NCBI RefSeq assembly: GCF_001761325.1
Contig: NZ_CP017478.1
Span: 2,129,501-2,193,500, forward strand
Length of the DNA stretch: 64,000 nt
Origin: Urechidicola croceus
GTDB taxonomy: Bacteria; Bacteroidota; Bacteroidia; Flavobacteriales; Flavobacteriaceae
Reading direction: 5' to 3'
In this document: piece by piece, positions 1 to 64,000 of the stretch
Layout: every line of letters begins with the position of its first letter
Position numbering within the stretch: position 1 is the stretch's first letter
The notes under the pieces: model-generated
Told to the model about the DNA's origin: nothing
The model's database searches: none
Seen by the model: only the letters and a program-made list of their open reading frames with translations
Made by a program: the position numbers and the translations under genes

Positions 1-554
1 ACTATTTTAAAAGTAACTACGATCCACATATTTGGTTTGATATTGATTATTGGACGCAAGTAGGAACGTATGTAACTAAAAAATTACAAGAATTAAATCC
101 TGAAAATGCTCAAATGTTTGAAGAAAACTGGCAAAACTATTATAATGAATTAATTTCTTTAAAAGAAAAAGTGAATACAACTATTGATTCATTACCAGAA
201 GAAAAACGAATTTTGGTAACAGCACATGATGCCTTTAACTATTTTGGTAGAGCATTTAAGTTTGAAGTAGTAGGCTTACAAGGGCTTTCAACCGCAACAG
301 AGGCTGGAGTTCAAGATGTTCAAAAATTAGCTAACTTTATTATTGAAAAGAACGTAAAAGCAATTTTTGTAGAAAGTTCAGTACCTAAAAGAACCATTGA
401 AGCACTTCAAGCAGCAGTAAAATCAAAAAAACATGAAGTTGAAATAGGTGGAACGCTCTATTCTGATGCTTTAGGAAATAAAGGGACGGTTGAAGGAACT
501 TATATTGGAATGTTTGAGTACAATGTAAATACAATTGTAAACGCCTTAAAATAA
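1..554 (+). CDS. Metal ABC transporter substrate-binding protein, C-terminal part
   Basis: The gene enters from the left edge; its reading frame is open from base 3 and ends at 554. The visible 183 residues are the C-terminal half of a cluster A-I (TroA/ZnuA/MntA-type) periplasmic metal-binding protein. A DPHIWFD motif at the very start carries one of the family's metal-ligand His residues, and the stretch [14 protein letters not shown] carries the next ligand His. The last ligand of the family is an Asp, plausibly that in [10 protein letters not shown]. It captures Mn, Zn or Fe in the periplasm for the permeases encoded downstream; the metal cannot be told from the sequence. Its stop overlaps the ATPase start codon (TAATG), showing translational coupling. 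The signal sequence and N-terminal domain are outside the window. Confidence 0.93.
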
Positions 555-1288
555 TGAGTAAAATAGCAGTAAAAGTAGACGATTTAACAGTTGCTTACAA
601 CTATAAACCTGTACTTTGGGACATCGATCTTGAAATTCCCGAAGGTGTACTTATGGCGATTGTTGGTCCAAATGGCGCAGGTAAATCTACCCTAATCAAA
701 GCCATATTAGGAATTTTAGATCCACTTGCAGGAAGTGTAAGTATTTATGGAAAACCTTATGAAAAACAGCGTTCACTAGTTGCTTATGTGCCTCAAAAAG
801 GAAGTGTAGATTGGGATTTTCCTACTACTGCATTAGATGTAGTTATGATGGGGACATACGGAAGTTTAGGCTGGATAAAACGTCCTAGAGAAAAAGAAAA
901 AAAAGCCGCGTTGGAAGCACTTGAAAAAGTAGGGATGCTTCCTTTTAAAGGCCGACAAATAAGCCAACTTTCGGGTGGACAACAACAACGTATATTTTTG
1001 GCTCGTGCATTGGTACAAGATGCATCGATCTATTTTATGGACGAACCTTTTCAAGGAGTGGATGCCACTACTGAAATTGCTATTATCAATATTTTAAAAG
1101 AATTAAGAAAAGCCAATAAAACTGTAATTGTAGTTCATCATGATTTACAAACAGTTCCTGAGTATTTTGATTGGGTAACATTTTTAAATGTAAAAAAGAT
1201 TGCTACAGGTCCTGTTAAAGACATTTTTAATGATGATAATTTAACTAAAACTTATGGAATTAATTATAAAGTAAGTATTCAAGAGTAG
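554..1288 (+). CDS. Metal ABC transporter ATP-binding protein
   Basis: A 244-residue ABC ATPase that powers divalent-metal import. Walker A is GPNGAGKST (residues 38-46), the Q-loop lies around [12 protein letters not shown], the signature is LSGGQQQR (about 139-146), Walker B is IYFMDEP (159-165), and the switch His is in VVHHD. The combination VPQK-DWDFP is typical of the TroB/MntB/ZnuC family. The start codon overlaps the stop of the binding-protein gene by one base. The partner permeases lie downstream, but the operon is broken at 1289-1765 by an unrelated small gene. The substrate metal is not decidable from the sequence. Confidence 0.95.
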
Positions 1289-1343
1289 GTTTTAGACTAA
1301 TAGTCTTTAGACGGTAGTTGTTAGTGATATTAAATCACAAAAT

Positions 1344-1745
1344 ATGAACGAAACAAAATTCAAATTCGAAGATTTAAAAGTATATCAAAAAGCATTGGGC
1401 TTTGTTGATATCGTTTATACTATTTGTAATGATTTTCCTATAACTGAACGCTATGGATTATATTCTCAATTTACAAGAGCCGCAGTTTCAATATCATTAA
1501 ATATTGCTGAAGGCTCTGGAGATACTGATGCCCAATTTAATAGGTTTCTTCAAATAGCAATTAACTCCGTAAAAGAATGTGTTGTATGTTCAACTATTGC
1601 CAAAAGGCAAAATTTTATAACCGACAAACAAGATTTTGAACTAAGAGAAAATTTAGTAGAATTATCTAAAATGATATCAAGCCTTCAAAAATATTTAAAA
1701 AAAACTAAAGATAAAAAAACTACAACTATAACAACTAAAGACTAA
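1344..1745 (+). CDS. Four-helix-bundle protein (23S rRNA intervening-sequence protein family)
   Basis: A 133-residue protein of the four-helix-bundle/S23 family, recognised from the N-terminal FEDLKVYQKA motif, the central FTRAAVSISLNIAEG motif and the helical C-terminal half. Members were first seen inside intervening sequences of 23S rRNA but also occur as free-standing chromosomal genes; their biochemical role is not established. Here there is no rRNA nearby: the gene sits between the ATPase and permease genes of a metal importer, flanked by imperfect inverted repeats rich in TTAG/CTAA. The C-terminal residues (KTTTITTKD) are encoded by the right-hand repeat. It looks like cargo of a small insertion rather than a transporter component. 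Confidence 0.85.
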   Translation: MNETKFKFEDLKVYQKALGFVDIVYTICNDFPITERYGLYSQFTRAAVSISLNIAEGSGDTDAQFNRFLQIAINSVKECVVCSTIAKRQNFITDKQDFELRENLVELSKMISSLQKYLKKTKDKKTTTITTKD

Positions 1746-1765
1746 CGACTAAGGACTGCAAACTA

Positions 1766-2893
1766 ATGACTATTACAGAATATTTTGAACTTGTTTTTTC
1801 TGATTATACACTACGTACAATCACACTTGGGACAGCCATTTTAGGTGCCGTTTGTGGTATGCTTGGTAGTTTTGCCGTACTTAGAAAGCAAAGTTTATTA
1901 GGTGATGCTATTTCACATGCTGCGCTTCCTGGAATTGCAATTGCTTTTTTACTCACTGGAGCAAAAGACAGCAATGTTTTACTTTTAGGTGCTTTAATCA
2001 GTGGTCTAATAGGAACTTTTTGGATAAGAGGAATTATTACAAAAACTCATTTAAAATCGGATACTGCACTTGGGCTGATACTTTCTTTGTTTTTTGGTTT
2101 TGGAATGTTATTACTTACATTTATTCAAAAACAACCTAATGCTAATCAAGCAGGACTGGACAAGTACCTATTCGGACAAGCAGCAACTTTAGTCGAAAAA
2201 GATGTATGGATGATGGCTATAGTTACAGGATTATGTCTTATTGTTTTACTTTTATTTTGGAAAGAGTTTAAAATTTTACTTTTTGATGCAGATTACACTA
2301 AAACTCTTGGTTTCAATACCAAAACTATAGATATTCTCATAACTTCATTTATCGTTTTAGCAATTGTTTTAGGCTTACAAACTGTTGGTGTAGTATTGAT
2401 GAGCGCAATGCTTTTGGCTCCTGCAGCAGCAGCAAGACAATGGACAAATAGTTTAGGAGTTATGGTGTTTCTAGCTGCCATATTTGGTGCTTTTTCAGGA
2501 GTTTTTGGTACCGCAATAAGCGCAAGTCAAAACAACCTTTCAACAGGACCAGTAATTGTTCTTGTTGCAGCAGTATTTGTAATCTTCTCATTTATTTTTT
2601 CACCAAGTAGAGGGTTGTTATTTAAACAAATTCGAATTATTAAAAACAGACGTGATTTAGAATTATATAAAACATTAGCGTTCATGCATAATATTGCAGA
2701 AACACATGAAAATATTGCGCATCCTCACGCTATAAAAATCTTGAATAATTTTCAAGGTTTTACTCGAAAAACCTTACAGAAATTAGTTGAAAGAAACTAC
2801 GTTACCTTAAACGGGAATATGTGGTCATTGACCGAAGAAGGTTTCAATAAAGCAGCCAATTTATACAACCAACATTCCAACGAAGATGAGTAG
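1766..2893 (+). CDS. Metal ABC transporter permease with C-terminal winged-helix-like domain
   Basis: A 375-residue ABC-3 family permease (TroC/MntC/ZnuB-like). Residues 1-285 contain about eight or nine hydrophobic segments, with the family signature GDAISHAALPGIA near residue 45. Residues about 295-375 form a soluble extension (HNIAETHENI, then KTLQKLVERNYVTLNG and WSLTEEGFNKA) resembling a DtxR/MntR-type winged helix; ordinary TroC-type permeases lack it. The 3' end overlaps the second permease gene by 8 bases. The start codon lies inside the right-hand repeat flanking the four-helix-bundle insertion, so the native leader may have been replaced. The fused domain could sense metal in the cytoplasm (inference). 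Confidence 0.92.
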   Translation: MTITEYFELVFSDYTLRTITLGTAILGAVCGMLGSFAVLRKQSLLGDAISHAALPGIAIAFLLTGAKDSNVLLLGALISGLIGTFWIRGIITKTHLKSDTALGLILSLFFGFGMLLLTFIQKQPNANQAGLDKYLFGQAATLVEKDVWMMAIVTGLCLIVLLLFWKEFKILLFDADYTKTLGFNTKTIDILITSFIVLAIVLGLQTVGVVLMSAMLLAPAAAARQWTNSLGVMVFLAAIFGAFSGVFGTAISASQNNLSTGPVIVLVAAVFVIFSFIFSPSRGLLFKQIRIIKNRRDLELYKTLAFMHNIAETHENIAHPHAIKILNNFQGFTRKTLQKLVERNYVTLNGNMWSLTEEGFNKAANLYNQHSNEDE

Positions 2894-4046
2894 TGCACAG
2901 ATAGAAATACAATTAATTGCAAGTGTGGTTGCAATCGCTTGTGCCATTCCAGGAACATTTCTGGTATTGAGAAAAATGGCGATGATTAGTGATGCTATAA
3001 GCCATTCAATATTACCTGGAATTGTAATTGGATTTTTCATCACCCAAGATTTAAATTCACCTCTTCTTATTCTTTTGGCAGCAGTAACAGGAATTATAAC
3101 AGTTGTCCTAGTTGAACGAATTCAAAAAACGGGCTTGGTTAAAGAAGATACCGCAATCGGACTCGTCTTTCCAGCACTATTTAGTATTGGAGTCATTGTG
3201 ATTGCCAAAAACGCAAATGATGTACATCTTGATGTTGATGCTGTATTATTGGGCGAACTTGCATTTGCTCCTTTTGATAGATTAATGATTTCCGGAACAG
3301 ATTTTGGACCAAAATCACTTTGGATTATTGGGACTATTCTTTTAATTACCGTTGGACTATTATTTGCCTTTTTTAAAGAATTAAAAGTAAGTACTTTTGA
3401 TGCAGGATTAGCTTCTGCATTAGGTTTTTCTCCAGCAATTATTCATTACGGATTGATGACCGTAGCATCCGTAACTACAGTCGGTGCTTTTGACGCAGTT
3501 GGAGCAATCTTAGTAGTTGCTTTAATGATAGCACCTGCAGCAAGCGCATATCTATTGACGAATGACTTAAAACGCATGCTATTTTTATCTGTTGCTTTTG
3601 GGGTATTTAGTGCTATTTCTGGCTATTGGCTAGCACATTGGTTGGACGCATCTATTGCTGGTTCCATTACTACAATGTTAGGTTTATTATTTCTCGCTGT
3701 GTATTTATTTGCACCAAGTAAAGGACTTATTTCAGTGATGTACAGAGAAAAACAACAACGAACAGAAGTATCTTTATTGACTTTTCTATTACATCTAAAA
3801 AATCATAATGAAATTGAAGAAAGACATGTAAATCATTTAAACGAGCATATCAATTGGCAAAAGGTTCGTTCTGAAACAGTGTTAGATTTAGCCATAAAAA
3901 ACAATATGATTACTATTGAAAATGAGATTGTCTCATTGACTGAAAAAGGAAATGAATTTACTTCTAAAGCTATCGATTATATTATTACAAATGAAGATGC
4001 TCAGATTGAAGATATGAAAGACGATTTCTTTTTGTTTAGAGGGTAA
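2886..4046 (+). CDS. Second metal ABC transporter permease with C-terminal soluble domain
   Basis: A 386-residue ABC-3 permease (TroD-like) that pairs with the upstream permease to form the transmembrane channel. It has the same family signature (SDAISHSILPGIV near residue 36) and about eight or nine membrane segments up to residue 285. It too ends in a cytosolic extension of about 95 residues: EIEERHVNHLNEHINW, then a helix-turn-helix-like segment and a wing (ENEIVSLTEKGNEF). The Glu/His-rich stretch resembles metal-binding parts of DtxR-family regulators. Having the fused domain on both permeases suggests a symmetrical regulatory device on the heterodimer (inference). It is the last gene of the importer operon. 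Confidence 0.92.
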   Translation: MSSAQIEIQLIASVVAIACAIPGTFLVLRKMAMISDAISHSILPGIVIGFFITQDLNSPLLILLAAVTGIITVVLVERIQKTGLVKEDTAIGLVFPALFSIGVIVIAKNANDVHLDVDAVLLGELAFAPFDRLMISGTDFGPKSLWIIGTILLITVGLLFAFFKELKVSTFDAGLASALGFSPAIIHYGLMTVASVTTVGAFDAVGAILVVALMIAPAASAYLLTNDLKRMLFLSVAFGVFSAISGYWLAHWLDASIAGSITTMLGLLFLAVYLFAPSKGLISVMYREKQQRTEVSLLTFLLHLKNHNEIEERHVNHLNEHINWQKVRSETVLDLAIKNNMITIENEIVSLTEKGNEFTSKAIDYIITNEDAQIEDMKDDFFLFRG

Positions 4047-4163
4047 GCCACTAATACTAAATGGAAATTTTTAAACAGTTAATGATATATATACACAAGA
4101 TTTTACAGTTTATATTTAAAAAAACAAGTCAAATTACATATTATTAAAAAACATAATAAAAAA

Positions 4164-5018
4164 ATGATAATATTAAAAGACAAGCCAGGACAGTTATGTA
4201 ATAGATTATGGGCTTTCTCCCCTTTTATTTCCGAAGCACTAGAAAATAATACTAAGATTAAGATTCTACATTTTTATGATTACTATAATTATTTTGAAGA
4301 TTTAAATACTTTTAAATCTGTTAGTTTTATTAAAAATAAAAAAGCGCTAATCCTATATAATTTATTATTTAAAATTCTAAATAAAATACCATATAAGTTT
4401 TTGTCTCATTTAGGAATTATTTATGACTCACAAAATTACATAACAGAGGCAAATCAAAATAATAAACTTCATTTAATTAACGGATGGAGTCAAAAAAAAC
4501 CGAATAAACAATTAAAATTAACAGATCTACAAAAATTATTTCGACCTAAAGATATTTATGCAAATAGAGTTGATAATATTTTTTCAAAAAAAAGAAAGGT
4601 GAATGACCTAATTATTGGTGTTCATATTAGAAGAGGAGATTATAAAGACTATAGAGGTGGAAAATATTATTATTCTGATTTAACAATAATCAATTTTATA
4701 TTACAAATTATAAATGAATTTGATAAAAATAAAAAATTAACATTTCTACTTTGCTCAAATGAAAAAATAAATATTAAAGCCTATAATGATGTACCCGTTT
4801 TTCAAATAAATAACGCCAATCTTATTGAAGACTTATATGGTTTAAGCAAATGTGACTATATAATAGGTCCTCCAAGTACATTTTCTATGTGGGCTTCTTT
4901 TTATGGCCAAAAACCCTTATATTTTTTAAAAGAATCAACTTCTGTAATAAAAAAAGATAATTTTAGTATAATTTCTAAACAAAATCACTTTAAAAACGGA
5001 CATATTTTTAGTCACTAA
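4164..5018 (+). CDS. GT11-like glycosyltransferase (alpha-1,2-fucosyltransferase family)
   Basis: A 284-residue putative glycosyltransferase. The N-terminal GQLCNRLWAF resembles the GGLGNQ donor-site start of GT11 enzymes, HIRRGDY (residues 154-160) is the classic GDP-fucose-binding motif of fucosyltransferases, and DLYGLSKCDYIIGPPSTFSM matches the third conserved block. It probably transfers fucose or a related sugar to a cell-surface glycan. There are no other polysaccharide genes beside it, and both flanks are very AT-rich, with many AAA/AAT codons, so it may be a transferred or relict gene. The acceptor is unknown; GT11 membership is by motif only. Confidence 0.75.
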   Translation: MIILKDKPGQLCNRLWAFSPFISEALENNTKIKILHFYDYYNYFEDLNTFKSVSFIKNKKALILYNLLFKILNKIPYKFLSHLGIIYDSQNYITEANQNNKLHLINGWSQKKPNKQLKLTDLQKLFRPKDIYANRVDNIFSKKRKVNDLIIGVHIRRGDYKDYRGGKYYYSDLTIINFILQIINEFDKNKKLTFLLCSNEKINIKAYNDVPVFQINNANLIEDLYGLSKCDYIIGPPSTFSMWASFYGQKPLYFLKESTSVIKKDNFSIISKQNHFKNGHIFSH

Positions 5019-5107
5019 ATAAGTATTGTGATTTACATAAAAAATTAATAAATATGAATGTGTATTAACAGCAAGAACTATTTTCATCTCACTATCAAAT
5101 AAATTTC

Positions 5108-5239
5108 CTAATGACAACCGCATTTATCTTGGCCACAAGATTTTGCGGTTTTTTTCTTTTTGAAGAAATATTTTTTTACCAAAAAACTAACTGCCAATGA
5201 CACAGTGATATAAACTAATATTTCTTGAAGTATCTCCAT
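5108..5239 (-). CDS. FeoB-associated Cys-rich membrane protein, 43 residues
   Basis: A short gene directly downstream of feoB on the same strand, read from ATG at 5239 to TAG at 5108. The product has one membrane helix at its N-terminus (EILVYITVSLAVSFLV), then a Lys-rich patch, and ends in a Cys cluster (SCGQDKCGCH). This matches the FeoB-associated Cys-rich membrane protein family, small one-helix proteins encoded next to feoB in many bacteria and proposed to act like FeoC; their function is not firmly shown. The gap to the feoB stop is 37 bases, so it should be co-transcribed with feoAB. Confidence 0.85.
   Translation of the reverse strand: MEILQEILVYITVSLAVSFLVKKYFFKKKKTAKSCGQDKCGCH
5116..5160 (+). 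terminator. Terminator-like hairpin antisense to the Cys-rich FeoB partner gene
   Basis: AACCGC (5116-5121) pairs with GCGGTT (5145-5150), and ATCTT pairs with AAGAT inside. On the + strand the hairpin is followed by a T-rich run (TTTTTTT-C-TTTT). It would end transcripts of the upstream GT11-like gene. It lies wholly inside the minus-strand small ORF, whose Lys codons supply the T-run. Confidence 0.5.
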
Positions 5240-5276
5240 TTATTTTTTGTCGTATTTTTCTAAATAACTTTCAAAA

Positions 5277-7385
5277 TCACTTTAAAAACTGAAACGCAAT
5301 TAATGCAGTAATATATGCAATTGTAGACATTCCAAACAATTGAATCATAGGCCATTTCCAACTATTAGTCTCTTTCTTAACAATAGCCAATGTAGCCATA
5401 CATTGCATTGCAAAAGCATAAAATAGCAGAAGCGATATTCCACTAGCAAATGTAAATATTTTCTTTCCATTTGGATGAACCTCTGCAGCCATTTTTTGCT
5501 TAATAGTTTCTTCTTCCTCTCCAGCACTTCCAACACTGTATATTGTTGCTAAAGTACCAACAAACACTTCTCTTGCAGCAAATGAAGTCACTAATGCAAT
5601 TCCAATTTTCCAATCATATCCTAATGGTTTTATAACTGGCTCTATTGTTTTACCAACAATACCTATATAAGAATTTTCCAACTTATAAGCAGCAATCTTA
5701 TCATCTAATTCTGTTTCACTCATTTGTTGATTAGCAACTTCTGACATTACAATTGATTCAGCATTATTAAATTTTTCTCCTGGACCATAAGATGCTAAAA
5801 ACCATAGAATTATAGATATTGCCAAAATTATTTTACCAGCATCAAAAAGAAAAGTTTTTGTCTTTTCTAAAACATTGATAAATACATTTTTAAATAAAGG
5901 CACTTTATAATTTGGCATTTCAACTACAAAATAGGATTTACTCTTAATCTTAAGTGTTTTATTTAAAATATAAGCCGCAATTATTGCACCAGCGAAACCT
6001 AATAAATATAACAACATCAGTGTTAATCCTTGAGCATTAAAAATTCCAAAAACACGCTTGTTTGGAATTACCAAAGCAATTAAAATAGCATAAACTGGTA
6101 ATCTTGCTGAACAAGTTGTAAATGGAGTTACCAAAATTGTAATTAATCTTTCTTTCCAACTTTCAATATTACGGGTAGCCATAATTGCAGGAATAGCACA
6201 AGCAGTTCCAGAAATTAACGGAACAACACTTTTCCCACTTAATCCAAAACGTCGCATAATTCTATCCATCAAGAATACAACACGACTCATATAACCGCTT
6301 TCTTCTAAAATTGAAATAAATAAAAATAAAAATGCAATCTGAGGGATGAAAATAACAACTCCTCCAAGCCCTGCAATAATTCCATCAACTAATAAATCGG
6401 TAAATTTTCCTGGAGCCATTACACTACGAACCCAATCTCCTAGTGACGCAAAGGAATTATCAATAAAATCCATAGGAACTCCACTCCAGTCAAATAGCAT
6501 TTGAAATATCAATAATAAAATCCCAAAGAAAATTATATATCCAAATACTTTATGCGTAAGTATTCTATCAAATTGACTTCGTAAATCTGTTGCTTTTGAT
6601 TTATCAACTACATAGCCTTTTTTAAGAGTGTCATTGATAAATTTATAACGCAAAATTGTTTCTTTTTGCTGTAATTTTTTTAATTCTGATTTTGATTTTG
6701 TTTCAAATGAATGAAATCCTTCAAAATCTTTCTTTTCTAACTTACCAAAATTTACATCTTGAGTAATTACTAACCATAATTTATATAATGATTGATTTGG
6801 AAACGCTTTTCTTAACCTTTCAAAATAATCTGAATCTATTTTAGATGTATCTAAACAAGGTTCAGATGGCAAATTTTTATATTCTTGAAGTAATGTAGAT
6901 ATTTGATCAATACCATTTTTAGTACGAGAACTTACAAGTGCAATTTTAGTTTTTAATTCTTTTTCCAATACTGGTATATCAATAGAAATACCTTTGCTTT
7001 TCATTCTATCCGACATATTGATAACGAGTATCGTCGGAATTTCTAAATCTTTTATTTGAGTAAATAAAAGTAAATTTCTTTTAAGATTTTCTACCTCTGA
7101 AACAACAATTGCTACATCTGGATAATCTTCATCACTCTTATTCATTAATAGTTCAATGACCACACTTTCATCTAAAGAAGATGCGTTTAAACTATATGTA
7201 CCAGGCAAATCAATAATTTTAGCCTTTTGATGGCGAGTTAATTTACAATAACCCACCTTTTTTTCAACTGTTATACCTGGATAATTCCCAACTTGCTGAT
7301 TTAAACCTGTTAAGTGATTAAATACTGATGTTTTTCCAGTATTTGGATTTCCTATTAACGCAACTTTCAATAAATCAGTACTCAT
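5277..7385 (-). CDS. feoB: Ferrous iron transport protein B
   Basis: A 702-residue FeoB, the inner-membrane Fe(II) transporter. The N-terminal G-protein domain has G1 GNPNTGKT (12-19), G3 DLPG (59-62) and G4 NMSD (123-126). A helical GDI-like region follows, then the polytopic membrane part with both Gate-type cores (SGTACAIPAIMATR and TTCSARLPVY). The length and domain order are those of a complete protein. The feoA start lies upstream on the same strand with 12 bases between the two genes, and the Cys-rich partner follows, so the three form one operon. Regulation is probably by iron through the palindrome in front of feoA. Confidence 0.97.
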   Translation of the reverse strand: MSTDLLKVALIGNPNTGKTSVFNHLTGLNQQVGNYPGITVEKKVGYCKLTRHQKAKIIDLPGTYSLNASSLDESVVIELLMNKSDEDYPDVAIVVSEVENLKRNLLLFTQIKDLEIPTILVINMSDRMKSKGISIDIPVLEKELKTKIALVSSRTKNGIDQISTLLQEYKNLPSEPCLDTSKIDSDYFERLRKAFPNQSLYKLWLVITQDVNFGKLEKKDFEGFHSFETKSKSELKKLQQKETILRYKFINDTLKKGYVVDKSKATDLRSQFDRILTHKVFGYIIFFGILLLIFQMLFDWSGVPMDFIDNSFASLGDWVRSVMAPGKFTDLLVDGIIAGLGGVVIFIPQIAFLFLFISILEESGYMSRVVFLMDRIMRRFGLSGKSVVPLISGTACAIPAIMATRNIESWKERLITILVTPFTTCSARLPVYAILIALVIPNKRVFGIFNAQGLTLMLLYLLGFAGAIIAAYILNKTLKIKSKSYFVVEMPNYKVPLFKNVFINVLEKTKTFLFDAGKIILAISIILWFLASYGPGEKFNNAESIVMSEVANQQMSETELDDKIAAYKLENSYIGIVGKTIEPVIKPLGYDWKIGIALVTSFAAREVFVGTLATIYSVGSAGEEEETIKQKMAAEVHPNGKKIFTFASGISLLLFYAFAMQCMATLAIVKKETNSWKWPMIQLFGMSTIAYITALIAFQFLK

Positions 7386-7397
7386 ATTTTTATCAAC

Positions 7398-7628
7398 TTA
7401 TTTAAGTACTTTTTTAATTGAGATTTGAAGAGCAGTTTCTCTTCTTATTGCAACATAACTTCCATTAATATTTATATACAAAGGATCATTGAAAGGGGCA
7501 AATTGCACTAATTCTACAGAGTTTCCAGGCAAGCATCCCATTTCAATCAATTTTAACGGAATTGCATCAATCTCAAAATCTTCTATGATTCCTTTTTCAC
7601 CTTTTTTTAATGTTGCAACATTTGGCAT
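7398..7628 (-). CDS. feoA: Ferrous iron transport protein A
   Basis: A 76-residue SH3-like FeoA protein. The pattern fits the family: an N-terminal LKKGEKGIIEDFE, a central LIEMGCLPGNSVELVQFAPF, a short strand region DPLYININGSYVAIRR, and a C-terminal helix. FeoA is a cytoplasmic partner needed for FeoB-dependent Fe(II) uptake. It is the first gene of feoA-feoB-(Cys-rich protein). A TATATTTG -7 element and a perfect 15-base palindrome lie directly upstream. Confidence 0.95.
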   Translation of the reverse strand: MPNVATLKKGEKGIIEDFEIDAIPLKLIEMGCLPGNSVELVQFAPFNDPLYININGSYVAIRRETALQISIKKVLK

Positions 7629-7651
7629 TCAAGTAGTTTTAAAATAGAATG

Positions 7652-7659
7652 CAAATATA
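7652..7659 (-). promoter_or_regulatory. -7 promoter element of feoA
   Basis: On the minus strand the sequence reads TATATTTG, an exact match to the Bacteroidota -7 consensus TAnnTTTG, 24 bases before the feoA start codon. No convincing -33 TTTG is visible; the palindrome at 7665-7679 occupies the spacer. Confidence 0.6.
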
Positions 7660-7664
7660 CTAAA

Positions 7665-7679
7665 TTAGAATCATTCTAA
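7665..7679. promoter_or_regulatory. Perfect palindrome over the feo promoter, candidate metal-repressor operator
   Basis: TTAGAAT-C-ATTCTAA is a perfect 7-1-7 inverted repeat placed 5 bases upstream of the feoA -7 element, where a bound dimer would block RNA polymerase. Its size and AT-rich dyad are like operators of Fur or DtxR-family iron regulators. Which regulator binds is unknown. Confidence 0.55.
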
Positions 7680-7701
7680 AATAGGAAGTCCATAACTACT
7701 T

Positions 7702-8379
7702 TTAATATTCTTCTTGTAGTAATTTTATATCGGCTATTAACTGTTGAATATCTTCGGAATTAGTTCCATCGTAATAGCCTCGGATTTGACGTTTTTTATC
7801 TACTAAAATAAAATTCTCAGTATGAATAAAATCCTGTTCTCCTCCATCGCCATCATCAATAACGGCAAAATAACTTTTTCGAGCCAAATCGTAAATATGC
7901 CTTTTATCTCCAGTTGTAACATTCCATTTAGAATCTTCAACACCTTTCATATCTGCATAATCTCTCAAAATTGGAATGCTATCCATAACTGGTGTTACAG
8001 AATGAGAAAGTAACATAATAGTAGAATCATTCTTAAATTCTTCTTGAACTTTTATCATGTTATTGGTCATAATTGGACAAATGGTTTGACATCTAGTAAA
8101 GAAAAAATCGGCTACATAAATCTTATCCTCATAATCTTTTTGAGTAATGACTTTACCATTTTGATTAATTAATGAGAAATCTCCAATTTTATGATTACTC
8201 CTTACATGTTTTACTGAAGAATCTACCAATCTAGGGTTTACATCTGCAGGATTATAAACAGGCAATTTCTTATCTGGATTTAAAATCGAATAAATTAAAG
8301 CAATCATTACAACAGAAAAAACGGTCATAATTACAATTATTGGTAACGATTTTTTAAAATTCCTTTGACTCATTTTCAA
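7702..8379 (-). CDS. SCO1/SenC family copper chaperone
   Basis: A 225-residue membrane-anchored thioredoxin-fold protein. One N-terminal membrane helix (about residues 11-31) is followed by a periplasmic domain. The Cu ligands are Cys97 and Cys101 (TRCQTICP) and the distal His186 (IHTENF), all present. Sco proteins load copper into the CuA site of cytochrome c oxidase or act as thiol oxidoreductases in the same process. It is transcribed away from rseP and lies upstream of, but apart from, the feo operon. The ATG at 8379 follows a close TAAATTTG -7 element. Confidence 0.93.
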   Translation of the reverse strand: MKMSQRNFKKSLPIIVIMTVFSVVMIALIYSILNPDKKLPVYNPADVNPRLVDSSVKHVRSNHKIGDFSLINQNGKVITQKDYEDKIYVADFFFTRCQTICPIMTNNMIKVQEEFKNDSTIMLLSHSVTPVMDSIPILRDYADMKGVEDSKWNVTTGDKRHIYDLARKSYFAVIDDGDGGEQDFIHTENFILVDKKRQIRGYYDGTNSEDIQQLIADIKLLQEEY

Positions 8380-8392
8380 CTAAATTTTAAGA

Positions 8393-8400
8393 CAAATTTA
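8393..8400 (-). promoter_or_regulatory. -7 promoter element of the sco gene
   Basis: The minus strand reads TAAATTTG (exact TAnnTTTG), 14 bases before the ATG at 8379, implying a very short leader. Confidence 0.5.
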
Positions 8401-8495
8401 CAATAAACAGTTTCATTTTAAGTATAAGAATTATAAAAGTTTGTTAAATCAAACTCTTACTTAAACTAAGTTTTTTTAAACTCTATTTAAAACCG

Positions 8496-8503
8496 TACAT
8501 TTG
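8496..8503 (+). promoter_or_regulatory. -7 promoter element of rseP inside a small hairpin
   Basis: TACATTTG (exact TAnnTTTG) lies 33 bases before the rseP ATG. It forms the centre of an inverted repeat (AAAACCGTAC-ATTT-GTGCGGTTTT, 8489-8512, one G-T pair). The dyad could be an operator; it has no T-run, so a terminator is unlikely. Confidence 0.5.
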
Positions 8504-8535
8504 TGCGGTTTTAAAAGAAAAGACAATAACATTTT

Positions 8536-9864
8536 ATGGAAATATTAATCAAAGCATCTCAATTTTTATTGAGTTTATCATTCCTAATCGTTTTACACGA
8601 ATTTGGGCATTATTTACCTGCAAAACTATTTAAAACTAGAGTTGAAAAATTCTATTTGTTTTTTGATGCTTGGGGAAAAAAATTATTCAGTTTCAAAAAA
8701 GGAGGAACTGAATATGGAATTGGTTGGTTACCTCTAGGAGGATATGTAAAAATATCTGGAATGATTGATGAAAGTATGGATACTGAGCAAATGAAACAGC
8801 CTGCTCAACCTTGGGAATTTCGCTCAAAACCGGCTTGGCAAAGGCTGATTATCATGTTAGGTGGAGTTATTGTGAATTTCATTTTAGGTTTCTTAATTTA
8901 CATTATGGTCTTGGCTGTTTGGGGTGAAGAACAAGTAAAGCCTAATGATGTAAAATACGGATTTTCTGTTGATAATACTTTTGAAGAATATGGTTTTAAA
9001 GATGGTGATTTAATTTTAAAAATAAATGGCGAAACTCCTGATGATGTTTATACTAAAGTAAACAAACATTTATTTTTACGTGATGTTTCTACAATTGAAG
9101 TTAAACATACTGATGGAACTACTGAAATTATAAATATTCCTGAAAATATTGGAGAAATTATGTGGCAAAATGGAGTAATGACTCCATTTACACCAAGAAT
9201 GATTGCTGTAATTGATACTGTAATTGCAAACAAACCTGCTCAAAAAGCCGGATTTAAGAAAAATGATCAAGTAGTTGCCGTTAATGGAAACCCTATTACA
9301 TATTGGAATGAATTTACTGATTGCGTAGATTATGGAAAAACAATGCAAGTAGATGTAATGAGAAATGGAACTGTTGAAAAACTAACAGTAACACCAAATT
9401 CTGAAAATAAAATTGGTATTGGACCTCAAGCAAAACTTGAAGATATAGTTACTATTAATCAAAAAAAATACACTTTTGCAGAAAGTATTCCTGCTGGTTT
9501 TTCAAAAGCCTATTGGACATTACGTGATTACATTACACAATTCAAATATGTTTTCACCAAAAAAGGCGCTCAAAGCGTAGGTGGATTTATTGCCATTGGA
9601 AGTATTTTCCCTTCAACTTGGAGTTGGCAAGCATTTTGGGGAATTACAGCATTTTTATCAATCATGTTAGGATTCATGAATTTATTACCAATCCCTGCTC
9701 TTGATGGTGGACACGTGATGTTTACTCTTTGGGAAATGATTACTGGTAAAAAACCTAGCGATAAATTCTTAGAATATGCTCAAATTGCTGGATTTGTCTT
9801 ATTAATGGGATTATTACTACTAGCAAATGGTAATGATATCTATAAGTTATTTTCAGGTAGTTAA
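8536..9864 (+). CDS. rseP: RIP metalloprotease RseP (site-2 protease, M50)
   Basis: A 442-residue intramembrane zinc protease that cuts anti-sigma factors and remnant signal peptides within the inner membrane. The zinc site HEFGH is at residues 21-25 in the first membrane helix, and the third ligand motif LDGGH is at 389-393 near the C-terminus. The region between holds a membrane helix near residue 115 and two PDZ-like stretches (FKDGDLILKINGETPDDV and FKKNDQVVAVNGNPITYW). The length is normal for the family. It is transcribed alone from a TACATTTG promoter and ends at a shared hairpin terminator. Confidence 0.96.
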   Translation: MEILIKASQFLLSLSFLIVLHEFGHYLPAKLFKTRVEKFYLFFDAWGKKLFSFKKGGTEYGIGWLPLGGYVKISGMIDESMDTEQMKQPAQPWEFRSKPAWQRLIIMLGGVIVNFILGFLIYIMVLAVWGEEQVKPNDVKYGFSVDNTFEEYGFKDGDLILKINGETPDDVYTKVNKHLFLRDVSTIEVKHTDGTTEIINIPENIGEIMWQNGVMTPFTPRMIAVIDTVIANKPAQKAGFKKNDQVVAVNGNPITYWNEFTDCVDYGKTMQVDVMRNGTVEKLTVTPNSENKIGIGPQAKLEDIVTINQKKYTFAESIPAGFSKAYWTLRDYITQFKYVFTKKGAQSVGGFIAIGSIFPSTWSWQAFWGITAFLSIMLGFMNLLPIPALDGGHVMFTLWEMITGKKPSDKFLEYAQIAGFVLLMGLLLLANGNDIYKLFSGS

Positions 9865-9890
9865 TAACACCTAAATTTATACAATAAAAA

Positions 9891-9921
9891 AACACCTTTT
9901 AAATAGATTAAAAGGTGTTTT
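9891..9921. terminator. Bidirectional terminator between rseP and bioB
   Basis: AACACCTTTT (9891-9900) pairs perfectly with AAAAGGTGTT (9910-9919) around a 9-base loop. A T-run follows on the + strand and an A-run precedes it, so it can end both rseP and the convergent bioB transcript. Confidence 0.85.
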
Positions 9922-9938
9922 TTATTAATTATAGTTTT

Positions 9939-11042
9939 TTAAACTGTCTTACGAACTTCTTTTGCCTTTTCTTTGGCTTGTTCATTTCGCTCAATTTTAT
10001 GCTCTGGTCTTGTCCATTTTGGTTTTTCTCCTAATGATTGGTAAGCCGAATCTTTAGCCTCAACTGTTTGTGGTTGTACCTTTTTAGTAAATGGTTTTTG
10101 AGGATTTAACCCTAATAACTCAAACATTTTCATGTCTTCATTTACATCAGGATTTGGAGTTGTCAACAATTTATCTCCTGCAAAAATTGAATTTGCTCCA
10201 GCAAAAAAACACATTGCTTGTCCTTCTCTACTCATTTGCGTTCTTCCGGCAGATAATCGTACTTGTGTTTGTGGCAATACAATTCTGGTTGTTGCAACCA
10301 TACGAATCATATCCCAAATTTCAACAGGTTTTTCATCTTCTAATGGTGTTCCTTCCACAGCAACTAATGCATTAATTGGTGTAGATTCTGGTTGTGGATT
10401 TAAAGTTGATAAAGCAACTAACATTCCTGCTCTATCTTCAGCACTTTCACCCATTCCTATAATACCTCCAGAACAAACGGTTACGTTTGTTTTACGAACA
10501 TTATCAATAGTATCTAATCTATCTTGATACCCACGTGTAGAAATTACTTCTTTATAATATTCTTCAGATGAATCTAAGTTGTGATTATAAGCATACAACC
10601 CGGCTTCTGCTAAACGTTGTGCTTGATTCTCTGTAACCATTCCAAGAGTACAACAAACTTCCATATCTAGTTTATTAATACCTCTTACCATTTCTAAAAC
10701 TTGGTCAAATTCTGGTCCGTCTTTAACATTACGCCATGCTGCTCCCATACAAACACGAGAACTTCCACTTGCTTTTGCACGTAATGCTTGTGCTTTTACT
10801 TGGTTGACAGACATTAAATCATTTCCTTCAACACCAGTATGATATCTTGCTGCTTGCGGACAATAGCCACAATCTTCAGAACATCCACCAGTTTTTATTG
10901 AAAGTAAAGTAGAAACTTGTACCACATTTGGATCGTGACTTTCTCTATGAATTGTTGCCGCCTCATATAGCAACTCCATTAATGGTTTATTATATATTTC
11001 TAATATTTCTTCTTTTGTCCAATCGTGTTTTACTACGCTCAT
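9939..11042 (-). CDS. bioB: Biotin synthase
   Basis: A 367-residue radical SAM enzyme that inserts sulfur into dethiobiotin, the last step of biotin synthesis. The radical SAM cluster ligands are Cys54, Cys58 and Cys61 (GGCSEDCGYCPQ). Other family blocks are CMGAAWRN, EVCCTLGM, AYNHNLDSS, CSGGIIGMGE and the AGRTQMSREGQAMCFFAGANSIF region. A charged C-terminal tail (about residues 325-367) is longer than in E. coli BioB, as is common in Bacteroidota. It has its own promoter at 11062-11089, so it need not depend on read-through from the AbiH gene upstream. Confidence 0.97.
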   Translation of the reverse strand: MSVVKHDWTKEEILEIYNKPLMELLYEAATIHRESHDPNVVQVSTLLSIKTGGCSEDCGYCPQAARYHTGVEGNDLMSVNQVKAQALRAKASGSSRVCMGAAWRNVKDGPEFDQVLEMVRGINKLDMEVCCTLGMVTENQAQRLAEAGLYAYNHNLDSSEEYYKEVISTRGYQDRLDTIDNVRKTNVTVCSGGIIGMGESAEDRAGMLVALSTLNPQPESTPINALVAVEGTPLEDEKPVEIWDMIRMVATTRIVLPQTQVRLSAGRTQMSREGQAMCFFAGANSIFAGDKLLTTPNPDVNEDMKMFELLGLNPQKPFTKKVQPQTVEAKDSAYQSLGEKPKWTRPEHKIERNEQAKEKAKEVRKTV

Positions 11043-11061
11043 AAAGTCTAATTTAATGGGT

Positions 11062-11089
11062 CAAAAATAGGGAAATCCTTTTGTTTCAA
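11062..11089 (-). promoter_or_regulatory. bioB promoter
   Basis: The minus strand carries TTG (11089-11087), a 17-base spacer and TATTTTTG (11069-11062), matching the Bacteroidota -33/-7 pattern, 19 bases before the bioB ATG. Confidence 0.6.
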
Positions 11090-11096
11090 TATCATT

Positions 11097-12182
11097 TTAA
11101 TTAATTTTTCTAGGTTTGGGCATCGCATGAGATTTACTTTTTGGAACTAACTTTAACCTCATTAAACCTTTATCCCTAAAATGCCTAGAAATCTCATACG
11201 TCTTTTCTGTAAAATCATCAATTCTATCTGATCTTTGATAGTAAAAAATTTTAATTGATTTACAATTTACGTGTTCAAAAATTTGATTTAACATCGTTCT
11301 ATCTGATAAGCCACAAGAATGTCCGATTATATACACTTGAAAATCATCAGATTCAATAAATCTTGTTAAGTCATGATAATTTGTCGTCTGTGAATACTTA
11401 AAAGACTTAATATGAGTAAATAAGTTATTGTTTTTTAAATTTTCAAATTCTAAATAATTTTTATCGAATTCATCACCAAAACCAAAAACAATTGGATTTT
11501 CTTCATTATCTAACTCACCATGAATAAAATTAAAACCTAATTGAACTTCTTTTAAATGAAGTTGGGTAAACCCATAATAATTTTCAAATGTTTTGGTATA
11601 GTTGAAATTTAAAAAATATATTGTTGCTGGATTTATATCATTATCTAATTTTACAGTAACAATATCATCTTTTTTTATTCTCTCAGTGAATAAAGATGAA
11701 TATGGTCGATGGTGAAAATTTACTTCTGATAAGTTTAGTTCAATTAAATATTCTTTAAGTTTTTGACGTAAATAATCAAATTCATTATTTAATTTTATTA
11801 TTTGATTATTATTTTGCGAATATGACTTTAACAATTCAAAAAAATCATTTTCTATATCTACCCACTTTAATTCATTTAAATTAGTATATATCTTTGAAAA
11901 TAAATGTGAATGAAATTTAACTTTGCATTTACCTTCTTTTATAATTTTGTCAATAGAAAGTCGTATTTCTTTAAAATTTGTAATCTTAAAATCATTTTCA
12001 TAAAGTGGGTATTTATCAATACCTGTATAGGATAATTCAAATAATACATCTTTATAACTAGAATCTCTAATTAAAAAATCTTCTAGTATTTTTTTAAAAT
12101 AATCAAAAATGAAATCTTTATAACTTGTTTTAAAACCATGAGCTAGGTCAAAACCATTTCCAATTAAAATAAGTCTGTTCAT
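11097..12182 (-). CDS. AbiH-family phage abortive infection protein
   Basis: A protein of about 361 residues whose N-terminus LILIGNGFDLAHGFKTSYKDF is the hallmark of the AbiH family, named after a lactococcal abortive-infection system. The conserved C-terminal motif YIIGHSCGLSDRTMLNQIF is also present. The mechanism of the family is not established; the GNGFDLAHG loop resembles a nucleotide-binding turn. I chose ATG at 12182, where family similarity begins; an in-frame ATG at 12203 would add seven residues. It lies between the KAS-type gene and bioB on the same strand, in a region otherwise devoted to biotin synthesis, so it is probably an insertion. It could act alone as a phage-defence gene. 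Confidence 0.85.
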   Translation of the reverse strand: MNRLILIGNGFDLAHGFKTSYKDFIFDYFKKILEDFLIRDSSYKDVLFELSYTGIDKYPLYENDFKITNFKEIRLSIDKIIKEGKCKVKFHSHLFSKIYTNLNELKWVDIENDFFELLKSYSQNNNQIIKLNNEFDYLRQKLKEYLIELNLSEVNFHHRPYSSLFTERIKKDDIVTVKLDNDINPATIYFLNFNYTKTFENYYGFTQLHLKEVQLGFNFIHGELDNEENPIVFGFGDEFDKNYLEFENLKNNNLFTHIKSFKYSQTTNYHDLTRFIESDDFQVYIIGHSCGLSDRTMLNQIFEHVNCKSIKIFYYQRSDRIDDFTEKTYEISRHFRDKGLMRLKLVPKSKSHAMPKPRKIN

Positions 12183-12234
12183 TTTGTAATCAGTCTTCTT
12201 CATAAAATATTATTTTTATATATAAAAGTAATAA

Positions 12235-13437
12235 TTACTTTGATAACAATATAGAAACAGCATTCCCACCAAAACCTACAGCATTTACCAATACTTTTTT
12301 AATTTGACTTGGTTGTTTTTGACTCTCTAAAAATGGAATATTTATAAATTTTTGATGTTGCATCATCAAAATTGCCAATTCTATACTCAATGCACCAGAC
12401 GCACCAAACGTATGACCTATTTTCCATTTATTGGATGTTAGTGCTGGAATAGTTTCTCCAAAAACTGATTGCATTGCTTTATACTCAGAAGTGTCTCCTT
12501 TAATTGTACCAGGCGCGTGCATAACGACAACATCAACTTCAGATGGATCAATATTCTGTAATGCCATTTTCATTGATTTTTGAAAACAAATAGCATCATC
12601 TGAAATGGAAATATTATGCTTCAAAATTTCGGTTGCATATCCTACTCCTTCAATGGTAGCAATAGCATTATCTTTTATTCCTTTTTCCAAACACATTACC
12701 GATGCCCCTTCACCTAATATCATGGTGTTTCTTTTCTTCGAAAAATCTAATGTTTTTGAAGGGTAAAAATATTGTTGATGAGATTCTGAAACAAGTTCAG
12801 AGTGACGCTCGACTGAAGATTGCCCGTTGAACGGAGTCGAAGCGTAGATTTTCAATGCTTTCATTTGAGCAATTGTGAATGGTGTTAAAGGTGCTTCACT
12901 ACCACCAACTAAAAACTTTTCACTCATACCAGAATTAATCCATGCAATTCCATTTAAAACTGCATGCAAAGCTGTTGAACAAGTAATGGAATGACTAATT
13001 GTTGGTCCCTGTGATTGTAAATCGTGTGCTATCCAAGATGAAATATTTCCTAACGTAGTTGTAGGAGAAGCTAACGTTTCAGTTTTATTTCTTTCTAAAA
13101 AGTCTTCGTGATATTTTTCAAATAGTGCCGTAGCACCTCGAGAAGAACCTATATTTATCCCAAAATCTCCATCTGACCAATTGGCTTTTTTTACTGCTTT
13201 TCGAGAAGCGTAAATTGCCATTAAAACTGACTTATCTAGACTTTTATATTTGTTATCTGATAAACGTAATTTTTCTATTTCTTCAGATACTTCATCTGAT
13301 AAAGGAGCTATTAATACATTCAATTTATTCTTAACAAACAAGTGTTTATTATCTAAATATCTTTGCCATATATATTCATATTGACTTCCCAAAGGGGAAA
13401 CAGAAGCGATTGATGTTATAGAAATTGAATTTTGCAC
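12235..13437 (-). CDS. Beta-ketoacyl-ACP synthase of the biotin locus (FabF-like), with repeat-derived insert
   Basis: A thiolase-fold condensing enzyme of about 400 residues. Numbering from GTG 13437, the triad is Cys153 (SITCSTALH), His307 (MHAPGT) and His342 (IGHTFGASG). KAS homologues often lie in Bacteroidota biotin clusters, where they may help build the pimeloyl chain; the exact reaction is not proven. I chose GTG 13437 because upstream codons overlap the -7 element TACTTTTG (13456-13463) and homology (ISITSIASVSPLGS) starts right after it; TTG at 13458 would be the longer alternative. Residues about 198-221 (NGQSSVERHSELVSESH) are encoded by palindromic repeats at 12777-12844 and sit in a loop before ALDFSKK-type sequence. 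Confidence 0.9.
   Translation of the reverse strand: MQNSISITSIASVSPLGSQYEYIWQRYLDNKHLFVKNKLNVLIAPLSDEVSEEIEKLRLSDNKYKSLDKSVLMAIYASRKAVKKANWSDGDFGINIGSSRGATALFEKYHEDFLERNKTETLASPTTTLGNISSWIAHDLQSQGPTISHSITCSTALHAVLNGIAWINSGMSEKFLVGGSEAPLTPFTIAQMKALKIYASTPFNGQSSVERHSELVSESHQQYFYPSKTLDFSKKRNTMILGEGASVMCLEKGIKDNAIATIEGVGYATEILKHNISISDDAICFQKSMKMALQNIDPSEVDVVVMHAPGTIKGDTSEYKAMQSVFGETIPALTSNKWKIGHTFGASGALSIELAILMMQHQKFINIPFLESQKQPSQIKKVLVNAVGFGGNAVSILLSK
12777..12844. repeat. Palindromic repeat unit plus a second hairpin, in frame inside the KAS gene
   Basis: Bases 12777-12807 hold one copy of the 29-base hairpin unit (stem CTGAA/TTCAG, ends ATGAGA and TGAC). Bases 12806-12844 hold a different imperfect palindrome (CGCTCGACT with AGTCGAAGCG). 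Both are read in frame in the synthase gene. Confidence 0.85.
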
Positions 13438-13455
13438 TAATTTTTGTATTTTTAG

Positions 13456-13463
13456 CAAAAGTA
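13456..13463 (-). promoter_or_regulatory. -7 element of the KAS gene
   Basis: The minus strand reads TACTTTTG, exact TAnnTTTG, 18 bases upstream of the GTG at 13437. It overlaps the alternative TTG start at 13458, which argues against that start. Confidence 0.5.
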
Positions 13464-13527
13464 AGGCTTCTCAAATTTATTTCACATTATTTAAAGAATG
13501 AAATAATTAGATAAAATTTTTATTAAA

Positions 13528-13962
13528 ATGAATGAATTGGTTAAAGAAAAAAGTTGGTTTAATAGAAACTGGAAGTGGTTCGTACCTGTAAGTGGGTGTC
13601 TACTTATTATTATTCTATTTATTTTTGGAATAGGTGCAGCAATTTTTGGCATATCAAAAGTTTTAACAAATTCTGAACCTTATGAATATGCTATTGAGCA
13701 AGCTAATAAAAATCAACATTTAATTGATCAAATTGGAGAACCAATTGAAAGTAACGGTATGATGAATGGTAATATTTCTCTAAAAAACAAGCAAGGAAAT
13801 GCAAATTTTACCATCCCAATAAAAGGTTCTAAAGGCAAAGGAACGCTTCATGTAATTGCCGAAAAATTTGATGGCGATTGGGTTTATGAAGATTTATACG
13901 TCACCATAAACCAAACAAATGACAAAGTCAATTTACTAGACAAATCATCAGAGGATTTCTAA
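13528..13962 (+). CDS. Coa1/Tim21-like small membrane protein
   Basis: A 144-residue protein with a single N-terminal membrane helix (about residues 16-38) and an extracytoplasmic domain of roughly 95 residues. The pattern AIEQANKNQHLIDQIGEPI, then GNISLKNKQGNANFTIPIKGSKGKGTLHVIAEK and WVYEDLYV, matches the cytochrome c oxidase assembly factor Coa1 family found widely in bacteria. A role in oxidase assembly is inferred from the eukaryotic family only. Its 3' end overlaps the convergent bioA end by 15 bases. It stands alone and is divergent from the KAS gene. Confidence 0.8.
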   Translation: MNELVKEKSWFNRNWKWFVPVSGCLLIIILFIFGIGAAIFGISKVLTNSEPYEYAIEQANKNQHLIDQIGEPIESNGMMNGNISLKNKQGNANFTIPIKGSKGKGTLHVIAEKFDGDWVYEDLYVTINQTNDKVNLLDKSSEDF

Positions 13963-15213
13963 CGCTTCTTCAATAGTTTTATACACTTTTTCTAATTGCT
14001 CATCAGTAATTACAAACGGTGCCAAAATATAAATTGTATTCCCTAACGGACGTAAAAACACACCATTCTCCATAAAATGATTGAATAGTTTATCTCTTAA
14101 ATTTCCATATCGCTCCATTTTTATATTTAATTCTAAGGCATAAATGATTCCTAATTGTCTTGTGGCTCCAACTTTAGAATGGTTTTTAATTTTACTATCA
14201 AACTCTTGGTGCGAATTTGTAATTCGTTTGATATTTTTTTGAATTTCATCACTTTTTAATAATTCCATACTCGCCAAAGCCGCAGTACAAGCTAGAGGAT
14301 TGGCAGAATATGTATGGCCATGAAATAAACCTTTAGAAATGTCATCAGCATAAAAAGCATCATATACTTTTTGAGTACACGTTGTCAGTGCCATTGGAGC
14401 AATTCCTCCAGTAAGTGATTTTGACAAGCATATAATATCTGGCTTATTAATAAGATAATCCGATGCAAAATTCTTACCTGTTTTCCCAAATCCTGTCATC
14501 ACTTCATCGGCTATTGTAAGCACGTGATTTTCATTGGCTATAGCGATTAATTCATCCAAATATTTTGCTTCATACATAAACATTGCAGATGCTCCTTGAA
14601 CCAATGGCTCAAAAATAAAAGAGGCAACATTGCCAACTTTTAATAATGCTAAAAACTGCTTTTTAACGTCTTCAAAATTGTCTTTGTTCGGAACTGGAAT
14701 TCTAGCTACATCAATAAAAAACTCTTCAAATGGCCCATTATAAACTGACAATCCTGAAACTGACATTGCTCCAAAAGTATCTCCATGAAATCCGCCTTCT
14801 AGCGCAACAATTTTTGTTTGCTTATTTCCTTGATTAAAATGATATTGTAATGACATTTTAATTGCCACATCAACCGATGTAGAGCCATTATCTGAAAAGA
14901 AAATCTTTTGCTGATTTTGAGGAAGAATTTCCATCAGTGCTTCAGACATTTCAATTGCAGGCTTATGTGTAAATCCGCTAAAAATAGTGAAGTCTAATTC
15001 GCTTAATTGTGCTTTGATTTTATTTGTAATAAATTCATTACAATGACCATACATACAAGTATACCAAGAGGAAATTCCATCGATATATTCATTGCCTTTT
15101 TCATCAAATAATAATGCCCCATTTGCTTTTACAATCGCTAAATGATTAGGATGCAATTTGTGTTGCGTTAATGGATGCCACAAATGTTTTTTATCTCGTT
15201 CTTGTAAACTCAT
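13948..15213 (-). CDS. bioA: Adenosylmethionine-8-amino-7-oxononanoate aminotransferase
   Basis: A 421-residue fold-type I PLP enzyme that converts 7-keto-8-aminopelargonate (KAPA) to 7,8-diaminopelargonate (DAPA) using S-adenosylmethionine as amino donor. The PLP Lys is Lys265 (LSKSLTGG) and the PLP-ring Asp is Asp236 (IADEVMTG). The N-terminal HLWHPLTQH and GISSWYTCMYGH blocks distinguish BioA from other omega-aminotransferases. The length is normal and no insertion is seen. A repeat-filled gap of about 216 bases separates it from bioD upstream, so it may have its own promoter (TATCTTCG, one mismatch to TAnnTTTG, near 15257-15264). Confidence 0.96.
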   Translation of the reverse strand: MSLQERDKKHLWHPLTQHKLHPNHLAIVKANGALLFDEKGNEYIDGISSWYTCMYGHCNEFITNKIKAQLSELDFTIFSGFTHKPAIEMSEALMEILPQNQQKIFFSDNGSTSVDVAIKMSLQYHFNQGNKQTKIVALEGGFHGDTFGAMSVSGLSVYNGPFEEFFIDVARIPVPNKDNFEDVKKQFLALLKVGNVASFIFEPLVQGASAMFMYEAKYLDELIAIANENHVLTIADEVMTGFGKTGKNFASDYLINKPDIICLSKSLTGGIAPMALTTCTQKVYDAFYADDISKGLFHGHTYSANPLACTAALASMELLKSDEIQKNIKRITNSHQEFDSKIKNHSKVGATRQLGIIYALELNIKMERYGNLRDKLFNHFMENGVFLRPLGNTIYILAPFVITDEQLEKVYKTIEEALEIL

Positions 15214-15283
15214 TAATTATGTTTCAATTTCAGCCCTTAAAAAAATTAAGAGCGAAGATACTTTATGTTTTAAAAACAATCTT

Positions 15284-15346
15284 GTCAAAATTGATTTAGC
15301 ATCTCATATTTTATATAATGCGAATCTGAAATAAATTCAGATTGAC
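15284..15346. repeat. Palindromic repeat pair, left unit degenerate
   Basis: The right 29-base unit (15318-15346) is intact, with stem AATCTGAA/TTCAGATT. The left partner is shortened and its hairpin is lost (remnant ends TTTAGCATCTCAT). The AT/AT base pairs differ from the GC and CC/GG pairs of other copies but keep the stem. Confidence 0.8.
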
Positions 15347-15369
15347 GATTCTGACTTGATTTTTTATAC

Positions 15370-15439
15370 GTCATGCTGAACTTGTTTCAGCATCTCATGT
15401 TGCTTTTTTGATGCGACCCTGAAATAAATTCAGGGTGAC
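15370..15439. repeat. Complete inverted pair of the 29-base hairpin unit
   Basis: Left unit 15370-15398 (stem ATGCTGAA/TTCAGCAT), 12-base T-rich spacer, right unit 15411-15439 (stem CCCTGAA/TTCAGGG), in inverted orientation, 70 bases in all. Its right end supplies the last residues (SP) and the stop codon of bioD. Confidence 0.92.
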
Positions 15440-16056
15440 ATTAATTTATTTCGAAATAAATCCGCATATTCTTTGATGACATTCTTATCAAAATATGGTT
15501 CTTCTTCTATCCTTCCAATTACCGGAACACTTGTCATTTTCTTGATAATTGCCTCTGTTGTTTTATGTTCGTCTCCACTAAAAATAAGCGACACATCAAA
15601 CCCTTTTTCTTTTAACAAATTGACCGTTAAAAGTGTATGATTGATACTCCCCAAATAATGACGAGATACCACAATTACTTTGTAATCTGGTTTTATTATA
15701 TCCAGAATCGTTTCGCTATCATTCAAAGGAACTAACAATCCTCCTGCACCTTCAACCACCAAATTATTTTTTGTTTTTGGCTCCTTTATTTTTTTTAATT
15801 CAATAATAATTCCGTCAATTTCTGCTGCAGCATGCGGACTCATAGGCGTTTTTAAAGCATATGAATTGGGATAAAATTTAGATTTAGAATTTGAAATTAG
15901 TTTTTCAACTTTATGTGTATCAGAATATTCTAAATCTCCTGCTTGTATCGGTTTCCAATAATCTGCTTGTAATGCTTCTACTACAATTGCTGATGCAACT
16001 GTTTTACCTACTTCAGTAGAAATTCCTGTGATGAAATATTTGTTTTGTTTTTTCAT
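15430..16056 (-). CDS. bioD: Dethiobiotin synthase
   Basis: A 208-residue ATP-dependent carboxylase that closes the ureido ring of dethiobiotin. The P-loop is GISTEVGKT (residues 11-19), with KPIQAGD and the VEGAGGLLVPL block also present. I chose ATG at 16056: the open frame extends upstream to 16158, but that extension is translated palindromic repeat (LKQIQGDE) and has no family similarity. The C-terminal MSP and the TGA stop are also repeat sequence. Upstream lies the GIY-YIG gene, downstream the repeat-filled gap to bioA. Confidence 0.94.
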   Translation of the reverse strand: MKKQNKYFITGISTEVGKTVASAIVVEALQADYWKPIQAGDLEYSDTHKVEKLISNSKSKFYPNSYALKTPMSPHAAAEIDGIIIELKKIKEPKTKNNLVVEGAGGLLVPLNDSETILDIIKPDYKVIVVSRHYLGSINHTLLTVNLLKEKGFDVSLIFSGDEHKTTEAIIKKMTSVPVIGRIEEEPYFDKNVIKEYADLFRNKLMSP

Positions 16057-16062
16057 ATATTC

Positions 16063-16091
16063 GTCACCCTGAATTTGTTTCAGGGTCGCAT
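16063..16091. repeat. Single 29-base hairpin unit between bioD and the GIY-YIG gene
   Basis: Stem CACCCTGAA/TTTCAGGGT region with the end motifs GTCA and GCAT, inverted relative to the right unit of the complete pairs. It lies 7 bases upstream of the bioD ATG and just downstream of the GIY-YIG stop codon. Confidence 0.88.
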
Positions 16092-16097
16092 AATTAA

Positions 16098-16379
16098 TTA
16101 TTGGTAATCTAATGTTTCTAGTTTTGGGTTCATTTCTTTTATTAGGTTTAACTTCCATTCTTTATGCCAATTCTTCAATTGCTTCTCTCTTGCTATTGCT
16201 TGCTCAACATCTATAAATTGTTCATAATAAACTAAATTTATAATTTGGTACTTCTTGGTAAAAACGGATGCTTTTCCTTCATAATGTTCGTATAATCTTT
16301 TTGAAAGATTTGTAGTAACTCCAATATAAAAAGTTGTTCTGTATTTATTAGTTAGTATGTATACAAAACTATTTTTCAT
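16098..16379 (-). CDS. Single-domain GIY-YIG endonuclease
   Basis: A 93-residue protein that is almost only a GIY-YIG nuclease domain. FVYILTN and TTFYIGVTTNLSKRLYEHYEG give the two strand motifs and the catalytic Arg. The catalytic Glu is probably Glu in YYEQF or AIAREKQLKNW, and the UPF0213/YhbQ-like ending KEWKLNLI follows. I chose ATG at 16379, where the domain begins (MKNSFVYIL); an earlier ATG at 16400 adds seven residues that are probably leader. It is wedged between bioF and bioD and bracketed by repeat copies at 16063-16091 and 16471-16540. It has no biotin role and is likely part of, or associated with, the repeat elements. Confidence 0.88.
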   Translation of the reverse strand: MKNSFVYILTNKYRTTFYIGVTTNLSKRLYEHYEGKASVFTKKYQIINLVYYEQFIDVEQAIAREKQLKNWHKEWKLNLIKEMNPKLETLDYQ

Positions 16380-16470
16380 AATTGGATGTGACTGAAACAA
16401 TATTGAAACTATTTCAATATATAATTTGGAATGGCCATTTCCTTACTCTTAATTCTTACTTTTAACGAGC

Positions 16471-16540
16471 GTCATGCTGAACTTGTTTCAGCATCTCATG
16501 TTGTTTTTTTGATGCGACCCTGAAATAAATTCAGGGTGAC
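16471..16540. repeat. Complete inverted pair of the 29-base hairpin unit
   Basis: Left unit 16471-16499, 12-base spacer, right unit 16512-16540. Both units are identical to those of the copy at 15370-15439; only the spacer differs slightly. It lies 9 bases beyond the bioF stop codon. Confidence 0.92.
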
Positions 16541-16549
16541 GTCATTTTA

Positions 16550-17788
16550 TTAATTTAATACAAAAGTAGCAAGTAGTTTTAAAACTTTGCTTATTTCTTC
16601 TTGTGAATTATAACTATGTAAGCAAAAACGCAATCTTTCTTGCCCTTCTGGAACAGTTGGAGATAATATAGGTTTTACATCAAACCCTTTTTCTTGAACA
16701 AATTGGGCTGCTTTTTTTACATTTTCATTTCCAGAAATGATACAACAATGAATAGCAGAGTTGCTTGGAATAAATATTGGTTTGCCCCTTTGTCCTTCGG
16801 ACATTTCCCCAAAGGGGAAAGTTTTTAGTTGTTGGTTGAAATATTGAATATTCTCTTTTAATTTTTGAGACTTCTCAACTCCGCTAGAAGAAATAAGATA
16901 CTCATATGCAATTTTAATTGTAGCCAATGAATGGGGTGGTAGTGCAGTTGTATAAATAAAGCTTCGTGCAAAATTGACTAAGTAACTTTTTAATTCCTTA
17001 CTTCCTAAAATTGCTGCACCGTGACAACCTAAGCCTTTTCCAAATGTGATAATTCGAGCAAATATTTCATTTTCTAATCCTAATTCTTGAATTAATCCAC
17101 AACCATTTTTTCCGAAAACACCTAATGCATGTGCTTCATCGATTATTAAATAAGTGTTATACTTTTTACATATTTCTAAAAGTGAAACTAAATCTGGAGA
17201 ATCTCCATCCATTGAAAAAACAGACTCGGTTACGACGTAAATATCACCGTCATGCTGAACTTGTTTCAGCATCTCATCTTGCTCTTTTTTATGCGACTCT
17301 GAAATAAATTCAGTGTGACTTAAACGCTTCAATAATTCTTCTAAAACGCCCAAGTCATTATGTTTAAATTTATATGATTTGGCATTACTCATTTTTATTC
17401 CGTCACGGATAGACGCATGAATAAACTCATCATAAATAATTGTATCTCCACGCTGTGGAACAGATGAAAAAAATCCAATATTGGCATCATAGCCAGAATT
17501 AAATATTGTTGCAGCCTCTGAATTATGAAATTTACAAAGAGTATTTTCTACTTCTTCATATAATTTGTGGTTTCCAGATAATAAACGAGATCCTGTAGAA
17601 CCGTTTTGATGAATTTTATTATTTATTAAATATTGATGTGCCTTTTGAAAAATAGTCTCAGATTTTGAAAAACCTAAATAATCATTTGAAGAAAAATCAA
17701 TTAATTCACTTTGAGAATTGAGTTTTCGTAGAGAATTGGATTGTTCTCTATTGGTTAATTTTTTATATAGTTTCTTTGGAAAATTCAT
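16550..17788 (-). CDS. bioF: 8-amino-7-oxononanoate synthase with two repeat-derived inserts
   Basis: A 412-residue PLP-dependent alpha-oxoamine synthase joining pimeloyl thioester and alanine to give KAPA. Seen are GSTGSRLLSGNH, the VTESVFSMDGD strand, the LIIDEAHALGVFG block (Asp217) and the PLP Lys251 (TFGKGLGCHG). Family members are usually about 380 residues. The excess is explained by two inserts: residues 157-180, encoded by a complete palindromic pair, and residues about 323-335 (FGEMSEGQRG), encoded by another palindrome. Without them the length is about 375. Both fall in loops between conserved blocks and the frame is kept, so the enzyme may still work. Its start adjoins the stop of the upstream membrane-protein gene. 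Confidence 0.95.
   Translation of the reverse strand: MNFPKKLYKKLTNREQSNSLRKLNSQSELIDFSSNDYLGFSKSETIFQKAHQYLINNKIHQNGSTGSRLLSGNHKLYEEVENTLCKFHNSEAATIFNSGYDANIGFFSSVPQRGDTIIYDEFIHASIRDGIKMSNAKSYKFKHNDLGVLEELLKRLSHTEFISESHKKEQDEMLKQVQHDGDIYVVTESVFSMDGDSPDLVSLLEICKKYNTYLIIDEAHALGVFGKNGCGLIQELGLENEIFARIITFGKGLGCHGAAILGSKELKSYLVNFARSFIYTTALPPHSLATIKIAYEYLISSSGVEKSQKLKENIQYFNQQLKTFPFGEMSEGQRGKPIFIPSNSAIHCCIISGNENVKKAAQFVQEKGFDVKPILSPTVPEGQERLRFCLHSYNSQEEISKVLKLLATFVLN
16784..16820. repeat. GC-rich nested palindrome inside bioF
   Basis: CCCCTTTG (16785-16792) pairs with CAAAGGGG (16810-16817). GTCC-TTC-GGAC is nested inside, and TTTCCCC-AAA-GGGGAAA (16804-16820) forms an alternative hairpin. It is far richer in G+C than the surrounding gene and is translated in frame as about 13 residues. 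It is a different repeat family from the 29-base units. Confidence 0.75.
17249..17319. repeat. Complete inverted hairpin-unit pair inside the bioF coding sequence
   Basis: Left unit 17249-17277, 13-base spacer, right unit 17291-17319, in the same orientation as the copies at 15370 and 16471. The right hairpin has one mismatched pair (T-T). It is read in frame as bioF residues 157-180. Confidence 0.92.
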
Positions 17789-18331
17789 TTAATCTATATG
17801 TACAATTTTACCTGATTTTTTAAACACTTCCTTATCCACCCAACTGAAATTATTTTTTTCAGACGCATCTAATAAATCTATATTTAATTCTTCTGAAAAT
17901 TCAAATGCTTCTTTCATAGCATCATCAAAATCTGAATATTGAAAAATTTTAACATGTTTATTTTTATAATACCAGAGATTCAATTCATAAAAATCATCCT
18001 CTTTTTTATAAACAGAAATGTATTCTAATTTTGGTAGAGCTTCCCATTTTCCAAATTTTAAATGACCAATTCTATATTCTATCTTGAACTTGTTTTTTTG
18101 AAAATCAAAAATATAATTTCTTGTAGTTGCAAATGGCAATGCAGTAATAATAATAAGAGTACATAATTCAAATAATCCTGTTATTCCTTTTACATACCCT
18201 TTTACAAAACTTGGGGTTGTATTTGTAAAAAAAGCAATAATAAAATAAAACATAATTGTTAGAAGAATTGCTGCAATAATTCGTTGCCACAACGGTTTAA
18301 CTCCTTCACTAATAATAACTCTTTTATCCAT
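17789..18331 (-). CDS. Hypothetical two-helix membrane protein
   Basis: A 180-residue protein not assigned to a family. Two hydrophobic helices (about residues 19-36 and 50-67) are followed by a soluble domain rich in aromatic and charged residues (FDFQKNKFKIEYRIGHLKFGKW, ISVYKKEDDFYELNLWYY). This resembles small PH-like membrane-associated domains, but I cannot name it. It lies between the SanA-like gene (3-base gap) and bioF (no gap) on the same strand, so it is co-transcribed with bioF. A role in biotin synthesis is not indicated. Confidence 0.75.
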   Translation of the reverse strand: MDKRVIISEGVKPLWQRIIAAILLTIMFYFIIAFFTNTTPSFVKGYVKGITGLFELCTLIIITALPFATTRNYIFDFQKNKFKIEYRIGHLKFGKWEALPKLEYISVYKKEDDFYELNLWYYKNKHVKIFQYSDFDDAMKEAFEFSEELNIDLLDASEKNNFSWVDKEVFKKSGKIVHID

Positions 18332-18334
18332 AAA

Positions 18335-18976
18335 CTACTCAGGAATCAGAATTTTATCACCTAAAAACTTTGGCTTTTTATTAAACAACAAATCCAAACT
18401 TAATTTTACTCGAGCAAACAATTCTCTAAACTTTACTTTCAAGCCACTTTTTCCTCCAACATTATGAGCATTGAAGCCAACTGCATTTATTCCTTTGGAA
18501 CTTGCAATTGTGATGGCTCTCTCATTATGAAATTGCTGTGAAATCACAGTTACTGATTCTTGACCAAATACTTCTTTACTACGAACCATTGAGTCCAAAG
18601 TTCGAAAACCTGCATGATCCAAAAAAATATTCTCTTCTGGAATTCCTCCAGCCATTAAATCTTCTTTAAAAGTAGTTGGTTCATCATAATACTTTGTTCC
18701 ATGATCTCCACTTACAATTACATACTTAATTTTATTGGCTTTATACAATGTAATAGTTGCTTCTATTCTATATTTATAAAATAGGTTTATCTGTCCTTTA
18801 GTATAGTACTTTGAAGTTCCCAATACTACGCCTACTTTGTTATAAGGAATTTTAGTAACGCTATTATATGTTTTTTCTTTTGCTTTTAATTCCACATATA
18901 TATTTGAAATAAAAATTACTGCTAATAATAGCAATCCAATTTTCAATCCCAATTTTAACAATTTTCGCATACTCAA
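18335..18976 (-). CDS. SanA/YdcF-like DUF218 membrane protein
   Basis: A 213-residue protein with one N-terminal membrane helix (about residues 8-27) and a periplasmic DUF218 domain: VGVVLGTSKY, YKANKIKYVIVSGDHGTKYYDE, MVRSKEVFGQESVTVISQQFHNERAITIA. The pattern is closest to E. coli SanA, linked to envelope barrier function and vancomycin exclusion at high temperature; the biochemical activity is unknown. It heads the unit that runs into the hypothetical protein and bioF. It is divergent from umuC with 50 bases between starts. Confidence 0.87.
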   Translation of the reverse strand: MSMRKLLKLGLKIGLLLLAVIFISNIYVELKAKEKTYNSVTKIPYNKVGVVLGTSKYYTKGQINLFYKYRIEATITLYKANKIKYVIVSGDHGTKYYDEPTTFKEDLMAGGIPEENIFLDHAGFRTLDSMVRSKEVFGQESVTVISQQFHNERAITIASSKGINAVGFNAHNVGGKSGLKVKFRELFARVKLSLDLLFNKKPKFLGDKILIPE

Positions 18977-19026
18977 AAGTAATAATTAAAAAAGACTCTT
19001 TAATTATAATTTGTAATTTTACTGAG

Positions 19027-20286
19027 ATGTTTGCACTTGTAGATTGTAATAACTTTTATGCGTCTTGTGAGCGCGCTTTTAAACCGCAATTACGTAATAA
19101 ACCCATTGCTATTTTATCAAATAATGATGGGTGTGTAATCTCACGTAGTGATGAAGCCAAAGCAATTGGTTTGCCCATGGGAGCACCAGCATTTAAATAC
19201 AAAGCATTTTTTAATGAACATGGTGTAAGTGTATTTTCTTCCAACTATCCGCTATATGGTGATATGAGCAGTCGAGTCATGTCTATTCTCGGCCAATTTA
19301 CTCCTGATGTTGAAATATATAGTATTGACGAAGCATTTTTACAATTTAAAGGTTATGAAAACTACAATATGCAAGCGTATGGTGAAGAAATGCAAAAACG
19401 TATTTTAAAATGGACTGGAATCCCTACAAGTGTTGGTATTGCTCCAACAAAAGCATTGGCAAAAGTTGCTAATAAAATTGCGCGTAAATTTCCAAAAGAA
19501 ACAAACAATGTCTTTATCATTTCTACAGATGAGCAACGTATCAAAGCCTTAAAATGGACTAAAATTGAATCTGTTTGGGGAATAGGTCGTCAATTATCTA
19601 AAAGATTAAAATCTCAACGAATTAAAACTGCATATGATTTTTCAAAATTGAATGATGAATGGGTTCGTAAAAATTTTTCAATTACCGAATTGAATCTAAA
19701 AAAAGACTTAGAAGGGAAACCTACTTTAAAACTCGAAGATACTAGTGGTGCTAAAAAATCAATTGCAACTACTAGGAGTTTTGAGTATACGTTTTCTTAT
19801 ATAGAAGATATTAAAGAGCGTGTTTCTACATTTGCAACAAGTTGTGCAGAAAAATTAAGACGACAAAAATCATCTTGTCATGTTATCATTGTAATATTAA
19901 GAAGTGATAGACATAAAAAAGATACTGAGCAATATAAAAAATCGGTCTATGTAACGTTACCATATCCTACAGATTCAACTTTGATTATTTCAAAGACAGC
20001 CGTAAATGCAGTAACATCTATCTTTAAAGAAGGGATAAAATATAAACGTGCTGGTGTTATTATTACTGGATTGGTTCCTACAAATAATCATCAATTGAAT
20101 TTATTTGAACACCAAAATCCAAAACATTCTCCCTTGATGAAAACAATTGATAATTTAAACCTTAAATTAGGGGATTATAAAATCAAATTAGCCAATCAAG
20201 ATTTGAAACGGACTTGGAAAATGAGGCAAGAGCATTTATCACCAAGATATACGACACATATTGACGAACTATTAATTGTAAAATAA
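19027..20286 (+). CDS. umuC: Y-family DNA polymerase V catalytic subunit UmuC
   Basis: A 419-residue translesion polymerase. The catalytic palm has DCNNFYASCERAF at the N-terminus and YSIDEAFL near residue 101 (metal-binding Asp and Glu). They are followed by TSVGIAPTKALAKVANKIAKK-type sequence, a helix-hairpin-helix (ESVWGIGRQLSKRL) and the little-finger and UmuC C-terminal domains. The length is normal. umuD follows after a two-base gap, the reverse of the common umuD-umuC order. An SOS box could not be identified with confidence in the 50-base divergent region. Confidence 0.96.
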   Translation: MFALVDCNNFYASCERAFKPQLRNKPIAILSNNDGCVISRSDEAKAIGLPMGAPAFKYKAFFNEHGVSVFSSNYPLYGDMSSRVMSILGQFTPDVEIYSIDEAFLQFKGYENYNMQAYGEEMQKRILKWTGIPTSVGIAPTKALAKVANKIARKFPKETNNVFIISTDEQRIKALKWTKIESVWGIGRQLSKRLKSQRIKTAYDFSKLNDEWVRKNFSITELNLKKDLEGKPTLKLEDTSGAKKSIATTRSFEYTFSYIEDIKERVSTFATSCAEKLRRQKSSCHVIIVILRSDRHKKDTEQYKKSVYVTLPYPTDSTLIISKTAVNAVTSIFKEGIKYKRAGVIITGLVPTNNHQLNLFEHQNPKHSPLMKTIDNLNLKLGDYKIKLANQDLKRTWKMRQEHLSPRYTTHIDELLIVK

Positions 20287-20288
20287 GT

Positions 20289-20723
20289 ATGGAAAAATCA
20301 CAAACATTGACTTTTTTTTCTCCTGAATCTTATGAAAATTCTGGTGCTGCATTTGTAGATATAGGAGTTTCTGCAGGTTTCCCTTCTCCAGCAGATGATT
20401 TTATTCAAGAACGTATCAGTTTAGACAAAACATTGATTAAAAACCAAGAAGCAACATTTTTCGCACGTGTAAGTGGCCAATCGATGATTGATGCAGGGAT
20501 TGATGATAAAGATTTATTAGTTATCGATAGGAGTATAACTCCTGAAAATAATAAAATTGCTGTTTGTTTTATTGATGGTGAATTTACAGTAAAACGTTTA
20601 AGAGTAACTAATAATGAAATTTGGTTAAAACCAGAAAACCCAAACTATCCTATCATTAAAATCACTGAAGAAAATGATTTTATGATTTGGGGAATTGTGA
20701 CTAATGTAATTAAAAGTGTATAA
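20289..20723 (+). CDS. umuD: UmuD-like autoproteolytic subunit (S24 peptidase)
   Basis: A 144-residue LexA/UmuD-type protein. The self-cleavage site is probably Ala29-Gly30 in VSAGFPSPADD. The nucleophile is Ser65 (SGQSMIDAGI) and the general base is Lys102 (EFTVKRLRV). After RecA-stimulated self-cleavage the shortened form joins UmuC as Pol V. There is no N-terminal DNA-binding domain, which separates it from LexA. Expression is coupled to umuC upstream, and a strong hairpin terminator follows. Confidence 0.94.
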   Translation: MEKSQTLTFFSPESYENSGAAFVDIGVSAGFPSPADDFIQERISLDKTLIKNQEATFFARVSGQSMIDAGIDDKDLLVIDRSITPENNKIAVCFIDGEFTVKRLRVTNNEIWLKPENPNYPIIKITEENDFMIWGIVTNVIKSV

Positions 20724-20724
20724 A

Positions 20725-20754
20725 AAAACTCCAAGTCGATGACTTGGAGTTTTT
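20725..20754. terminator. Bidirectional terminator between umuD and atpC
   Basis: AAAACTCCAAGTC (20725-20737) pairs perfectly with GACTTGGAGTTTT (20741-20753) around a 3-base loop. T-runs lie on both strands. It ends umuCD and the convergent atpDC transcripts. Confidence 0.9.
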
Positions 20755-20778
20755 AATTTTTATAGGAAAGGACTAAAT

Positions 20779-21057
20779 TTAGTCTGCTAAAATAATTACT
20801 TTATTTTCTTTCATTTCAATTGTTCCACTATTAATAGATAATTGATACTCTCCATCAACTTTAGTGAATTTATCTTGAAAAGATTCTTCTATTTTAATAG
20901 CACCACCTTTAAACTTAACGGTTCCATTAACCAATAATGATACTATTGGTGCGTGATTATCCAACATTTGAAATTCTCCATTGATTCCTGGAACTGATAC
21001 AGAAACTACTTCTGAATTTAATAATGTTGCTTCTGGTGTTACGATTTCTAATTTCAT
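20779..21057 (-). CDS. atpC: F-type ATP synthase epsilon subunit
   Basis: A 92-residue epsilon subunit limited to the N-terminal beta-sandwich domain: LEIVTPEATLLNSEVVSVSVPGINGEFQMLDNHAPIVSLL. It lacks the C-terminal helical hairpin of longer epsilon subunits, which is usual for Bacteroidota. It is part of the rotor stalk that links F1 to the c-ring. It follows atpD on the same strand after 67 bases. The other ATP synthase genes are not in the window, consistent with the split atp arrangement of this phylum. Confidence 0.95.
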   Translation of the reverse strand: MKLEIVTPEATLLNSEVVSVSVPGINGEFQMLDNHAPIVSLLVNGTVKFKGGAIKIEESFQDKFTKVDGEYQLSINSGTIEMKENKVIILAD

Positions 21058-21124
21058 ATTTAGTTGTTTGTTATTTGTTGCTTGTTGTTAGTTATAAAAC
21101 TATCAACCAACAATTATTAACCAA

Positions 21125-22645
<1,521 letters not shown>

Positions 22646-22694
22646 TTATTGTTAACTTTTTAACTTACGAAGGTTGGCCTTCATTTTCAAGGTG

Positions 22695-22702
22695 CAAAGA
22701 TA
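22695..22702 (-). promoter_or_regulatory. -7 element of atpD
   Basis: The minus strand reads TATCTTTG, an exact TAnnTTTG, 62 bases before the atpD ATG. The leader contains a small dyad (GAAGG-TTGG-CCTTC near 22669-22682). Confidence 0.6.
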
Positions 22703-22752
22703 GTTTTTTTGATTCAATTAATAAATTGTTTTTCTTTTATTTTTTTTAAAAG

Positions 22753-22783
22753 AAAAACGCCCTTTATTCAAGAGCGTTTTTTA
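22753..22783 (-). terminator. Terminator after the SGNH lipoprotein gene
   Basis: AAAAACGC (22753-22760) pairs with GCGTTTTT (22774-22781), extended by CTT/AAG with one mismatch. On the minus strand a T-run follows, so it ends the TonB receptor and SGNH hydrolase transcript before atpD. Confidence 0.75.
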
Positions 22784-22807
22784 TTAAATATTGTAAGTAT
22801 TTGAATT

Positions 22808-24328
22808 CTATAATGGATATAGAGTATTGTAATCATTTGCATTTGCAACAGTTCCTGATTCAACAAAATTTGTTTCAAAATTAGCATCAATTGCCTCTAA
22901 AAATTTATTTGCCATTAAAGCATAACCTCTTGCTGTTAAATGAATACCATCTAAACTTACCAATCCTCCAAAAACTAAATTTGTATTCAAATTGTATTCG
23001 TCAAACATAACTCCTCCTGAAGATGCTTCAGTTAAAATTGCGTTTAAATCTACCATTCCAATATTTGGATTAGAAGCCGCAACAGTTTCGATAGTTGTAT
23101 TGTAAGCAGCAGTAGCTTGACTAATTAACAACTGCTCTTCTGGAGTCAACACCCAGTTATCAGCCAAAGGAACAGCAACTCCATTAATACTTGTTGGATT
23201 ATTTGGATCGGCTAACGTTCCTATAAAAGAAGAACTTGGTAGTACTAATAAATCTTCAGCTGTTGCTTGTCTATACTGAGGTAACCCAGCAAAGGCAGGG
23301 TTAATTGCTCCTAAATCAGTTAAATCTTCATCTATTATTACAACCGCATTTTGTCCAGCAGTAAAGTTAATAGTTCTCATAGCAACCTCTTCTTCAGTCA
23401 ACAATCCTGTTCCTGCTAAAGCAGCATACGCTTGTTGCAATCCTCCATTGTAAGGTGCATATGCTTGATTAACTATACTTGCCGTAGCAGCGTCTAATGG
23501 CACTGGATTATGTGGTACTGTAGTAAAATGTGGTAAATCTGTAATATTAGGTAGGTTTGCCACAATTCCTTTAGCTCCATTTGAAGTCATCGCATCTACC
23601 AAGGTTGTAAATACTTGTTCAAATACATATGGATCAGTAATATCATATGAACCATACGTCATTGGGTCAAAATTCCCTAATTGATCTACCCCTGAGCCTC
23701 CTGAAATTGCATAACCTAAAACATCATTTCCTCCAACTTCAGATAATGTAAAAAATGTTGGGCTTTGAGCCATTGCGTCTTCCAAAACTGAAGCATTAGA
23801 ACTTGATGCCATTCTTGCGAAATAAGGATTTGCTTGACCTAAAGAAACTCCTGCAACATTACCATAACCATTGGCTACTAAATGAAAACTTTTCGCTCCT
23901 GGAACTCCCATATTATTAAAAGGACCTGCTAAAACATTTGAAACTTCTGTAGTAGGTGATACTGGTGCTTCTGCTGGACCTGATCCATTAAAATATAATC
24001 TTGGATTTGTTATTTGTGTTCCACCTAATAAAAGACCTCCGTTATTATCATTCATCCAAGGTTGTGTAAACTCTCCTCCTCCATTATTTGAAAATTGTTG
24101 AGCTAAAATATTTGGGAATGAATTTTCTTGACTCGCTGTAAATAATGCATTATCAGTAAACCCTGCTGTAAATGAAGCTCCAATTGCTACATAATTTGTA
24201 AAATCTACATTTCCTGCTACTAAATCTGGAAGAGGCTCTTCGGTTAATACTGTGTATTCTTCATCACTACATGAAGTAATTCCTAATAGGACGCAAAGCA
24301 TCCATATAAATTTATATTTATTGTTCAT
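22808..24328 (-). CDS. SGNH/GDSL-hydrolase lipoprotein
   Basis: A predicted lipoprotein of 506 residues from ATG 24328: a signal peptide ends in the lipobox GITSC just before SDEE. SGNH blocks are seen: block I YVAIGASFTAGF with the nucleophile Ser, a block II-like GVPGAKSF, block III GGNDVLGY, and block V LDGIHLTARGYALMANKF with catalytic Asp and His. It is therefore an esterase or lipase at the cell surface or periplasm; the substrate is unknown. An open frame extends upstream to 24367, but that start lacks a signal peptide. It lies 13 bases behind the TonB receptor gene, so the two probably work together on one ester-containing substrate. Confidence 0.88.
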   Translation of the reverse strand: MNNKYKFIWMLCVLLGITSCSDEEYTVLTEEPLPDLVAGNVDFTNYVAIGASFTAGFTDNALFTASQENSFPNILAQQFSNNGGGEFTQPWMNDNNGGLLLGGTQITNPRLYFNGSGPAEAPVSPTTEVSNVLAGPFNNMGVPGAKSFHLVANGYGNVAGVSLGQANPYFARMASSSNASVLEDAMAQSPTFFTLSEVGGNDVLGYAISGGSGVDQLGNFDPMTYGSYDITDPYVFEQVFTTLVDAMTSNGAKGIVANLPNITDLPHFTTVPHNPVPLDAATASIVNQAYAPYNGGLQQAYAALAGTGLLTEEEVAMRTINFTAGQNAVVIIDEDLTDLGAINPAFAGLPQYRQATAEDLLVLPSSSFIGTLADPNNPTSINGVAVPLADNWVLTPEEQLLISQATAAYNTTIETVAASNPNIGMVDLNAILTEASSGGVMFDEYNLNTNLVFGGLVSLDGIHLTARGYALMANKFLEAIDANFETNFVESGTVANANDYNTLYPL

Positions 24329-24341
24329 TTGTAATTGTGTA

Positions 24342-27173
24342 TTAAGGGTTAATTGTCCAAGAAGCAAAATATTGAGAACCTATTTTACCATTACCTGGCG
24401 CACTGAAATATTCTTTTCCGCCAAGGTTTGCTCCTCCAATTTTAAAAGTTGATTTCCATTTTGGTAGAGAATAACTTACTTGTGCATCAATAACTGTTCT
24501 TTCTTCAATTAATGCATCAGCAAATGTAGATTCCCATAAATATTCATCATTCCAACGAGCATTGATATTGAATCCAAAATTTTCAAAAACATTAGGGTTT
24601 CCAAAAGAAACCTTCACTTTGTTTTCTGGAGTATTAAATCCTGCTTCATAATCTGGGTCTGTGCTTTGGTCAAAATCAAATTTTGAATATGTATAATTAA
24701 CACCAACATTGTATCCAGACCATATTTTTGTACTTAAACCAATCCCAGCACCATATGACGAAATATCAGCTGCAGAATTAGTATATACTTGGAATGGTTG
24801 GTAATCTCCTTGGCTTAAAGCAATTGCTGCAGGAGGAGCAGGCATTGAATTTGGATCAAAATCAGAAAAGTCAGTTTGACCATAATAAGGTACAAGTACT
24901 GTTTTATTTCCAATAAAATCTTCGTACTTATTATAATATGCACTAAAATCAACTGTTACTCCTTCAATAACACTACGATACCCAGCTTCAAAAGCAGTAA
25001 CCTTTTCTGGTTGAACGTATCCAAAATTAGATTTAGTTGGATTTCCTGCCTGAACTGATGCTAAGGTGAATGAATTTTCATAAGCGCTTCTACCTGATAG
25101 TGTAACTTGCCCAGGAACCCCTAAAGATTGACCAACAGTACTTACTTCTAAAGGTACAGTTGTGTATCTATCTAAGTTATCAGGTGCTGAACCTACTAAT
25201 ATCGCTTCTGATGCATCTAAACCAATATATTGATCTTGTGTTGTTGGATTTCTAAATCCTGTTTGAAAAGAGGCTCTAATATTATGATTTTTCTCAGCTC
25301 CTGCACTATATACAAATGAAATTCTCGGAGATACATTTCCATCAAAATTTTGTGCTTTATCATAACGAATAGAACCTGTAAATTTTAATCTATCATCTGC
25401 AAATTTCTTTTGAAGTTGTGTGTAGGCTCCATACTCATCGTAATTAATAGGTCCATCATAATCTGTAAAAATAGTTCCTGAAGAGTTCAATGAATATTGT
25501 CTCCATGAACCACCAACTTGAATGTCGGCCCAATCGATTAAATGTGCTAAATTATAATTGGCATCAATATGGTATAATTTTGTTTCATCAACAAATTTTG
25601 AACCGGTAACTAAATCTGGATCAGTAGTAACTTTTTCTACTGCTGCATCAAATTCTGGTGTTCCTGGCTGTAATGTTACAGTAGCATCTGCATTTTGACG
25701 TGCAAGGCTATGTGCTGCATCATTAGAAGCCCCACCTAGTACTGCTTGTAAATATCCTCCAACATAAGTTCCAAACCAAGTTTGAGCATCTACTTTGTTA
25801 AGGTTAATACCAGCAAATCTCATATCGTAAGAATCTCCTGCATCTTCTGCTGTCATATAAGCTCTCACAAAGAAATTGTCATTTTTAACTTCTATTTTAT
25901 GTTGTTGCATGAAGAAGTTTTTGATATTATATCTGTTTGCTCCTTGATAAATTGTATTTCCTTTCCCAAATTTTGAGTTCAAAATAATTTCAAAATCATT
26001 AGCAAAAGGTCTAAAATTTAATGAAATATCAGCCTTAACACTTTGCGCATCGTAATCTGATAAATCTACTTCTTTATATCCTGTACGAGAAACATTGGCT
26101 GCTGGAATTAATGAAGATGAACCTGCAGGAATTAATCCGCCTTGCTCCATTAATTGTGCGAATTGATTTAAATCCAAACCAAGTGCGCCTAAACTAACTT
26201 CATCACCATAAACATTTAAAGCATTGAAAGATGTTTGCGTAGCATCAATAGGTTTAACCGTGTCAGGATTTCCAGCACCATTATCAATATATTCGTTATA
26301 GTCTGTTGCATACCATTCAGTACCTTTCAAGAATGAAAAAGAAGCTTTAGCCGCAAATTTTTCACTAAATGCAAATGCTCCTCTAAAGCCTACATCTACA
26401 AAACGATTGTCTCCTGCATCTTCAGAAGAAGTCAGTCCAGTTTTCCCATACATACTAAATCCTTGACTATCAAATGGGTTCTTACTTGTCATAAATAACA
26501 TACCATTGAAAGCGTTTGCACCATATAATGCTGATGCTGCTCCAGGTAAAATTTCAACAGTCTTTACATCTAATTCACTCATCCCTAATAAATTTCCTAA
26601 TGCGAAATTTAATGCAGGTGAAGAATTATCCATTCCATCAACTAATTGCATGAAACGAGTATTAGCAAATGTTGCAAATCCTCTTGTGTTTACTACTTTA
26701 TTAGTTAAACTATTTGTATTAATATCAACACCTTTAAGGTTTTCTAAACCATCATAAAAAGTAGGTGAAGACGTATTTTTAATTTCTCTAACATCCATTC
26801 TCTCAATAGTAACTGGAGATTCCATGATACGTTCTGGAGTTCTAGATGCTGAAATCACTACTTCATCTAAAGAAGTTGCCGTTTCCGTAAGCGAGACATT
26901 AACGACTTGATTGTTATTAGTTATATCTACTGTAGTGGAAGAGTATCCAATAATAGAAATTTCTAAAGTAAATGGTGGGTTTTCTGAAACTTCTAAAATA
27001 AAGTTTCCATCAAAATCGGCTGAAGTACCTAAAGCCTTACCTAAAACTTTAATGTTAGCACCAGGAATTGGTTGCCCTGACTGCTCATCTGTAACCGTTC
27101 CCGTAATGGAGGTTTGCGCAATTAGTGCTGCTGAGGACATCATCAAAATCAATGCACATAGTGTTTTTCTCAT
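24342..27173 (-). CDS. TonB-dependent outer-membrane receptor (SusC-like N-terminus)
   Basis: A 943-residue receptor. Signal peptide residues 1-19 (ending ALIAQ) are followed by a carboxypeptidase-regulatory-like beta-sandwich (SITGTVTDEQSGQPIPGANIKV), the plug domain (about 115-235; DEVVISASRTPERIMESPVTIE, GFATFANTRFMQLVDGMD) and a 22-strand barrel with alternating aromatic patterns up to the end. It imports a substrate across the outer membrane using TonB energy. Its ligand is not predictable, but the co-encoded SGNH lipoprotein points to an ester, lipid or acylated compound (inference). No SusD-like partner is present, so it is not a canonical polysaccharide-utilisation pair. Confidence 0.92.
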   Translation of the reverse strand: MRKTLCALILMMSSAALIAQTSITGTVTDEQSGQPIPGANIKVLGKALGTSADFDGNFILEVSENPPFTLEISIIGYSSTTVDITNNNQVVNVSLTETATSLDEVVISASRTPERIMESPVTIERMDVREIKNTSSPTFYDGLENLKGVDINTNSLTNKVVNTRGFATFANTRFMQLVDGMDNSSPALNFALGNLLGMSELDVKTVEILPGAASALYGANAFNGMLFMTSKNPFDSQGFSMYGKTGLTSSEDAGDNRFVDVGFRGAFAFSEKFAAKASFSFLKGTEWYATDYNEYIDNGAGNPDTVKPIDATQTSFNALNVYGDEVSLGALGLDLNQFAQLMEQGGLIPAGSSSLIPAANVSRTGYKEVDLSDYDAQSVKADISLNFRPFANDFEIILNSKFGKGNTIYQGANRYNIKNFFMQQHKIEVKNDNFFVRAYMTAEDAGDSYDMRFAGINLNKVDAQTWFGTYVGGYLQAVLGGASNDAAHSLARQNADATVTLQPGTPEFDAAVEKVTTDPDLVTGSKFVDETKLYHIDANYNLAHLIDWADIQVGGSWRQYSLNSSGTIFTDYDGPINYDEYGAYTQLQKKFADDRLKFTGSIRYDKAQNFDGNVSPRISFVYSAGAEKNHNIRASFQTGFRNPTTQDQYIGLDASEAILVGSAPDNLDRYTTVPLEVSTVGQSLGVPGQVTLSGRSAYENSFTLASVQAGNPTKSNFGYVQPEKVTAFEAGYRSVIEGVTVDFSAYYNKYEDFIGNKTVLVPYYGQTDFSDFDPNSMPAPPAAIALSQGDYQPFQVYTNSAADISSYGAGIGLSTKIWSGYNVGVNYTYSKFDFDQSTDPDYEAGFNTPENKVKVSFGNPNVFENFGFNINARWNDEYLWESTFADALIEERTVIDAQVSYSLPKWKSTFKIGGANLGGKEYFSAPGNGKIGSQYFASWTINP

Positions 27174-27294
27174 AATATATAATTAGTATTAGTTATCAAC
27201 GTCGCAAAATACAATTTTTTTCTTATATTCATATTTTTAGCCCCTAAAAATTAGATATTAATATAATTTATATCTATAAAATATTAAAACAAAA

Positions 27295-27326
27295 AAATAA
27301 GAGCCAACGAATATTGACTCTTATTT
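27295..27326 (-). terminator. Terminator after the PorP/SprF gene
   Basis: AAATAAGAG (27295-27303) pairs with CTCTTATTT (27318-27326). On the minus strand the stem is followed by TTTTTTTG, typical of an intrinsic terminator for the metalloprotease/PorP transcript. Confidence 0.8.
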
Positions 27327-27364
27327 TTATTTAATCTATTGATTATTATATTATTGAAGAAGGT

Positions 27365-28243
27365 TTAGTTTAATTTAAACCTCAACATAACTTCATGTGT
27401 ATTATTACTATATTCAATGATATCTGAAGTTGTAAATTCATAAGCGTAACCCAATTGAAACCAATCAGCTAGCTTAAATAACCCTATTGCACTTATAGAA
27501 TCGTCTAATCTATATGAAGCTCCTAGTTCAACTTTTTCATAAATATCAAAAGTTCCAGTTAAATCTACTGATGCTTTTGCACCTTGTACAAATCTTGTCA
27601 TGAACGAAGGTGAAAACTTTAGGTCTTCATTTATATCAAAAGTATAACCTGCTCCTGCAAAAAGGTGCAATTCATCAGTTGCTTCTGCATAATCTTCGTT
27701 GCTTCTAGCAACTCTTTTTCCATTTAATACATTTGGAACTGAAACGGTTGCATAAAATTTATCTGTTTTAAAATAAGCACCAGCACCCACGACAGGATTA
27801 AACCTATTGACATTTTCGCTAAATAAGTTATCCCCACGAATTCCTTTTGATAAGAAATCGGCACTAAATGTATAACCTCCCGCTTTTAAACCTAGATATA
27901 AATCGCTTGATTCTGAAACTTGCAATTTATATGAAAAATCAATAGTATAACTTGTCTCTCTAATAATATCTACTTGATCTTTTACAATTGACAACCCTAA
28001 ACCTATTTTTTCATTTACTGGTTTAGCAAATGATAAACTTTGAGTTTCTGGACTATCTTCAATATTTAACCATTGACTTCTAAAATTTAGATTCAATTCT
28101 GTATATTCATTACTTCCAACATAGGCTGGATTAATGATATTCATATTATACTTATAAAGTGTATATGAAGGGTCTTGTTGTGCAAATAATTTTCCGCTTG
28201 CTATTATTACTGCGAAAATTAATATGATTTTTAGTTTTTTCAT
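27365..28243 (-). CDS. PorP/SprF family type IX secretion outer-membrane protein
   Basis: A 292-residue protein with a signal peptide (ending KLFAQ) and the family signature QDPSYTLYKYNMNIINPAYVGS, followed by a porin-like beta-barrel pattern (repeated GLGLSIVKDQ, YLGLKAGGY, VVGAGAYF). PorP/SprF proteins are linked to T9SS; family members encoded beside a type B-CTD protein are needed for secretion or anchoring of that partner, as with SprF and SprB. Here the gene lies 22 bases behind such a protein (28266-32096), which is its likely client. A single-copy core T9SS role is less likely because of this pairing. Confidence 0.93.
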   Translation of the reverse strand: MKKLKIILIFAVIIASGKLFAQQDPSYTLYKYNMNIINPAYVGSNEYTELNLNFRSQWLNIEDSPETQSLSFAKPVNEKIGLGLSIVKDQVDIIRETSYTIDFSYKLQVSESSDLYLGLKAGGYTFSADFLSKGIRGDNLFSENVNRFNPVVGAGAYFKTDKFYATVSVPNVLNGKRVARSNEDYAEATDELHLFAGAGYTFDINEDLKFSPSFMTRFVQGAKASVDLTGTFDIYEKVELGASYRLDDSISAIGLFKLADWFQLGYAYEFTTSDIIEYSNNTHEVMLRFKLN

Positions 28244-28265
28244 TTTGATTTAGTTTTCTTAGTAA

Positions 28266-31200
28266 TTAATAGTTTATGTATACCCATCCTTGAACTGGCT
28301 CAATACCTGGTTCATTAGCATCAACAAAATATAAATATGCTCCTGCTGGTAATTTATCTCCTGAACCTCCTTCAGTAGCAACACCATCCCAAGTATTTTT
28401 ATATCCTTGAGCAGTAAATACTAAATTACCCCAACGGTTAAATACTTTTACTGTATTATTTAGGTATAAATCAATATTCTCAATTACCCATAAATCATTA
28501 ACACCATCATTGTTTGGTGAAAAACCTTCAATTACTTGAATATCACAAGTATCTTCGTCGTAATAATTAACGATACCGTCTCCATCACAATCTTCACACA
28601 CATCACCAAGACCATCTCTATCAACATCTGATTGATCTGGGTTAGGTGTTAATGGACAATTATCTTGAGCGTCAATAACTCCGTCATTATCATCATCATC
28701 ATCACAGGCATCTCCTAAACCATCATTGTCATTATCACCTTGACTACTATTAGAAACTAATAAACAGTTATCTACTAAGTTTGGTACATTATCACCATCT
28801 ATATCGTTATCACAAACATCACCTTCGCCATCATTATCAAGATCAGATTGATCGGTATTTGCTGTTAATGGGCAATTATCATTAATATCTAAAACTGTAT
28901 CATCATCGTCATCGTCATCACAAACATCACCTAAACCATCACCATCTGTATCTAGTTGATTCGTATTAGCTGTTAAAGGACAATTATCATCTATATCTAA
29001 AACTGTATCATCATCGTCATCATCATCACACACATCACCTATACCATCGCCATCATTATCTGCTTGGTCAGCATTTGCTACACTTGGACAATTATCATCT
29101 GAATCTAACACTCCATCACCATCTAAATCTTCAATTGGAGATCCACAAGTGAATACAGTCCAACTATTTAAAGAACCTCCATCTCCATTAGCAACATCTT
29201 CAATGGTAAGAGTCCATTCTCCAAAACTTGGCTCGCCATCAAAAGCACTTAATGCTTGCTCAGGAATAAAAGAACCAGCATAAGGAGGTGATCCAGCTGT
29301 AATACTTGTTTCAGCCTCGTCGTCAAAAATTGTATTAGAGTAATTATCACCATTACTACCATTAGTATCGGTTAGCGTTACTGAAGTCCCATAAGGGCTT
29401 GTTATTGTAATTATTAAATCGTTATCCCAAGTGTGGGTAACATCTACTTGAACATCTACATCTGTAATTTCTACACCGTCTGTAATTGAAAGAACAGATG
29501 TAATTATTACTGGCACTGTTGAAATTGAAACTGGCACGTCAGAAGAACCAAAAGAATCACATACAATATTGGCAGTTGTAAAACTAAACGCATCTGAAGC
29601 TGTACCTGTACCACAATCATTTGAAGGAGTTATTCTCCAAAAATATTCTGTTTCAATATCTAGCATAGTTGCTTCATAACTTGTTGTTGTAACTGTTGCT
29701 GATTCAACAATAGTTGAAAAAGCAGCATCAGTAGCAACTTCAACATCATAAGAAGTTGCATTTACATCAACATCCCATTCTAACATATATGGACCTATTA
29801 AATCTACAGCTCCATCAGCAGGTGAAACTAAACTTGAAGTTTCGAATGTAGCGCTATATACGTTTAAAGTAATATCAGTATCTTTATTTACTGATGATGT
29901 ACCCAAAATATTAATTACACTTTCTCCAACATTAGCATCAGTAATTCCACTAACAGTTACTTCAACTGTTTCACCATCAACACTTGCAGTTGTTGGATTA
30001 AAAGTTACAGTAGTTCCTGTTGGGTTTCCTGTTGCAGAAAAAGTTACCATATCAGTAAACCCTAAAAAAGTATTATATGTAAATTCATAAACAGCGTCAT
30101 TTGGTGAACAAACATCAACTGAAGGCTCTGTAAAGTTCATAATAAACTCAGATTCTTGAATTGTAATGTTAGCACTATTAACAGCATAAAAAATATTATC
30201 TGATGCTTTTACAATTATTTTACCTTCAGTTGTAACTGCTCCAATTGGCACAGTAATATTATAAGACCCATTATTTGCTACTCCTGTAGCAACTTCAATC
30301 ATTGTTGCTCCAGCATCTGGTGTTACAAAAATATCAACTGTAGAAGCGTTTATTGAACCTCCATCAGTACCTGCTACATCCCAAGTTATAGTTTTAGAAG
30401 TTCCTGCATCCCACACTTCTGATGCAGTTTGAGAAGTTACAATGAAAGGTCCTGCTGTGTCATCAACAGTAACTTGCATCATATCAATTGCATTTTGAGC
30501 TCCTCCTGCTGCATTATCTCTTACTGTTAAAGCAAAATTCATTATTCTAGAAACATCAGAAACTGTTTCCCACTGTGAACTCAAAGAGCCACCTAATACA
30601 GTTGCCAATTCAGGCATATATCTATCTGTTTCAGTCGTTGGAGGTAATGACCTAAAGTTTGGACCTCCTGTATTTGTTGAACTTACACTAGTTGTTGCGC
30701 TAAAGCCAACATCTGCTTGTTCCCAACAATATGTTAACACATCAGCTGCATCAGCATCAGAACCAGCACCTTCTAAAACAAAAGCTGTTCCTGCAGGAAT
30801 TGTATAGTCTGAACCTGCATCGGCAGTTGGTACTGCATTTGTCAAATCTGTTTCTACTTGACAAGTTGTTGATGCAATATAAGTTGTAATTTGTTCTATA
30901 TTAGAAAATAAGAAATAATCATCTGAATGTGGTTGTACATCTGATGCTCCAGTAATACCTGCATACCCCATAATTGTAGACCCACTACCAGGTTCCATTT
31001 GAACTCCAGTACCTTCACTACCATTAAATGTCCATGTATGATTTCCTCCAAATTGGTGACCCATCTCATGAGCGACAAAATCCACATCAAAATCATCTCC
31101 TTCAGGAGTAACATGTGAAGTAAATGCACTTCCTTTAGAACCATCTACACAAACACAACCTATACAACCTGCATTACCATTACTGTTTGATTCTTGGTGG

Positions 31201-32096
31201 AATAAATGACCTATATCATAATTTGCTTCTTCTATTTCAGCTGTCAAAGTATTTTGTAACTCTGAATTAAAACTTCCCGTATAAGGATCTGATGACGCAT
31301 CTTCATAAATAACAGTATCTGTATTACCTATCAAGACCATTGTTACCGCAAATTCTCTTTCGTAAATTCCATTTACTCTAGTCATTGTAGTATTAATTGC
31401 TGCAAGTGCATCTGCAACTGTGCCTCCGTGATAAGCAGTATACTCACCAGTTGTAGAAACTGCCAACCTATAAGTTCTTAATATTTGATCATCAGCATCT
31501 CTATATGTACTATTGTCTGAAAAACGTTGTTTTGGATCTGCTCCAAAATCTTCTGTTAAACATTCAAAAGTACTATTTCTAAATTCATCATCTGAACGAG
31601 AATATACAATATAAGACTCAAAATTATCATCAAAAGGTTTGATGAATTCAGATTTTTGTTTACCAGACAAAACCATTGTATGAAGTCCATTATAAGGCGA
31701 TACACTAAATCTAATGACTGCTGTAGGATCTTCAACTCCTTGACCAACATAAGATTTAATTTCAGGATATTTTGCTGCCAATTCAGGAGCAAATATTGAT
31801 GCTTCAGAAACTCTATACGATTTCAATTCTCCTTTTGCATTAGGAAATTGAATTATCAAATTTGAATTTCCAACAAACTCACCTCTTTTGGGTGCGTTTA
31901 ATAAAGCATTGGTTAATCCATTTAGATCTAAACTGAGCGCAGAATGATTTCGTGGACTTGATGCTTTTTCTAAAGTTTGCTGTAAACCTTCTGAACTGTC
32001 TAATTGCTTCCAAAAATTTCTTTCATTTTGTGAAAACAATGTCAACGAGACAAAAAAGAATAGGGCAAATACTAACTTAAAGTATTTTACTTTCAT
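28266..32096 (-). CDS. Secreted reprolysin-like zinc metalloprotease with TSP3 repeats and type B T9SS sorting domain
   Basis: A 1276-residue exported multidomain protease. The order is: signal peptide (1-22), a propeptide-like region, the M12B catalytic domain (about 205-415; zinc site [11 protein letters not shown], His343, Glu344, His347, His353, Met-turn [11 protein letters not shown]), Ig/fibronectin-like domains (to about 840), a proprotein-convertase P-like domain (about 845-985; [34 protein letters not shown]), five Ca-binding thrombospondin type 3 repeats (990-1187), and a gliding-associated type B sorting domain (1188-1276; [19 protein letters not shown]). It leaves the cell by the type IX route and is probably surface-anchored. 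Its PorP/SprF partner follows in the same operon. It is paralogous to the protein at 32326-35658. Confidence 0.94.
28536..29129 (-). repeat. Thrombospondin type 3 repeat array with near-identical tandem units
   Basis: Five Asp-rich DNCP-type repeats. Two adjacent units (each with a run of seven Asp followed by TVLDI and DNCPLTANT) are nearly identical in protein and in DNA (GAT/GAC runs), suggesting recent tandem duplication or slippage. Bases 28900-29040 are the most uniform. Confidence 0.8.
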
Positions 32097-32237
32097 AATT
32101 GATTAATTTATTTTGGTTTGACTTATTGTTTTGAAGTTTTCAATAAAAAAACTTCCGTTTGATTCAATTATATTTTTATGACTGAGGTTTAGTAAAAGAT
32201 TACACATTTTAACTTGTATATGTGATAATTTTAAAAA

Positions 32238-32278
32238 AACAACAATAAAATTTATCAAATTTAAATTTTATTGTTGTT
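32238..32278 (-). terminator. Terminator after the second metalloprotease gene
   Basis: A perfect 16-base stem (AACAACAATAAAATTT, 32238-32253, with its complement 32263-32278) around a 9-base loop. On the minus strand it is followed by TTTTTTT. It separates the two paralogous protease genes into different transcripts. Confidence 0.85.
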
Positions 32279-32325
32279 TCCTCAAAAAAATAATACATTT
32301 ATTATCAAAAAAAATAACTATTACT

Positions 32326-35300
32326 TTAATTAATTATTAATTGTTTAGCAATAATTTTTTGCCCTTGCTTGATTTTTAATACATAAAGACCTTTCGACAG
32401 ATTTTGATATTCAAGTTGTTCATTAAAATTTAGACTGTTGTTTTCGAAATTTTTTATTGAAATCTGCCTTCCTAAGACATCAAATAATAAAATTTCTACA
32501 TCATTAGAGTTGCCTAACTGCATTGAAACGTTTACCAAACCATTAGATGGGTTGGGATATATTCTAAAATCACTTAATTGCTGTTCATCAACACTTAATG
32601 AACTAACAACATTGATTGAATAATCTTCTGTTTCTCCCCATTCTTGTGTATGGTCTTCATCACATGCCCCAGGAGGAACTTGAAATTCAATACTTACTCT
32701 CATTCTTGTAGGTCCAGAAATTACACCTGAAGGAACTGTAATATCTGTTGACAAAACCCCACTCGTTACATTACGAATCGAACCTAAATCATAAAATTCA
32801 TCATCTTGATTAAATACATAATCTTGATTCCAATCGATATATACATTACAATGATCTGAAAAATCACCTGCAGTATTAATAGTTACCTCTAAAGTATATG
32901 TTGACCCTTCATTTACATCAGTACTTACCGAAGTAAAATTTTCATAACCAGTAGTTGTACCACCTCCTGGTGCATCACCTGAAGCATTATTAATATCTGC
33001 AAAAGAAACATTGGAGATATATTCACTACCTGCATTCGTATAAGTTGATGGGCAATAACTTGGACTTAATGTTGTAAAACTGAAAGGGCTTGAAAATGGT
33101 GCTGATGTACCACATGTATTGGCTGGTCTTACCCTCCAATAAAAAGTTGACAATCCTTCTAAAGGAGTAGTAAGCGTATAACTATTTTCTTCTGAAGTTA
33201 AAGATTGAACAATGTTAGAAAATTCAGTATCTGTAGCTATTTCAATATCATACGTTTGAGCATTTAAATCTTCAGTCCATGTTAAGGTTGGTATAATAGA
33301 AACTTCAGTTTCCTCATCAATCGGCGACAATAAATTTACAGTACTTAGCGAGCCAGAAATGATAGTTAATATTACATCTGTAGTTTGGGTAATTGATGCA
33401 GAAGTTGCAGTAACTGTAATACTATATTCACCTGCTGCTGCACCTACAAAATCACTCACCTCCATTGTAAAAGTGCCGTCACCATTTTGTGTTGTTGGGC
33501 TAAATTCAACTGTAGAACCAGCAGGCTCACCAGAAGTATTAAAAGTTGTTGATTCATTAAATCCATTAATTGCATCAAAGTCAAACTCGAATGTTACTGA
33601 TGAACCAGAAGTGTTACATTCAGTTTGATTGCCATTGGTGTTTGTAATAATAAATGATGGGATTGTTGAGTTTATTGTAAAATCGGCATTTGATATATCA
33701 TAAAAAATATTATCAGCAGCTTCAACCATTATTCGACATGTGGAACTTGTATAGTTAGGAACAACTATACTTTGAGTTCCATCATTTGGTGTATTTTCTA
33801 AAATCGTAATAGGAAATGTTAAACCTCCATCTGTAGATAATTTGATATTTACATTTTGGCAATTAATTGTTGCATTGGTTGTTGAGCCAACACCCCAAGA
33901 TACTGTTTCATTTGTTCCTGCTTCCCATGTTACAGCTGTATTTGGTGCGGTCATTGCAAATGGCAATACATTTTCTACATTAATAGTAATATCTTCTCTC
34001 ACAAATCTTCCACCACGAGGGTCATTATCTCTAACTGTTAATGCAAAATTCATTGTTCTCTCAACAGAAGGGACTACTTCCCATGTAGATTCTATGTCTC
34101 CTGCAATGACAGTTTCAATTGCAGGAAAATACCTATCTGTCATATCGCTTGGTGTTATTGATCTAAAAACGGGCCCACCTGTTGAACTTGATACAGGCGG
34201 CATTGCTGCTGTTTCATTATCTGTTTGTTCCCAGGCATAAGTTAAAGTACCATTTCCATCAGCATCTTGCCCATTACCTTTTAAAACAAACGGTGTTGAT
34301 CTTGGAATAGAATAATTTGGAATGTCTTCTACAACCGGAGCACTATTTCCTGATGATGTTGTCGCCCCACAAGTTGAAAATCCTGTGTTAATATTTGCCC
34401 ACATTTCTTCTAAACTAACAATATGAAAATAAGCATCACTATTTCCCTGAACATTTGGCGCACAAATACCTGCATAAGCCATTATAGTTGAGCCACTACC
34501 TGGCTCTACCGCCGTAGCATTATTTCTATTTCCACCACATGAATTATTAAATGTATGATTTGCACCAAATTGATGTCCCATTTCGTGTGCAACATAATCA
34601 ACATTATAAGAATCTCCTATTGGCGCTGACAAACCTGTAACTCCTCTTGCTTTAAGATTTGTTCTACAAGGCGAACTCAATGTTGCAACTCCACCCGCTC
34701 CAGTACTAAATGTATGCCCTATATCATAATTGTCGTTCCCAATTATTAAGTCAATTTGAGTTTGACTTTCGTCAATAAGAACTGACGCATCATCATTTCC
34801 CGTAAAAGGATCGGTGACATCGTCTAAGAAAATAATATCTAAATTTTCGGCAATTATTTCCATTCTTACTGAAAGTTCTTTCTCATAAATACCATTGACT
34901 CTTGTCATTGTAGTATTCATTGCAGCTAAAACAGCTTCCTTTTTAACAGTATCACTTTCGCCACTATCGATACCTTGCTCTGTTAAATGAAAATTGGCAT
35001 ATTCATTAGTACACGCTATTGCCAATCTAAAAGTTCTGAGGTTGCCATCATTTAGTCTTGAGTCTAAATCTAAAAGGGATTCTCTATCTTCAATTACGTC
35101 AAAATTTTCTTCTACATGACAAGAAAACATTTCCGATGGTTCCATTAAATCATTTTTAGCAAAAACACTATAGATTTTTCTATCTTTAGTTATAGGATCA
35201 ATAAATTGAATTCCTGTTTTCTCATCAAATTTCATTGCGTGAAACCCATCTGGAGAAACACTAAATCTTAATGTAGAAAGTGGATTGCTTACAGAAATAC

Positions 35301-35658
35301 CAATATATGACCGGATATTTTGAAATTCATTTTGTAAATTGGGATTTAAAACTGAGGCTTCCTTAACTCGATATTGTTCAATTTTACCATTACTATCGGG
35401 AAAACCAATAGTCGCTTTTGACATTCCAAAATTATCTTGAATCAAAGTAGCTTCATTTAATTCTCTTTTTAAAGTTTCAATGTCCAATTGATAATAAATA
35501 GATTCGTTAGGTTCTGAATTACTTGCTAATTTTTCTTGACTAATTTGGTTTTCCGAAACTTCAATCCAAAATGGGGTTCTGTCTTGAGAAAATGCAAATG
35601 AGGGTAATAGAAAAACAAAAAACAAGAAAATCTTAAAATTTGGGTGTTGATTTTTCAT
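32326..35658 (-). CDS. Secreted reprolysin-like zinc metalloprotease with GEVED domain and type A T9SS sorting domain
   Basis: A 1110-residue exported protease from ATG 35658 (signal peptide ending FAFSQ; an upstream in-frame ATG at 35706 would spoil the signal). The catalytic M12B site [11 protein letters not shown] has zinc ligands His358, His362 and His368 and base Glu359, with the Met-turn GSGSTIMAYAG. Ig/fibronectin-like domains follow, then a GEVED domain (GYENFTSVS, IDWNQDYVFN, RMRVSIEF) and a C-terminal type A sorting domain (FRIYPNPSNGLVNVSM ... GLYVLKI), the signal for T9SS export and removal by the sortase-like PorU. The N-terminal two thirds match the neighbour at 28266-32096, but the downstream domains differ. 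Confidence 0.94.
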   Translation of the reverse strand: MKNQHPNFKIFLFFVFLLPSFAFSQDRTPFWIEVSENQISQEKLASNSEPNESIYYQLDIETLKRELNEATLIQDNFGMSKATIGFPDSNGKIEQYRVKEASVLNPNLQNEFQNIRSYIGISVSNPLSTLRFSVSPDGFHAMKFDEKTGIQFIDPITKDRKIYSVFAKNDLMEPSEMFSCHVEENFDVIEDRESLLDLDSRLNDGNLRTFRLAIACTNEYANFHLTEQGIDSGESDTVKKEAVLAAMNTTMTRVNGIYEKELSVRMEIIAENLDIIFLDDVTDPFTGNDDASVLIDESQTQIDLIIGNDNYDIGHTFSTGAGGVATLSSPCRTNLKARGVTGLSAPIGDSYNVDYVAHEMGHQFGANHTFNNSCGGNRNNATAVEPGSGSTIMAYAGICAPNVQGNSDAYFHIVSLEEMWANINTGFSTCGATTSSGNSAPVVEDIPNYSIPRSTPFVLKGNGQDADGNGTLTYAWEQTDNETAAMPPVSSSTGGPVFRSITPSDMTDRYFPAIETVIAGDIESTWEVVPSVERTMNFALTVRDNDPRGGRFVREDITINVENVLPFAMTAPNTAVTWEAGTNETVSWGVGSTTNATINCQNVNIKLSTDGGLTFPITILENTPNDGTQSIVVPNYTSSTCRIMVEAADNIFYDISNADFTINSTIPSFIITNTNGNQTECNTSGSSVTFEFDFDAINGFNESTTFNTSGEPAGSTVEFSPTTQNGDGTFTMEVSDFVGAAAGEYSITVTATSASITQTTDVILTIISGSLSTVNLLSPIDEETEVSIIPTLTWTEDLNAQTYDIEIATDTEFSNIVQSLTSEENSYTLTTPLEGLSTFYWRVRPANTCGTSAPFSSPFSFTTLSPSYCPSTYTNAGSEYISNVSFADINNASGDAPGGGTTTGYENFTSVSTDVNEGSTYTLEVTINTAGDFSDHCNVYIDWNQDYVFNQDDEFYDLGSIRNVTSGVLSTDITVPSGVISGPTRMRVSIEFQVPPGACDEDHTQEWGETEDYSINVVSSLSVDEQQLSDFRIYPNPSNGLVNVSMQLGNSNDVEILLFDVLGRQISIKNFENNSLNFNEQLEYQNLSKGLYVLKIKQGQKIIAKQLIIN

Positions 35659-35703
35659 AGTTGTTCGATTTAAATATTTGAGGTTGATATATTTATAATT
35701 ATT

Positions 35704-35734
35704 CAAAGGTAATTTTTATTGTTAGTTGAGCAAA
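35704..35734 (-). promoter_or_regulatory. Promoter of the type A metalloprotease gene
   Basis: The minus strand carries TTTG (35734-35731), a 19-base spacer and TACCTTTG (35711-35704), a full Bacteroidota -33/-7 pair, 46 bases before ATG 35658. This supports the later start codon. Confidence 0.7.
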
Positions 35735-35814
35735 AATTTCTCCCTGTTTTTAACACATTTGTTGTTATTAAAACATTAAATTTGTCAACTTATTAATCAT
35801 TTTGCAGTTTCAAT

Positions 35815-36750
35815 TTGAAAATCACTCACAACTTCTTAAATTTTTCTTCAAATAAAAAAACAATTTTGACCATTGGAACATTTGATGGTGTTCATATTGG
35901 TCATCAAAAAATTATTGAACAACTATTAAATGCTTCAAAGAAAAAAAAAGAAACTTCAGTATTACTTACATTCTTTCCTCATCCTAGAATGGTGTTGCAA
36001 AAAGATAGTAATATTAAATTGATTAATACCATTGAAGAAAAATCGAAATTACTTGAAAAATTAGGATTAAACGAACTCATTATTCATCCTTTTAACCGTG
36101 ATTTTTCTAGGTTAACTGCTTTCGAATTCGTGCGTGATATTCTAGTCAACAAATTAAATATCTCGAAACTAATTATAGGCTACGATCATCACTTTGGCAA
36201 AAATAGAGAGGGGAATTTTGAACAATTAAAAGAATATGGTGAAATGTTTGGGTTTGAAGTAGAAGAAATTCCTGCTCAAAATCTTAATGACATTGCTGTA
36301 AGTTCAACAAAAATAAGAAGAGCCTTAGAAGAAGGTTTAATTGAAAAAGCCAATAATTATCTTGGTTATAATTTTATGCTAAGCGGAGAGGTTGTAAAAG
36401 GAAATAATCTCGGAACTAAAATTGGATTCCCAACAGCAAATATTTCTATAAAAGAAGACTATAAATTGATTCCGAAAACTGGTGTTTATGCAGTTAAATC
36501 AACAATTGATTCTATAACTTATTATGGAATGATGAATATTGGTAATCGACCAACAATTGAAGGAAAACACCAAACAATTGAAGTAAACTTCTTTGAAGTT
36601 GATATCAATTTATACAACAGAACTATTGAAATAGAACTTCTAAGTTTTTTAAGAGATGAACAAAAATTTGAATCGATAGATAACTTAAAGAATCAAATTC
36701 AAAAAGATAAAGTTTCTATTAAAAAAATAATCGCTGACCGCTTTTTATAA
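35815..36750 (+). CDS. ribF: Bifunctional riboflavin kinase/FAD synthetase
   Basis: A 311-residue two-domain enzyme making FMN and FAD from riboflavin. The N-terminal nucleotidyltransferase domain has TIGTFDGVHIGHQ and FNRDFSRLTAFEFV. The C-terminal kinase domain has GNNLGTKIGFPTANI, GVYAVKS and MMNIGNRPTI. The start codon is TTG at 35815: an in-frame stop lies 18 bases upstream, no ATG is available, and family similarity begins immediately. It is divergent from the protease gene; a lipoprotein gene follows closely. Confidence 0.95.
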   Translation: MKITHNFLNFSSNKKTILTIGTFDGVHIGHQKIIEQLLNASKKKKETSVLLTFFPHPRMVLQKDSNIKLINTIEEKSKLLEKLGLNELIIHPFNRDFSRLTAFEFVRDILVNKLNISKLIIGYDHHFGKNREGNFEQLKEYGEMFGFEVEEIPAQNLNDIAVSSTKIRRALEEGLIEKANNYLGYNFMLSGEVVKGNNLGTKIGFPTANISIKEDYKLIPKTGVYAVKSTIDSITYYGMMNIGNRPTIEGKHQTIEVNFFEVDINLYNRTIEIELLSFLRDEQKFESIDNLKNQIQKDKVSIKKIIADRFL

Positions 36751-36766
36751 TTGTTTATATTTGAAT

Positions 36767-37294
36767 ATGAAAACATTATCTCATATCCTATTTATTTTTT
36801 TAATTATAGGATGCAAGGCAAAGTCAACAAACGTGATTACTGAACAGCAAGAATTTAAAGCAATGTCTAACTGCCCAAACGATGGAGTTTGCACTGTTGA
36901 ATTGATCCCAAATAGTTCATTAATTCTAAAAGAAGATACTATTGGCTCAATTTACACCAATATTGTTGAAGGTGAAAAAACCATTTTTAAATTTTCTTTT
37001 AAACGCAATGAAGATAAAATGAATGTTGATGGCCATTATTTTGAAGAGGTTTATGCTGAATTTGACAGTAATCTTAACGATTTAGATATTGAAAATGAAC
37101 AATTAAAGGATGTAAAATTACTATTCAATCGTGTGTGTTACTGTAAAGGTTCTGCTGGGTTTTATCCTATTAAAAATGGAAAATTGACCTTAAAGAAAAT
37201 TGATGATAAAACCATTAATATCTTACTCGATTTCAAAGTTGATGAAGTGCCTCAAGTTATAACTTCGTTAAATGAAACACTTATCCTAGAATAA
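36767..37294 (+). CDS. Hypothetical lipoprotein
   Basis: A 175-residue protein from ATG 36767, with a short signal peptide ending in the lipobox LIIGC-K. The mature part contains two Cys pairs (SNCPNDGVC and RVCYCKG) in a beta-rich domain ending LDFKVDEVPQVITSLNETLIL. It matches a family of small Flavobacteriaceae lipoproteins without known function that I cannot name. It lies 16 bases behind ribF and ahead of serS, and probably shares the ribF transcript. Confidence 0.75.
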   Translation: MKTLSHILFIFLIIGCKAKSTNVITEQQEFKAMSNCPNDGVCTVELIPNSSLILKEDTIGSIYTNIVEGEKTIFKFSFKRNEDKMNVDGHYFEEVYAEFDSNLNDLDIENEQLKDVKLLFNRVCYCKGSAGFYPIKNGKLTLKKIDDKTINILLDFKVDEVPQVITSLNETLILE

Positions 37295-37318
37295 GTATAA
37301 ATTCTAACTTCTATTTGC

Positions 37319-37326
37319 TAAATTTG
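37319..37326 (+). promoter_or_regulatory. -7 element of serS
   Basis: TAAATTTG (exact TAnnTTTG) lies 29 bases before the serS ATG. Confidence 0.5.
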
Positions 37327-37355
37327 CGCTTTCATAAAAGATAATTATTAGAATT

Positions 37356-38630
37356 ATGTTACAAGTAGCATTCATTAGAGAAAATAAAGAGACTGTTTTA
37401 AAAGGATTAGCAAAAAGAAATTTCAAAAATGCTGAATCCATAATTGATCAAGTTATTTCAACTGATGAAAACCGTAGATCAACTCAAACTGAACTTGACA
37501 ATACTTTAGCAGAGTCTAATAAATTGTCTAAAGAGATTGGAATTCTTTATAAAAATGGTGAGCCTAAAAAAGCTAATATTTTAAAAGAAAAAACTAGTCA
37601 ATTAAAAAATGAATCAAAAGAATTAACTGAAAAATTAGGTCAACTTTCTGAAGAATTACAAGATTTGTTATATCAAATTCCAAACATTCCTCACGATTCT
37701 GTGCCATCTGGAAATACTGAAGATGATAACGAGACTGTTTTTGAAGAAGGAACTATTCCAACTTTACATGAAGGTGCACTTCCTCATTGGGAATTAGCAA
37801 AAAAATACGATATCATTGATTTTGAATTAGGAAATAAAATTACTGGCGCAGGATTTCCTGTGTATAAAGGAAAAGGTGCGCGTTTACAACGTGCATTAAT
37901 CAACTATTTTTTAGATAAGAATACTGCTGCTGGTTACAACGAAATTCAAGTTCCACATCTTGTTAATGAAGAGTCTGGAAAAGGAACTGGTCAATTGCCA
38001 GATAAAGAAGGACAGATGTACCATGCAGGAATAGATAATTTATATTTGATTCCAACAGCCGAAGTTCCTGTAACGAATATTTATCGTGATGTTTTGTTGA
38101 AAGAAACAGACTTTCCAATTACCAATACTGCCTATACTCCTTGTTTCCGTCGTGAAGCAGGTAGTTATGGAGCGCACGTAAGAGGTTTAAACAGGTTGCA
38201 CCAATTCGACAAAGTTGAAATTGTACGTATTGAACATCCTTCTAATTCATATAAAGCATTAGATGGTATGGTTGATCATATAAAAGGAATATTACAAGAA
38301 TTAGAATTACCTTATCGTATCTTGAGATTGTGTGGCGGAGATATAGGCTTTACTTCTGCATTAACTTTCGACTTTGAAGTTTTTTCAACCGCTCAAGACA
38401 GATGGTTAGAAATAAGTTCAGTATCTAACTTTGAAACTTTTCAAGCCAACAGATTAAAACTACGTTTTAAAAATAGTGAAGGAAAAAGTGAATTGGCACA
38501 CACTCTTAATGGAAGTTCACTTGCCTTACCTCGAGTTTTAGCAGGTTTACTTGAAAACTGTCAAACTCCAGAAGGAATTAAAATACCAAAAGTATTAGTG
38601 CCTTATTGCGGATTTGAAATGATTAATTAG
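37356..38630 (+). CDS. serS: Serine--tRNA ligase
   Basis: A 424-residue class II synthetase that charges tRNA-Ser. The N-terminal coiled-coil arm (about residues 25-105, rich in Lys/Glu/Leu) is followed by PNIPHDSVP. The class II motifs are PCFRREAGSYGAHVRGLNRLHQFDKVE (motif 2 region) and the C-terminal NGSSLALPRVLAGLLENCQ (motif 3 with the catalytic Arg). The length is normal. Its stop overlaps the convergent 47-residue ORF by 8 bases. Confidence 0.97.
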   Translation: MLQVAFIRENKETVLKGLAKRNFKNAESIIDQVISTDENRRSTQTELDNTLAESNKLSKEIGILYKNGEPKKANILKEKTSQLKNESKELTEKLGQLSEELQDLLYQIPNIPHDSVPSGNTEDDNETVFEEGTIPTLHEGALPHWELAKKYDIIDFELGNKITGAGFPVYKGKGARLQRALINYFLDKNTAAGYNEIQVPHLVNEESGKGTGQLPDKEGQMYHAGIDNLYLIPTAEVPVTNIYRDVLLKETDFPITNTAYTPCFRREAGSYGAHVRGLNRLHQFDKVEIVRIEHPSNSYKALDGMVDHIKGILQELELPYRILRLCGGDIGFTSALTFDFEVFSTAQDRWLEISSVSNFETFQANRLKLRFKNSEGKSELAHTLNGSSLALPRVLAGLLENCQTPEGIKIPKVLVPYCGFEMIN

Positions 38631-38766
38631 CAACTACAGCAACCATTAATCTTTTATATTTATTCATTTCCATTAATGCATCAAAATAAGCGTTAATTTG
38701 ACCATCTTGCATAAAAGTTGTTGCTCTTCTTTTTGCGTTTTCGTATTGTTTGATTAATTCTTTCAT
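38623..38766 (-). CDS. Small conserved-looking ORF, 47 residues, behind a sigma-54-like promoter
   Basis: The frame reads ATG at 38766 to TAA at 38623: MKELIKQYENAKRRATTFM, then QDGQINAYFDALMEMNKYK, ending RLMVAVVAN. It is an amphipathic, Lys/Met-rich, soluble-looking short protein without signal peptide. I do not recognise its function. Support for it being real: a strong sigma-54-type promoter lies 35-49 bases upstream, and the frame ends exactly at the convergent serS stop. It shares no operon with a neighbour. Confidence 0.65.
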   Translation of the reverse strand: MKELIKQYENAKRRATTFMQDGQINAYFDALMEMNKYKRLMVAVVAN

Positions 38767-38800
38767 AATTTTAAGTTTAGGTTATTTTATACTGTTAAGA

Positions 38801-38815
38801 CAAGTTCCGTGCCAA
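38801..38815 (-). promoter_or_regulatory. Sigma-54 (-24/-12) type promoter
   Basis: The minus strand reads TTGGCACGGAACTTG, matching the RpoN consensus YTGGCACGRNNNTTG at every fixed position; only the base after TTG (T for C) departs. Spacing of GG and TTG is correct. It drives the 47-residue ORF at 38623-38766. Confidence 0.7.
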
Positions 38816-38876
38816 AATGTTACAACACATCATTCAAATTGTAACTTTTTTATCAAAACTTTAACAGTTTCTTAGT

Positions 38877-38884
38877 TATCTTTG
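38877..38884 (+). promoter_or_regulatory. -7 element of the TPR-protein gene
   Basis: TATCTTTG (exact TAnnTTTG) lies 20 bases before the ATG at 38905. Confidence 0.55.
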
Positions 38885-38904
38885 AACAATAAAATCTAGT
38901 AAAA

Positions 38905-40674
38905 ATGAGGGTTTTCGTAATTGTGTTATTTTTGTTATGCTCAGTGTTTTCATATGCACAAGAGCAGCAAATGGCATACGATTACTTTAGAAAAGGTGAG
39001 TATGAAAAAGCTGCAAGTATTTATAAATCACTTTATGAAAAAAATAAATTCAACGCGACCTATTTAACTCGTTTAATTGATTGCGAACAACAATTAACAA
39101 ACTTTGATGTAGCTAAAAATCTTATTGAAAATCATCTAGAAGAATTTCCAACGCAATATCATTTTTATGTTGAATTAGGCTATAATTATGAATTACAACA
39201 CCAACAAGAAATAGCAAATTCTCATTACCAAAAAGCTCTAGACTTTCTTGAAAAAAATTATAATTATGGCTATTCCATTGGAAAAGCATTTCAAAATAAT
39301 CATTTGTTAGATTATGCCTTGAAAGCATACACATTGACCATGAAAAAAAATCCTAATGCAAATTATAATTTACAAATAGCTTCTATTTATGGAGAAAAGG
39401 GTGAAATAAACAACATGTTTGACACTTACCTAAACATGGTTGAAAAAGACGAGAAATATACCGCAACAATCTTAAGATATATTGGTAAATTTATTACAGA
39501 TGACGGTGCTAATGAAAATAATATCTTATTTCGAAAACTTGTTTTAAAAAGACTCCAATCAAATCAATTAAATTCTTGGAATCAAATACTTAGTTGGCTG
39601 TATATGCAACAAAAAGAATTTGGAAAAGCATTTATTCAAGAAAAAGCATTACACAAAAGAAATAATGAAAGTATTGAAGGAATTATTAATGTTGGAGAAA
39701 TTGCTTTTGATAATAATGATTTCAAAACTACGCACGATGTTTTTACCTACATTCTTGAAAATACCGATAATCAATCTGGGATTTTAGACGCTAAACTATA
39801 TTTATTATATGTCTCAATCGAAATTTTAGAAGACTTAAATGCTGTAGATCTTCAATTTCAAGAAATTTTTAATCAATACGGTAAAACAACCAACACACTT
39901 GAAATCCAAATAGCCTACGCTGGTTTTTTAACTTTTAAAAAAAACCAACCCCAACAAGCTATTTTAGTTCTAAAGGAAGCTTTGAAATTAAGAAGTGATA
40001 ATTTTCAAAAGGCAGAGATTAAATTAAAATTAGGTGATATACTTGTTTTTAATGGTAAATTTAATGAAGCTTTAATCTATTTTTCTCAAGTTCAAACAAA
40101 ATTAAAAAATCATATTTTAGCTCAAGAAGCACGTTTTAAAGTGGCACAAACTAGTTATTTTAAAGGTGATTTTGAATGGGCAGAAACACAACTCAAAGTT
40201 TTAAAAGGATCTACTTCACAACTAATTGCAAATGATGCTTTAGATTTAAGTTTAATAATCAATGATAATAGTGCCCAAGACTCTCTTAAAATAGCACTTA
40301 AAAAATATGCTCAAGCCGATTTATTAGTATTTCAACATAAAAATAAGGAGGCTATAGATTCCTTAAATGCTATTCTAAATGAATATAAAGGACATCCAAT
40401 TGAAGATGAAACCCTATTTAAACAAGCAACTGTTTACGAAGAGATAAAAGAATATTTAAAAGCAGAAACAAACTATTTAAAAATCATTGAAATCAATCCT
40501 AATGATATATTGGTTGATGATGCTTATTTCAGATTAGGAGAATTATATTCGAAACAAGAAAATATAGAAAAAGCAAAAGAGTATTATCAAAAAATAATTT
40601 TTGATTTCCCTTCAAGTATTCATTTAGTTAAAGCTCGAAATAAATTTAGAAAATTAAGAGGAGATGATATTTAA
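38905..40674 (+). CDS. Exported tetratricopeptide repeat protein
   Basis: A 589-residue protein with a cleavable signal peptide (ending FSYAQ) and TPR helices over nearly its whole length: EYEKAASIYKSLYEKN, EIANSHYQKALDFLEKN, KFNEALIYFSQVQTKL and, near the C-terminus, DDAYFRLGELYSKQENIEKAKEYYQKIIFDFP. The terminal repeats resemble those of YbgF/CpoB-type or BamD-like periplasmic scaffolds, but no catalytic domain is seen. It probably mediates protein contacts in the periplasm. It is transcribed from its own promoter and followed by a DUF4286 gene and rsmA at short distances. Confidence 0.88.
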   Translation: MRVFVIVLFLLCSVFSYAQEQQMAYDYFRKGEYEKAASIYKSLYEKNKFNATYLTRLIDCEQQLTNFDVAKNLIENHLEEFPTQYHFYVELGYNYELQHQQEIANSHYQKALDFLEKNYNYGYSIGKAFQNNHLLDYALKAYTLTMKKNPNANYNLQIASIYGEKGEINNMFDTYLNMVEKDEKYTATILRYIGKFITDDGANENNILFRKLVLKRLQSNQLNSWNQILSWLYMQQKEFGKAFIQEKALHKRNNESIEGIINVGEIAFDNNDFKTTHDVFTYILENTDNQSGILDAKLYLLYVSIEILEDLNAVDLQFQEIFNQYGKTTNTLEIQIAYAGFLTFKKNQPQQAILVLKEALKLRSDNFQKAEIKLKLGDILVFNGKFNEALIYFSQVQTKLKNHILAQEARFKVAQTSYFKGDFEWAETQLKVLKGSTSQLIANDALDLSLIINDNSAQDSLKIALKKYAQADLLVFQHKNKEAIDSLNAILNEYKGHPIEDETLFKQATVYEEIKEYLKAETNYLKIIEINPNDILVDDAYFRLGELYSKQENIEKAKEYYQKIIFDFPSSIHLVKARNKFRKLRGDDI

Positions 40675-40705
40675 CAAGTACAATTAACAATTAAATATAG
40701 AATAA

Positions 40706-41023
40706 ATGTTCATACACAATATTACAACAAACGTAGATGAAAGCGTTGTCAATGACTGGCTAGATTGGATGCATCAAACTCAAATTCCAGCAATAATGGA
40801 AACTGGTAAATTTTTAAGTGTCAAACTTTGCGAAGTTTTAGTTAAAGAAGATTTGGGAGGAGTTACATTTGCAGTTCAATTAACCGCAGAAACTAAAGAA
40901 AAGTTATCAAGTTACTTAACAGACCACTCATACAAATTCAAAGAAGCCGAAATGAAACTATTCAATGGAAAATTTGGTACATTTACAACAGAACTAAAGG
41001 TAATTTCAGAATATAACCACTAA
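40706..41023 (+). CDS. DUF4286 family protein
   Basis: A 105-residue ferredoxin-like-fold protein matching DUF4286: MFIHNITTNVDESVVNDWLDWMHQ and then FAVQLTAETKEKL, YLTDHSYKFKEAEMKLFNGKFGTFTTELKVI. The family is common in Bacteroidota and has no known function. It sits 31 bases behind the TPR gene and 9 bases before rsmA, a usual position in this group. Confidence 0.85.
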   Translation: MFIHNITTNVDESVVNDWLDWMHQTQIPAIMETGKFLSVKLCEVLVKEDLGGVTFAVQLTAETKEKLSSYLTDHSYKFKEAEMKLFNGKFGTFTTELKVISEYNH

Positions 41024-41032
41024 ATTTAGAAA

Positions 41033-41815
41033 ATGACAGTTAGAGCAAAAAAACATCTTGGGCAACACTTTTTAAAAGATGAGTCCATCGCAAAAAAAAT
41101 TGCAGACTCATTGACCTTAAACGGCTATGAAGATGTGCTCGAAATTGGCCCTGGAATGGGAGTTTTAACAAAATACTTACTACCAAAAGATGTTACAACT
41201 CATGTTATTGAAATTGACAAAGAATCTGTTGAATATTTAAAAGTTCACTATTTAAATTTAGCCTCAAGAATCATTGAACAAGATTTTTTAAAAATAAATA
41301 TTAAAGAGTTTTTTGAAGAAAAGCCATTTGCTATTATTGGAAACTTTCCATATAATATTTCTACTCAAATAGTATTTAAAACAATAGAAAATCGTGCTCA
41401 AATTCCAGAATTTTCAGGAATGTTTCAAAAAGAAGTGGCTCAAAGAATTTGTGCAAAAGAAGGAAATAAAACCTATGGGATTCTGTCAGTAATTACACAA
41501 GCATTTTACAATGCAGAATATTTATTTACAGTACCACCAAGTGTCTTTAATCCACCTCCAAAAGTCGATTCAGGAGTTCTAAGGTTGATTAGAAAAGAAA
41601 ATTTCCACCTTCCTGTTAATGAAAAATTATTTGTACGAGTAGTTAAAACCGCTTTTAACCAAAGACGAAAAACACTTCGTAACAGTTTAAAAACATTCAA
41701 TTTGTCAGATAAATTAAGAGAAGATGTTATATTTGCCCTACGTCCAGAGCAGTTGTCAGTAAAATCATTTATTGAACTGACGGCAAAAATTGAGCAAGAT
41801 GTCAATAGAGATTAG
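41033..41815 (+). CDS. rsmA: 16S rRNA (adenine1518/1519-N6)-dimethyltransferase
   Basis: A 260-residue KsgA/RsmA methylase that dimethylates two adjacent adenines of 16S rRNA helix 45 late in 30S assembly. The N-terminal [14 protein letters not shown], the SAM-binding [12 protein letters not shown] and the catalytic NFPYNIST (NxxY-type) motifs are all present, with a C-terminal helical domain ([13 protein letters not shown]). The length is normal. The mgtE start lies within its last codons, so translation is coupled. Confidence 0.96.
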
Positions 41816-43154
41816 CAAAGAATTTATCGAAAAAATTCAACTACTAGTTGAAAATCAAGAAAATAAAACCATTCTTGAAAGTTTAAATGATGAACACCAT
41901 GCAGATATTGCTGAAGTTTTAGACGTTTTAAACTTAGAAGAAGCAACTTATATTATTAAACTTCTTGATAGCGAAAAAACTTCAGAAATTCTTATGGAAT
42001 TGGATGAAGATATTCGTGAAAAAGTTCTTGAAAATTTATCTGCCAAAGAGATTGCCGAAGAAGTAAGCGAAATGGAAACAGATGATGCTGCAGATATGAT
42101 TGCAGAATTATCTGAAGAACGACAAGAAAGAGTAATTAACGCCATACAAAATGAAGATTTAGCAGCCGACATTAAGGAGTTAATGACCTACGAAGAGAAT
42201 TCGGCAGGTAGTTTAATGGCGAAGGAATTGGTAAAAGTATATGCAACTTGGACAGTTGCGGGTTGTTTAAGAAAAATTCGTGCGCAAGCCAAAAATGTTT
42301 CAAGAGTACATTCAATTTATGTTGTAGATAAACAAGAAAAATTAATTGGACGGTTGTCTTTAAAAGATTTAATTACTGCCAAAAGCGAAGAAAAAATTGC
42401 CGATATTTATATTTCCAACGTTGATTCTGTACATGTAAATGATGATGATGAAGAAGTAGCAAAAGTAATGGCTAAATACGATTTAGAAGCCATACCAGTT
42501 GTAGATGATTACAATACACTATTAGGTCGTATTACTATTGATGATATTGTAGACGTACTAAAAGAAGAAGCTGATAAAGATTACCAACTTGCTGCAGGTA
42601 TTACTCAAGAAGTTGAAGCCGATGATAGTATTTGGGAATTAACTCGTGCTCGATTACCATGGCTTATTTTAGGACTTTTTGGAGGTTTAGGTTCTGTTTT
42701 TATCATGGAAGGATATGAAGAAATTATGGCAAACCCAAAATTTGCAAAACTCTTCTTTTTTACACCATTAATTGCTGCAATGGCTGGAAATGTTGGAGTA
42801 CAGTCAAGTGCAATTATTGTTCAAGGTTTAGCAAATGACAATGTAAAAGGCAGTTTATTTAATCGTCTTTTGAAAGAAGTTGGCCTAAGTTTAATAAATG
42901 GATTTGTTTTAGGAATTCTTGTTGTTATTGCAGGTTTTTTTATGAAAATGGAAGTGAATTTTAGCCTTACTATTGCTATCTCGATGATGTCTGTAATTAT
43001 TGTCGCTGCATTAATTGGAACATTTGTTCCAATAATATTAAACAAAAGAGGTATAGATCCTGCTATTGCCACAGGACCATTTATTACAACAAGTAATGAC
43101 ATTTTTGGAATTTTCTTATTCTTTTTTATTGCAAAATTAATGCTAGGTTTTTAA
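41799..43154 (+). CDS. mgtE: Magnesium transporter MgtE
   Basis: A 451-residue Mg2+ channel/transporter. It has an N-terminal superhelical domain of acidic helices (to about residue 130), tandem CBS domains (about 135-255; [23 protein letters not shown] and [19 protein letters not shown]), a plug helix, and five membrane helices (from about 280) with [10 protein letters not shown] and [13 protein letters not shown]. Mg2+ binding to the CBS domains closes the channel in known homologues. I chose ATG 41799 over the in-frame TTG at 41790; it overlaps rsmA by 17 bases. Confidence 0.95.
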
Positions 43155-43681
43155 AACCTCATCTTTTTAAATAAATCCCAAATCACAACACCACAACTTA
43201 CAGAAATGTTCAATGAATGCTTTGTACCGTATTGTGGAATTTCAATACAATAATCAGAAGTTGAAACAACTTCTTGTTGAACTCCTTTTACTTCATTTCC
43301 AAAAACTACAGCATATTTCTGCTTTTTTTCAACTTCAAAATCTTGAAGCATCGTTGCATTATCTGCTTGTTCTATAGAAACCACTTTTACATTTTCTCGT
43401 TGTAATTTTTTTACCAATTCAACTGTCTCCTCAACATATTCCCAATCAACCGATTCTGTAGCACCTAGAGCTGTTTTATGAATCTCTTTATTTGGAGGTG
43501 TTGCAGTAATTCCACAGAGATAAATTTTTTCAATTACAAATGCGTCACTTGTTCTAAATACCGAACCTATATTATTTAAACTTCGTATGTTATCAAGAAT
43601 TACAATCAACGGAATTTTATCCGCCTTTTTGAAACCTTCAACATCAATCCTATTTAGTTCTCTATTCTTTAGTTTTCGCAT
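43151..43681 (-). CDS. TrmH/SpoU-family RNA methyltransferase
   Basis: A 176-residue SPOUT methylase. The conserved blocks are LDNIRSLNNIGSVFRTSDAF (motif 1, with the catalytic Asn and Arg), VFGNEVKGV (motif 2) and IPQYGTKHSLNISVSCGVVIWDLF (motif 3), which form the trefoil knot that binds SAM. It 2'-O-methylates a tRNA or rRNA ribose; the target is not evident. The short length, without an N-terminal RNA-binding domain, resembles TrmL- or TrmH-type enzymes. It converges with mgtE, overlapping by 4 bases. Confidence 0.92.
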   Translation of the reverse strand: MRKLKNRELNRIDVEGFKKADKIPLIVILDNIRSLNNIGSVFRTSDAFVIEKIYLCGITATPPNKEIHKTALGATESVDWEYVEETVELVKKLQRENVKVVSIEQADNATMLQDFEVEKKQKYAVVFGNEVKGVQQEVVSTSDYCIEIPQYGTKHSLNISVSCGVVIWDLFKKMRF

Positions 43682-43717
43682 ATCTTATTTTAATGAAAGG
43701 CAAAGATATACTTTAGT

Positions 43718-45376
43718 TTATAATTTTATCAAATAAGTATTTGTTAACACTTTATCTCGTGTTTTTTTATTTAAAAATTTTCCCGACAATCGAGTTACTG
43801 GAAAATGCCTAACACTTATAACATCTTGTATATCAATAACCTTTTCTTTAATTTGTTTAAAATTAACCTCATCTACAACCAACCAAATATCATTTTGTTT
43901 TTCTAAGTCTTCAACTGAAATATGCTTTGTGTTTTTCTTAGTATAAAAATCAAAAGACCAATTGTAAGTCTCTTTTAATAAATAAATTTTCTCTATAGGT
44001 ATTTGTTTATCCACTACTATTTCTGCAAGTTGTAATCCTCCTTGATATTTTAATAATTTAGGGTAAAAAAGAGCGTTTAAATTAAAATTGATCCATGCGG
44101 CAGCAACAACTGATAATAATATAATTTTAGTAAAATAATTTCGTTTTTGAAAAGCCAAATAAAACAACCCAAAAACACCTAAAACACTTATAATCACAAG
44201 AAACCAATTAGATATTTTAAAAGTAAAAATTGACAAATACACTACCGCTAAAACCAGAACACCTACTATTATATATTGAATAATTAAAAGAGCTTTTAGA
44301 TATTTTTCTTTTTTATCTAAAAACAATTGAACTAAAAATGAGGCTGTTAAAATTGAAAGTATTGGAATCAAAATATTTAAATAATGAGGCAATTTAAATT
44401 TTGAAAAACTAATCAATAATATAACTGATAAAAATCCTCCAAGTGTTAAAAACTCTTGCTTTGCTACTTTTCTAAATTTAATTTTTATGAAAAATTTAAT
44501 TTTATTAAATATGGCTATATACCCTATTAAAGAAAATGGAATAAATGCCCATAACAGTGTATGAAAAAAGAAAAAATAATCTGGACTTGTTTTTTCAAAA
44601 CCTACAGCGTTTAATCGATTAAAAACTTGATCCCATAAAATAAATTTTACTCCAGAAACATTTTTTTGCCCTTTTACAAGTAGTTCTGGATGCATATCAA
44701 ATTGATTATAATATGCATATAATACAGGGAAAATTGCCAATAAAAATGTGAAAATCCCTACTCCGATTTTCCAATTAAAAATAGATTTCCAATTGCGTTC
44801 ATATATCAAATAACTGAATATATATAAACCTATCGCTACTACTGCTATCAACCCTTTGGTATTAAAAGCTATCCCTAAAAAGAGGAATCCAAAAAAAATA
44901 TCAACTATTTTACTTGTTTTAAAATACGAAATTAACTTCCATAAAGAAAAAATTATTGATCCCGTTAAAACAGCATCTGTTCTTACATCATGGGCTGATA
45001 AGATGATAGTTTGTGATGATAAAAATATTAATGATGCTATATGACCAACGTCTTTATTATAAAGTAATTTACCCAACTTAAAAGTACTTAGCGCACCTAA
45101 CAATAAAAAACAAAATGCTGGAAGACGATAAGAAAATTCTGATACACCAAAAATTTTAAAAGAAATTGCTGCTAACCAATAATGCATGTGAGGTTTATCT
45201 AAATAAGGCTGATGAGATTTTATAATATTGAAAAAATCGTTTTCATAATACATTCTCATAGCCATAGTTGCGTGCTGTGCTGAATCTAATTCCATCAATG
45301 GAATAAATAGCCCAATTAAATAAGGGATAAGAATTAAGATGTATAGTAGCTTATAATTAATCTTTTGTAAAATCAT
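43718..45376 (-). CDS. GT39/ArnT-like membrane glycosyltransferase
   Basis: A 552-residue integral membrane protein with about 11-12 helices and an early periplasmic loop carrying the acidic motif MELDSAQHATMAMRM and then DKPHMHYWLAAISFKIFGVSEFSYRLP. This is the pattern of ArnT/PMT-type GT-C transferases that move a sugar from a polyprenyl-phosphate donor to lipid A or another acceptor. A second paralogue lies at 46254-47804. Together with the PAP2, GT2 and UPF0104 genes nearby it suggests an envelope glycolipid-modifying set. Sugar and acceptor are unknown. Confidence 0.88.
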   Translation of the reverse strand: MILQKINYKLLYILILIPYLIGLFIPLMELDSAQHATMAMRMYYENDFFNIIKSHQPYLDKPHMHYWLAAISFKIFGVSEFSYRLPAFCFLLLGALSTFKLGKLLYNKDVGHIASLIFLSSQTIILSAHDVRTDAVLTGSIIFSLWKLISYFKTSKIVDIFFGFLFLGIAFNTKGLIAVVAIGLYIFSYLIYERNWKSIFNWKIGVGIFTFLLAIFPVLYAYYNQFDMHPELLVKGQKNVSGVKFILWDQVFNRLNAVGFEKTSPDYFFFFHTLLWAFIPFSLIGYIAIFNKIKFFIKIKFRKVAKQEFLTLGGFLSVILLISFSKFKLPHYLNILIPILSILTASFLVQLFLDKKEKYLKALLIIQYIIVGVLVLAVVYLSIFTFKISNWFLVIISVLGVFGLFYLAFQKRNYFTKIILLSVVAAAWINFNLNALFYPKLLKYQGGLQLAEIVVDKQIPIEKIYLLKETYNWSFDFYTKKNTKHISVEDLEKQNDIWLVVDEVNFKQIKEKVIDIQDVISVRHFPVTRLSGKFLNKKTRDKVLTNTYLIKL

Positions 45377-45576
45377 CTAATGTTTGAAAAAAGTTCACAC
45401 AATTTAAGTGTGTTTGAAAAAACAAAAGGTTATCTAAAAGTTATTTTTATATCAAGACCAATAATTTAAATTTCTATTAACAATCCTAACTTTTTTATAA
45501 CTGTAGCATAAATTTAAAATTACCCCTAGAATACATGCTATTTATATCTATGTATTGTTAAAAAACGAACAGTACT

Positions 45577-46257
45577 ATGGATTCATCGAAAGAAATAATT
45601 TGGAGTGAAAATCATAAAAACAAATCAATCAACTTCAATATTGTATCATACTTTATCAACTCAAATACTGTTGTAATTTCTACTCTCCTAATTTTAAGTA
45701 TTGGCCTATATTATAGTAGTATTATTCCAAAAGGTGATTTACTCATATATTTAAACAGTTTAAACTCTACCTTTTTAGACTTTCTATTTAAATATACAAC
45801 TTATTTTGGTGATGCCATTTTATACTTCCCAATTGTAATCTTATTTTGGTTTAAAAACAAAAATGCTATACTTCCATTAATTCTTTTATTAGTATTACAA
45901 ACTGCTTTTGTATGGTTCTTAAAAAAAATAGTTTTTACTAATTCTCTTAGACCTAGAGCCTATCTTGAAGAAATAAATTTATTTGAATTCATGCACAAAA
46001 TTGAAGGTATAAGAATTAATTGTTATAGTTCTTTTCCTTCTGGACATACTTTAACTGCCTTTGCATTGGCATTTTTCTTTATTTTCGTTTATAAAGTTGA
46101 TAAATGGTTACAATTCATTTTTGCACTTTGTGCTATTCTTGCTGGAATTAGCCGAGTTTATCTACTTCAACACTATTTTATTGACGTTGTTATTGGAGGT
46201 TTTTTAGGAATCATTACTGCTTTCCTCATTTCATTAAAATACAAGTTAAATAACTAA
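45577..46257 (+). CDS. PAP2-family membrane phosphatase
   Basis: A 226-residue phosphatase with six predicted helices and the PAP2 catalytic motifs: KIVFTNSLRPRAY (near residue 117), PSGH at 154-157 and SRVYLLQHYFIDV (Ser192, Arg193, His199, Asp203). It hydrolyses lipid phosphates at the periplasmic face. Undecaprenyl diphosphate recycling or lipid A dephosphorylation are both possible. It lies between two ArnT-like genes transcribed in the opposite direction and overlaps the end of the second by 4 bases. Confidence 0.9.
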   Translation: MDSSKEIIWSENHKNKSINFNIVSYFINSNTVVISTLLILSIGLYYSSIIPKGDLLIYLNSLNSTFLDFLFKYTTYFGDAILYFPIVILFWFKNKNAILPLILLLVLQTAFVWFLKKIVFTNSLRPRAYLEEINLFEFMHKIEGIRINCYSSFPSGHTLTAFALAFFFIFVYKVDKWLQFIFALCAILAGISRVYLLQHYFIDVVIGGFLGIITAFLISLKYKLNN

Positions 46258-47804
46258 AATTCCAAAATCAATGTAGTTGGGTTTTCAAAAATATCTTTTG
46301 CTTGAATTACTTCTTTTAAGCCAATTCGCTGAAAATCGGTCATATTTTCTTTTTTAACTCTTGTTATTACTTTTCCTCCTTCAGGATGATTTTTTATAAA
46401 CAATTCTAATTCTTCAATTGTTTTAAGTACTGGGATTTCCCTTTTAAACTCAAATACAAATGCTGGATTGAATTTTTGATACCCTACAACTGTTTCTTTA
46501 TCATTAAAAACATCTTTAGTCATTGAAATTGGATTATAAGAATCAATTTTAGGATATATAATATGAAAAAATAACAAAGCAATTAAAATCCATGAAGCAA
46601 TAATTACATGCAACCATTTTATATATGTCGTTCTATATACTAATGCTGTTACTGCTCCAATAGTCAATATAAAGAAAATAAATCCGAGATAGTATAAATG
46701 TGATATTGTTTTATCGTTATTTAAACCAACAGTAATTCCTATTGGCAACAATAAAGAAAAAATTAAAATTGCAATAAGATACTTCTTACGTTTCTTTTTT
46801 GAAACTTTAAACACTAATCCAGTCAACAAAATAAATAACCAAGGGTAAGCAGGAACTGTATAGTTTGGCAATTTAGTACTTGATATCATAAAAAAAATAA
46901 TTACTGCCAATGCAAAGCACAAAGAATATAGATAAAAAGTATTTTTATTTATTAGTTTTTTAATTTTTTTAACATCAAAAAGGAAAAAGAAAAAAGGTAT
47001 TAATCCAAGAATTACAAATACCAATGTTAAAAGAAAAATTCCACCATGCCCTTCCATAGTTTTACTAAACCTACCCATATTATGTTTAAAGAAAAAAGCC
47101 TCGGTATACTCACCATTGGTAGCTTTATGAACTAAATAAAACCATGGAAAAGCAATACCTATACTTATGAAAATTCCTAAAGGATTGATTCTGTTTATTG
47201 TTTTAATAGTAAATTCATTTTTCATTATTAAATATAGAAAAATAGAAAAGCCGCTTAAAACTATAGCTATCGGGCCTTTTGCTAAGATCCCAAATCCAAT
47301 AAGGATATAGAAAAGCCACCAATGTAGTTTATTTTTATTTTCATAAAATTCATAAAAAGAAAACCCAGCAAAAGTCAAAATGAATATTAAATAAGGATCT
47401 GGTACAGCCATGTGCATTTGAATGTTAAAATGCAAAGATGAAAGCAGTAATATTCCACTAAAAAAACCTATTTTCTCATTGATATTTTTTGCTGTAAAAA
47501 AGTAAACTATAAGTATTGTAAACAATCCCATTAAAGATGAAAATAATCGTGCAGAAAATGGACTAACTCCAAACAACTTAAAAGATAAAATCATAAAATA
47601 ATAATGCAACGGAGGTTTATCTGTTCTTAAATTACCATTAAATTTTGGCACTATTAAATCATTGTTAACAATCATTTCTCTTGCCGCTTCAACATTTTTA
47701 ACTTCATCTAAAGAGTAGATATCTATTTTACTGATTCCTGCAGTAAACAATAATGATGAGAGTAATATTAGAATAAGTATTTGTTGAGGTTTTTGCAGTA
47801 ACAT
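46254..47804 (-). CDS. GT39/ArnT-like membrane glycosyltransferase
   Basis: A 516-residue GT-C-fold membrane enzyme with about 11 helices. The first periplasmic loop has SLDEVKNVEAAREM and DKPPLHYYFMILSFKLFGVSPFSARL, the acidic and DKPP motifs seen in ArnT and related transferases. It probably transfers a sugar from a polyprenyl-phosphate carrier made by the adjacent GT2. It is divergent from that GT2 gene across a 144-base gap and is a diverged paralogue of the protein at 43718-45376, not a recent duplicate. Confidence 0.89.
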   Translation of the reverse strand: MLLQKPQQILILILLSSLLFTAGISKIDIYSLDEVKNVEAAREMIVNNDLIVPKFNGNLRTDKPPLHYYFMILSFKLFGVSPFSARLFSSLMGLFTILIVYFFTAKNINEKIGFFSGILLLSSLHFNIQMHMAVPDPYLIFILTFAGFSFYEFYENKNKLHWWLFYILIGFGILAKGPIAIVLSGFSIFLYLIMKNEFTIKTINRINPLGIFISIGIAFPWFYLVHKATNGEYTEAFFFKHNMGRFSKTMEGHGGIFLLTLVFVILGLIPFFFFLFDVKKIKKLINKNTFYLYSLCFALAVIIFFMISSTKLPNYTVPAYPWLFILLTGLVFKVSKKKRKKYLIAILIFSLLLPIGITVGLNNDKTISHLYYLGFIFFILTIGAVTALVYRTTYIKWLHVIIASWILIALLFFHIIYPKIDSYNPISMTKDVFNDKETVVGYQKFNPAFVFEFKREIPVLKTIEELELFIKNHPEGGKVITRVKKENMTDFQRIGLKEVIQAKDIFENPTTLILEF

Positions 47805-47918
47805 CTAATACAATTTTAGTACGTTTTATTAAAAAACAAGGTACTATTATTACAAAACCTTAATATTAATTTAAAGTTATTTTACTCTTTATTTTACGCA
47901 GTAAAAAGCCTTCAAAAC

Positions 47919-47926
47919 TATCTTTG
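47919..47926 (+). promoter_or_regulatory. -7 element of the GT2 gene
   Basis: TATCTTTG (exact TAnnTTTG) lies 22 bases before the ATG at 47949. Confidence 0.55.
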
Positions 47927-47948
47927 TATAAAACCAAAATCTCAAAAG

Positions 47949-48923
47949 ATGTACACCCAAAGTCTTTGTTCAATAGTTATTCCTGTATATGACGAAAGTG
48001 AAAACGTAGCACTTATGGTCAATGCAATTGAGAATGCCATGAATCATTTCAACTATGAAATAATATTAATTGATGATTGTTCAAAAGATGATACAGTAAA
48101 CACTATAAAAAAATTAAAAAATCATAATATCTCTCTTATTGAGTTAAAGAAAAATTACGGTCAAAGTTCAGCACTTAGTGCGGGTATTGATTTTGCAAAA
48201 GGTGATTATATAATCACTATGGATGGTGATTTACAAAATGACCCAACTGACATACCAATGATGCTCGAAACAATGCAACTAGGTGAATGGGATGTTGTCA
48301 CAGGTATTCGCCAAAAAAGAAAAGATAATCTAATTAGAAAAATTCCTTCTAAAATTGCCAATTATATTATTAGAAAATCTACTGGACTTGATATCAAAGA
48401 TCATGGTTGTGCTCTAAAAGTTTTTAATAGAGAAACTGCTAAAGATTTAGATATATATGGTGAACTTCATCGATTTATAACTTTAGTTGCATATATAAAT
48501 GGCGCACGAGTTACTCAAGTTAAAGTAAAACATCACCCACGTAAATATGGCAAATCAAAATATGGTTTAAATCGAACCTTTAAAGTACTTAATGATTTAA
48601 TTCTTTTATTATTTCAAAGAAAATATCTTCAAAAACCTATTTATTTATTTGGAAATATTGGCATGCTTATTTTTGGTTCTGGAATGTTAATTAATGTATA
48701 TCTATTTACTTTAAAAATATTAAGTTATGAAATAGGCAGTAGACCTCTTCTAATTTTAGGAGTACTATTAACCTTAGTCGGCATTCAATTATTTACCGTA
48801 GGAATTATTTTAGATTTACAAATGAGAACCTACTATGAATCTCAAAATAAAAGACCATTTAACATTAGAAAAATAAGCACTTTTGAATCCAAACCTGAAG
48901 AAAGTATTTATAAAGTTTCTTAA
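47949..48923 (+). CDS. GT2 polyprenyl-phosphate glycosyltransferase (ArnC/DPM1-like)
   Basis: A 324-residue enzyme with an N-terminal GT-A domain (SIVIPVYDESENV, IDDCSKDDT, DXD at Asp92-Asp94 in MDGDLQNDP, then KRKDNLIRKI) and two C-terminal membrane helices (about residues 230-300). This architecture is that of ArnC, GtrB and dolichol-phosphate mannose synthases, which load a sugar onto polyprenyl phosphate on the cytoplasmic face. The lipid-linked sugar would feed the two ArnT-like transferases. The downstream UPF0104 gene overlaps its 3' end by 41 bases. Confidence 0.93.
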   Translation: MYTQSLCSIVIPVYDESENVALMVNAIENAMNHFNYEIILIDDCSKDDTVNTIKKLKNHNISLIELKKNYGQSSALSAGIDFAKGDYIITMDGDLQNDPTDIPMMLETMQLGEWDVVTGIRQKRKDNLIRKIPSKIANYIIRKSTGLDIKDHGCALKVFNRETAKDLDIYGELHRFITLVAYINGARVTQVKVKHHPRKYGKSKYGLNRTFKVLNDLILLLFQRKYLQKPIYLFGNIGMLIFGSGMLINVYLFTLKILSYEIGSRPLLILGVLLTLVGIQLFTVGIILDLQMRTYYESQNKRPFNIRKISTFESKPEESIYKVS

Positions 48924-49752
48924 AATCAGTATTAGCGTTGTATTGCTATACTTTGTTTTTAAAAAAGTCCCTTTTAATGACGTTTGGAGAACTATTCGAA
49001 CTTCAAAACTAATTTATTTAATCCTAGCAACAATCAGTTTTTTACTTTCTCAAATAATTTCATCATCACGATTACTATTATATTTTAAAGCACAGTCGTT
49101 CAATTTATCATCAAAAAGCAACCTTGTTTTATACTTTATCGGAATGTTTTATAATTTTTTTATTCCAGGTGGAATAGGTGGCGATGCATATAAAATATAT
49201 CTTTTAAAAAAGCGCTTTAATTGGAAAACAAAACTATTAGCATCGGCAGTTTTTTTCGATAGATTAAATGGTTTAATAGGTATTTTATGTTGGATAATTG
49301 CTCTATTGATGCTTTTCGAGTTACAGGAAACCAAAAAACTCATTTTTGTATTTCCAATTGTATTGATTGGTTTGATAGTTTTTTCGAAATTATTTTTTCA
49401 AAAAATGGCTCCGATTTATAATTCAATATTTCTTAAATCACTTTTATATTCAACACTTATTCAAGGGCTACAAATTTTATGTGTGCTTTTCATTTTGAAA
49501 TCATTGAACATTGAAAAAAACTACCTTGAATATATTTTAATTTTCTTGGTTTCATCAGTTTTGAGTGTTATTTCTTTTGCCGGAATTGGTGTACGAGAAT
49601 TTTTATTTCTAACTGCTGCAAAGTTTTTTAATTTCAATTCAAAAACATCCATTTCCATTGGATTGATTTTTACAATCATTACTGCTTTTATAGCATTATT
49701 AGGTTTATTTTTTGAACTCAAAAAAAAAGATTTTAATCTTAATAAATCTTAA
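48883..49752 (+). CDS. UPF0104/LPG-synthase TM-domain family membrane protein
   Basis: A 289-residue protein with about seven or eight helices and the family features FFIPGGIGGDAYKIYLLKK and FAGIGVREFLFL. This matches the transmembrane domain of lysylphosphatidylglycerol synthases (MprF-like flippase part), without the aminoacyltransferase domain. Such proteins are often encoded beside GT2 genes and may flip glycolipids (inference). The start is TTG at 48883, inside the GT2 gene; no ATG is available near the first helix. A short dyad follows the stop (49753-49772). Confidence 0.85.
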   Translation: MNPNLKKVFIKFLKISISVVLLYFVFKKVPFNDVWRTIRTSKLIYLILATISFLLSQIISSSRLLLYFKAQSFNLSSKSNLVLYFIGMFYNFFIPGGIGGDAYKIYLLKKRFNWKTKLLASAVFFDRLNGLIGILCWIIALLMLFELQETKKLIFVFPIVLIGLIVFSKLFFQKMAPIYNSIFLKSLLYSTLIQGLQILCVLFILKSLNIEKNYLEYILIFLVSSVLSVISFAGIGVREFLFLTAAKFFNFNSKTSISIGLIFTIITAFIALLGLFFELKKKDFNLNKS

Positions 49753-49821
49753 AAGTATCATTTGTGATACTTCTCTTATTTGTCTAACTTCGCCCTTACA
49801 CTTATTTAAAATATTTACTCC

Positions 49822-52428
49822 TTGGCAAAAGCGAAAAAAGTCACTCCATTAATGAAACAATACAACTCGATTAAGGCGAAATATCCTGATGCGATGTTAC
49901 TGTTTAGAGTTGGAGATTTTTATGAAACTTTTGGTGATGATGCCGTAAAAGCCGCAAAAATTTTAGGAATCGTTTTAACAAAACGTGGAGCAGGAAGTGA
50001 AACCGAAACAGCACTTGCTGGTTTTCCTCATCATTCTATGAATACCTACTTACCAAAACTGGTAAAAGCAGGTTGTAGAGTCGCGATTTGTGATCAGTTA
50101 GAAGATCCTAAAATGACCAAAACCATAGTAAAACGCGGTGTTACAGAATTGGTCACTCCTGGAGTTGCATTGAATGACGAAGTTTTACAAGCCAAAACCA
50201 ATAACTTTTTAGCAGCCATTCACTTTGGCAAAAAATTGATTGGAATTTCGTTCCTAGATGTTTCCACTGGTGAATATCTAGCCGCTCAAGGAAATGGAGA
50301 ATACATTGATAAGTTATTACAAAATTTCAATCCAAGTGAAGTATTAGTTCAAAAACAATATAAAGGGAAATTTTTAGAGGTTTTTGGTGATAGATTTAAT
50401 CGTTTTTATTTAGATGATTGGGTTTTTCAAAGTGATTATGCCAATGAAAGCCTCACCAATCATTTCAAAATAAAATCTTTAAAAGGTTTTGGAATTGATG
50501 AACTTTCAGAAGGTATAATTGCTGCTGGTGCAGTGTTGTATTACTTATCAGAAACGCAGCATAACAAATTAGAGCACATAACTTCTATCAATCGTATTGC
50601 AGAAGATAATTATGTATGGATGGATCGTTTTACCATTCGGAATTTAGAATTGTATTATGCCAATTCTCCCGAAGCAGTAACGCTTTTGGATGTCATTGAT
50701 AAGACTATTTCTCCAATGGGAGGACGTTTATTGAAACGATGGTTAGCGTTGCCTTTAAAGAATGCTGAACAGATAAAAAAGCGTCACGAAATTGTAAAAT
50801 ATTTGATTGACAACGATAATTTCTTTGAAACTGCAACCTATCAAATAAATCAAATAAGTGATATTGAGCGACTCATTTCAAAAGTTGCCACAGGAAAAAT
50901 TAGCCCAAAAGAGGTTGTACTTTTAAAAGATTCTTTAAAAGCAATTTTACCTATTAAATCATCTGCAGAAGAAAGTGACAATTCGTTTTTACAACATATC
51001 GGAAACGAATTGGATGATTGCAAAGTACTGATTGAAAAAATTACGCAAACCGTTAATGAAAATGCTCCTGTAAACATTAATAAAGGAAATGCGATAGCAG
51101 AAGGTGTTTCACAAGAATTAGACGATTTACGCGCTATTTCTACTTCTGGAAAAGAATATTTAGATAATATGTTGGCTCGTGAAACGGAGCGAACAGGAAT
51201 TTCATCCTTAAAAATTGCTTTCAACAACGTTTTTGGATATTATATTGAAGTTCGAAATACACATAAAGACAAAGTACCTGAAGAGTGGATTCGTAAACAA
51301 ACATTGGTAAGTGCTGAAAGATACATTACAGAAGAACTTAAAGAATACGAAACAAAAATTTTAGGTGCCGAAGAAAAAATTGGACAATTAGAAAGTCAGA
51401 TTTTTAACGATTTGGTTACCTTCTTAATCAAATTTATAAAACCAGTCCAAAAAAATGCACAGTTAATTGCTCAAATTGACTGTTTATGTTCATTTGCAAA
51501 AACAGCAAAAGACTACAATTATGTGCGACCAATTATTGATGAAAGTACCGATCTTGAAATTAAAAATGGTCGTCATCCAGTAATTGAAAAGCAGTTGCCG
51601 ATAGGTGAAGAATATATTGCCAATGATGTTGTGCTGAATCGCAATCAACAACAAATCATTATGATTACAGGACCAAATATGAGTGGTAAATCTGCTATTT
51701 TACGTCAAACGGCTTTGATCGTTTTATTGGCACAAATGGGAAGTTATGTTCCTGCTCAAAATGCCAAAATTGGCGTTATAGATAAGATTTTTACACGTGT
51801 TGGTGCAAGTGATAATATTTCGATGGGAGAGTCTACCTTTATGGTTGAAATGAATGAAACCGCAAGTATTTTGAATAATCTTTCAGAAAGAAGTTTGATT
51901 TTATTAGATGAAATTGGTCGTGGAACAAGTACCTATGACGGAATTTCAATTGCTTGGGCAATTGCAGAATATATTCACGAACATCCAACAAAAGCGAAAA
52001 CTTTATTTGCTACCCATTATCACGAATTAAATGATATGACGGAAACTTTTGAACGCGTTAAGAACTTCAATGTTTCAGTAAAGGAATTAAAAGACAATGT
52101 TATTTTCTTACGAAAATTAGTTGCAGGAGGAAGTGAACATAGTTTTGGTATTCATGTAGCCAAATTGGCTGGAATGCCTTCAACAGTCATTCACAGAGCA
52201 AATAAAATGTTGAAGAAATTAGAGCAAAGTCATTCTTCTGAAGAAATAAAAGACAAACTAAAACAAGCACAGGAAGAAGAAGATGTACAGTTGAGTTTTT
52301 TTAAGTTAGACGATCCACTTTTAGAAAATATCAAAGAAGAGATATTAACTACTAATATTGATACTTTAACTCCAATTGAAGCGTTAATGAAATTGAATGA
52401 GATTAAACGAATGTTGACGAAGAAATAA
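49822..52428 (+). CDS. mutS: DNA mismatch repair protein MutS
   Basis: An 868-residue MutS. The mismatch-binding domain has the Phe-X-Glu wedge in [11 protein letters not shown] (near residue 35). Connector, lever and clamp regions follow, and the ATPase domain has GPNMSGKS at 617-624, the Walker [17 protein letters not shown] and the [10 protein letters not shown] block, with a C-terminal helix-turn-helix region. The start is TTG at 49822 (preceded by CTCC), giving [17 protein letters not shown], the expected N-terminus. It recognises base mismatches and starts repair. It appears monocistronic or linked to the UPF0104 gene. Confidence 0.97.
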
Positions 52429-52471
52429 TAAATTTATCACTCAACTAAGTCATAAACCAAAAACATAACAG

Positions 52472-52939
52472 ATGAAAATCAATTTAAAATTAATACTTGT
52501 AATTTTTGTTAGTGTATTTATAACACCTAAAGTTAATGCTCAAGAAATAAAAGACACGCACAAAGATTCGCTAAACACTATAATTTCAGAATATTATAAA
52601 TTAAACCTTAAAATATTTCAATCAAATTCAACTCTTGATGATATTGATAAAGCCTTTGAACTTTTTACTGAAGATTTCACATATACACATCCTAAATATG
52701 GTGGAACATATACTAGAAAAGATTTGTATGATGGTTATGTTAGAAATCAAAAAAATGGAGGTTATGACGGGACGGTAACTGACATTAAAATATTAAATAA
52801 AATTATTGGGTTGAATGCTGTTGTTATTGAAAAACAGTTTATTGAAAAAAAAGAGGGTGAAATTCAAAAAGGAGGAGCTGAAATGACTCTTTTTGAGTTT
52901 AAAGATGGAAAAATATCTAAAATATTTGAATATTGGTAA
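52472..52939 (+). CDS. Exported NTF2/SnoaL-like protein
   Basis: A 155-residue protein with a signal peptide (ending KVNAQ) and one NTF2-like cone domain: TIISEYYKLNLKIFQ, DDIDKAFELFTEDFTYTHPKYGGTYTRKDLYDGYVRN, then AVVIEKQFIEKK and FEFKDGKISKIFEYW. Such domains serve as small-molecule binding pockets, isomerases or hydrolases; no catalytic residues point to one of these. It stands between mutS and an RNA methylase gene on the same strand. Confidence 0.82.
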   Translation: MKINLKLILVIFVSVFITPKVNAQEIKDTHKDSLNTIISEYYKLNLKIFQSNSTLDDIDKAFELFTEDFTYTHPKYGGTYTRKDLYDGYVRNQKNGGYDGTVTDIKILNKIIGLNAVVIEKQFIEKKEGEIQKGGAEMTLFEFKDGKISKIFEYW

Positions 52940-52957
52940 AATGTGTATTAATTAATA

Positions 52958-53410
52958 ATGGTAAATAATTTAGAACAAGGATATTTCGGAATTGGAATTC
53001 AAAATGGTAAAACCCCTGAAAACTTAGGTGTTTTATGGCGTTCTGCTCAAAATATGGGAGCAAGTTTTATTTTCACCATCGGAAATAGATATGCAAAACA
53101 GGCTTGTGATACACATAAAGCTGTTGGCGCTATGCCCTATTTTCACTACGATACATTTAATGAGTTTTATACTAATTTACCCAAAGGCGCTATGCTTGTT
53201 GGAGTTGAATTGGATGAAGCTGCTGTACAATTAGAAACATTTAAGCATCCTCGACGTTGTGTTTATTTATTGGGTGCCGAAGATCATGGGTTATCAAAAA
53301 AAGCCATTGAAAAATCGCATCATTTAGTAAAATTTAAATCAGAACTAAGTTTAAATGTATCTGTTGCAGGAAGTATAATAATGTATGATCGTCAAGCCAA
53401 ACTATTTTAA
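52958..53410 (+). CDS. TrmH-family RNA methyltransferase (TrmL-like)
   Basis: A 150-residue minimal SPOUT methylase: GIQNGKTPENLGVLWRSAQNMGA (motif 1 with Asn and Arg), YLLGAEDHGLSK (motif 2) and LSLNVSVAGSIIMYDRQ (motif 3). The size and lack of extra domains resemble TrmL, which methylates the tRNA wobble ribose, but the target is not proven. It is not close to the other SPOUT protein at 43151-43681. It is followed by tatA with its own promoter. Confidence 0.9.
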   Translation: MVNNLEQGYFGIGIQNGKTPENLGVLWRSAQNMGASFIFTIGNRYAKQACDTHKAVGAMPYFHYDTFNEFYTNLPKGAMLVGVELDEAAVQLETFKHPRRCVYLLGAEDHGLSKKAIEKSHHLVKFKSELSLNVSVAGSIIMYDRQAKLF

Positions 53411-53420
53411 GTTTTTATAG

Positions 53421-53428
53421 TATATTTG
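53421..53428 (+). promoter_or_regulatory. -7 element of the tatA gene
   Basis: TATATTTG (exact TAnnTTTG) lies 16 bases before the ATG at 53445. Confidence 0.55.
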
Positions 53429-53444
53429 TCCATATTTTAAGCAT

Positions 53445-53714
53445 ATGTTTTTATTCATTAGTGGTCCAGAAATTTTTGTTATCATATTGATTGTGGTGAT
53501 GCTTTTTGGTGCCGATAAAATACCTGAAATTGCTCGTACACTTGGCAAAACGATGCGTCAAGTTAAAGATGCTACCAACGATATTAAACGTGAAATAAAG
53601 GATAGTGCTGAAAAACAAGGAATCGATACTAATTTTACAAAAGACATTCAACAAGGTATCAATAAAGTAAAAGACGATATTGATGATATTACTGGACCTA
53701 TAAAAAGAATGTAG
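53445..53714 (+). CDS. tatA: Twin-arginine translocase TatA/E family subunit
   Basis: An 89-residue protein with the Tat signature: an N-terminal membrane helix (PEIFVIILIVVMLFGADKIPEI), then an amphipathic helix (ARTLGKTMRQVKDATNDIKREI) and a charged tail. It forms the pore that exports folded proteins. It could be TatA or the TatA-type homologue that replaces TatB in Bacteroidota. tatC is not in the window. The tail ends one base before the convergent O-methyltransferase. Confidence 0.92.
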   Translation: MFLFISGPEIFVIILIVVMLFGADKIPEIARTLGKTMRQVKDATNDIKREIKDSAEKQGIDTNFTKDIQQGINKVKDDIDDITGPIKRM

Positions 53715-54356
53715 TTATTTTACCCTAGAAATTGTCAATCCATCTCGAATTGGCAACAATACAGTTTCAACTCTCGTATCTTCTTTTAATAATTTATTAT
53801 AAGTTATAAGTGCAGGAGTATCAAGATCTTTAGGTCTAATTTCTTCGATTACTTTTCCGCTCCATAAAACATTATCAGAAAGTATAATTCCACCTTTATT
53901 CATTTTACCAATTATAGCATGAAAATAATTTGAATAATTACTTTTATCTGCGTCAATAAAAACCAAATCAAAAGTAGAATCAATAGTTGGAATAATATCT
54001 ATTGCATTACCCACATATTGTTTTATTTGATTTCCAAAGTCTGATTTGTCAAAATATTTTCTTTGAAAATCATACAATTCCTCATTTTTATCAATCGTAT
54101 AAAGCGTACCTTTTTCATGCATTCCTTCTGCCAAACATAATGCTGAATAACCCGTATAAGTTCCTATTTCTAAAATGTTTTTTGGATTTGTTAACTTAGA
54201 AATCATTGATAAAACACGTCCTTGAAAATGACCACTTAGCATTCGTGGATTAATCATTTTTTGCCAAGTTTCTCTTTGTAATTCCTGCAATAATTTTGGT
54301 TCGTTTTCGGAATGGTTAACAACGTAATTGTCTAATTTTTCGGGTAAGAAATCCAT
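53715..54356 (-). CDS. SAM-dependent O-methyltransferase (COMT-like family 3)
   Basis: A 213-residue class I methyltransferase. The SAM motif is ILEIGTYTGYSALCLA, with LYTIDKNEE and LVFIDADKSNYSNYF supplying metal-ligand acidic residues, then LSDNVLWSGKV and the C-terminal LPIRDGLTISR. This is the catechol/caffeoyl-CoA-type O-methyltransferase family, with broad or unknown small-molecule substrates in bacteria. It converges directly with tatA. Confidence 0.92.
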   Translation of the reverse strand: MDFLPEKLDNYVVNHSENEPKLLQELQRETWQKMINPRMLSGHFQGRVLSMISKLTNPKNILEIGTYTGYSALCLAEGMHEKGTLYTIDKNEELYDFQRKYFDKSDFGNQIKQYVGNAIDIIPTIDSTFDLVFIDADKSNYSNYFHAIIGKMNKGGIILSDNVLWSGKVIEEIRPKDLDTPALITYNKLLKEDTRVETVLLPIRDGLTISRVK

Positions 54357-54410
54357 AATAGTTATTTGGAGTTCAAAAATATAAAAAGTGGGTGTTTTAA
54401 ATTCCTTCTT

Positions 54411-54683
54411 TTAATTTATTTTCAATCTTTTTTTAATCTCTTCTTCTAACTTTTTCTTTTCAATTTCTGAAAGTCTTTTTTGCTCTGAACATTTACAATG
54501 TTCGGCGTAGTTTCCAAAGACCTTTGACATAAAAGAGTTTTGTTTTGTATATTTTTTGCAGACTTTACAGAATAAAAAATGAAAATTCAACTTTACCTTT
54601 TCCAAAAATGAAGATTCTCCATATTGAGATTTATCACAAATTGTTGTAGCTTCATCACATGAAATTAATATTTTACTCATCAT
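54411..54683 (-). CDS. Putative zinc-binding anti-sigma factor
   Basis: A 90-residue protein starting ISCDEATTICDKSQ and continuing LEKVKLNFHFLFCKVCKKY. The C-x6-C then H-x3-C-x2-C spacing is that of zinc-finger anti-sigma (ZAS/zf-HC2-like) proteins. A charged C-terminal helix follows, without a membrane segment. It begins 4 bases after the ECF sigma gene on the same strand, the usual arrangement for a sigma/anti-sigma pair. A cytoplasmic redox or zinc sensor is plausible (inference). Confidence 0.75.
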   Translation of the reverse strand: MMSKILISCDEATTICDKSQYGESSFLEKVKLNFHFLFCKVCKKYTKQNSFMSKVFGNYAEHCKCSEQKRLSEIEKKKLEEEIKKRLKIN

Positions 54684-54687
54684 TTAA

Positions 54688-55257
54688 TTATTTATTAAAC
54701 CAATTATCTTCCATACATCTTCGCAATTGAGTTCTTGCTCTGTGGATAATAACCCATAAGTTTGACGCTGTTATATCTAACTCCTTACATATTTCTTCTG
54801 TTTCAAACCCTTGTATTGTTTTCATTCTAAAGACCATTCCGTATTTCTCTGGTAATTTATCGATACACATTTCTAAAGTGTCTTTGAGTTCATCATTCTC
54901 TATATCCTTATCAGTATCATTAGTCCAACTATTGGGTACTCTTTCTTCAATCCATTCACCTGCATTATCTCCATCGGAATAAAAATTCATTCGCACTTCT
55001 GCTTTACCTTTAGTCGAATTAATTTTACGATAATGATCAATAATTTTTCTTTTTAATATAGAAATAAGCCATGTACGCTCACTTGCTTTTCCTTGAAAAT
55101 TTTTCATTGATTTTAATCCTGAAAAAAAAGTTTCTTGTACTAAATCTCTTGCGATTTCGTCATTACTTACACGTGAGATTGTGTAATTAAATAAATAATC
55201 GGAATAAGATTGCACCCACTTTTCGGGCGATAAGGTATGTACTTGGTTTGTTGACAT
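54688..55257 (-). CDS. ECF-type RNA polymerase sigma factor
   Basis: A 189-residue ECF sigma factor with sigma region 2 (YSDYLFNYTISRVSNDEIARDLVQETFFSGLKS, ERTWLISILKRKIIDHYRK) and region 4 (LPEKYGMVFRMKTIQGFETEEICKELDITASNLWVIIHRARTQLRRCM). It should direct polymerase to its own small regulon, held in check by the Cys-rich protein that follows. The linker is about 50 residues and contains a Trp/Glu-rich insertion. It is read 40 bases downstream of the PD40 gene, possibly in the same transcript. Confidence 0.94.
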   Translation of the reverse strand: MSTNQVHTLSPEKWVQSYSDYLFNYTISRVSNDEIARDLVQETFFSGLKSMKNFQGKASERTWLISILKRKIIDHYRKINSTKGKAEVRMNFYSDGDNAGEWIEERVPNSWTNDTDKDIENDELKDTLEMCIDKLPEKYGMVFRMKTIQGFETEEICKELDITASNLWVIIHRARTQLRRCMEDNWFNK

Positions 55258-55297
55258 TAAATTTTACCCAGTTTTTAGTTTGACAAGATATAAAATT

Positions 55298-56260
55298 TTA
55301 ATTCATTTTATTTTTTGATAAAATCTCTGTTAAATTCACTTTAAAAATTCGACTTAGTCCATTTGGGTGAGATTTCATTTCATTAAGTATTTCTTGAATA
55401 TTCTGATGCGTTTCATAATTCTGATTCTGCTCACTTCTTTCACTAGTAAAATAAACTGTATTACTTTTAAAGTCAATAAAAGGACAATAATCTATTTTGT
55501 CGGAATTAATACCTTCTCCAAGATTTATTGCCGGTTTCCAATTGTCTTGTTGATCTTTGAAAGAGATATATAAATCAGTACCACCAACAGTATCTGATCT
55601 TCGATATGATGAAAATATAATTATTCTTTCATCTGGTGAAACATAAGCGTTAAATTCATACGTTTCAGAATTTATAGCGTCTCCTAACGACATTGGCTTG
55701 ATGTATTTGCCATCTACAAGTTTACTTATGTAAATATCTTCTTTTCCCTTAGAGTCTTCTTCATAGGCCGATGTGAAATATAAATTTCCTGAGTTGGTAA
55801 TTGCAGGATAAAACTCATCTTTATCGGTATTAATTGGCGCTTCAATATGTATTGGTTTTGACCATTGTGTATTTAAAGATTCTCTTTCAACATACCAAAT
55901 ATCCATATCTTCTTTTGGATTGTTGGATTCTATTGCTCGATTGGAGGCGAAAAATAATTTTAAATTATCTGGAGATAAGAAGGGTTCTAAATCCTTATCT
56001 TTTCCTGAAAAAGGTGCGACCTTAGGTCTTTGCCAAACCCCATTGATTTTTTTACTTACAGCTATAAAAGAAAATTCTTTTTTAAATCCTTCAATAGTAA
56101 AATACATTTCAGCCTGATTATTGGATATAGAAATATCTCTTACATTTGGAAATTCATTGAAAAAATCAAATTCATAGGCTTCAACTGAATCGATGTTTTC
56201 AATGTTTTGAGAAAAAATAATATTAGAAATTAAGATAAAAAAAAGTACTACAATTTTCAT
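55298..56260 (-). CDS. Exported PD40/WD40-like beta-propeller protein
   Basis: A 320-residue protein with signal peptide (ending NIIFSQ) and repeated TolB/PD40-type blades: SPDNLKLFFASNRA, EFYPAITNSGNLYFTSAYEED, VSPDERIIIFSSYRRSDTVGGTDLYIS, PFIDFKSNTVYFTSERSE. These periplasmic propellers bind protein or peptidoglycan partners; OmpA-linked relatives occur in Bacteroidota, but no OmpA domain is present here. It lies upstream of the ECF sigma gene on the same strand. A perfect palindrome lies just in front of its ATG. Confidence 0.85.
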   Translation of the reverse strand: MKIVVLFFILISNIIFSQNIENIDSVEAYEFDFFNEFPNVRDISISNNQAEMYFTIEGFKKEFSFIAVSKKINGVWQRPKVAPFSGKDKDLEPFLSPDNLKLFFASNRAIESNNPKEDMDIWYVERESLNTQWSKPIHIEAPINTDKDEFYPAITNSGNLYFTSAYEEDSKGKEDIYISKLVDGKYIKPMSLGDAINSETYEFNAYVSPDERIIIFSSYRRSDTVGGTDLYISFKDQQDNWKPAINLGEGINSDKIDYCPFIDFKSNTVYFTSERSEQNQNYETHQNIQEILNEMKSHPNGLSRIFKVNLTEILSKNKMN

Positions 56261-56271
56261 AATTAATCGTT

Positions 56272-56296
56272 TAACAAGTATTAAAATTACTTGTTA
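56272..56296. promoter_or_regulatory. 25-base perfect inverted repeat before the PD40 gene
   Basis: TAACAAGTA (56272-56280), spacer of 7 bases, TACTTGTTA (56288-56296). It lies 12 bases upstream of the ATG at 56260. No T-run follows on either strand, so an operator is more likely than a terminator. Confidence 0.5.
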
Positions 56297-56333
56297 TAAA
56301 ATCATCTTAAAACTAATTATGAAAAGTTTAACT

Positions 56334-59300
56334 TTATACAAAGTTATTAATTTTCTTAAATAGAAGGTTTTTATTAATTGGTTTGGTTAAATAAGCATCA
56401 AACCCATTGTTAATTGCTTCTGTTTTATCGGTTTCCATTGCAAATGCCGAAAGAGCTATAATTGGCAAGTCTGGCTTTTCTTTTTTTATTGATACCATTG
56501 CATCTTTTCCATTCATAATTGGCATCTTCATATCCATCAATATAAGATCAATTTCTGGATGATTTTCAAATATTTCTATTGCTTCTTTACCATTATATGC
56601 TTCTATCACTCTGAAATTGGTTTTTGAAAACAACTCGTTAATATACATCATATTATACTCCTCGTCTTCAACGACTAAAATTGTAATTTCCTTTTCATTT
56701 ACTACAACCTCATTCTTGTTGTCTATTAACGTTTGTAAATTCAAATGTGAACTTGATTTTGAATATGGGATAGTAAAATAGAAATCTGTTCCGTTTTTAC
56801 TTGAAGACAACCATATTTCTCCATTAAACAATTCAATAAATTTTTTAGTAATTGAAAGGCCTAAACCAGTTCCTTTATTCATTTTACTTAAATCATTATT
56901 GGCTTGAATAAAACGATCAAAAATTTTGTCTTGTAACTGTTCTTCTATTCCAGATCCTGTATCTTTTACATAAAATTCGAGATGGTCTTTTTTAAGTTCA
57001 TACCCAAACTGTATCTCGCCATAATCAGTAAACTTAAAGGCATTTGAAATCAAATTAGTCAATATTTGATGTAATTTTGTTTTATCAATTTCAATATTAC
57101 TTAAATTGTCTTTTAACCCTTTATGGCATTTTAATTTTATATTATTTTCTTCTGCTATAGGTTTGTAAAAATTATATAAAATATTTAAAAGGCTATTTAA
57201 ATTAACATTTTCATTAGTAAGTTTTATTACACCTGCTTCAATTTTTGAAATATCGAGAATATCATTTACTATTGAAAGCAATTGCTTGCTACTATCAATA
57301 ACTATTTCTGCATATTTTTTTCTTTGGCTAGTAGATAAATCCGAATCTAAAAACAGTTCTGAAAAACCAATAATTCCGTTCATTGGTGTTCTAATTTCAT
57401 GACTCATATTTGCCAAGAAAGAGGATTTTAATTTATCGGACTCTTGTGCTTTAATTAGAGCGTCTTTGAGTTCTTTTTCTGATTTTTTTCTTTGTATAGT
57501 TGTACTTATTTGATCAGCAACAAACTCTAATAAATTAACATCATTTTCATTAAATGCGTTTTGATTTGTATAATTTTGTACAACTATTGCTCCAACAGCT
57601 TCTCCTTTTATTTTTAATGGAACTCCAACCCAAATAGCAGCATGTTTACCAACTAATTTTACTTCTCCTTGCTCAATTAGTTTCAAATAATCTTTGTTCT
57701 TTAAAAGGAGTGGTTTATTGTTTTTTATAACATAACCAGTTAAGGTATCTTTGGCTGGAAACTCTTCAAGTTGTTCAGTTTCATCAACAAAAACAGGTGT
57801 AGTTATAATATCAGATTCTTTATTGTATAATGCTATATAAAAATTTCTAGTATCAATAATTTTATTCAGTTCTTCTTTTATAAATACACTGAAGTTGTTA
57901 AAATTATCAATAATTGAAGCTGCTTTTGAAATATTATACAAAACCTCTTCTAGCCTTTCTTTTTTAACCCTTTCAGTAATATCATCGACCAATGATGCAA
58001 CACCAATGACATTCCCTTCTGTATCCTTAAGAACAACGTTGTACCAATCACAAGTAATAATTTTTCCATTTTTGGTTAAATTATCATTTGTATTTCTTAA
58101 ACTTCCTTTTTCATTTAAAAGGTTGTCTACTATATTGGACATTTCATCAACCAAATATGGAGGCGTAATTAAATCTTTTATTTTTTTCCCTTTAGCCTCA
58201 TTCTCACAATAACCAAAAATTCTTTCAGCAGATTTATTCCATTCAATTAAATTAAAATCTAAATCCCACATTATTGATGCAAGTGGAGTATGATTAAATT
58301 GGTGTTTTAATCGTTGACTACTTTCAAAAAACAAATCTTCTGTTTTTTTTCTTTCAGTTATATCTTCAACAATACCTTGAATGTGTGTTACTTCATTTCT
58401 ATCATTTTTAATAATGTCAATATTAGCCTGAACCCATTTCATTTCACCATTTTTTGTAATTATGCGAAACGGTCTTGGTCTAAAACCTTGAGATTTATCC
58501 TTTTTACCTAAACTAAATACATTAGTTCTAAAATATTCTAAATCATCAGGATGTACGGTATTATGAATATTTATTTTGTTTGATAGTAGTTCATTATGTG
58601 AATATCCAAATAACTGAATTGAGTTTTCAGAAGCAAATTCTATTGGAAAATTCCATTCGTTTTTACATAAAATAGCAACTGAGGAACTTTTATTGATAAT
58701 ATTATAAGCAGTTTTAATTCTGTTTTCATTGTCTTTTCTTTCAGTTGTTTCATCGAAAAAAATCAAAATATTATCTTTGGATGGAATAATTCTATTTTCA
58801 AACCATCTACCCCAAGGCTCATAAAAATTTTCAAAACTCATTGGTTTTTTTGTTTTTATGGCTTCTTGATAATTATCATAAAAAATATCTCCTTTTCTCT
58901 CAGGAAATTCATTCCAAATATTTTTACCAATTAATTCATCGTAAGACTTTCCTAAAAATTCTGTTGCTTTTTTATTTACATAAGTGTAATTAGAGTTCGC
59001 ATCCAATATTACCAAGCCATCCCTTATGCTTGACAAAGTGTTAGAGAGGAGATGTTTAGTTTTATCAGATTTTTTTTTAGATAACGCATTTTCAATTAAT
59101 ACATTTCTAGTTTTAACTCTTTCTGTGATGTCTTCAACCGAAACAATAACTTGTTCTAAAGATTCTTCACTACCATCAGCAATCTTTACTTTTATCAAAA
59201 TATTAATAATATCATTGCTAAAAGTTTTATTAATTGTTTCAACACTGTTTTCTGTTTTTCCGCATAGTAAATCAACAACTAACCTTTCGAAACCTCTATT

Positions 59301-59657
59301 TGAATCAGGTGTAAATACCTTTTCTAAATTTTGAATTAAATCTTTTTTGCTTTTGGCTTTATATAAACTAACCGCAGCATTATTAACTTCCTTAACAGTA
59401 ACTAATGATGCTAAATGTGATGTAATATGAGGATTTGCTTCAATAAACTCTGGAATAGTTGTGTTATTGGCTTGAACAATTCCATCAATATATCTTTTAA
59501 CACTTGAAAAATCTTCAATCCAAAGTGCAATTGGTGCGTATTCAAAAAAGGTGAAGTATTTATCATTCATGGCTTTTAAAGTTGATTTATTCTCATTTTC
59601 ATGAGATGAACATGTATGATAATCTAGAATAGTTTTTGGGGAAACTTTTTCTTTCAT
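56334..59657 (-). CDS. Hybrid sensor histidine kinase with multiple PAS, GAF and receiver domains
   Basis: An 1107-residue cytoplasmic hybrid kinase without membrane helices. The order is: an N-terminal PAS-like region, three clear PAS domains (about 205-310, 318-435, 445-565), a GAF domain (about 570-720; AIWVGVPLKIKGEAVGAIVVQNY), the HisKA domain with phospho-acceptor His753 (FLANMSHEIRTP), HATPase (DTGSGIEEQLQDKIFDRF, GTGLGLSITKKF), and a C-terminal receiver with Asp1042 (LILMDMKMP) and Lys1092 (LTKP). It senses cytoplasmic cues and phosphorylates its own receiver. No output regulator is encoded beside it. A second kinase gene lies upstream on the same strand. Confidence 0.95.
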   Translation of the reverse strand: MKEKVSPKTILDYHTCSSHENENKSTLKAMNDKYFTFFEYAPIALWIEDFSSVKRYIDGIVQANNTTIPEFIEANPHITSHLASLVTVKEVNNAAVSLYKAKSKKDLIQNLEKVFTPDSNRGFERLVVDLLCGKTENSVETINKTFSNDIINILIKVKIADGSEESLEQVIVSVEDITERVKTRNVLIENALSKKKSDKTKHLLSNTLSSIRDGLVILDANSNYTYVNKKATEFLGKSYDELIGKNIWNEFPERKGDIFYDNYQEAIKTKKPMSFENFYEPWGRWFENRIIPSKDNILIFFDETTERKDNENRIKTAYNIINKSSSVAILCKNEWNFPIEFASENSIQLFGYSHNELLSNKINIHNTVHPDDLEYFRTNVFSLGKKDKSQGFRPRPFRIITKNGEMKWVQANIDIIKNDRNEVTHIQGIVEDITERKKTEDLFFESSQRLKHQFNHTPLASIMWDLDFNLIEWNKSAERIFGYCENEAKGKKIKDLITPPYLVDEMSNIVDNLLNEKGSLRNTNDNLTKNGKIITCDWYNVVLKDTEGNVIGVASLVDDITERVKKERLEEVLYNISKAASIIDNFNNFSVFIKEELNKIIDTRNFYIALYNKESDIITTPVFVDETEQLEEFPAKDTLTGYVIKNNKPLLLKNKDYLKLIEQGEVKLVGKHAAIWVGVPLKIKGEAVGAIVVQNYTNQNAFNENDVNLLEFVADQISTTIQRKKSEKELKDALIKAQESDKLKSSFLANMSHEIRTPMNGIIGFSELFLDSDLSTSQRKKYAEIVIDSSKQLLSIVNDILDISKIEAGVIKLTNENVNLNSLLNILYNFYKPIAEENNIKLKCHKGLKDNLSNIEIDKTKLHQILTNLISNAFKFTDYGEIQFGYELKKDHLEFYVKDTGSGIEEQLQDKIFDRFIQANNDLSKMNKGTGLGLSITKKFIELFNGEIWLSSSKNGTDFYFTIPYSKSSSHLNLQTLIDNKNEVVVNEKEITILVVEDEEYNMMYINELFSKTNFRVIEAYNGKEAIEIFENHPEIDLILMDMKMPIMNGKDAMVSIKKEKPDLPIIALSAFAMETDKTEAINNGFDAYLTKPINKNLLFKKINNFV

Positions 59658-59681
59658 TTGAATAAGAGGGGTTTAAAATCA

Positions 59682-59689
59682 CAAATATA
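59682..59689 (-). promoter_or_regulatory. -7 element of the hybrid kinase gene
   Basis: The minus strand reads TATATTTG (exact TAnnTTTG), 25 bases before the ATG at 59657, inside a small dyad (ATCA...TGAT). It suggests the kinase is not simply read through from the upstream kinase gene. Confidence 0.5.
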
Positions 59690-59755
59690 TGATTTTTTAT
59701 GTTATACTTCTCAATTTAAATATGGTACTTCAATAACCTATATTTTTTATAAAAT

Positions 59756-60547
59756 TTATCTTTTAGGTAGTTCAATCTGAATGGTAGTTCCATTATTTTC
59801 AGAACTTTCAATTGTTATTGTTCCATTATGTATAGAAATAATTTTTTTGGCAATCGTCAATCCAAGACCAATGCACTTTTCTTTATCTTCAGAATAGGTG
59901 TTTACTACAAAAAAGTCATCAAAAACTAAAGGAAGATTTGTTTCAGAAATACCTATACCATAATCAGTAATACTAGTTGTTATGGTATCAATATTATTCT
60001 TAATTGAAATCTCAATTGTTGTGTTTTTAGGTGAATAACGAATGGCATTATGAATTACATTAACAAGTGCGCTTTTTAATTCAACACTATTAATTGGTAA
60101 AATAATTTCAGTTTTAGGAAATTCTTTTTTTAAAGTAATCTCTTTTTTTTGTAATGCTATGTAAAAATCAGAAATTACATCTTCAATCAATTCTATATAA
60201 TTATAATTTTTTACTTCAAAATTTTCCTCTAAGGCTTGAACACGAGAATAATTAATTACATTATTCAATAATTGAATTGAAAAATCAGCAGATGAATTTA
60301 TAACATTTAAATGAGTTACCATTTTTTGTGTAGAATATTCTTCAATATCTTCAAGAATCATTTCAGAAAAAGAATAAATTGCTCCAACAGGGTTTTTCAA
60401 ATTATGAACCAATTTATTCAATAGTTTTTTATGATTTTTTTGAATACTTTTTAATTCATTATCCTTATTACTCAAATTGAATTTAAGGGAAACTATTTTA
60501 TCTTCTAATTCTTGGATATATTTATCTTTGTCTTTTGTAATTTCCAA
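59756..60547 (-). CDS. Small cytoplasmic sensor histidine kinase
   Basis: A 263-residue kinase consisting of an N-terminal coiled coil (KYIQELEDKIVSLKFNLSNKDNELKSIQ, split by charge pattern), a HisKA-like dimerisation domain with His48 (LVHNLKNPVGAIYSF) and an HATPase domain (NAIRYSPKNT, DYGIGISETNLPLVFDDFF, GLGLTIAKKIISIHNGTI). It has no sensor or membrane domain, so the signal may come through a partner protein. It lies upstream of the hybrid kinase in the same direction and may work with it. Divergent from panB. Confidence 0.92.
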   Translation of the reverse strand: MEITKDKDKYIQELEDKIVSLKFNLSNKDNELKSIQKNHKKLLNKLVHNLKNPVGAIYSFSEMILEDIEEYSTQKMVTHLNVINSSADFSIQLLNNVINYSRVQALEENFEVKNYNYIELIEDVISDFYIALQKKEITLKKEFPKTEIILPINSVELKSALVNVIHNAIRYSPKNTTIEISIKNNIDTITTSITDYGIGISETNLPLVFDDFFVVNTYSEDKEKCIGLGLTIAKKIISIHNGTITIESSENNGTTIQIELPKR

Positions 60548-60684
60548 AATATGAATTTTTTATAAATCAATTTATTAAATTGATGAAACTCAACTTCAAA
60601 AATAAGAATCATATTTAATTAACCTAATATTTATTTTAAAAGGATGTATTTTAATTTTAACACCAAATAATAAACGTCAATTTA

Positions 60685-60715
60685 TTTGTCACATATTATT
60701 CAAGTATAAATTTTG
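60685..60715 (+). promoter_or_regulatory. Probable panB promoter
   Basis: TTTG (60685-60688) and TATAAATTTTG (60705-60715) resemble the Bacteroidota -33/-7 pair, with one extra base in the -7 gap. It lies 30 bases before the panB ATG. Confidence 0.4.
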
Positions 60716-60744
60716 CTTATTTTTACACTCTAAATTATTTAAAA

Positions 60745-61563
60745 ATGTCAACAGCAAAAAAAGAATACAAGCGAATTACAGTTAAATCATTGGTTGAAAT
60801 GAAGCGCAACGGAGAAAAAATTTCAATGTTAACCGCATATGATTATACCATGGCTAAAATTGTTGATAGTGCTGGAATTGATGTAATCTTAGTAGGTGAT
60901 TCTGCATCAAATGTAATGGCTGGACATGAAACTACGGTTCCTATTACTCTAGATCAAATGATTTATCATGCTAGTTCGGTAATTAGAGCTATTCAACGTT
61001 GTTTAGTTGTTGTTGATTTACCGTTTGGTAGTTATCAATCTGATCCAAAAGAAGCTCTTCGTAGTGCTATTAGAATTATGAAAGAAAGCGGAGCACACTC
61101 AATAAAATTAGAAGGAGGAAAAGAAGTTAAAGACTCTATTAAAAAAATATTAAATGCAGGGATTCCTGTAATGGGGCATTTGGGCTTAACACCTCAATCA
61201 ATCTATAAATTTGGGACATACACTGTTAGAGCAAAGGAAGAAGAAGAAGCTGAAAAATTAAAAGAAGATGCCTTATTATTAGAAAAATTAGGATGTTTTG
61301 CAATTGTATTAGAAAAAGTTCCTGCTAAACTGGCTCAAGAAGTAGCAGAAAGTATTTCAATTCCTGTAATTGGTATTGGTGCTGGTGCTGGTGTTGACGG
61401 ACAAGTTTTAGTTACTCATGATATGATAGGTATGACTCATGAATTTCATCCGAGATTTTTACGTAGATACTTAAACTTATATGACGAAATGACCAATGCT
61501 TTTGAAAATTATATTAGTGATGTAAAAAGTGTTGACTTTCCAAATGAAAATGAACAATATTAA
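60745..61563 (+). CDS. panB: 3-methyl-2-oxobutanoate hydroxymethyltransferase
   Basis: A 272-residue TIM-barrel enzyme forming ketopantoate from alpha-ketoisovalerate and methylene-THF, the first committed step of pantothenate and CoA synthesis. The motifs [31 protein letters not shown] (split over the Mg site), [27 protein letters not shown] and [19 protein letters not shown] are all present. The length is normal. It is followed after 2 bases by a hydroxyacid dehydrogenase gene; panC is not in the window. Confidence 0.97.
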
Positions 61564-61565
61564 GA

Positions 61566-62504
61566 ATGAAAATATTACACCTCGACTCAAACCATCCATT
61601 ATTAATTAATCAACTCAGTGACCTTGGTTTTGAAAATATTGAGGATTACTCTTCTACTAAAGCCGAAATTCAAAAAATCATTCATAATTATGATGGTATA
61701 GTCATTAGAAGTCGATTTAAAATTGATAAGCAATTTATTGACTCTGCAAAAAAATTAAAATTTATTGCTCGAGTTGGTGCTGGTTTAGAAAGTATTGATT
61801 GTGAATATGCAGAATCAAAAAACATCAAATTAATAGCTGCACCAGAAGGAAATCGAAATGCTGTTGGTGAACATTCTCTTGGTATGCTACTTTCTCTCTT
61901 TAATAAAATGAACAAAGCCGATAGAGAAATTCGTCAAGGAAAATGGCTTCGCGAAGACAATAGAGGTTTAGAATTGGATGGGAAAATAGTTGGTTTGATT
62001 GGTTATGGAAATATGGGAAAATCATTTGCCAAAAAATTACGGGGATTTGATGTTGAAGTAATTTGTTTTGATATTAAAGAAAATGTTGGGGATGAAAATT
62101 GCAAACAAGTTTCATTAATCGAATTACAAGAAAAGGCAGATGTATTGAGCTTACATACTCCCTTTAATGAACTATCACACAATATGATAAATAAAGATTT
62201 TATCAACTCATTTTCAAAACCATTTTGGCTAATAAATACCGCTCGTGGAACAGCAGTAGTGACTGAAGATTTAGTCATCGGTCTTAAATCTGGACAAATA
62301 TTAGGTGCTGGACTTGATGTATTGGAATACGAAAAACTTTCTTTTGAGAATTTATTTGAAAACAATTCTCTTCCTAAGGCATTTGAATATCTAATACAAA
62401 GTGAAAATGTACTCCTTTCTCCACACGTTGCTGGATGGACTGTAGAATCTAAAATTAAATTAGCACAAACAATTGTAGATAAAATCAAAGCAAATTTTTG
62501 TTAA
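61566..62504 (+). CDS. D-2-hydroxyacid dehydrogenase (phosphoglycerate dehydrogenase-like)
   Basis: A 312-residue NAD-dependent dehydrogenase. The substrate domain has IVIRSRFKID and VGAGLESID, the nucleotide-binding domain has VGLIGYGNMGKSFAKKL, and the catalytic Arg, Glu and His are seen in NTARGTAVV, GLDVLEYE and SPHVAGWTVES. It resembles SerA-type phosphoglycerate dehydrogenases without the ACT domain. The precise substrate (3-phosphoglycerate or another 2-hydroxyacid) cannot be fixed. It is translated 2 bases after panB and just ahead of a GNAT gene. Confidence 0.92.
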   Translation: MKILHLDSNHPLLINQLSDLGFENIEDYSSTKAEIQKIIHNYDGIVIRSRFKIDKQFIDSAKKLKFIARVGAGLESIDCEYAESKNIKLIAAPEGNRNAVGEHSLGMLLSLFNKMNKADREIRQGKWLREDNRGLELDGKIVGLIGYGNMGKSFAKKLRGFDVEVICFDIKENVGDENCKQVSLIELQEKADVLSLHTPFNELSHNMINKDFINSFSKPFWLINTARGTAVVTEDLVIGLKSGQILGAGLDVLEYEKLSFENLFENNSLPKAFEYLIQSENVLLSPHVAGWTVESKIKLAQTIVDKIKANFC

Positions 62505-62513
62505 TTTTATCAA

Positions 62514-62963
62514 ATGATACAATTAAAACGAACCAATTCTAACAATTCAGATTTCATAGAACTCGTAAAAGAACTAGATGCCTATTTAAAAATTGTTGAT
62601 GGAGATGATCATTCATTTTACAATCAATATAACAGTATTGAAACAATAAAACATGTTGTTGTTGCTTATTTAGATTTTACTCCTATAGGTTGTGGCGCAA
62701 TTAAAAAACTTGACAACACTTCAATGGAAATAAAAAGAATGTTCGTTTCTCCAAAAACAAGAGGTCATGGTGTTGCAACATCAATTCTAATCGAATTAGA
62801 AACATGGGCAAAAGAATTAAACTATAAAAAATGTATTTTAGAAACAGGTAAACGTCAAGTTGAAGCCATACAATTGTATAAAAAAAATGACTATAAAATA
62901 ATTCCAAATTATGGTCAGTATAAAAATGTGGAAAATAGTTTTTGCTTTGAAAAACATATTTAA
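62514..62963 (+). CDS. GNAT-family N-acetyltransferase
   Basis: A 149-residue acetyltransferase. The acetyl-CoA pyrophosphate-binding motif is SPKTRGHGVATSILIELE, preceded by MEIKRMFV and followed by the C-terminal YKKCILETGKRQVEAIQLYKKNDYK block. The acceptor amine is unknown. The gene lies 9 bases behind the dehydrogenase and is probably part of the panB operon. Confidence 0.9.
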   Translation: MIQLKRTNSNNSDFIELVKELDAYLKIVDGDDHSFYNQYNSIETIKHVVVAYLDFTPIGCGAIKKLDNTSMEIKRMFVSPKTRGHGVATSILIELETWAKELNYKKCILETGKRQVEAIQLYKKNDYKIIPNYGQYKNVENSFCFEKHI

Positions 62964-62970
62964 TTGAAAT

Positions 62971-63384
62971 ATGAAAAAAACCATTTTAATATTTTCTCTC
63001 CTCATTATTGCTCTTTTAATTCTTTTTCAAGTAAGTAAATATGCGGTGTTTTTTGGTAAAACTTCTGTTGAGTTAGTGACCACAATCATTGCTCTTATTT
63101 TTCTAGTTATTGGTATTTTTCTAAATAAAAAAAGTCTACATAAAGTAAGTCCAAAAAACGAAGAAATAGACTCTAAAAAAATTGAAGAATTAGAAATTAG
63201 CAAACGAGAATATGAAGTACTTCAAAAAATATCAGAAGGGTATTCTAATAAAGAAATTGGAGAAAAATTATTCGTATCAGAAAGTACAATCAAAACTCAT
63301 GTTTCTAATTTATTAGTTAAACTTAATGCTAAGCGTAGAACTCAGGCTGTTAAAAAAGCCAAAGAAATCAATATATTAAACTAA
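62971..63384 (+). CDS. Membrane-anchored LuxR-type transcription regulator
   Basis: A 137-residue protein with two N-terminal membrane helices (about residues 4-20 and 31-50), a short charged linker, and a C-terminal LuxR/GerE helix-turn-helix (LEISKREYEVLQKISEGYSNKEIGEKLFVSESTIKTHVSNLLVKL). It has no receiver domain. Such short anchored LuxR proteins are common in Flavobacteriaceae and often precede a DUF4199 gene, as here. The signal is unknown. The 85-base gap to the next gene holds a promoter. Confidence 0.88.
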   Translation: MKKTILIFSLLIIALLILFQVSKYAVFFGKTSVELVTTIIALIFLVIGIFLNKKSLHKVSPKNEEIDSKKIEELEISKREYEVLQKISEGYSNKEIGEKLFVSESTIKTHVSNLLVKLNAKRRTQAVKKAKEINILN

Positions 63385-63435
63385 AGTAGGAGTCAAATGG
63401 TACTTTAGTATGAGTGTTTTTATAACCTTCACTTG

Positions 63436-63443
63436 TAGTTTTG
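63436..63443 (+). promoter_or_regulatory. -7 element of the DUF4199 gene
   Basis: TAGTTTTG (exact TAnnTTTG) lies 25 bases before the ATG at 63469. A small dyad (CTAAAGTA/TACTTTAG, 63381-63408) after the LuxR stop may be a weak terminator or an operator. Confidence 0.5.
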
Positions 63444-63468
63444 TATAAAACATTTAACTTTATACATT

Positions 63469-63978
63469 ATGAAACAATCCATTTTAAAATTTGGCGGATA
63501 CGGTGCCTTAACTGGTGGAATCATTTTTATGGGAAGCCATTTTTTTTCCGGAAAAATTGACATGGGATTACTCGAAATTTTCGGTTACATCTCAATATTT
63601 GCTTCCTTATCTTTTGTTTTTTTCGGAATTAAACATTTTAGAGATCAATTTAATAACGGAACAATTACATTTGGAAAAGCAATTATTATTGGACTTGCCA
63701 TCTCTGCAATTGTTGGGATTACTATAGGTATTTTAGATATTATTTATGTCACAATTATTAACCCTAATTTTGCCAATGAATATGTTCAATATACTTTAGA
63801 TGGAATGAAAAAAACACTTTCTCCAGAAGTATTTGAAATTCAAAAAGCACAATTATTAGAAGAAATGAAGGCTTACGATAATCCAGCATTTGCTGGATTA
63901 TTTATGTTTGGAATTATTTTCGCTATCGGAATGATAATTTCCATAATTTCAGCACTAATCTTACAAAGAAAAAATTAA
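63469..63978 (+). CDS. DUF4199 family membrane protein
   Basis: A 169-residue protein with four predicted membrane helices (about residues 8-27, 35-53, 70-92, 140-165) and the family pattern GYGALTGGIIFMGSHFF, FFGIKHFRDQFNNGTITFGKAIIIGL and a helical periplasmic loop rich in Glu/Lys. DUF4199 is Bacteroidota-specific and has no assigned function. Its position beside a LuxR-type regulator gene suggests it may be a target of, or signal partner for, that regulator (inference). Confidence 0.87.
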   Translation: MKQSILKFGGYGALTGGIIFMGSHFFSGKIDMGLLEIFGYISIFASLSFVFFGIKHFRDQFNNGTITFGKAIIIGLAISAIVGITIGILDIIYVTIINPNFANEYVQYTLDGMKKTLSPEVFEIQKAQLLEEMKAYDNPAFAGLFMFGIIFAIGMIISIISALILQRKN

Positions 63979-63979
63979 A

Positions 63980-64000
63980 ATGGATTTAGGAACATTTTCT
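63980..64000 (+). CDS. Start of a further gene, cut by the window edge
   Basis: An ATG directly after the DUF4199 stop opens a frame MDLGTFS that runs off the end. The first residues look like the start of VOC/glyoxalase-type proteins often found after DUF4199 genes in this group, but seven residues are too few for assignment. Confidence 0.3.

Follow-up and report, generated by a model that had tools for sequence, protein, structure and literature searches.

The closest described relatives of the repeats reported here are the CGTC REPs, which were said to "seem lacking a dedicated transposase" and whose mode of spread was left open (Di Nocera 2013, PMC3733652). Neisserial dRS3 was equated with CGTC-1, and the Rickettsia repeats RPE-6 and RPE-4 with CGTC-1 and CGTC-4, in the same study. 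Bacteroidetes are already listed there as hosts, Caulobacter crescentus is among the CGTC-positive species, and CGTC sequences were not found to flank any tyrosine transposase gene (PMC3733652). The same C. crescentus carries three small UvrC-like GIY-YIG genes, whose role was posed as a question in a 2007 report (PMC1839093). In searches of the open-licence PMC literature, in which the matches listed were judged by title, no report of an association between GIY-YIG genes and CGTC REPs was found.

In this study, a cluster of hairpin units in the biotin locus of a 3.43-Mb Lutibacter genome was analyzed, together with a small GIY-YIG gene that lies inside the cluster and was absent from the first-pass annotation of the same DNA. 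The window, i.e., the whole stretch of DNA analyzed, is 64 kb long. We consider it probable that the units are CGTC REPs representing the non-autonomous form of an element consisting of REP, GIY-YIG gene, and REP, mobilized by the candidate nuclease.

Repeat units in the window and in the genome

A pattern search of the window with ATGMGANNCTGAAAYAARTTCAGNNTGAC, allowing up to three mismatches, gave nine matches, all of them exact, where 0.00 were expected by chance and 0 of 100 shuffled sequences gave any. All nine units annotated previously, including the outward pairs, were thus recovered. A decayed left half was also seen near 15288-15310, ahead of the unit at 15318-15346. The unit consists of a CGTC tag, an 8-bp stem, and a 5-nt loop, and the three complete outward pairs (15370-15439, 16471-16540, and 17249-17319) have spacers of 12, 12, and 13 nt. 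No Rfam family reached its gathering threshold in the 64 kb. The features are as follows.

12778 to 12806, minus strand: single unit, tag end at 12806, within a ketoacyl-synthase ORF, in-frame reading RHSELVSES
13948 to 15213, minus strand: bioA
15288 to 15310, plus strand: decayed left half of the pair whose right end is 15346
15318 to 15346, minus strand: unit with outer pairs AT/AT
15370 to 15398, plus strand: left unit of an outward (HH) pair, loop CTTGT
15411 to 15439, minus strand: right unit of the outward pair begun at 15370, loop TTTAT
15430 to 16158, minus strand: bioD (longest ORF)
16063 to 16091, plus strand: unit bracketing the GIY-YIG ORF on the left, about 10 bp away
16098 to 16400, minus strand: GIY-YIG endonuclease ORF, candidate mobilizer (PF01541, 57.5 bits, cut-off 22.6)
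16471 to 16499, plus strand: left unit of the outward pair past the GIY-YIG gene
16512 to 16540, minus strand: right unit of the outward pair begun at 16471, right bracket of the GIY-YIG gene
16550 to 17788, minus strand: bioF, aminotransferase class I/II, carrying an in-frame REP pair
17249 to 17277, plus strand: left unit of the outward pair within bioF
17291 to 17319, minus strand: right unit of the bioF pair, one stem mismatch, in frame

The first-pass annotation saw these units nowhere else in the 64 kb, which holds for the window but not for the genome, where about 80 copies occur: cores with at most one mismatch numbered 79, against 2 for the reversed control, and a covariance model gave 83 matches at E ≤ 1. 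Some model matches were 53 nt long and contained a second hairpin inside the loop. Compensating stem changes, inferred originally from a handful of copies, were borne out by the 56 distinct units of the genome, in which 97.1% of stem cells were paired (shuffled mean 86.8%), 50 cells were doubly changed (shuffled mean 14.0; 0 of 500 shuffles reached 50), and the covariation score was 0.300 against 0.103 after shuffling. When the partner was shifted by one column, pairing fell to 56.3% or 37.7%. There was no excess over shuffles in the number of pairs with a double change (3, reached by 152 of 500) or of further pair types (9, reached by 472 of 500). Loop positions 13 and 16 covaried as well (C..G in 30 and U..A in 23 of the 56). 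The right unit of bioF (17291-17319) has the stem mismatch that had been thought the only one in the cluster, yet the T-G pair of the unit at 12778-12806 reads C-A on the other strand.

Among the 83 model matches, 33 were single units, and the 26 neighbor pairs no more than 70 bp apart comprised 21 outward (HH), 3 inward (TT), and 2 tandem (HT) arrangements, an excess of outward pairs with a binomial P of 4e-9 against 25%. A fixed spacer length, which the first-pass annotation had proposed to check, was not found; since the spacers of the 21 outward pairs ranged from 4 to 36 nt genome-wide, the 12-13 nt spacer is a local feature. Because inverted pairs are in excess and the stems covary, coincidental decay of ordinary repeats does not describe these sequences, with spacing the one point on the other side, and the units are a real repeat family with compensating stem changes.

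In shape the units are nearest to CGTC-2 within the CGTC-REP superfamily, which they fit: their 8-bp stem and 5-nt loop fall within its 8-9 bp and 4-5 nt, and their mostly HH pairs agree with its mainly HH and rarely TT dimers. The tag was present in 48 of the 56 distinct units (38 CGTC and 10 TGTC), and the first stem pair was A-T in 55. The second stem pair, "almost invariably" T-A in the superfamily, was T-A in 31, C-G in 17, A-T in 4, and unpaired in 4, and the tails were CTCAT (23), CGCAT (13), or CACAT (7), where the superfamily mostly has CCA. The CCA tail is present at many of the loci of other phyla considered below.

The GIY-YIG gene and its flanking hairpins

The product of the gene is 93-100 aa long, or 93 aa when read from the first ATG at 16379. 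The PF01541 domain was found in all 20 members of A2. Invariant residues of the nuclease include Y7, Y18, G20, R28, H32, E65, and N84. The predicted structure (pLDDT 90.6) matched best, among solved structures, 1zg2 (UPF0213, E 9e-4) and then Slx1 (E 0.05). We take COG2827 to be the family of the protein. The source genome has three such genes, each adjoining a different tag-hairpin family.

Eighty GIY loci from many phyla, the best 80 of at least 558 matches to the query alignment, were retrieved by protein alone; they were mostly from MAGs, and some came from one isolate or near relatives. A generic hairpin detector, designed after viewing loci L106-L135 and later applied to the 80 (L176 being the place of L107), recovered seven of the nine window units and made a few seemingly spurious calls elsewhere. 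In this best-80 set, a tag hairpin lay within 300 bp of the GIY gene at 72 loci, and an outward pair, plus on the left and minus on the right, enclosed the gene at 40. The corresponding counts were 62 and 0 of 1600 shuffled loci, and 4 and 0 of 57 at 1.06-1.4 kb from the genes. Over the 100 bp next to the gene, hairpin density was 6.8 per kb, and past 400 bp it was at most 0.36; within 60 bp, 75 hairpins pointed outward and 16 inward, and the nearest outward hairpin was at a median distance of 33 bp on the left and 32.5 bp on the right. By eye, and outside these counts, an imperfect tag hairpin was seen on at least one side in eight of nine loci without a detector match. In R. tumorigenes, one GIY locus was without a detected tag hairpin.

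A hairpin on one side alone is frequent beside other ORFs of REP-rich loci too, so the discriminating count is that of the outward pair. Around non-GIY ORFs, a hairpin on either side was found in 32/105, 9/44, and 77/139 cases (the first set from the REP-dense own loci, the last adjoining GIY genes), and an HH pair in 6/105, 0/44, and 1/139. For counts by clade, 73 of 79 GIY matches were examined, in 70 loci, and six were left out; two fragments bring the matches to 75, and with two duplicates removed n = 73. The bracketed-type clade, defined by motif, had any hairpin in 37/52 and an HH pair in 22/52, against 4/21 and 0/21 in the sister RRP-type clade. Likeness among GIY proteins goes with likeness among their REP stems (Mantel r 0.28, 0 of 2000 permutations). 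Cognate specificity among distant proteins was considered and set aside as weak, the matching having nearly gone in proteins less than 60% identical (16/100 against 11.8 expected, the 100 being the GIY proteins with a unit).

Co-occurrence in Bacteroidota

Among 296 Bacteroidota genomes, the GIY gene was found at E ≤ 1e-10, a threshold that may include RRP-type genes, in 39 of the 41 repeat-rich genomes (at least five copies of the window repeat) and in 101 of 255 others. Close GIY genes (E ≤ 1e-26) were present in 22/41 against 7/255 (P = 2.5e-16, statistics that ignore kinship) and missing from 19 of the 41. Outside family f37 the contrast is weaker, close genes occurring in 5/20 against 6/241 at 1e-26 and in 13/20 against 14/241 at 1e-22; inside it, the figures at 1e-10 were 21/21 and 10/14. 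Speaking against the nuclease as mobilizer, the repeat was present and the gene missing at 1e-10 in 7 of 61 genomes, G248 and G101 among them. No GIY gene was found by profile at 1e-4 in G248 (20 copies), G101 (7 copies), G034 (3 model matches), or G005 (12; 77% complete). In G038 (22 copies) the only two GIY genes were distant and unbracketed, and in G009 (17 copies) no hairpin was detected beside the single one.

Possible mode of spread

The GIY-YIG nuclease is the leading candidate for spreading CGTC REPs, because such hairpins adjoin, and often bracket, its gene in many bacterial groups. The autonomous form would be REP, GIY-YIG gene, and REP, and the gene-less REPs, mostly HH pairs, the non-autonomous one. 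The small nuclease may recognize the hairpin or a cruciform and nick near the tag, after which host repair would copy a single REP, a pair, or the complete element, either to a fresh site or in place of another REP. Host repair would be required for insertion because GIY-YIG enzymes are, to our knowledge, not transposases. The data show the anatomy of the units, their covariation, the bracketing in different phyla, the co-occurrence, and the existence of occupied as well as empty sites; the cutting, the cut position, the repair route, and the direction of cause we infer.

GIY genes occupy many unrelated places, and occupied and empty sites could be compared at some of them. At sufB-sufC of Azospirillum, four relatives have neither the GIY gene nor any detected hairpin; beside fnrL of Sphingobium there are likewise occupied and empty sites, and two strains have a single tag palindrome in place of REP-GIY-REP. 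No usable empty site was found for the Rhizobium CIAT894 plasmid, the Novosphingobium plasmid pNL2, or one Magnetospirillum locus. These sites bear on the possibility that the GIY-YIG gene is a homing parasite, which enters existing REP pairs by cutting between the two REPs while the REPs spread otherwise. The GIY-YIG domain is characteristic of homing endonucleases, the protein has a weak match to TIGR01453, below the family cut-off, the majority of REP pairs are without the gene, and the Sphingobium palindrome could be a target and not a scar. We nevertheless regard homing as unlikely, since the Azospirillum empty sites have no detected tag hairpin and since REP copy number tracks the presence and closeness of the GIY gene, a trend not to be expected as a matter of course from a late parasite.

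It is quite improbable that the units are host-useful RNA hairpins, kept because they serve the bio genes as terminators or stability elements, with the GIY gene as a bystander. Most of them are located at the ends of genes, folding at the RNA level is possible, and their covariation is compatible with selection on RNA; however, copies occur inside bioF and the synthase ORF, other Lutibacter species carry other inserts at the same places, several of them other tag hairpins, and the presence of hairpins around GIY genes across many phyla would be left unexplained. The suggestion of the first-pass annotation that the units are REPINs mobilized by a RAYT is highly improbable despite the resemblance of the outward pairs to REPINs and the presence of a RAYT in the genome, since the sole intact RAYT (1956804-1957376; NF047646, 83.4 bits, cut-off 80) is flanked by two copies of its own unrelated repeat, CCCCGCTCCCGCTAGTTTGTAACTAGTGGCG, the same RAYT type was found, among 60 genomes (own included), in 6 of the 23 that have the units and in 7 of the 37 that lack them (P = 0.54), and the 2013 study cited above did not find CGTC sequences flanking any tyrosine transposase gene; on the first two grounds the RAYT was rejected as partner.

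Returning to mobilization by the GIY-YIG nuclease, we lean slightly towards a wider statement, that the CGTC REPs of many phyla all belong to a single class of mobile element, being either its termini or miniature versions of it. That class would have a dedicated nuclease of about 95 aa and no transposase, and would spread by hairpin cutting and host-repair copying, often from REP site to REP site. A small gene bracketed by CGTC repeats across phyla makes their mode of spread testable by a cleavage assay. If true, this would in addition point to a function of the small UvrC-like GIY-YIG genes.

Comparison with known systems

The protein resembles UPF0213/COG2827 GIY-YIG proteins (solved structures 1zg2 and 1ywl) in domain, size, and predicted fold, but differs in belonging to a REP-bracketed clade, the sister RRP clade being without the outward pair in 21 of 21. 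With REP/RAYT REPtrons and REPINs the system shares a hairpin-bracketed enzyme gene, many gene-less copies, and paralogues adjoining different hairpin families; unlike in them, a GIY-YIG nuclease replaces the HUH tyrosine transposase, and a CGTC tag replaces GTAG. Likeness is closest to the CGTC-REP superfamily (Di Nocera, De Gregorio, Rocco 2013), in the unpaired CGTC/TGTC tag, 8-bp stem, and 5-nt loop as well as in the mostly outward pairs, mixed partners, and intragenic copies. The units depart from it in their CTCAT/CGCAT tail in place of CCA and in a second stem pair that is T-A in just 31 of 56. A further difference is the GIY-YIG gene between the repeats; the main text of PMC3733652 does not contain the term GIY-YIG. 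A likeness to dRS3 is seen at locus L217 of a Neisseria MAG, where hairpins with a 4-nt loop bracket a GIY gene.

The repeat unit and its pairing

The hairpin units of the first-pass annotation proved to be real and clustered, with nine matches in the window, all within 12778-17319, and none in 100 shuffles. That they occur nowhere else held inside the 64 kb but not genome-wide, as the genome (3,426,122 bases, one contig) contains 79 cores with at most one mismatch, versus 2 for a reversed control; a covariance model gave 83 matches at E<=1. In tag orientation, a unit consists of CGTC, an 8-bp stem (A..CTGAA / TTCAG..T), a 5-nt loop (CTTGT or TTTAT) and a tail (CTCAT or CGCAT). The proposed stem covariation was borne out in 56 distinct units, with 97.1% paired and both-side changes in 50 cells versus a shuffled mean of 14.0. 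Loop positions 13 and 16 of these units also covaried. Two other measures of the stem, double-change pairs (3) and further pair types (9), showed no excess over shuffles. Folded as single-stranded DNA, five tested stretches beat shuffles (z -3.4 to -4.8), one of them being equalled by 1 of 200.

Inverted pairs were indeed in excess: the 26 neighbour pairs (at most 70 bp apart, from the 83 whole-genome model matches) comprise 21 outward, 3 inward and 2 tandem, and 33 of the 83 matches have no neighbour. However, the spacer of 12-13 nt is not fixed, since outward-pair spacers span 4 to 36 nt genome-wide. Among the 18 outward pairs compared for loops, five have the same loop in both partners, and none has identical partners.

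Five copies are 53 nt long, with a second, 23-nt hairpin nested in the loop; a similar form is present in Winogradskyella locus L234.

Nested-hairpin copies in the own genome (G000)
2116674-2116726, 53-nt copy
1546440-1546492, 53-nt copy
1546820-1546872, 53-nt copy
2332778-2332830, 53-nt copy
2648634-2648686, 53-nt copy

A different palindrome, GCTTCGACT..AGTCGAGC, lies at window 12804-12850 abutting unit 12778-12806, both lying in frame within the ketoacyl-synthase ORF.

The link to RAYT transposases was not supported: the RAYT type of this genome occurred in 6 of 23 genomes with units versus 7 of 37 without (60 genomes, own included). The single intact RAYT of the genome (NF047646) is preceded upstream by two copies of another palindrome, not the unit, and a second match at 1947605 is broken.

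Association with a GIY-YIG gene

Between unit 16063-16091 and pair 16471-16540 sits a GIY-YIG ORF (PF01541):
16098-16400, minus strand, small GIY-YIG nuclease gene

The bio operon of Lutibacter sp. NORP37 contains two GIY homologues, each adjoining such units and one within an outward pair. Among 75 GIY matches (70 fetched loci, 60 genomes), 42 lay no more than 250 bp from a tag hairpin and 23 had an outward pair, by a detector whose seven finds in the window were all units and which missed two of nine there. Split by motif, the bracketed type had any tag hairpin in 37/52 and an outward pair in 22/52, versus 4/21 and 0/21 in the sister RRP type (Fisher 6.6e-5 for any hairpin). Among relatives, genomes G005, G034 and G038 were exceptions to the co-occurrence of repeat and GIY gene, and G009 was one as to bracketing.

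The second GIY gene of the genome (L137, G000 2120702-2122989) is within a 147-bp tandem array of ATTTCGA tag hairpins, of which the stretch includes 6.1 copies on one side of the gene and 3.9 on the other. At loci L156 and L166, RRP-type GIY domains form the N-terminus of open frames that reach at least about 415 aa before the locus ends, and are apparently fused to another domain. The GIY gene of L175 is truncated where a ATTCCTGC-type hairpin would translate as IPAFAGVT. A gene between bioB and the ketoacyl-synthase (window 11097-12203) is of the AbiH abortive infection type (PF14253, 104 bits).

At least five copies of the CTGAA repeat occurred in 41 of 296 Bacteroidota genomes. GIY at E<=1e-10 was found in 39/41 of these versus 101/255 others (p 2.8e-12), and a near relative of the window protein (E<=1e-26) in 22/41 versus 7/255. 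In the largest contributor, family f37, the figures were 21/21 versus 10/14 at 1e-10 and 17/21 versus 1/14 at 1e-26; outside f37 they were 13/20 versus 14/241 at 1e-22, and only 5/20 versus 6/241 at 1e-26. Of the 296 genomes, seven with the repeat had no GIY at E<=1e-10: G248 (20 copies), G101 (7) and five others holding 1-4.

A scan of a genome collection with the protein alignment alone as query gave at least 558 matches. The best 80, mostly MAGs, came by record title from Bacteroidota, alpha-, beta-, gamma- and deltaproteobacteria, Neisseria, spirochaetes, Mesoaciditogaceae, Elusimicrobiales, Chloroflexi, candidate phyla and others. A tag hairpin stood within 250 bp in 71 of these 80 and within 300 bp in 72, with outward pairs in 40 at either distance; controls for 300 bp gave 62/1600 (any) and 0/1600 (outward) in shuffles, and 4/57 and 0/57 in distal windows. 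Stems at cross-phylum loci include ATTCCCGC-gaag-GCGGGAAT and a 9-bp ATGGCCGGG, and many hairpins carry CCA tails. Plasmid matches numbered 35 records (Rhizobium 9, Sphingobium 7, Sinorhizobium 4, Shinella 4, Neisseria 2, others), Azospirillum lipoferum and Novosphingobium aromaticivorans among them; the detector found tag hairpins at 6 of 8 plasmid loci fetched. On viral contigs, 20 of 31 loci had a tag hairpin and 13 an outward pair. In Planktothrix plasmid L263, a GIY gene with nearby tag hairpins has an MmeI-like restriction-modification gene on one side and DISARM drmA on the other.

Occupied, empty and variable sites

In Azospirillum lipoferum 4B, sufB and sufC are split by a GIY gene flanked on either side by hairpin pairs; at this place neither a GIY gene nor a tag hairpin was detected in four relatives. 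Beside fnrL in Sphingobium, the whole REP-GIY-REP place was matched by seven plasmids and absent from four, two of which have instead one fused palindrome CGTC..GACG, either a scar or a target.

Other Lutibacter species have different inserts in the bioF loop that holds the window's pair, and their ketoacyl-synthase ORF is also variable at its insert. In G007, G008, G010 and G012, tag hairpins of other kinds were detected inside bioF and tag hairpins at the bioD-bioF junctions (the junctions of G002 and G006 being read by eye only), and an outward ATTCCTGC pair lies at the bioA-bioD junction of G005. These differences suggest that insertion or replacement recurred at the same places.

Possible mechanism and relation to known repeats

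The predicted model of the GIY protein (pLDDT 90.6) matched UPF0213 1zg2 first (E 9e-4) and then Slx1, a branched-DNA nuclease (E 0.05). The nuclease may cut the REP hairpin or a cruciform, and repair could then copy the REP. We consider it rather probable that the protein is REP-specific and that REP copies arise because of it. An alternative, which we regard as unlikely, is that the protein is equally REP-specific, as in homing, but does not cause the copies; the two explanations differ in whether the protein gives rise to REP copies. In tag, stem, loop and pair orientation the units fit the CGTC REPs, which makes the repeat a new member of an already known superfamily. Di Nocera (2013; PMC3733652) includes Bacteroidetes among CGTC REP hosts, also names A. 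lipoferum and N. aromaticivorans, and reports no association of CGTC repeats with transposase genes; the units differ from the description given there in the tail and the second stem pair.
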